Of a DNA stretch of 23,660 bases, positions 1 through 23,660 are shown in pieces; position 1 is the first letter of the stretch; every line of letters starts with the position of its first letter. This DNA is from Betaproteobacteria bacterium (GTDB lineage Bacteria > Pseudomonadota > Gammaproteobacteria > Burkholderiales > Usitatibacteraceae). The position numbers and the translations under genes were made by a program. The notes under the pieces are model-generated. The model made no database searches, was not told the DNA's origin, and worked only from the letters and a program-made list of their open reading frames with translations. The stretch lies in contig PQAI01000030.1 of NCBI GenBank assembly GCA_003105245.1, positions 8,166 to 31,825 on the forward strand. Reading direction: 5' to 3'.

Positions 1-6
1 GCCTCG

Positions 7-15
7 TGCTATAAA
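7..15 (+). promoter_or_regulatory. Extended -10 element of the acs promoter
   Basis: The sequence TGCTATAAA is a good extended -10 element (TG, one base, then a TATAAT-like hexamer) near the window start. It would place the transcription start near base 22 and leave an 82-base leader before acs. The -35 region and any activator sites lie outside the window, so control by the LuxR-type regulator encoded downstream cannot be tested here. Confidence 0.45.
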
Positions 16-103
16 ACCTGCCCGCCGCGCGCGACGGCCGCGACACGCCGCCGCACCCCGGCCGGGCCAACACAACGCCGCAAACGAAGGAGGAACAGCG
101 TCC

Positions 104-2074
<1,971 letters not shown>

Positions 2075-2099
2075 CCGCGGCCCCGCCGGCCGGCGTCGC

Positions 2100-2129
2100 A
2101 CGGGACGGGGCCCGCCCCCGTCCCGTTTT
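2100..2129 (+). terminator. Intrinsic terminator after acs
   Basis: An 11-bp perfect stem (arms 2100-2110 and 2116-2126) with a 5-base loop runs directly into a TTTT tract. It sits 26 bases after the acs stop codon. Confidence 0.85.
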
Positions 2130-2180
2130 CGTTTGACGGGCGTCATGCCCGGCCGGCACCCTCGTGGAAGACTTCCCGCC

Positions 2181-4079
2181 ATGAACGAACGCCAGCCCCC
2201 GCCGTTGCTCACCGCCGCCACCGCCGACGTGCTGCGCAAGCACGCGCCGTTCGACGCCATGCGCGAGGCCGACCTCGTGCACCTCGCCGCCGGGCTCAAG
2301 CTGCGCTACTTCGCGAAGGACGCCGTGATCCTCTCCCCGGAGAGCGGGCGCATCGACTCGCTCTTCATCATCCAGCGCGGCGCGGTGCAGGCCGAGGAGC
2401 CCTCGCACGTGTCGATCAACGCGCTGGCGGCCACCCTCACCGACGGCGAGGTCTTTCCCGTGGGCGCCCTCATCGCCGGCCGCGCGACGACGCTGCGCTA
2501 CCGGGCGCTCAGGGACACCTTCTGCTACGTGCTCGACGAGGCCCGCTTCAGGGAGGTGATGGCGAGCAGCCCCGAGTTCCACGCCTTCTGCACGCGCCGG
2601 CTGGCCGCGCTCCTGGCGGCCTCCACGCGCGGCACGCGCGAGGCCTACTCCAACCGCGCCGCCGACGAGCTCACCATGGCCTCGCCGCTCAGGAACGCCA
2701 TCCGCCACGCCCCGGTCACGCTGCCGGAGTCGGCGAGCGTGCGCCAGGTGCTCGAGCTCATGAAGACGAAGCGCATCGGCTCGATCGTGCTCGCCGACGG
2801 CGGCGGGCGCGCCACGGGGATCTTCACGCAGACCGACGTGCTCAACCGCGTGGCGCTCGCCGGGCAGCCGCTGGACCGCCCGGTCTCGGAGGTGATGACG
2901 CGCAATCCCGCCACGCTTTCGGCGGCGAGCGCGCTCTCGGAGGCGGCGCAGCTCATGGCGCGCCGGGGCTTTCGCCACGTGCTCGTGCTCGACGAGGACC
3001 GGCTGATCGGCGTGATCTCCGAGCGCGACCTCTTCGGGCTGCAGAGGCTCTCGATGCAGGGCCTGAGGAAGGACATCGGGCGCGCCGAGAGCGTCGACGC
3101 GCTCGCCTTCGCGGCCCGCGAGGTGCGCGAGCTCGGCACCGCGATGCTGGCCCAGGGCGTGGCCGCGGAGCAGCTCACCCAGTTCGTCTCCGCGCTCAAC
3201 GACGCGGTCACCGAGCGCGCCATCGAGCTCGCGATGCGCGACCACGACGTGGCCGCCACCGGCTTCTGCTGGATGGGGCTGGGCAGCGAGGGCCGGGGCG
3301 AGCAGACGCTCGCCACCGACCAGGACAACGCCATCATCTTCCCCGACCGCGAGGGCGAGGACCGCGAGGCGCTGCGCCAGCGCCTGCTCGCGTTCGCCGA
3401 CCAGGTGAACCGCTCGCTCGACGCCTGCGGCTTCCCGCTGTGCAAGGGCAACATCATGGCGAGGAACCCGGACTGGTGCCTGAGCCTGCAGGAGTGGCAC
3501 GCGCGCTTCGACGACTGGATCCGCAACTCCGACCCGGAAGCGCTCCTCAACGCCTCGATCTTCTTCGACTTCCGCACGCTCCACGGCGACGCCGGCCTCG
3601 TGGAGCAGCTGCGCGAGTTCCTGCTCGCCAACGTGAAGGACCGCCCGGTGTTCCTGCGCCAGATGGCCTCCAACGCCGCGCAGACGCGCCCGCCCCTGGG
3701 GCTCTTCGGCGACATCGTGGGCGGGGAGGGCGGGACCATCGACCTGAAGAAGCAGGCGGCGCGGGTCTTCGTGGACTGCGCGCGCATCCTGTCCCTCTCG
3801 GCCGGCGTGGGAGCCGTCTCGACGGTCGAGCGGCTTCGCCTCACCGGCCCGCGCATCCGCATGAGCGACGACGACGTGGCCGCGGCCATCGACGCCTTCC
3901 ACTTCGTGCAGATGCTGCGCCTGCGCGCCCAGGACAGCCTCGACCGCGGCGCGGGCGCTTCCGAGCCCAACCGCATCGACCCGGACACGCTCAACAGCCT
4001 CGACCGGCGCATCCTGAAGGAGTCCCTGCGCCAGGCGAGGAAGCTGCAGAACCGGGTCGGCCTCGACTACCAGCTCTGA
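2181..4079 (+). CDS. cNMP-binding / CBS-pair / DUF294 nucleotidyltransferase-like protein
   Basis: This is a 632-residue cytoplasmic signalling-type protein. An N-terminal cyclic-nucleotide-binding-like fold (about residues 20-135) is followed by two CBS domains (about 175-290). Next comes a GlnD-like nucleotidyltransferase domain with the intact signature GSEGR (368-372) and acidic pair D380/D382, then the DUF294 substrate-binding C-terminal part. Proteins of this architecture are repeatedly found beside acs and a DnaQ-like exonuclease, but their substrate is unknown; a role in nucleotide- or energy-dependent control of acetate use is inference. The frame is open upstream to a TTG at 2133. 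I chose the ATG at 2181 because GGAAG precedes it at 2166-2170 and the homology-like sequence starts there. The next gene follows within 9 bases. Confidence 0.85.
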   Translation: MNERQPPPLLTAATADVLRKHAPFDAMREADLVHLAAGLKLRYFAKDAVILSPESGRIDSLFIIQRGAVQAEEPSHVSINALAATLTDGEVFPVGALIAGRATTLRYRALRDTFCYVLDEARFREVMASSPEFHAFCTRRLAALLAASTRGTREAYSNRAADELTMASPLRNAIRHAPVTLPESASVRQVLELMKTKRIGSIVLADGGGRATGIFTQTDVLNRVALAGQPLDRPVSEVMTRNPATLSAASALSEAAQLMARRGFRHVLVLDEDRLIGVISERDLFGLQRLSMQGLRKDIGRAESVDALAFAAREVRELGTAMLAQGVAAEQLTQFVSALNDAVTERAIELAMRDHDVAATGFCWMGLGSEGRGEQTLATDQDNAIIFPDREGEDREALRQRLLAFADQVNRSLDACGFPLCKGNIMARNPDWCLSLQEWHARFDDWIRNSDPEALLNASIFFDFRTLHGDAGLVEQLREFLLANVKDRPVFLRQMASNAAQTRPPLGLFGDIVGGEGGTIDLKKQAARVFVDCARILSLSAGVGAVSTVERLRLTGPRIRMSDDDVAAAIDAFHFVQMLRLRAQDSLDRGAGASEPNRIDPDTLNSLDRRILKESLRQARKLQNRVGLDYQL

Positions 4080-4087
4080 GGGCGGCG

Positions 4088-4789
4088 GTGCTCCCGTCCT
4101 TCTGGCCCTTCCGCCGCGCCCCCCGACTCCCGGAGGAGGTCGCCGAGCTCGTCGCGCGCTGGCGCCGCCTTGCCGAGTACGACCGCGGCCGCCCGGCAGC
4201 CAAGGGGCGCTGGGTGGTCGTGGACGTCGAGTCGAGCGGCCTGGACGCGGTGAACGACCGCCTCATCGCCGTGGGCGCGCTGGCGGTGGTCGACGGCGCG
4301 GTCGACCTCGCCGACAGCTTCGAGGTGATCCTGCGCCAGGAGGCGCCCAGCGACGACGAGAACATCGAGGTCCACGGCATCGGGGGGACGGAGCAGACCG
4401 AGGGCGAGGACCCCGCCACGGCGCTGGCCGCCTTCCTCGACTTCGTGGGCAAGGACCCGCTCGTGGCCTTCCACGCCCCCTTCGACGCGACGATGCTGCG
4501 CCGCGCCATCGACGCGCACCTGGGCGTGGCCTTCAAGCGCCCCTGGCTGGACCTCGCCGACGTGGCGCCGCTCGCCTGGCCCCGGTACGCGAGCCGGCTC
4601 ACGGGGCTGGACGACTGGCTCGAGGCGTTCTCGATCCCCGTGGCGTTCCGCCACCGGGCGATCGCCGACTGCCTCGCGACCGCGCAGCTGATGCTGCTCG
4701 TCCTGCCGCAGGCGCCGGCGATGGGGGCGGCGAGCGCCGGCGAGCTCGTGGCGCTTTCGGAGGGCAACCGCTGGCTCTCGCAGGGCTAG
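4088..4789 (+). CDS. DnaQ-like 3'-5' exonuclease (DEDD family)
   Basis: A 233-residue protein with the three exonuclease motifs of the DnaQ/epsilon superfamily. ExoI is VVVDVESSGLD with metal ligands D46 and E48, ExoII is HAPFDATML, and ExoIII is HRAIADCLAT with the HxxxxD spacing of the DEDDh type. It should degrade single-stranded DNA or RNA 3' ends using two metal ions. There is no N-terminal ATG. The GTG at 4088 is preferred because a GAGGG ribosome binding site overlaps the stop of the upstream DUF294 gene, so the two are probably translationally coupled. Its place between acs and the sensor kinase suggests a conserved but unexplained link with the DUF294 protein. It is not the replicative DnaQ subunit, judging by this context. 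Confidence 0.85.
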   Translation: MLPSFWPFRRAPRLPEEVAELVARWRRLAEYDRGRPAAKGRWVVVDVESSGLDAVNDRLIAVGALAVVDGAVDLADSFEVILRQEAPSDDENIEVHGIGGTEQTEGEDPATALAAFLDFVGKDPLVAFHAPFDATMLRRAIDAHLGVAFKRPWLDLADVAPLAWPRYASRLTGLDDWLEAFSIPVAFRHRAIADCLATAQLMLLVLPQAPAMGAASAGELVALSEGNRWLSQG

Positions 4790-4796
4790 CGCTCGA

Positions 4797-4826
4797 TTGA
4801 CAAGGCGCGGCCCCGGGCACTCTACT
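4797..4826 (+). promoter_or_regulatory. Sigma-70 promoter for the sensor operon
   Basis: A perfect -35 box TTGACA (4797-4802) is followed after 18 bases by TCTACT (4821-4826), a 4/6 match to the -10 consensus. It lies just after the exonuclease stop and ahead of the small membrane protein, kinase and regulators. A short hairpin (CGGCCT 4842-4847 with AGGCCG 4851-4856) would fall in the 5' leader. Confidence 0.55.
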
Positions 4827-4885
4827 AGCGGCGAGCGCGGGCGGCCTGCGAGGCCGGCCGCGCCGCCGCCCGCACCGAGGAGACC

Positions 4886-5083
4886 ATGAGAAAGCCGAGC
4901 CTTCGCGCCTACCGCATCGCGTCGCTGTTCCTGCTCGCGTGCCTCCTCTTCAACTACCCGGTCCTCGCGCTCTTCAACGTCGGCGCCACGGCCGGCGGGG
5001 TGCCGGTCCTCTACGTCTACCTCTTCGCGGCCTGGGGTGTGGTCATCGCGCTCGCGGCGGTGGTGATCGAGGGCGGGAGCTAG
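4886..5083 (+). CDS. Small two-helix membrane protein ahead of the SLC5-type kinase
   Basis: A 65-residue protein with a basic N-terminus and two predicted transmembrane helices (about residues 11-30 and 40-61), ending in a short acidic tail. A GAGGAGA ribosome binding site (4877-4883) precedes the ATG. The gene is the first of the sensor operon and ends 10 bases before the kinase start. I do not recognise a named family with certainty. Its layout and several positions (P-x-x-A-x-F after helix 1, G-x-P before helix 2) resemble the DUF4212 small subunit encoded at 9244. I infer that it may be an accessory subunit for the sodium-symporter-like domain of the kinase. Coding is supported by the ribosome binding site, composition and tight spacing. 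Confidence 0.75.
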   Translation: MRKPSLRAYRIASLFLLACLLFNYPVLALFNVGATAGGVPVLYVYLFAAWGVVIALAAVVIEGGS

Positions 5084-5093
5084 GGCGCGCGCC

Positions 5094-7859
5094 GTGCTGC
5101 AGGGCTGGATCATCGTCGCGGCGTCGTTCGCCTACATCGGCCTGCTCTTCGCGATCGCCTGGTTCGCGGACCGGCGCGCGGCACGGGGCCAGTCCGTCGT
5201 CTCGAACGCCTGGGTCTACAGCCTCTCGCTCGCCGTGTACGCGACGGCGTGGACCTTCTACGGCAGCGTCGGCCGCGCGGCCACCGACGGGGTGGGGTTC
5301 CTGCCGATCTACATCGGACCCACGCTCACGATGCTGCTGGGGTGGTTCGTCCTCAGGAAGATGGTGCGCATCGCGCGCCTGAACCGCACGACCTCGCTCG
5401 CCGACTTCGTGGCCTCGCGCTACGGCAAGAGCGCGCTCATCGGCGGGCTGGTCACCGTGATCGCGGTCATCGGGATCCTGCCCTACATCTCGCTGCAGCT
5501 GAAGGCGGTCTCCACGAGCTTCCAGATCCTGCTCGGCTATCCCGAGGTCGCCATGCCGCCGCCGGCGGGCTCGATGGTGGTGATGCAGGACACCGCGTTC
5601 TACGTGGCGCTCTTCATGGCGCTCTTCGCGATCGCCTTCGGCACGCGCCAGCTCGACGCGGCCGAGCGCCACGAGGGCATGGTGGCCGCCATCGCCTTCG
5701 AGTCGCTGGTGAAGCTCGTGGCCTTCCTGGCCGTGGGCATCTACGTCGCCTACTTCATGTACGACGGCCTGGGCGACATCTTCGCCCGGGCGTCGGGCCG
5801 GCCGGACCTGGAGGTCCTGATGGCGCCCCTGGGCGGAGCGGCGGGAAGCTACGCCAACTGGGTCTGGCTCACGGTCCTGTCGATGTTCGCGATCGTGTTC
5901 CTGCCGCGCCAGTTCCAGGTGGCGGTGATCGAGAACACGGACGAGCGTCACCTGCGGCGCGCCGCGTGGCTCTTCCCGCTGTACATGCTCGCCATCAACG
6001 TCTTCGTGCTGCCCATCGCCTTCGGCGGCGCGCTGCACTTCCCGCCGGGCACCGTGGACGCCGACACCTTCGTGCTGACGCTGCCGATGACGCAGAAGGC
6101 CGAGGGACTCGCGCTCTTCGTCTTCATCGGGGGGCTCTCGGCGGCCACCGGCATGGTGATCGTGGAGACCGTCGCGCTCTCCACGATGATCTGCAACGAC
6201 CTCGTGATGCCCCTGCTGCTGCGCATCCGGGCCTTCCGCCTGAGCGAGCAGCGCGACCTCTCGAGCCTGCTGCTCGACATCCGGCGCGCCGCGATCATCG
6301 CGCTCCTCATGGGGGGCTACTTCTACTACCTGCTGGCGGGGGAGGCCTACGCCCTCGTCTCCATCGGCCTCATCTCCTTCGCCGCCGCGGCGCAGTTCGC
6401 CCCGGCGGTCATCGGCGGCCTGTACTGGCGCGGCGGCAACCGCACCGGGGCGCTGGCGGGCCTGCTGGCGGGCTTCTCGGTCTGGATCTACACGCTGCTC
6501 ATGCCCGCCTTCGCCCGGTCGGGGTGGCTGGGGGTGGAATTCGTCGAGCGCGGGCCCTTCGGCGTGGAGCTCCTGCGGCCGCACCAGCTCTTCGGGCTGG
6601 CCGGCCTGGACCCCATCACCCACGCGATGATCTGGAGCATGATCGCCAACGTCGGCGCCTACGTGCTGGGGTCCGTGATCCGGCGCCAGAGCGCGGCCGA
6701 GCATGCCCAGGCCACCCTCTTCGTGGACGTCTACCAGCAGACGGGCGAGCCCGGGTCGTCGTGGCGGGGGGCCACCTCCGCCTCGGCGCTGCAGACGCTG
6801 GTGGGCCGCTTCCTGGGTCCCGCCCGGGCCGTCGAGCTCTTCACGGCCTACGCCCGCCTGCGGGGCGCGCGCAGCGTCGACGAGCTCGAGGGCGACCGCG
6901 ACCTCGTGCGCTTCGCCGAGCTGCAGCTGGCGGGGACGATCGGCGCGGCCTCGGCGCGCACGATGGTGGCCACCGTGGCCCAGGAGGAGCCCCTGGGCCT
7001 CGAGGAGGTGATGACCATCATCGACGAGGCCTCGCAGGTGATCGCCTACAGCCACCGCCTCGAGGAGAAGCAGCAGGAGCTCGAGGAGGCCACCCGCGAG
7101 CTCAAGGCCGCCAACGAGCGGCTGAAGGAGCTCGACCGGCTCAAGGACGACTTCATCTCCACCGTGACGCACGAGCTGCGCACGCCGCTCACCTCCATCC
7201 GCGCCTTCTCCGAGATCCTGCACGACAATCCCGACCTCGATCCCGGCGAGCGCCAGCGCTTCCTCGCGCTGGTGATCCGCGAGTCCGAGCGCCTGACGCG
7301 CCTCATCAACCAGGTCCTCGACCTGGCCAAGATCGAGTCGGGGCTGGCGGAATGGCGCACGGCCGAGCTCGACCTGCGCGAGATCGTCCTCGAGGCCATC
7401 CACGCGACCAGCGCCATCTTCAAGTCGCGCGGCGTGACGGTCGAGGCGCGGCTCGCGCCGGCGGTGGCGCCGGTGATGGCCGACCGCGACCGCCTCATGC
7501 AGGTGCTGCTGAACCTCCTGTCGAACGCGGCCAAGTTCTGCACGCCGGGCACGGGACGCGTGGAGGTGCGCCTGGAGGGCCACGCCGGCGGCGTGCGCGT
7601 CGACGTGGAGGACAACGGCGTGGGCATCTCGCGCGAGAACCAGGCGCTCATCTTCGAGAAGTTCCGCCAGGTGGGCGACACGCTCACCGAGAAGCCCGCG
7701 GGAACGGGCCTGGGGCTCGCGATCTGCCGGCGTATCGTCGGCCACTTCGGCGGGCGCCTGTGGGTGGAGAGCGAGCCGGGCCGCGGCTCCGTGTTCTCCT
7801 TCGACCTGCCCGCCGCGGCGGCCGCCGGCGGGGCCGGCCGGCTGGTGGCCAACGCCTGA
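5094..7859 (+). CDS. SLC5 transporter-fused sensor histidine kinase (CrbS/MxtR type)
   Basis: A 921-residue integral membrane sensor kinase. Residues 1 to about 530 form a sodium:solute symporter (SLC5)-like domain with about a dozen hydrophobic helices. Residues about 560-640 match the STAC linker domain typical of such fusions, followed by a Glu/Lys/Leu-rich coiled coil (about 645-685). The kinase core has the HELRTP box with phospho-acceptor H693, an N box near residue 806 (NLLSNAAKF), a G1 box DNGVG at 840 and a G2 box GTGLGL at 870. Characterised relatives, CrbS in Vibrio and MxtR in Pseudomonas, control acs and acetate use. Unlike those hybrid forms, I see no PAS domain and no C-terminal receiver; a separate receiver gene follows 11 bases later. 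The start is GTG at 5094. Whether it also transports substrate cannot be told. Confidence 0.9.
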   Translation: MLQGWIIVAASFAYIGLLFAIAWFADRRAARGQSVVSNAWVYSLSLAVYATAWTFYGSVGRAATDGVGFLPIYIGPTLTMLLGWFVLRKMVRIARLNRTTSLADFVASRYGKSALIGGLVTVIAVIGILPYISLQLKAVSTSFQILLGYPEVAMPPPAGSMVVMQDTAFYVALFMALFAIAFGTRQLDAAERHEGMVAAIAFESLVKLVAFLAVGIYVAYFMYDGLGDIFARASGRPDLEVLMAPLGGAAGSYANWVWLTVLSMFAIVFLPRQFQVAVIENTDERHLRRAAWLFPLYMLAINVFVLPIAFGGALHFPPGTVDADTFVLTLPMTQKAEGLALFVFIGGLSAATGMVIVETVALSTMICNDLVMPLLLRIRAFRLSEQRDLSSLLLDIRRAAIIALLMGGYFYYLLAGEAYALVSIGLISFAAAAQFAPAVIGGLYWRGGNRTGALAGLLAGFSVWIYTLLMPAFARSGWLGVEFVERGPFGVELLRPHQLFGLAGLDPITHAMIWSMIANVGAYVLGSVIRRQSAAEHAQATLFVDVYQQTGEPGSSWRGATSASALQTLVGRFLGPARAVELFTAYARLRGARSVDELEGDRDLVRFAELQLAGTIGAASARTMVATVAQEEPLGLEEVMTIIDEASQVIAYSHRLEEKQQELEEATRELKAANERLKELDRLKDDFISTVTHELRTPLTSIRAFSEILHDNPDLDPGERQRFLALVIRESERLTRLINQVLDLAKIESGLAEWRTAELDLREIVLEAIHATSAIFKSRGVTVEARLAPAVAPVMADRDRLMQVLLNLLSNAAKFCTPGTGRVEVRLEGHAGGVRVDVEDNGVGISRENQALIFEKFRQVGDTLTEKPAGTGLGLAICRRIVGHFGGRLWVESEPGRGSVFSFDLPAAAAAGGAGRLVANA

Positions 7860-7870
7860 GGCGCGAACCC

Positions 7871-8284
7871 GTGGCCAAGCGAGTCCTCATCGCCGAAGAC
7901 GAGCCCAGCATCCTGGCCTCGCTCGAGTTCCTGATGCGCCGGGCCGGCTACGAGACGAGGAACGCCGCCGACGGCGAGGAGGCGCTGCAGCTCCTGCCCG
8001 TGTTCCGGCCGCACCTCGTGCTCCTCGACATCATGCTCCCGCGGCGCAGCGGACTGGACGTCTGCCGCGAGATCCGCGCCGACGCCTCGCTCTCCGGAAC
8101 GCGCGTGCTCATGCTCACCGCCAAGGGGGGCAACCGCGACCACGAGCGCGGCCTCGAGGCGGGCGCCGACGACTACGTGACCAAGCCCTTCTCCACGCAG
8201 GACCTGGTGGCGCGCGCCCAGGCGCTGCTGGCCGACCCCGTCCTGCGCCTCGCGCCCGGCGCCATCCCCCGGCAGGACCCATGA
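7871..8284 (+). CDS. Stand-alone response regulator receiver
   Basis: A 137-residue protein consisting of one receiver domain: acidic pocket E9/D10, phospho-acceptor D53, conserved T83 and K105 (KPF). A short proline-containing tail follows, with no output domain. The start is GTG at 7871. Its stop overlaps the ATG of the LuxR regulator by 4 bases (ATGA), so the two are translationally coupled. It occupies the place where hybrid CrbS-type kinases carry a fused receiver. It may act as a phosphate sink or diverting partner, or as a single-domain regulator of protein targets. No HPt domain is encoded nearby, so a classic multistep relay to the LuxR regulator is not obvious. Confidence 0.9.
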   Translation: MAKRVLIAEDEPSILASLEFLMRRAGYETRNAADGEEALQLLPVFRPHLVLLDIMLPRRSGLDVCREIRADASLSGTRVLMLTAKGGNRDHERGLEAGADDYVTKPFSTQDLVARAQALLADPVLRLAPGAIPRQDP

Positions 8285-8961
8285 GCTCCCCCCCGCCCGG
8301 CCCGATCCCGCAGGAGCCCACCGTCTACGTGATCGACGACGACGAGTCGATCCGGGAGCTCCTCGTCTGGCTCATGAAGAGGAACGCCATCCGGGCGGAG
8401 GCGTTTCCCAACGCGAAGAGCTTCCTCAAGGCCTACCGCCCCGGGGTGCCCGGCTGCCTCGTCCTGGACCTCTACATGCCGGGCATGAGCGGCCTCGACC
8501 TGCAGCAGTACCTCAAGGAGGCGGGCATCGAGATGCCGGTGATCTTCCTGTCGGGCCGGGCGGACGTGCCCAAGGCCGTGGCCGCGGTGAAGAGCGGCGC
8601 CATCGACTTCATCGAGAAGCCCTTCGACTACCGCAAGATCGTGGAGCTGGTCCGCGAGTGCATCCGGCGCGACGCCGCCTCCCGGGCCGGCCGCGAGGAG
8701 GCGAGGCAGCGGGCCGGGCGGCTGGCCACCCTCACCCAGCGCGAGCGCGAGGTCCTCGACCGCGTGATCGCCGGCAAGGTGAACCGCGTGATCGCCGAGG
8801 AGATGCAGATCTCCATCAAGACCGTGGAGGCGCACCGCGCCCGGATCATGGAGAAGCTGGCAGTGGACTCCGTGGCCGAGCTCGTCCAGGCGACCCTGGG
8901 GGCGAAGGCCCCGGAGCGCCCCGGCGGGGGAGGGGGGGCGGGCGGCGCCGCGGCAGGGTAG
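8281..8961 (+). CDS. LuxR/FixJ-family response regulator (CrbR/ErdR type)
   Basis: A 226-residue DNA-binding response regulator. The receiver (about residues 14-130) has acidic residues D19-D21, phospho-acceptor D63, S91 and K113. The C-terminal LuxR-type helix-turn-helix (about 150-215) begins with LTQREREVLDRV and has the recognition segment SIKTVEAHRARIMEKL. The C-terminal end is Gly/Ala-rich. It shares a 4-base overlap with the preceding receiver gene. By analogy with CrbR and ErdR it should activate acs and the acetate symporter when phosphorylated by the SLC5-type kinase. The region directly downstream (8962-9243) is the likely place for one of its binding sites. Confidence 0.9.
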   Translation: MSSPPPGPIPQEPTVYVIDDDESIRELLVWLMKRNAIRAEAFPNAKSFLKAYRPGVPGCLVLDLYMPGMSGLDLQQYLKEAGIEMPVIFLSGRADVPKAVAAVKSGAIDFIEKPFDYRKIVELVRECIRRDAASRAGREEARQRAGRLATLTQREREVLDRVIAGKVNRVIAEEMQISIKTVEAHRARIMEKLAVDSVAELVQATLGAKAPERPGGGGGAGGAAAG

Positions 8962-9243
8962 GGTTAACCCCTATTGCCCAAGGGTGGACAGGCGCATTAG
9001 CATCCGGCACGTTAAGGAGGAGGGCCACCCAACAAGAACAATCGGCCGCGCCCGACCGATCCCCGTCAAGAGGGAGGGTTGGGCGCAAGGCGCCGAGACG
9101 GGTCGCGGTGGCGTCCGCCGTTCCTCCCTATCCGATTCGCCCGCGACCCGCGCCGAGAAGGTGCCCGCAGACGGCGCCCCGGCACTCGACCGGCCCGGAC
9201 GGAGATTCCGTTCCGAGGACAACGATCCAATAGGAGGAACGCG
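8962..9243 (+). promoter_or_regulatory. Control region and leader of the symporter operon
   Basis: This 282-base gap is not convincingly coding. It begins with the perfect 10-bp palindrome GGGTTAACCC (8961-8970) and a weak promoter-like pair, TTGCCC (8974-8979) and TAGCAT (8998-9003), spaced 18 bases apart. The weak boxes would suit an activator-dependent promoter, and the palindrome is a candidate regulator site; both are inference. A strong ribosome-binding-like run AAGGAGGAGG (9014-9023) is followed by no start codon at useful spacing. The inverted repeat at 9091-9158 lies in the same leader. Confidence 0.4.
9091..9158. repeat. 10-bp inverted repeat flanked by 8-bp direct repeats
   Basis: CGGGTCGCGG (9099-9108) and its exact reverse complement CCGCGACCCG (9141-9150) are separated by 32 bases. 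Each arm is bordered on its outside by the identical octamer CGCCGAGA (9091-9098 and 9151-9158). The layout is that of a very small element with terminal inverted repeats and a target duplication, or a long-loop hairpin in the symporter mRNA leader. Confidence 0.6.
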
Positions 9244-9510
9244 ATGCAGCTGACCCAGACCCACATCGACTACTGGCAAAAGAACCTGAGGCTCACGGCG
9301 GTACTGCTGGCCATCTGGTTCGTCGCCACCTTCGTCCTCGCCTGGTACGCGATCCCGCTCGCCGAGTTCAAGATGTTCGGCTGGCCGTTCTCGTTCTACA
9401 TGGCGGCGCAGGGCTCACTCATCATCTACGTGCTCATCATCGGCTACTACGCCATCGCGATGAGGAAGTCCGACATCGAGCACGGCGTGCACGAAGGGGA
9501 GGAAGACTGA
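9244..9510 (+). CDS. DUF4212 sodium/substrate symporter small subunit
   Basis: An 88-residue membrane protein of the DUF4212 family, which accompanies VC_2705-type sodium:solute symporters. It has a short amphipathic N-terminus (WQKNLR), two transmembrane helices (about residues 16-36 and 49-72) and a charged C-terminal tail rich in Asp, Glu and His. The ATG at 9244 is set by a strong ribosome binding site TAGGAGGAA (9231-9239). Its stop codon shares one base with the start of the large subunit (TGATG), so production of the two is coupled. The family is thought to be a partner subunit of the transporter; its exact job is not established. Confidence 0.9.
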   Translation: MQLTQTHIDYWQKNLRLTAVLLAIWFVATFVLAWYAIPLAEFKMFGWPFSFYMAAQGSLIIYVLIIGYYAIAMRKSDIEHGVHEGEED

Positions 9511-11579
9511 TGGCCGCCAGTCAGAAGGAATTCAACCAGCAGCTGAAGAAGTACTACAGCTTCTACACGGGCGGCTTCGTCATCTTCGTGGTGCTGCTCG
9601 CCATCGGCGAGAAGATGGGCATGCCGAACAAGTGGATCGGCTACTGCTTCCTCGTGTTCACGATCCTGCTCTACGCGGGCATCGGCATCATGAGCCGCAC
9701 CCTCGAGGTGGCGGAATACTACGTGGCCGGGCGCCGCGTGCCGGCGTTCTTCAACGGCATGGCCACCGGCGCGGACTGGATGAGCGCGGCCTCCTTCATC
9801 GGGATGGCCGGCACGCTCTACCTCTCCGGCTTCGACGGCCTGGCGTTCATCATGGGCTGGACCGGCGGCTACGTGCTGGTGGCGCTGCTGCTCGCGCCCT
9901 ACCTGCGCAAGTTCGGCCAGTTCACGATTCCCGACTTCCTGGGTGCGCGCTACGGCGGCAACATCGTTCGCTCCCTGGGCGTGATCGCGGCCATCATCGC
10001 CTCGTTCACCTACGTGGTGGCGCAGATCTACGGCGTGGGCCTCATCACCAGCCGCTTCACGGGCCTGGAGTTCGGCATCGGCGTGTTCGTGGGCCTCGCG
10101 GGCATCCTGGTCTGCTCCTTCCTCGGCGGCATGAAGGCGGTGACGTGGACGCAGGTGGCGCAGTACGTGATCCTGATCATCGCCTACATGATCCCGGTCG
10201 TCTGGCTGTCGGTGAAGCACACCGGCATCCCGCTGCCGCAGCTCGTGTACGGCACGGTGCTCGAGAAGGTCACGGAGCGCGAGAAGGTGCTCACGAACGA
10301 CCCGGGCGAGAAGGCCGTGCGCCAGATCTTCGCCGACCGCGCCAAGGCGGCCGACGAGAAGATCAAGGCGCTTCCGGCGAGCTACCAGGTCGAGAAGGAC
10401 GCCGTGGCCAAGAAGCTCGAGGACCTCAAGGCCGCCAGCGCCCCGAAGGGCGAAATCGACGCCGCGGAGAAGGCCCTCAAGGACTTCCCGGCGAGCCCCG
10501 AGGCGGCCAAGGCCAAGTGGACGGCCGACAAGGCCGGCGCCGCGGGCCGCACCGCGCCGCCCAAGCCGCACGCCACGCCGTACCCCGGCAAGGACGAGGC
10601 CGCGCGCAACAACGCCAAGTGGAACTTCATCGGCATCGTGTTCTGCATGATGTTCGGCACGGCTGCGCTCCCGCACATCCTGATGCGCTACTACACGACG
10701 CCCTCGGTCCACGAGGCGCGCGTGTCGGTGTTCTGGTCGCTCTTCTTCATCTTCCTGCTGTACTTCACGGCGCCCGCCCTCGCGGTGCTGGCGAAGTACG
10801 ACGTGTACACGCTCATCGTGGGGTCGAAGTTCGCCGACCTCCCGGCGTGGGTGAACGCGTGGCGGACGGTGGACCCGGGGCTGCTCAACATCACCGACAT
10901 CAACAAGGACGGCATCGTGCAGCTCGCCGAGATCGTCATCGGCGGCGACCTCATCGTGCTCGCCACGCCGGAGATCGCGGGCCTGCCGTACGTGATCTCG
11001 GGCCTGGTGGCCGCCGGCGGCCTCGCCGCGGCGCTCTCCACCGCCGACGGCCTGCTGCTCACGATCGCCAACGCCCTGTCGCACGACCTCTACTACAAGA
11101 TGATCAACCCCAACGCTTCCCCCGGGATGCGCATCACCGTGTCGAAGATCCTGCTGCTCGGCGTGGCCGTCATCGCGGCCTACGTGACCTCGCTCAAGCC
11201 CGGCAACATCCTGTTCCTCGTGGGCGCGGCGTTCTCGATCGCGGCTTCGGCGTTCTTCCCGGCCCTCGTCATGGGCATCTTCTGGAAGCGCGCCTCCAAG
11301 ATCGGGGCCATCGCGGGCATCGTCGCGGGCCTGGGCACGTGCCTCTACTACATGGTCCACACCTACCCGGTGTTCATCCAGTGGTTCGGCACGACCCCGA
11401 TCCAGAAGTGGTTCGGCCTCGAGCCCATCTCCGCCGGCATGTTCGGCGTGCCCATCGGCCTCGTCACGATCTTCGTGGTGAGCCTGGTCACCCCGGCGCC
11501 GGACAAGGAGGTGCAGGAGCTCGTGGACCACGTCCGCTACCCGAACCTGGTGGGCGACATCGACACCAAGGGCACCTGA
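9510..11579 (+). CDS. Sodium:solute symporter (VC_2705 family), probable acetate/monocarboxylate uptake
   Basis: A 689-residue SLC5-family inner-membrane transporter with about 13 hydrophobic helices, encoded directly after its DUF4212 partner. The conserved segments AEYYVAGRRVP near residue 71 and TGADWMSAASF near residue 87 are typical of the acetate-permease branch. Two features stand out. A hydrophilic Lys/Ala/Glu-rich insertion at about residues 250-367 makes it roughly 100 residues longer than ActP. A perfect EF-hand-like loop DINKDGIVQLAE lies at 463-474. The surrounding acs and CrbS/CrbR-type genes make acetate or a similar short-chain acid the likely substrate, taken up with sodium. 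An intrinsic terminator closes the operon. Confidence 0.9.
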   Translation: MAASQKEFNQQLKKYYSFYTGGFVIFVVLLAIGEKMGMPNKWIGYCFLVFTILLYAGIGIMSRTLEVAEYYVAGRRVPAFFNGMATGADWMSAASFIGMAGTLYLSGFDGLAFIMGWTGGYVLVALLLAPYLRKFGQFTIPDFLGARYGGNIVRSLGVIAAIIASFTYVVAQIYGVGLITSRFTGLEFGIGVFVGLAGILVCSFLGGMKAVTWTQVAQYVILIIAYMIPVVWLSVKHTGIPLPQLVYGTVLEKVTEREKVLTNDPGEKAVRQIFADRAKAADEKIKALPASYQVEKDAVAKKLEDLKAASAPKGEIDAAEKALKDFPASPEAAKAKWTADKAGAAGRTAPPKPHATPYPGKDEAARNNAKWNFIGIVFCMMFGTAALPHILMRYYTTPSVHEARVSVFWSLFFIFLLYFTAPALAVLAKYDVYTLIVGSKFADLPAWVNAWRTVDPGLLNITDINKDGIVQLAEIVIGGDLIVLATPEIAGLPYVISGLVAAGGLAAALSTADGLLLTIANALSHDLYYKMINPNASPGMRITVSKILLLGVAVIAAYVTSLKPGNILFLVGAAFSIAASAFFPALVMGIFWKRASKIGAIAGIVAGLGTCLYYMVHTYPVFIQWFGTTPIQKWFGLEPISAGMFGVPIGLVTIFVVSLVTPAPDKEVQELVDHVRYPNLVGDIDTKGT

Positions 11580-11603
11580 GCACCGGTCGCCCGTGGCACA
11601 ATG

Positions 11604-11633
11604 GGCCCGCGCCGATTCCGGCGCGGGCCTTTT
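11604..11633 (+). terminator. Intrinsic terminator after the symporter
   Basis: A 10-bp perfect GC stem (GGCCCGCGCC 11604-11613 with GGCGCGGGCC 11620-11629) with a 6-base loop leads into TTTT. It ends the acetate cluster only 6 bases before the next start codon. Confidence 0.9.
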
Positions 11634-11639
11634 CATTTC

Positions 11640-11924
11640 ATGGAACCGGAATTTCTCCTGAGGGCCCTCAAGGCCGTCGTCGAGGTCGCGGGGTTCGCCT
11701 ACATCGGGCAGGCGCTGGTGGGCCTGTTCTCCGGGGCCCGCCGCGAGCAGAACGTGATCTACCAGGTGTTCAGGATCGTCACGGGGCCGGTCACCCGCGC
11801 CACGCGCGTGCTGATGCCCCGGTTCATCCCCGACCGCCACATCCCCGTCATCGCCTTCGGGCTGCTGCTGTGGGTGTGGATCTTCGTGATCGTCGGGCTC
11901 GCCCGCCTGCGCGTGGCGGGCTAG
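11640..11924 (+). CDS. Small membrane protein, possibly YggT-like
   Basis: A 94-residue protein with a hydrophobic N-terminal half (about residues 8-30), a basic central segment containing PVTRATRVLMPRFIP, and a strong C-terminal transmembrane helix (about 68-88). The pattern of a hydrophobic stretch, a Pro-rich amphipathic linker and a second helix recalls YggT-family proteins, but I would not assign it firmly. The ATG at 11640 lies just after the terminator U-tract and has no ribosome binding site. An in-frame ATG at 11601 would put the terminator hairpin inside the gene. The gene ends 10 bases before lptG, so it probably belongs to the same transcript. Confidence 0.65.
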   Translation: MEPEFLLRALKAVVEVAGFAYIGQALVGLFSGARREQNVIYQVFRIVTGPVTRATRVLMPRFIPDRHIPVIAFGLLLWVWIFVIVGLARLRVAG

Positions 11925-11934
11925 CCCGCCGGCG

Positions 11935-13002
11935 ATGCTGTTCCGGTATTTCGCCCGCGAGATCCTGGCCACGAGCCTGCTGGTGCTCGCGGCCCTGCTG
12001 GCGCTCTTCGGCTTCTTCGACCTGGTGCGCGAGCTCGACGACGTGGGGCGGGGCGGCTACCGCCTCGGCGTGATGATCGGCTACGTGCTGCTATCGCTTC
12101 CCTCGCACGCCTACGTCCTGCTCCCCGCCGCGGCCCTCATCGGCACGCTCTTCGCCCTGGCGAGGATGTCGGACCAGTCCGAGCTCACGGTGATGCGTTC
12201 CTCGGGGCTTTCCATGCGCCAGCTCGCCGGGCACGTCGTGGGCGCAGGCCTCGTGGTCGCCGCGGCCACGCTCCTCGTGGGGGAGTTCGTCACCCCCTTC
12301 ACCGAGGACGCGGCCAAGAGCCTGCGGCTCAAGGCCACCAGCTCGATCGTGGCGCGCGAGTTCCGCTCCGGCTTCTGGGTGAAGGAGGACCGCCGGTTCG
12401 TCAACATCCAGGACGTCACGGCGGACACGGTGCTCCTCAACCTGCGCATCTACGAGTTCGACGATGCCTACCGCCTCGCCTCCATCAGCCGCGCCGGCAA
12501 GGGCACGTTCGAGGCGTCGAAGGGCTGGACGCTGTCGGACGTCGAGGTCACGCGCTTCGACGGCGACAAGGCCGTGCTCGAGCGCAAGCCGACCCTGGCC
12601 TGGTCCTCCGTCCTCACGCCGGACATCCTGTCGGTGCTCAAGATCGTCCCCGAGCGCATGTCGGTGCTCAACCTCTGGTCCTACATCGAGCACCTGCGCG
12701 ACAACCGGCAGAAGACCACGCGCTACGAGATCGCGCTCTGGCAGAAGGCGCTCTATCCGCTGGCCGCCATCGTGATGATGGTCCTGGCCATCCCCTTCGC
12801 CATCCAGTCGCAGCGCGCAGGCGGCGCCGGGGCGAGAATCGTCCTCGGGATCCTCCTGGGGCTGGGGTTCCACTTCGCCGGGCGCCTCTTCTCGCACATC
12901 GGGCTCCTCAACGACTGGCCGGCGGCCTTCTCGGCCGGCATGCCGACGCTGCTGTTCCTGGCCGTCGCGGCCGGGGGCCTCGCGCAGGCGGAGCGGCGCT
13001 AG
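11935..13002 (+). CDS. lptG: LPS export ABC permease LptG
   Basis: A 355-residue YjgP/YjgQ-family inner-membrane protein. LptG pairs with LptF and the LptB ATPase to pull lipopolysaccharide from the membrane and pass it to LptC and LptA. The N-terminal helix begins LFRYFAREILATSLLVL; further helices lie near residues 40-70 and 95-125. A soluble periplasmic beta-jellyroll occupies roughly residues 130-255, and three helices close the protein. The coupling-helix segment SELTVMRSSGLSM resembles the SELVVMQASG region of E. coli LptG. LptG fits better than LptF because of the FVDQL-like FDLVRELDDVG near the N-terminus. No lptF gene is present on either side in the window, although the two are normally adjacent. 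The stop codon is shared with the convergent RDD gene. Confidence 0.9.
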   Translation: MLFRYFAREILATSLLVLAALLALFGFFDLVRELDDVGRGGYRLGVMIGYVLLSLPSHAYVLLPAAALIGTLFALARMSDQSELTVMRSSGLSMRQLAGHVVGAGLVVAAATLLVGEFVTPFTEDAAKSLRLKATSSIVAREFRSGFWVKEDRRFVNIQDVTADTVLLNLRIYEFDDAYRLASISRAGKGTFEASKGWTLSDVEVTRFDGDKAVLERKPTLAWSSVLTPDILSVLKIVPERMSVLNLWSYIEHLRDNRQKTTRYEIALWQKALYPLAAIVMMVLAIPFAIQSQRAGGAGARIVLGILLGLGFHFAGRLFSHIGLLNDWPAAFSAGMPTLLFLAVAAGGLAQAERR

Positions 13003-13439
13003 CCCGGACCCGGGGCTGCCCGGGTGTCGACGAGGCGGGTGCGCGCGAGCCGGTCGTGAAGGAACTGGCCGTCGCGGTCGAGGAAGGCCCACAGGAAGCC
13101 CAGGCCGAGGGCGGCCGCGCCGATCCCGGCGAGGACGTAGCGGCGCACGGCCTGCGCGGGCCGCACGGGTCCGCCGTCTGCGCTCTCGACGCGGATGCGC
13201 CAGGTTTTCATCGCGAGGGTCTGCCCGCCCCGCGTCCAGAAGCCGACGAGGTAGGCGCCCACGACGAGCACCACCCAGGCCTGGAGGAGGTGGCGACGAA
13301 AGCCGCTCGTGGAGTCGCCCGCGAGGGCGAGGAAGGGGAAGGTGGCCACGAGCACCAGGGCGGCGAGGATGAGCGCCTCGTAGAGCGCGCAAGCCAGCCG
13401 GCGCGCAGCCGACGGCGCCTGCGGGGGCGTTTCCGGCAT
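12999..13439 (-). CDS. RDD family membrane protein
   Basis: A 146-residue inner-membrane protein of the RDD family. The N-terminal SAARRLACALYEALIL carries the Arg and acidic positions of the family motif. Hydrophobic helices follow at about residues 20-42, 52-70 and 103-120. The segment GQTLAMKTWRIRV is the typical RDD second motif, and FLHDRLARTRLV the C-terminal one. Function in this family is generally unknown; some members act in ion transport. It is the last gene of the sigma-factor operon. Its ATG overlaps the stop of the DUF3106 gene by one base (TGATG), which implies translational coupling. It converges on lptG, sharing a CTAG. Confidence 0.88.
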   Translation of the reverse strand: MPETPPQAPSAARRLACALYEALILAALVLVATFPFLALAGDSTSGFRRHLLQAWVVLVVGAYLVGFWTRGGQTLAMKTWRIRVESADGGPVRPAQAVRRYVLAGIGAAALGLGFLWAFLDRDGQFLHDRLARTRLVDTRAAPGPG

Positions 13440-13879
13440 CAGCGGGACCCGGATTGCGGTTCGGGGGCCGGGGCGGGCGCGGGGGCCTGGCCGGAGGCGG
13501 CGTTTCGCTCCAGCCAGCGCTCGCGCAGCTCGTGCTGCTTGGACGGTGGCAGCTTGCGAAGTCCCTGGAAGGTCTCGCGGGCCGCCTTGCGCTGCTCGGG
13601 CGTCATCGCGGCCCAGTCCCGGATGCGCTCCTGGAAGCGCTCCTGCTGGATGGGCTGCATCTTGGGGTACTGGCGGGCCGCGGAGATGAGGCGCTGCTGC
13701 TGGTAGCCGGGGAGCTTCTCCCAGTCGGGGGCGAGCGGGGCGAGCACCTGCCGGTCCTGGGTGGACAGGCGCGACCAGCGCGTCTGAGGCGTCTTGAGGT
13801 CCTTGTCCGCCGGATGGGCGGCGAGCGACAGGCAGGCGGCGAGCACTCCTAGAAGGAGCCGGAAGCGCTCTTGAGCCAC
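13439..13879 (-). CDS. DUF3106 secreted protein
   Basis: A 146-residue protein with a clear signal peptide when started at the GTG at 13879: a short basic segment AQERFR, then a hydrophobic core LLLGVLAACLSLAA, with cleavage likely around residues 23-25. The mature part is basic and Gln/Arg-rich with repeated short helices containing Leu-Pro turns (LAPDWEKLPGYQQQ, FQGLRKLPPSKQ), matching DUF3106, a betaproteobacterial family of unknown function. The C-terminus is an Ala-Pro-rich tail. The start lies inside the preceding DUF3619 gene (31-base overlap); a later GTG would remove most of the signal peptide. A role in the periplasm downstream of the sigma factor is inferred from the operon only. 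Confidence 0.82.
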   Translation of the reverse strand: MAQERFRLLLGVLAACLSLAAHPADKDLKTPQTRWSRLSTQDRQVLAPLAPDWEKLPGYQQQRLISAARQYPKMQPIQQERFQERIRDWAAMTPEQRKAARETFQGLRKLPPSKQHELRERWLERNAASGQAPAPAPAPEPQSGSR

Positions 13880-14226
13880 TGGTCGAAATCCTTGTCGAGG
13901 AACGCGTCGATGGGCAGCTCGCCGGTGAGGAGCATCGCGTCGAGCTCGCCGACGTCCACCTCGGGAGAAAGGGCCTTCGCCGCGAGGGTGGCGAGCAGGA
14001 TCACGATGGGCAGCCACATGAGCGCCTGCTGCAGGACGGAGTACTTGAGGGTCTGGGCCGTGCCCTCGCCCACCGTGACCAGCCCCAGGAGGCGCACCGG
14101 CTCGCGCCACTGGTCCAGCGCCCGCAGGCGGGCCGCGCGCAGGCGGGTGGCCTGGATCTCGCCCACCGCGTCGGCGGAGCGGTCCAGCCACGGCCGCAGC
14201 TTCTGGCTAAAGTCCTTTTCGTTCAT
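13849..14226 (-). CDS. DUF3619 single-pass membrane protein, possible anti-sigma factor
   Basis: A 125-residue protein with a charged N-terminal cytoplasmic region (1-65), one transmembrane helix (about residues 68-85) and an acidic C-terminal segment containing LPIDAFLDKDFDQWL. This matches DUF3619, found in Betaproteobacteria immediately after a sigma factor gene. The start is ATG at 14226, which overlaps the sigma factor stop (ATGA). The topology and strict pairing with a sigma gene are those of a membrane-anchored anti-sigma factor, but no zinc-binding or other known anti-sigma motif is visible, so this role is inference. Translation starting further upstream is unlikely because the sequence there is the shadow of the sigma gene. 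Confidence 0.85.
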   Translation of the reverse strand: MNEKDFSQKLRPWLDRSADAVGEIQATRLRAARLRALDQWREPVRLLGLVTVGEGTAQTLKYSVLQQALMWLPIVILLATLAAKALSPEVDVGELDAMLLTGELPIDAFLDKDFDQWLKSASGSF

Positions 14227-14789
14227 AGCGTTACGCCTTTTGATCTCAGGAGCTTCGCCAAAGCATGAACGGCCCGGGAACAGTGTGTTTTCACGCTGCC
14301 CTCCGAGCACCCCATGGCCTTGGCCGTTTCACTGACATCGAAGTCCTCCCAATAACGCAGCAGGAAGGCTTGCCGTTGACGCTCGGGGAGCGACTGGACG
14401 GCCTCCTCGATGATCGCCATGACCTGCGACTGTTCCAGCCGGTCCGCCGGAGACGCCGGCAGGCTCGACTGGTCCTCGACCTCGAAGGTCTCGAGGGGGT
14501 CGGCCTCGTCGTCCTCGCCGGTGAGCCCGAGGGAGGACCAGAGCGTCGTCCACGCCGAGCGCACCTTGCCGCGCCGGAAATGGTCGCGGATGCCGTTCTG
14601 GAGGATGCGCTGGAAGAGCAGCGGCAGCTCCTGGGCCGGCCGGGCCGCGTAGTTCTCGGCGAGCTTGAGCATGGCGTCCTGGACGATGTCCAGCGCCGCC
14701 TGCTCGTCCTGGACCGAAAAGACGCATTGCTTGAACGCGCGCCGCTCCACGGAGGCGAGGAAGTCGGACAGTTCTTTTCGGGTGGCCAG
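14223..14789 (-). CDS. ECF-type RNA polymerase sigma factor, CTG start
   Basis: A sigma-70 family protein of 188 residues if read from CTG at 14789. Region 2 covers about residues 10-80 (DEQAALDIVQDAMLKLAE, then FQRILQNGIRDHFRR). An acidic linker follows, then region 4 with LPERQRQAFLLRYWEDF and the helix-turn-helix SETAKAMGCSEGSVKTHCSR. The first in-frame GTG (14750) would cut off the conserved N-terminal ATRKELSDFLAS; no ATG, GTG or TTG lies between it and the upstream in-frame stop. The CTG has a good ribosome binding site (GGGAGGA) a few bases upstream. It heads a coupled operon with DUF3619, DUF3106 and RDD genes. Its regulon is unknown. Confidence 0.85.
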   Translation of the reverse strand: MATRKELSDFLASVERRAFKQCVFSVQDEQAALDIVQDAMLKLAENYAARPAQELPLLFQRILQNGIRDHFRRGKVRSAWTTLWSSLGLTGEDDEADPLETFEVEDQSSLPASPADRLEQSQVMAIIEEAVQSLPERQRQAFLLRYWEDFDVSETAKAMGCSEGSVKTHCSRAVHALAKLLRSKGVTL

Positions 14790-14863
14790 GGGTTCCTCCC
14801 GCGGGACTGGAAAAGGCGCCCGCCGGCGGGCGCGAGGTTCGAGGCTGGCCCGCGTCGGACGCG

Positions 14864-14872
14864 ACTATAGCA
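14864..14872 (-). promoter_or_regulatory. Extended -10 promoter of the sigma-factor operon
   Basis: Read on the minus strand, TGCTATAGT is an extended -10 element. It would start transcription near 14857, about 68 bases before the CTG start of the sigma gene. No good -35 is seen at 17 bases, which fits an extended -10 promoter. Confidence 0.5.
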
Positions 14873-14926
14873 AACGGCCGTCTCGCCGCCGCCGCGCGGC
14901 GGAAGGCGCTTATCCCGCCATTCGGC

Positions 14927-14955
14927 TTGACCAATCCGGACCGCCCGGCTAATGT
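14927..14955 (+). promoter_or_regulatory. Promoter of the ilvBHC operon
   Basis: TTGACC (14927-14932, 5/6 match) and TAATGT (14950-14955) are separated by 17 bases, with transcription expected near 14962. The resulting leader of about 35 bases has no leader peptide and no room for an attenuator, unlike leuA. It is divergent from the sigma-factor promoter about 60 bases away. Confidence 0.5.
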
Positions 14956-14996
14956 TCTAGGTCCCCCTTTCGAAACCTCCCGAATTACAAGGCCTT

Positions 14997-18355
<3,359 letters not shown>

Positions 18356-18363
18356 GCCCCTTC

Positions 18364-19011
18364 TTGGCGCACTATCCGCATCCCCTCATCGCCCGCGAGG
18401 GCTGGCCCTTCCTGGCGGGCTCCGTCGCCGTGGCGGCCATCGTGACGGCCGTCGCGGGCTGGTGGTCGGCCCCGTTCTGGCTGGCCGCCCTCTTCGTGCT
18501 GCAGTTCTTCCGCGACCCGCCGCGCGAGGTTCCGCAGGGAGAGGGGCTCGTCCTCGCGCCGGCCGACGGGCGCATCGTCCAGGTCGGCGCCGCGCGCGAC
18601 GACTACCTGGGCAGGGACGCGGTGAAGGTGAGCGTCTTCATGAACGTGTTCAACGTGCACTCGAACCGCGCCCCCGTCGACGGGACGGTCGAGAACGTCT
18701 GGTACTTCCCGGGCAAGTTCGTCAACGCGGACCTCGACAAGGCCTCCACGGACAACGAGCGCAACGCAGTGCACTTCCGCACGGGCGCCGGCGTGGACGT
18801 GACGAGCGTGCAGGTCGCCGGCCTCATCGCGCGGCGGATCCTGTGCTACGTGGGCAAGGGGGACCGCCTGGCGAGGGGAGATCGCTACGGGTTCATCCGC
18901 TTCGGCTCGCGCGTGGACGTCTACCTGCCGCCCGGATCGACGCCCAAGGTGGCCATCGGAGACCGCGTGTCGGCGACCTCCACGGTGCTCGCGCACCTTC
19001 CCGGATACTGA
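18364..19011 (+). CDS. psd: Phosphatidylserine decarboxylase proenzyme (short type)
   Basis: A 215-residue proenzyme that decarboxylates phosphatidylserine to phosphatidylethanolamine at the inner membrane. An N-terminal membrane segment (about residues 18-42) follows the conserved [16 protein letters not shown]. The core contains [18 protein letters not shown] and [10 protein letters not shown]. The FGSR motif (S182) near the C-terminus is where the short-type proenzyme cuts itself to create its pyruvoyl group. There is no ATG; TTG at 18364 gives the normal family N-terminus and lies 8 bases after the ilvC stop. With pssA directly downstream, the two successive steps of phosphatidylethanolamine synthesis are coupled to the ilv operon. 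Confidence 0.93.
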
Positions 19012-19050
19012 GGGCCGCTCCCCGCGCGGCGCCATCCCGACCCCCCTGCC

Positions 19051-20217
19051 ATGAACGCTCCCGCGAAGCACCGCCCGGCCCCCGCCGAACCGCTGCGCCG
19101 GCGCAGCATCTACCTCCTGCCGAACCTCTTCACGACGCTCGCCCTCTTCGCGGGCTTCTACGCCGTGGTGCAGGGGATGAACCACGACTTCGAGCGCGCG
19201 GCGATCGCGATCTTCATCGCCGCGGTCCTCGACGGCCTCGACGGGCGCGTGGCGAGGCTCACCAACACGCAGTCGGCCTTCGGCGCCGAATACGACAGCC
19301 TGGCCGACATGGTCTCCTTCGGCGCGGCCCCCGCCCTCGTCATGTACGAGTGGGCGCTGCGCGGCATGGGGCGCATCGGCTGGATCGCGGCCTTCGTGTA
19401 CTGCGTGGGGGCGGCGCTGCGCCTGGCGCGCTTCAACACGCAGCTCTCGGTGGCCGACAAGCGCTGGTTCACCGGGCTGCCCAGCCCCGCGGCGGCGGCC
19501 CTGGTCGCGGGCATGATCTGGGTGTTCAACGACTACCAGGTGAAGGGCGGCGAGGTGAAGTGGTTCGCCGCCGCGCTCACCGTGTACGCCGGCGTCACCA
19601 TGGTCTCCAACATCCGCTTCTACAGCGGCAAGGACCTGAACCTGCGCCGGGCCGTCCCGTTCTGGATGACGCTGGTGGTGGTGGTCGCGCTGCTCGCCAT
19701 CTCCATCGAGCCCTCGCACGTCCTTTGGGGGCTCATGCTCGCCTACGGCGTCTCGGGCTACGTGCTCTGGTTCGTCATGCGCTGGAGGACGGAGGCCAAG
19801 GAAAGGCAGTACCAGCACATCCGCGACGCCATCGAGGCGGGCGACGTGACCGCGCTCGCCCGCATGCTGCTCTCCACCCCGCCGGACACGGTAGTGAACG
19901 GGGGCGGGCGCTCGCTGCTGATGGTGGCCATCGAGGAGACCAACCTGCCGGCGGTGGAGCTGCTGCTCGCGCGCGGCGCCTCGCGCGACCACCGCGACGA
20001 GCGCGGGCTCACCGCCCTGGCGCTGGCGGCGGAGATGGGCTTCGGGGAAGCGGTCGAGGTGCTGCTCGCCGCCGGCGCGGATCCCAACGTCCGCGATGCG
20101 TCCGGTCTCACCGCGTTGGACCTCGCCGAGGAGCACGGCTCGCACGACATCGTGGCCGCCCTGCTGCGCGCCGGCGCCCAGTCGGGCACGGAGCTCGGCG
20201 ACCCGCCCGGCGCCTAG
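19051..20217 (+). CDS. pssA: Phosphatidylserine synthase with C-terminal ankyrin repeats
   Basis: CDP-diacylglycerol-serine O-phosphatidyltransferase, an integral membrane enzyme supplying phosphatidylserine to Psd. The CDP-alcohol phosphatidyltransferase motif is intact: D64-G65-x2-A68-R69-x8-G78-x3-D82-x3-D86. About six to eight transmembrane helices fill residues 20-245. The unusual part is the C-terminus. From about residue 257 the protein turns soluble and carries ankyrin-type repeats at about 286-317, 318-350 and 351-376 (for example GLTALALAAE and GADPNVRDASGLTALDLA), with a degenerate first unit. The 388-residue length exceeds the enzyme's usual size by about 120-130 residues. The reading frame is continuous across the junction, so this is a fusion and not two genes. 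No clear ribosome binding site precedes the ATG. Confidence 0.92.
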   Translation: MNAPAKHRPAPAEPLRRRSIYLLPNLFTTLALFAGFYAVVQGMNHDFERAAIAIFIAAVLDGLDGRVARLTNTQSAFGAEYDSLADMVSFGAAPALVMYEWALRGMGRIGWIAAFVYCVGAALRLARFNTQLSVADKRWFTGLPSPAAAALVAGMIWVFNDYQVKGGEVKWFAAALTVYAGVTMVSNIRFYSGKDLNLRRAVPFWMTLVVVVALLAISIEPSHVLWGLMLAYGVSGYVLWFVMRWRTEAKERQYQHIRDAIEAGDVTALARMLLSTPPDTVVNGGGRSLLMVAIEETNLPAVELLLARGASRDHRDERGLTALALAAEMGFGEAVEVLLAAGADPNVRDASGLTALDLAEEHGSHDIVAALLRAGAQSGTELGDPPGA

Positions 20218-20246
20218 TTGCCAGCGGGAACGGCCATTGCTATAGT
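20218..20246 (+). promoter_or_regulatory. Strong promoter of the leuA leader transcript
   Basis: TTGCCA (20218-20223, 5/6) and TATAGT (20241-20246, 5/6) are spaced exactly 17 bases, and TGC before the hexamer makes it an extended -10. The -35 begins on the base after the pssA stop codon. Transcription is expected to start at about 20253, the A of the leader-peptide ATG. Confidence 0.75.
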
Positions 20247-20252
20247 CGGTCC

Positions 20253-20339
20253 ATGATTCGCGTCGCGCCCATCGCCGACCTCCTGCTTCGCCTCCCCCTG
20301 GCGGGCCTCCCCGGCCTGCTGCTGCGCCTCGCGCGCTAA
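20253..20339 (+). CDS. leuL: Leucine-rich leader peptide of leuA (attenuator peptide)
   Basis: A 28-codon reading frame between pssA and leuA. Ten of its 28 residues are leucine, including LLL at residues 10-12 and 22-24, with further leucines at 14, 16, 19 and 26. It sits between a strong promoter and leuA, as expected for the peptide of a transcription attenuator that senses charged leucyl-tRNA. The predicted transcription start coincides with the ATG, so the message would be leaderless: there is no ribosome binding site, and no room for one. Mutually exclusive hairpins follow the stop codon. Leu codons are CTC, CTG and one CTT. The symbol is given by role; no homology search was possible. 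Confidence 0.72.
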   Translation: MIRVAPIADLLLRLPLAGLPGLLLRLAR

Positions 20340-20357
20340 ATACACCCTCCCCCAATT

Positions 20358-20398
20358 CGGCAGTTGCGGTGCCGCCCGGCAGACGGGCCGGCTTGTGT
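20358..20398 (+). promoter_or_regulatory. Candidate leuA attenuator hairpins
   Basis: Two overlapping stems are possible. CGGCA (20358-20362) can pair with TGCCG (20370-20374). Alternatively GCCGCCCG (20371-20378) can pair with CGGGCCGGC (20384-20392) with one bulged base, followed by TTGTGT. The second resembles a weak terminator and the first would block it. The U-run is poor and the region is GC-rich, so the exact mechanism is uncertain. Confidence 0.4.
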
Positions 20399-20424
20399 CC
20401 CACATCCCATTCCCGGAGTGAACC

Positions 20425-21981
20425 ATGCAGGACCAGTTGATCATCTTCGACACGACCATGCGCGACGGCGAGCAGAGCCCGGGCGCTTCCATGACCCGCG
20501 AGGAGAAGGTGCGGATCGGCAAGCAGCTCGAGCGCCTGCGCGTCGACGTCATCGAGGCCGGTTTCGCGGCGGCGAGCGCCGGCGACTTCGAGGCCATCCG
20601 CGCGGTGGCCGAGGCGGTGAAGGAGTCCACCGTCTGCTCGCTCGCGCGCGCCAACGAGACCGACATCCGCCGGGCGGGCGAGGCCGTGGCGCCCGCCGCC
20701 CGCAGGCGCATCCACACGTTCATCGCCACCAGCCCCATCCACATGAAGCTGAAGCTGCGAATGAGCGAGGAGCAGGTGCTGGAGGCGGCGGTCCGGGCGG
20801 TCAGGCTCGCGCGCCAGTTCACCGACGACGTCGAGTTCTCGGCCGAGGACGCCGTGCGCTCCGAGGTGGACTTCCTGTGCCGGGTGTTCGAGGCGACGAT
20901 CGCGGCGGGCGCGACGACGATCAACGTGCCCGACACGGTGGGCTACAGCGTCCCCGAGCGCTGGGGCGCGCTCTTCCGCGAGCTGCTCGGCCGCGTGCCC
21001 AACGCCGACAAGGCCGTCTGGTCCACGCACTGCCACAACGACCTCGGGATGGCCGTGGCCAACTCGCTCGCGGCCGTCATGAACGGGGCGCGCCAGGTGG
21101 AGTGCACGATCAACGGGCTGGGCGAGCGCGCCGGCAACGCCTCGCTCGAGGAGATCGTCATGGCGGTGAAGACCCGCTCCGACGTCTTCTCCTGCCGCAC
21201 CGCGATCGACGCCACGCAGATCGTGCCGACGAGCAAGCTCGTGTCGACCATCACCGGCTACCCGGTGCAGCCCAACAAGGCGGTGGTGGGGGCGAACGCC
21301 TTCGCCCACGAGTCCGGCATCCACCAGGACGGCGTCCTCAAGCACCGCGAGACCTACGAGATCATGCGCGCCGAGGACGTGGGCTGGGGCGCCAACCGCC
21401 TCACGCTGGGCAAGCTCTCCGGGCGAAACGCCTTCAAGACGCGCCTGGCGGAGCTGGGGATCGCGCTCGCCTCCGAGGAGGCGCTCAACGCCGCCTTCGC
21501 CAAGTTCAAGGAGCTCGCCGACAAGAAGCGCGAGATCTTCGACGAGGACCTGCAGGCGCTCGTCTCCGACGAGAGCGTGACCCCCGAGCAGGAGCGCTTC
21601 AAGCTCGTCTCCCTCGTCGCGCACTCGGAGACCGGCGAGCAGCCCTTCGCGCGGGTGGTGATCTCCGATGGCGGCCACGAGCTGCGCTCGGAGGCGCGCG
21701 GCGCCGGGCCCGTCGACGCCTCGTTCCAGGCGATCGAGGAGGTGGTCCACAGCGGCACCGAGCTCCTGCTCTATTCCGTGAACAACATCACCACGGGCAC
21801 CGACTCGCAGGGGGAAGTGACCGTCCGGCTGACCAAGGAGGGCCGCGTGGTGAACGGCATGGGCGCCGACACCGACATCGTGGTGGCCTCCGCCAAGGCC
21901 TACCTGAGCGCCCTCAACAAGATGGGCATCAACTCGGCGCGGATGAACCCGCAGTACGGCGAGGAGACGGCGGCGCCCTGA
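20425..21981 (+). CDS. leuA: 2-isopropylmalate synthase
   Basis: A 518-residue enzyme that condenses 2-oxoisovalerate with acetyl-CoA, the first committed step of leucine synthesis. The N-terminal TIM barrel begins with [13 protein letters not shown], including metal ligand D14. The metal-binding HCHND lies at residues 202-206, and [15 protein letters not shown] is present. The C-terminal domain (about residues 390-518) is the LeuA allosteric domain that binds leucine for feedback inhibition. The ATG at 20425 has GGAG at 20415-20418. The gene sits behind its own promoter and a leucine-rich leader peptide, so both attenuation and feedback inhibition are likely. It uses the 2-oxoisovalerate made by the upstream ilv products. 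Confidence 0.96.
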
Positions 21982-21997
21982 GGGCGCCGGCGCATGC

Positions 21998-22031
21998 AAA
22001 AAGGGGCGGCCGCGGCCGCCCCTCTTCGTTT
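21998..22031. terminator. Bidirectional terminator between leuA and the HhH gene
   Basis: A perfect 20-base GC palindrome (22003-22022) is flanked by AAAAA on the left and TCTTCGTTT on the right. On the minus strand the hairpin is followed by TTTTT, a strong terminator for the helix-hairpin-helix gene. On the plus strand the U-tract is weaker but can end leuA. Confidence 0.8.
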
Positions 22032-22042
22032 CCGGGGAAGGA

Positions 22043-22381
22043 CTACTTCTTCTTGGGCGCTTCCTTCTTGGCCGGCTCGGCCGCCTGCTTGGCGATGATC
22101 TTCTCCTTGATGTCGTTGTAGACGTTCTCGGGGACGATCTTCTTGTCGAGGAGCTCGTTCTTGCCCTTGTAGGGGCGCCCCTTGATGATCGCGTCGGCGC
22201 GCGCGTCGCCCACGCCCTTGAGCTTCATCAGCTCGTCGCGCGAGGCGGTGTTGATGTCGAGCAGCGCCTCGGCCTTGGCGGGCGCTGCGGCGGCGGCGGG
22301 CTTCTTCGGTTCCTCCTTCGCGAAAGCCGTGCCGGTGGCGGCAAGCAGCGCGATGGCGGCGGCGGCGATGAGCTTCTTCAT
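22043..22381 (-). CDS. Secreted helix-hairpin-helix (ComEA-like) protein
   Basis: A 112-residue protein with a clear signal peptide (about residues 1-21, ending TAFA before KEE), an Ala/Pro/Lys linker, and a helix-hairpin-helix domain at about 40-98. The domain shows the ComEA-type LLDINTASRDELMKLKGVG and the second hairpin segment KKIVPENVYNDIK. The C-terminal tail is lysine-rich. ComEA relatives bind double-stranded DNA in the periplasm during uptake; this one is a short soluble form, and a DNA-binding role is inferred from the domain. The ATG at 22381 has AGGAGA upstream on the minus strand. It is a single gene with its own terminator. Confidence 0.88.
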   Translation of the reverse strand: MKKLIAAAAIALLAATGTAFAKEEPKKPAAAAAPAKAEALLDINTASRDELMKLKGVGDARADAIIKGRPYKGKNELLDKKIVPENVYNDIKEKIIAKQAAEPAKKEAPKKK

Positions 22382-22701
22382 GGATTCTCCTGTCGGCTTG
22401 GTGGGGGGCGTGAGCGTGCGGCCGGGAAATTCTAGCTTCTTCCCCGCCCACGCGCTCGGTTAACGCGCCGGGGGCGAGGGCGGTTGACGGGCGTCGCTCC
22501 TCCCAGACAGCCATTGGGCTCGCGCGATCAGCGACTTGGCGCCGGGTGCTCCCGTTGCCGTCGCCTCCGGACGACGCTGGCGGCGCCCTGCGCGCCGCGC
22601 GAACGGCTGCCGCCCGGTGCGCGTGCCGCATTCCCGGGGCAGGCGACCGGGTGGCACGGATCGTGATTGTCTCCCGACTTCACCCCGGCAAAGGAAATCC
22701 C
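22382..22701. other. Divergent intergenic region between the HhH gene and bactofilin
   Basis: This 320-base region contains no convincing gene. On the minus strand TAGAAT (22434-22429) is a good -10 for the helix-hairpin-helix gene, without a matching -35. On the plus strand TTGACG (22484-22489) looks like a -35 but has no good partner. A TGGCACG (22652-22658) recalls half of a sigma-54 site but its -12 half is poor. The bactofilin frame stays open back to 22546, which I take as high-GC chance. Confidence 0.4.

Positions 22702-23660
<959 letters not shown>

Follow-up and report, generated by a model that had tools for sequence, protein, structure and literature searches.

A predicted leaderless, leucine-rich leader peptide upstream of leuA in Betaproteobacteria

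In the window, the whole 23,660-nucleotide stretch of DNA analyzed here, pssA and leuA lie in tandem, and the gap between them holds a promoter, a short leucine-rich open reading frame, and several potential RNA hairpins (Table 1). The pssA stop codon (TAG, 20215-20217) is followed at the very next base by the -35 box, as the original prediction had it, and the TTGCCA-N17-TATAGT promoter with an extended -10 is confirmed at 20218-20246 (TG at 20238-20239, TATAGT at 20241-20246); it is the only sigma-70-like site that the scan recovers between 18000 and 22600 (shuffle mean, 0.1). The leader ATG (20253-20255) begins 6 bases 3' of the -10 box, its A being the canonical +1 and thus the predicted start base, and the frame that it opens has the claimed 28 codons, 10 of them for leucine and including two LLL runs, before a TAA stop at 20337-20339. 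The 3' end of this frame reads CTGCTGCTGCGC-CTC-GCGCGC-TAA, and GGCAGTTGCGG is the segment between the C-rich run and hairpin H2. Three features lie around the leader. PssA is a CDP-alcohol phosphatidyltransferase domain fused to C-terminal ankyrin repeats (about residues 286-377); a small helix-hairpin-helix protein (22043-22381, minus strand), whose start resembles a signal peptide and whose tail is rich in lysine when read by eye, is encoded convergently with leuA; and the region upstream of ilvB (14700-15020) has no obvious leader by eye.

Table 1. Features of the pssA-leuA region, in window coordinates.
Feature	Position	Strand	Description	Basis
pssA	19051..20217	+	CDP-diacylglycerol-serine O-phosphatidyltransferase, upstream neighbor	TIGR00473 above cut-off; Ank_2 E 9e-27
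-35 box	20218..20223	+	TTGCCA	promoter scan and sequence
Extended -10	20238..20246	+	TGCTATAGT, spacer 17	promoter scan and sequence
Leader ORF	20253..20339	+	MIRVAPIADLLLRLPLAGLPGLLLRLAR, opens with ATG at the predicted +1; SD core absent	sequence, conservation
Leu-codon run 1	20280..20288	+	CTC CTG CTT	sequence
Hairpin H0	20301..20319	+	within ORF, GCGGGCC/GGCCTGC, Leu codons in 3' arm	ORF-block:Leu-block pairing test
Leu-codon run 2	20316..20324	+	CTG CTG CTG	sequence
Hairpin H1	20323..20335	+	TGCGC-CTC-GCGCG, ends beside stop codon	conservation
C-rich run	20337..20357	+	no G, from the stop codon on	sequence; C 45-50% and G 5-6% in the first 16 nt 3' of the stop (68 representatives)
ATTCG / GCAGT motif	20355..20364	+	3' of the C-rich run	motif enrichment in 68 representatives
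Hairpin H2	20371..20392	+	GCCGCCCG-GCAGA-CGGGCCGGC, -14.5 kcal/mol	folding, conservation of stability
TTGTGT	20393..20398	+	behind H2, degenerate U-tract at best	sequence
leuA Shine-Dalgarno	20415..20418	+	GGAG	sequence
leuA	20425..21981	+	2-isopropylmalate synthase, TIGR00973 type	profile match

The leucine-rich leader between pssA and leuA is not peculiar to the window. Close relatives had been proposed as a check on the frame and its Leu codons; LeuA is present in all eight same-genus genomes, the window's own included, and seven of the eight (again counting the window's own) have retained the promoter, a leader ATG placed 6 bases 3' of the -10 box, and the frame, with a C-terminus of PLAGLPGLLLRLAR, 7 to 10 leucines, and a variable N-terminal half. 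In the eighth genome (L008) the pssA-leuA gap is short and has no leader. For a broader survey we took 80 named loci (the best 80 of 589) together with upstream regions of 149 genomes out of the 170 that encode LeuA at the order level, leaving out G036, which has 88 bases upstream, and 20 genomes that were not listed; of 236 leuA upstream regions in all, 230 remained once L127 (no motif) and five duplicates had been removed, near-duplicates being kept. A promoter followed by a Leu-rich ORF is found in 127 of the 230, compared with 12, 16, 16, 15, 15, and 13 in shuffled sets, so that chance alone would account for about 12 to 16 of the 127. Six promoter matches were dropped as spurious by eye (L085, L086, L203, L217, L241, and L247), giving 121 anchored members that fall into 68 clusters; one representative of each was used in structure tests, in which 60 to 63 remained after cut-offs. 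A second rule that ignores the promoter, and asks for a 5-bp hairpin after CTGC followed by a C-rich, G-poor stretch, selects 86 of the 230 regions (shuffle mean 1.1, maximum 4); these form 48 clusters plus 7 unclustered regions, and include two that are doubtful, L086 and L196. Some members that the promoter rule misses, L101 in the window's own family among them, have the same layout on reading, and many relatives have no leader by the search rules used. Across the 68 representatives, which were selected to have at least 4 leucines, the peptides average 7.2; the C-terminus LLLRxAR is strongly conserved and the N-terminal half varies.

The spacing between promoter and start codon is conserved. 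Of the 86 hairpin-defined regions, 79 carry a -10-like box preceded by a TTG, and in 78 of those 79 an ATG lies 5 to 10 bases downstream of the box; 77 of the 78 ATGs open a frame that continues in phase with the Leu codons. Control -10-like boxes elsewhere in the same regions are followed by such an ATG in 12 of 88 cases, or in 5 of 16 when a TTG is also required upstream. Among the 68 representatives, for which a gap of 4 to 11 was part of the selection, the distance from -10 to ATG is 6 (21 cases), 7 (26), 8 (6), 9 (11), or 10 (4) bases, the start codon is ATG in 68/68, and the -10 sequence is TATATT or TATAGT in 62/68; the extended -10 (TGn) is present in the window, but in only 3/68 representatives. 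A Shine-Dalgarno (SD) core (AGGA, GGAG, or GAGG) precedes none of the 68 leader ATGs, versus 59 of 67 leuA starts, the latter counted with one ATG per gene picked blind to the SD (L126 has no in-frame ATG). The predicted start of the leader message is thereby the ATG or a base no more than about 4 nt away, and because of this predicted position of the message start, leucine shortage can probably be sensed by a stalled ribosome that uses no ribosome binding site. A putative leaderless, leucine-sensing leader peptide before leuA is well supported by these patterns, and the original proposal of a leaderless peptide holds in the form of a predicted leaderless, or nearly leaderless, leader, on the combined basis of spacing, frame, Leu codons, lack of an SD, and occurrence before two families of leuA.

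The second leuA family emerged from searches with R1, a covariance model of the ORF end, which at E <= 0.01 has a single match in the window's own genome, the pssA-leuA leader. At that threshold R1 matches 58 of 100 order-level genomes, weak matches included; at E <= 1.1e-4 there are 37 matches in the 100 genomes, and all 37 lie just upstream of a leuA. Thirty of these precede a TIGR00973-type leuA as in the window, and 7 precede a leuA of another family, the tested member of which is of TIGR00970 type, and which is absent from the R1 model. The two types of LeuA are distantly related, with weak cross-matches to each other's models. Of the best 30 loci for TIGR00970-kind LeuA, 14 carry the leader at E <= 0.05 (L272, L273, L274, L275, L276, L280, L283, L284, L288, L289, L290, L292, L296, and L297), although this share is biased upward because the query came from a leader-bearing locus. 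When these 14 are considered together with L249, which also has a leader before a TIGR00970-kind leuA, a box of the loose -10 pattern lies 6 to 9 bases 5' of the ATG in 14 of the 15, and all 15 lack an SD core. L249 lies outside the GTDB order and is the sole match at E <= 1.1e-4 in a class-level search of 140 genomes; a phylum-level search of 120 genomes gave no match at E <= 1.1e-4 apart from the window's own genome. Most if not all of the weaker matches beyond the order are due to chance, and only those with E <= 1.1e-4 were counted because L250 (E 4e-4), L270, and L271 prove on reading not to lie upstream of leucine genes. We also note that two genomes (G031 and G078) have model matches, albeit weak, before both leuA genes, and that a TIGR00970-kind leuA is present in 64 of 200 order-level genomes and adjoins the window-type leuA in three (G019, G067, and G111).

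Two hairpins near the end of the ORF and one beyond it can be followed across lineages. All five pairs of H1 (TGCGC...GCGCR) are in register in 106 of the 121 members, and by eye 14 of the other 15 have five pairs shifted by one step; alignment A1 misplaces some hairpins (e.g., L141), such that H1 pairing is undercounted there. In a formal count over 68 sequences, 92.9% of cells are paired versus 91.8% in shuffles, with 3 cells changed on both sides, and because the 3' arm is a GC repeat, sliding it by two columns leaves 88.3% still paired versus the 92.9% in register. Covariation in H1 is thus thin, and no consensus structure emerged when MAFFT plus RNAalifold were applied to the 121 ORF ends. 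Conservation of the RNA itself is better evidenced by lineages in which the hairpin is located in another reading frame (L022, L102, and L107), is built from other bases (L025, L026, L051, and L197), or lies across the stop codon (L049, L087, L088, and L147). In three further members (L176, L177, and L192), H1 is lengthened by an outer stem, GGTCGA/TCGACC, that by eye reaches past the stop codon. H0 is supported by pairing of the ORF block with the Leu block (z -0.79, se 0.16, n=61; mean z over -40..0, -1.16). The H2 region folds more stably than its shuffled counterparts (mean z -1.64, with 76% of the 68 representatives below -1), and its own arms pair better than shuffles (z -1.78). A group consensus for L164, L172, L180, and L190 shows a third hairpin, preceded by T-rich sequence, that is placed downstream of H2 and upstream of the leuA SD. 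The mutually exclusive hairpins of the original prediction can be drawn in the window, but the window leader, taken as a whole, does not exceed shuffles in stability (z -0.34), and there is no clear cross-lineage support for alternative pairing with the downstream hairpin.

Between H1 and H2, base composition is itself conserved. The maximal C-over-G 60-base stretch of the upstream region centers on the leader in 56 of 68 representatives (19.4 expected), and the window leader lies within the top 0.26% of 80-base C-over-G stretches on the same strand, with four other places in the window exceeding its C>G score. The feature looked for in a tna-like system, a region rich in C and poor in G beside the stop codon of the leader, is found here. 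The motif GCAGT occurs in 11 of 68 (1.6 expected) and ATTCG in 12 of 68 (2.8 expected). Further strong C-over-G stretches on the plus strand, possible Rho sites in their own right, are at 22757-22836, 16767-16846, 8232-8311, and 19015-19094, the last three near gene junctions.

How would the position of a ribosome on the leader be read out? In classical attenuation of the trp/leu type, H2 would be an intrinsic terminator and stalling on Leu codons would permit an alternative pairing. Terminator-like sites are indeed enriched 3' of the leader stop (10 of 68 lineages, L090 included, versus 3.1 in shuffles with H1 sites excluded; L193 looks similar by eye), and the counts are 22 of 68 versus 8.0 with a looser cut-off, and 15 of 68 versus 4.2 with H1 sites included, five being at H1 itself; because of this enrichment some lineages may use intrinsic termination. 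The window's own leader, however, has no terminator-like site in the scan. Within the genus, GGCAGTTGCGG is able to pair with the Leu/H1 region or with the 5' arm of H2, but across lineages the pairings of the pre-H2 segment (R2) and of the H1 3' arm with H2 are no better than shuffles (z +0.14 to +0.30, n=61), and those of the Leu block with the two H2 arms reach only -0.24 and -0.25 (se 0.13-0.14, n=61). There is some signal for pairing of the Leu block with downstream sequence (swap z -3.5 at 36-50 nt and -3.4 at 60-74 nt; shuffle z about -0.4, se 0.1, for sequence 32-58 nt downstream), and it is gone when the sequences are aligned on H2 (z -0.01).

Modeling of ribosome footprints gives a similar picture. 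The mean probability of H2, P(H2), is 0.75 with a ribosome at the last Leu codon (n=63) and 0.84 with one at the stop (n=62), a small difference in the direction expected for classical attenuation, but H2 is likely in both states and the shift exceeds 0.3 in only 7 of 62 lineages; in the window leader, the values are 0.92 at the last Leu codon, 0.93 at the stop, and 0.27 without a ribosome. A search of Rfam, Leu_leader included, gave no match at gathering thresholds, nor any up to E 5 in 20150-20500. A conserved terminator/antiterminator switch is not supported at the family level, and the pairing tests and footprint modeling did not find the conserved pair on which the original prediction had staked itself. 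Single lineages may use the classical H2 switch, yet as the general explanation for these leaders we regard it as unlikely.

A second possibility is translational control as proposed for the actinobacterial LEU element, in which leader structure would mask the leuA ribosome binding site as long as no ribosome stalls. The leuA SD is mostly paired in the modeled untranslated leader, and the Leu block pairs with the SD region slightly better than in shuffles (z -0.34, se 0.13). Nonetheless, mean SD accessibility is 0.25 with the ribosome at Leu and 0.30 with it at the stop, the difference exceeds 0.3 in 1 of 60 lineages and then in the wrong direction, and pairing of the SD with the C-rich run is at z -0.07. 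SD sequestration is not supported because accessibility hardly changes between ribosome positions, and we consider control of this kind quite improbable.

We think it still less probable, to the point of giving it little weight, that the peptide itself or a released short leader RNA acts in trans as the functional product. The strong conservation of the LLLRxAR C-terminus could be taken that way, and excerpts of PMC7298713 describe a leaderless trpL peptide of Sinorhizobium as trans-acting; but the codons for LLLRxAR are also H1, the lineages that change the motif (L022, L025, L026, and L049) retain a hairpin, and the N-terminal half is variable. That the promoter alone is functional and the frame a chance ORF can be put aside almost entirely: C-rich DNA yields Leu-rich frames easily, as shuffles satisfying the rule 12 to 16 times in 230 illustrate, but such an ORF would not be open and in phase in 77 of 78 cases, always with ATG and never with an SD core.

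We favor, with a probability of roughly 0.6, a leucine-specific, ribosome-mediated attenuator of leuA that operates from a leaderless leader, and whose readout is most likely not hairpin exchange, Rho being the favored alternative. Sensing of leucine by a translating ribosome is the natural reading because of the Leu codons, the frame, and the linkage to leuA, and since no switch that depends on ribosome position was found, a readout without alternative pairing remains. In place of a switch, these leaders have conserved a hairpin where the ORF ends, a run rich in C and poor in G after the stop codon, and another hairpin that in most cases has no U-tract, an anatomy that would best be fitted by a readout in which Rho binds the C-rich stretch whenever no stalled ribosome shields part of it. 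From this anatomy and its conservation we infer a start site, leader translation, stalling, and a role for Rho. A ribosome would load at the 5' end of the message without an SD and, when charged leucyl-tRNA is scarce, would stall at the Leu codons immediately upstream of the stop codon. There it would cover H0/H1 and part of a putative C-rich, G-poor Rho entry region, and with Rho entry thus shielded upstream of H2, RNA polymerase would continue into leuA. With sufficient leucine, the ribosome would run off and leave the region bare, and transcription would end at or after H2. Because the C-rich run lies beyond the footprint of a ribosome on the Leu codons, shielding would have to act on a longer rut. 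The broader proposal, of a Betaproteobacteria-centered set of leaderless Leu leaders that lack an antiterminator, govern Rho access to a C-rich run, and stand before two distantly related leuA families, is more tentative, and we put it at somewhat less than even odds.

Several known systems resemble this leader in part. The enterobacterial leu operon attenuator, Leu_leader in Rfam, likewise has a Leu-codon peptide before leuA, with expected sensing of Leu-tRNA; the present leader differs in having no SD core, no Rfam match, and no conserved terminator/antiterminator pair. The E. coli tna operon is Rho dependent; a ribosome on its leader ORF determines whether Rho gains entry beside the stop codon, and TnaC senses free tryptophan via nascent-chain arrest. 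Control of Rho by a ribosome beside the stop is the proposed common element, whereas codon starvation is proposed here. The tna operon is also named in PMC1262725.

Leaderless peptides of this sort have precedents, and the contrast with the textbook design drawn in the original prediction stands for enterobacteria but not more generally, as leaderless leader peptides are known, from excerpts of the respective papers, in Actinobacteria (PMC8079986) and as trpL in Sinorhizobium (PMC7298713). As described in portions of PMC8079986, Streptomyces lividans leuL1 precedes leuA, is leaderless, and has no typical Rho-independent terminator, and the study refers to the same in other Actinobacteria; the actinobacterial LEU element before leuA combines a pseudoknot and a base stem and links Leu codons with the leuA SD (PMC1262725, in part). 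Both resemble the present leader in being Leu-rich leader peptides upstream of leuA, and differ in phylum and in an SD-linked switch that is not found in the present leader; the excerpted descriptions of leuL1 and the LEU element do not include the H1 and C-run anatomy (PMC8079986 and PMC1262725). In Corynebacterium glutamicum, also an actinobacterial host, the leader before leuA shares the Leu-codon run, and there is an ilvBNC leader peptide (PMC4046766, in part); the title of a reference cited there speaks of an ilvB leader peptide that is produced in the absence of a ribosome binding site. In Sinorhizobium meliloti trpL, the transcript begins with the ATG itself (excerpts of PMC7298713), so that it shares with the present leader a leaderless peptide and a proteobacterial host, and differs in responding to tryptophan, in its described terminator/antiterminator switch, and in belonging to an alphaproteobacterium. 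The Cysteine-rich uORFs of mycobacteria, small conserved ORFs upstream of metabolic genes and rich in the amino acid of the pathway (PMC4633059, in part), concern another amino acid and another phylum. Leaderless mRNAs are described in Burkholderia and Cupriavidus (PMC4603805 and PMC7563307), and the word leuA does not occur in their main texts. Among the titles and abstract openings listed by searches of an open-licence library, none showed a betaproteobacterial leuA leader.

These leaders would widen the range of leaderless attenuator peptides beyond Actinobacteria and Sinorhizobium to much of the Betaproteobacteria, and a conserved small ORF would gain a clear predicted function. They would also provide a natural case of leader translation that is barred from initiating through an SD. 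Should the Rho readout prove correct, the leader ORF could sense amino-acid starvation without an RNA switch, and searches for terminators would miss leaders of this kind.
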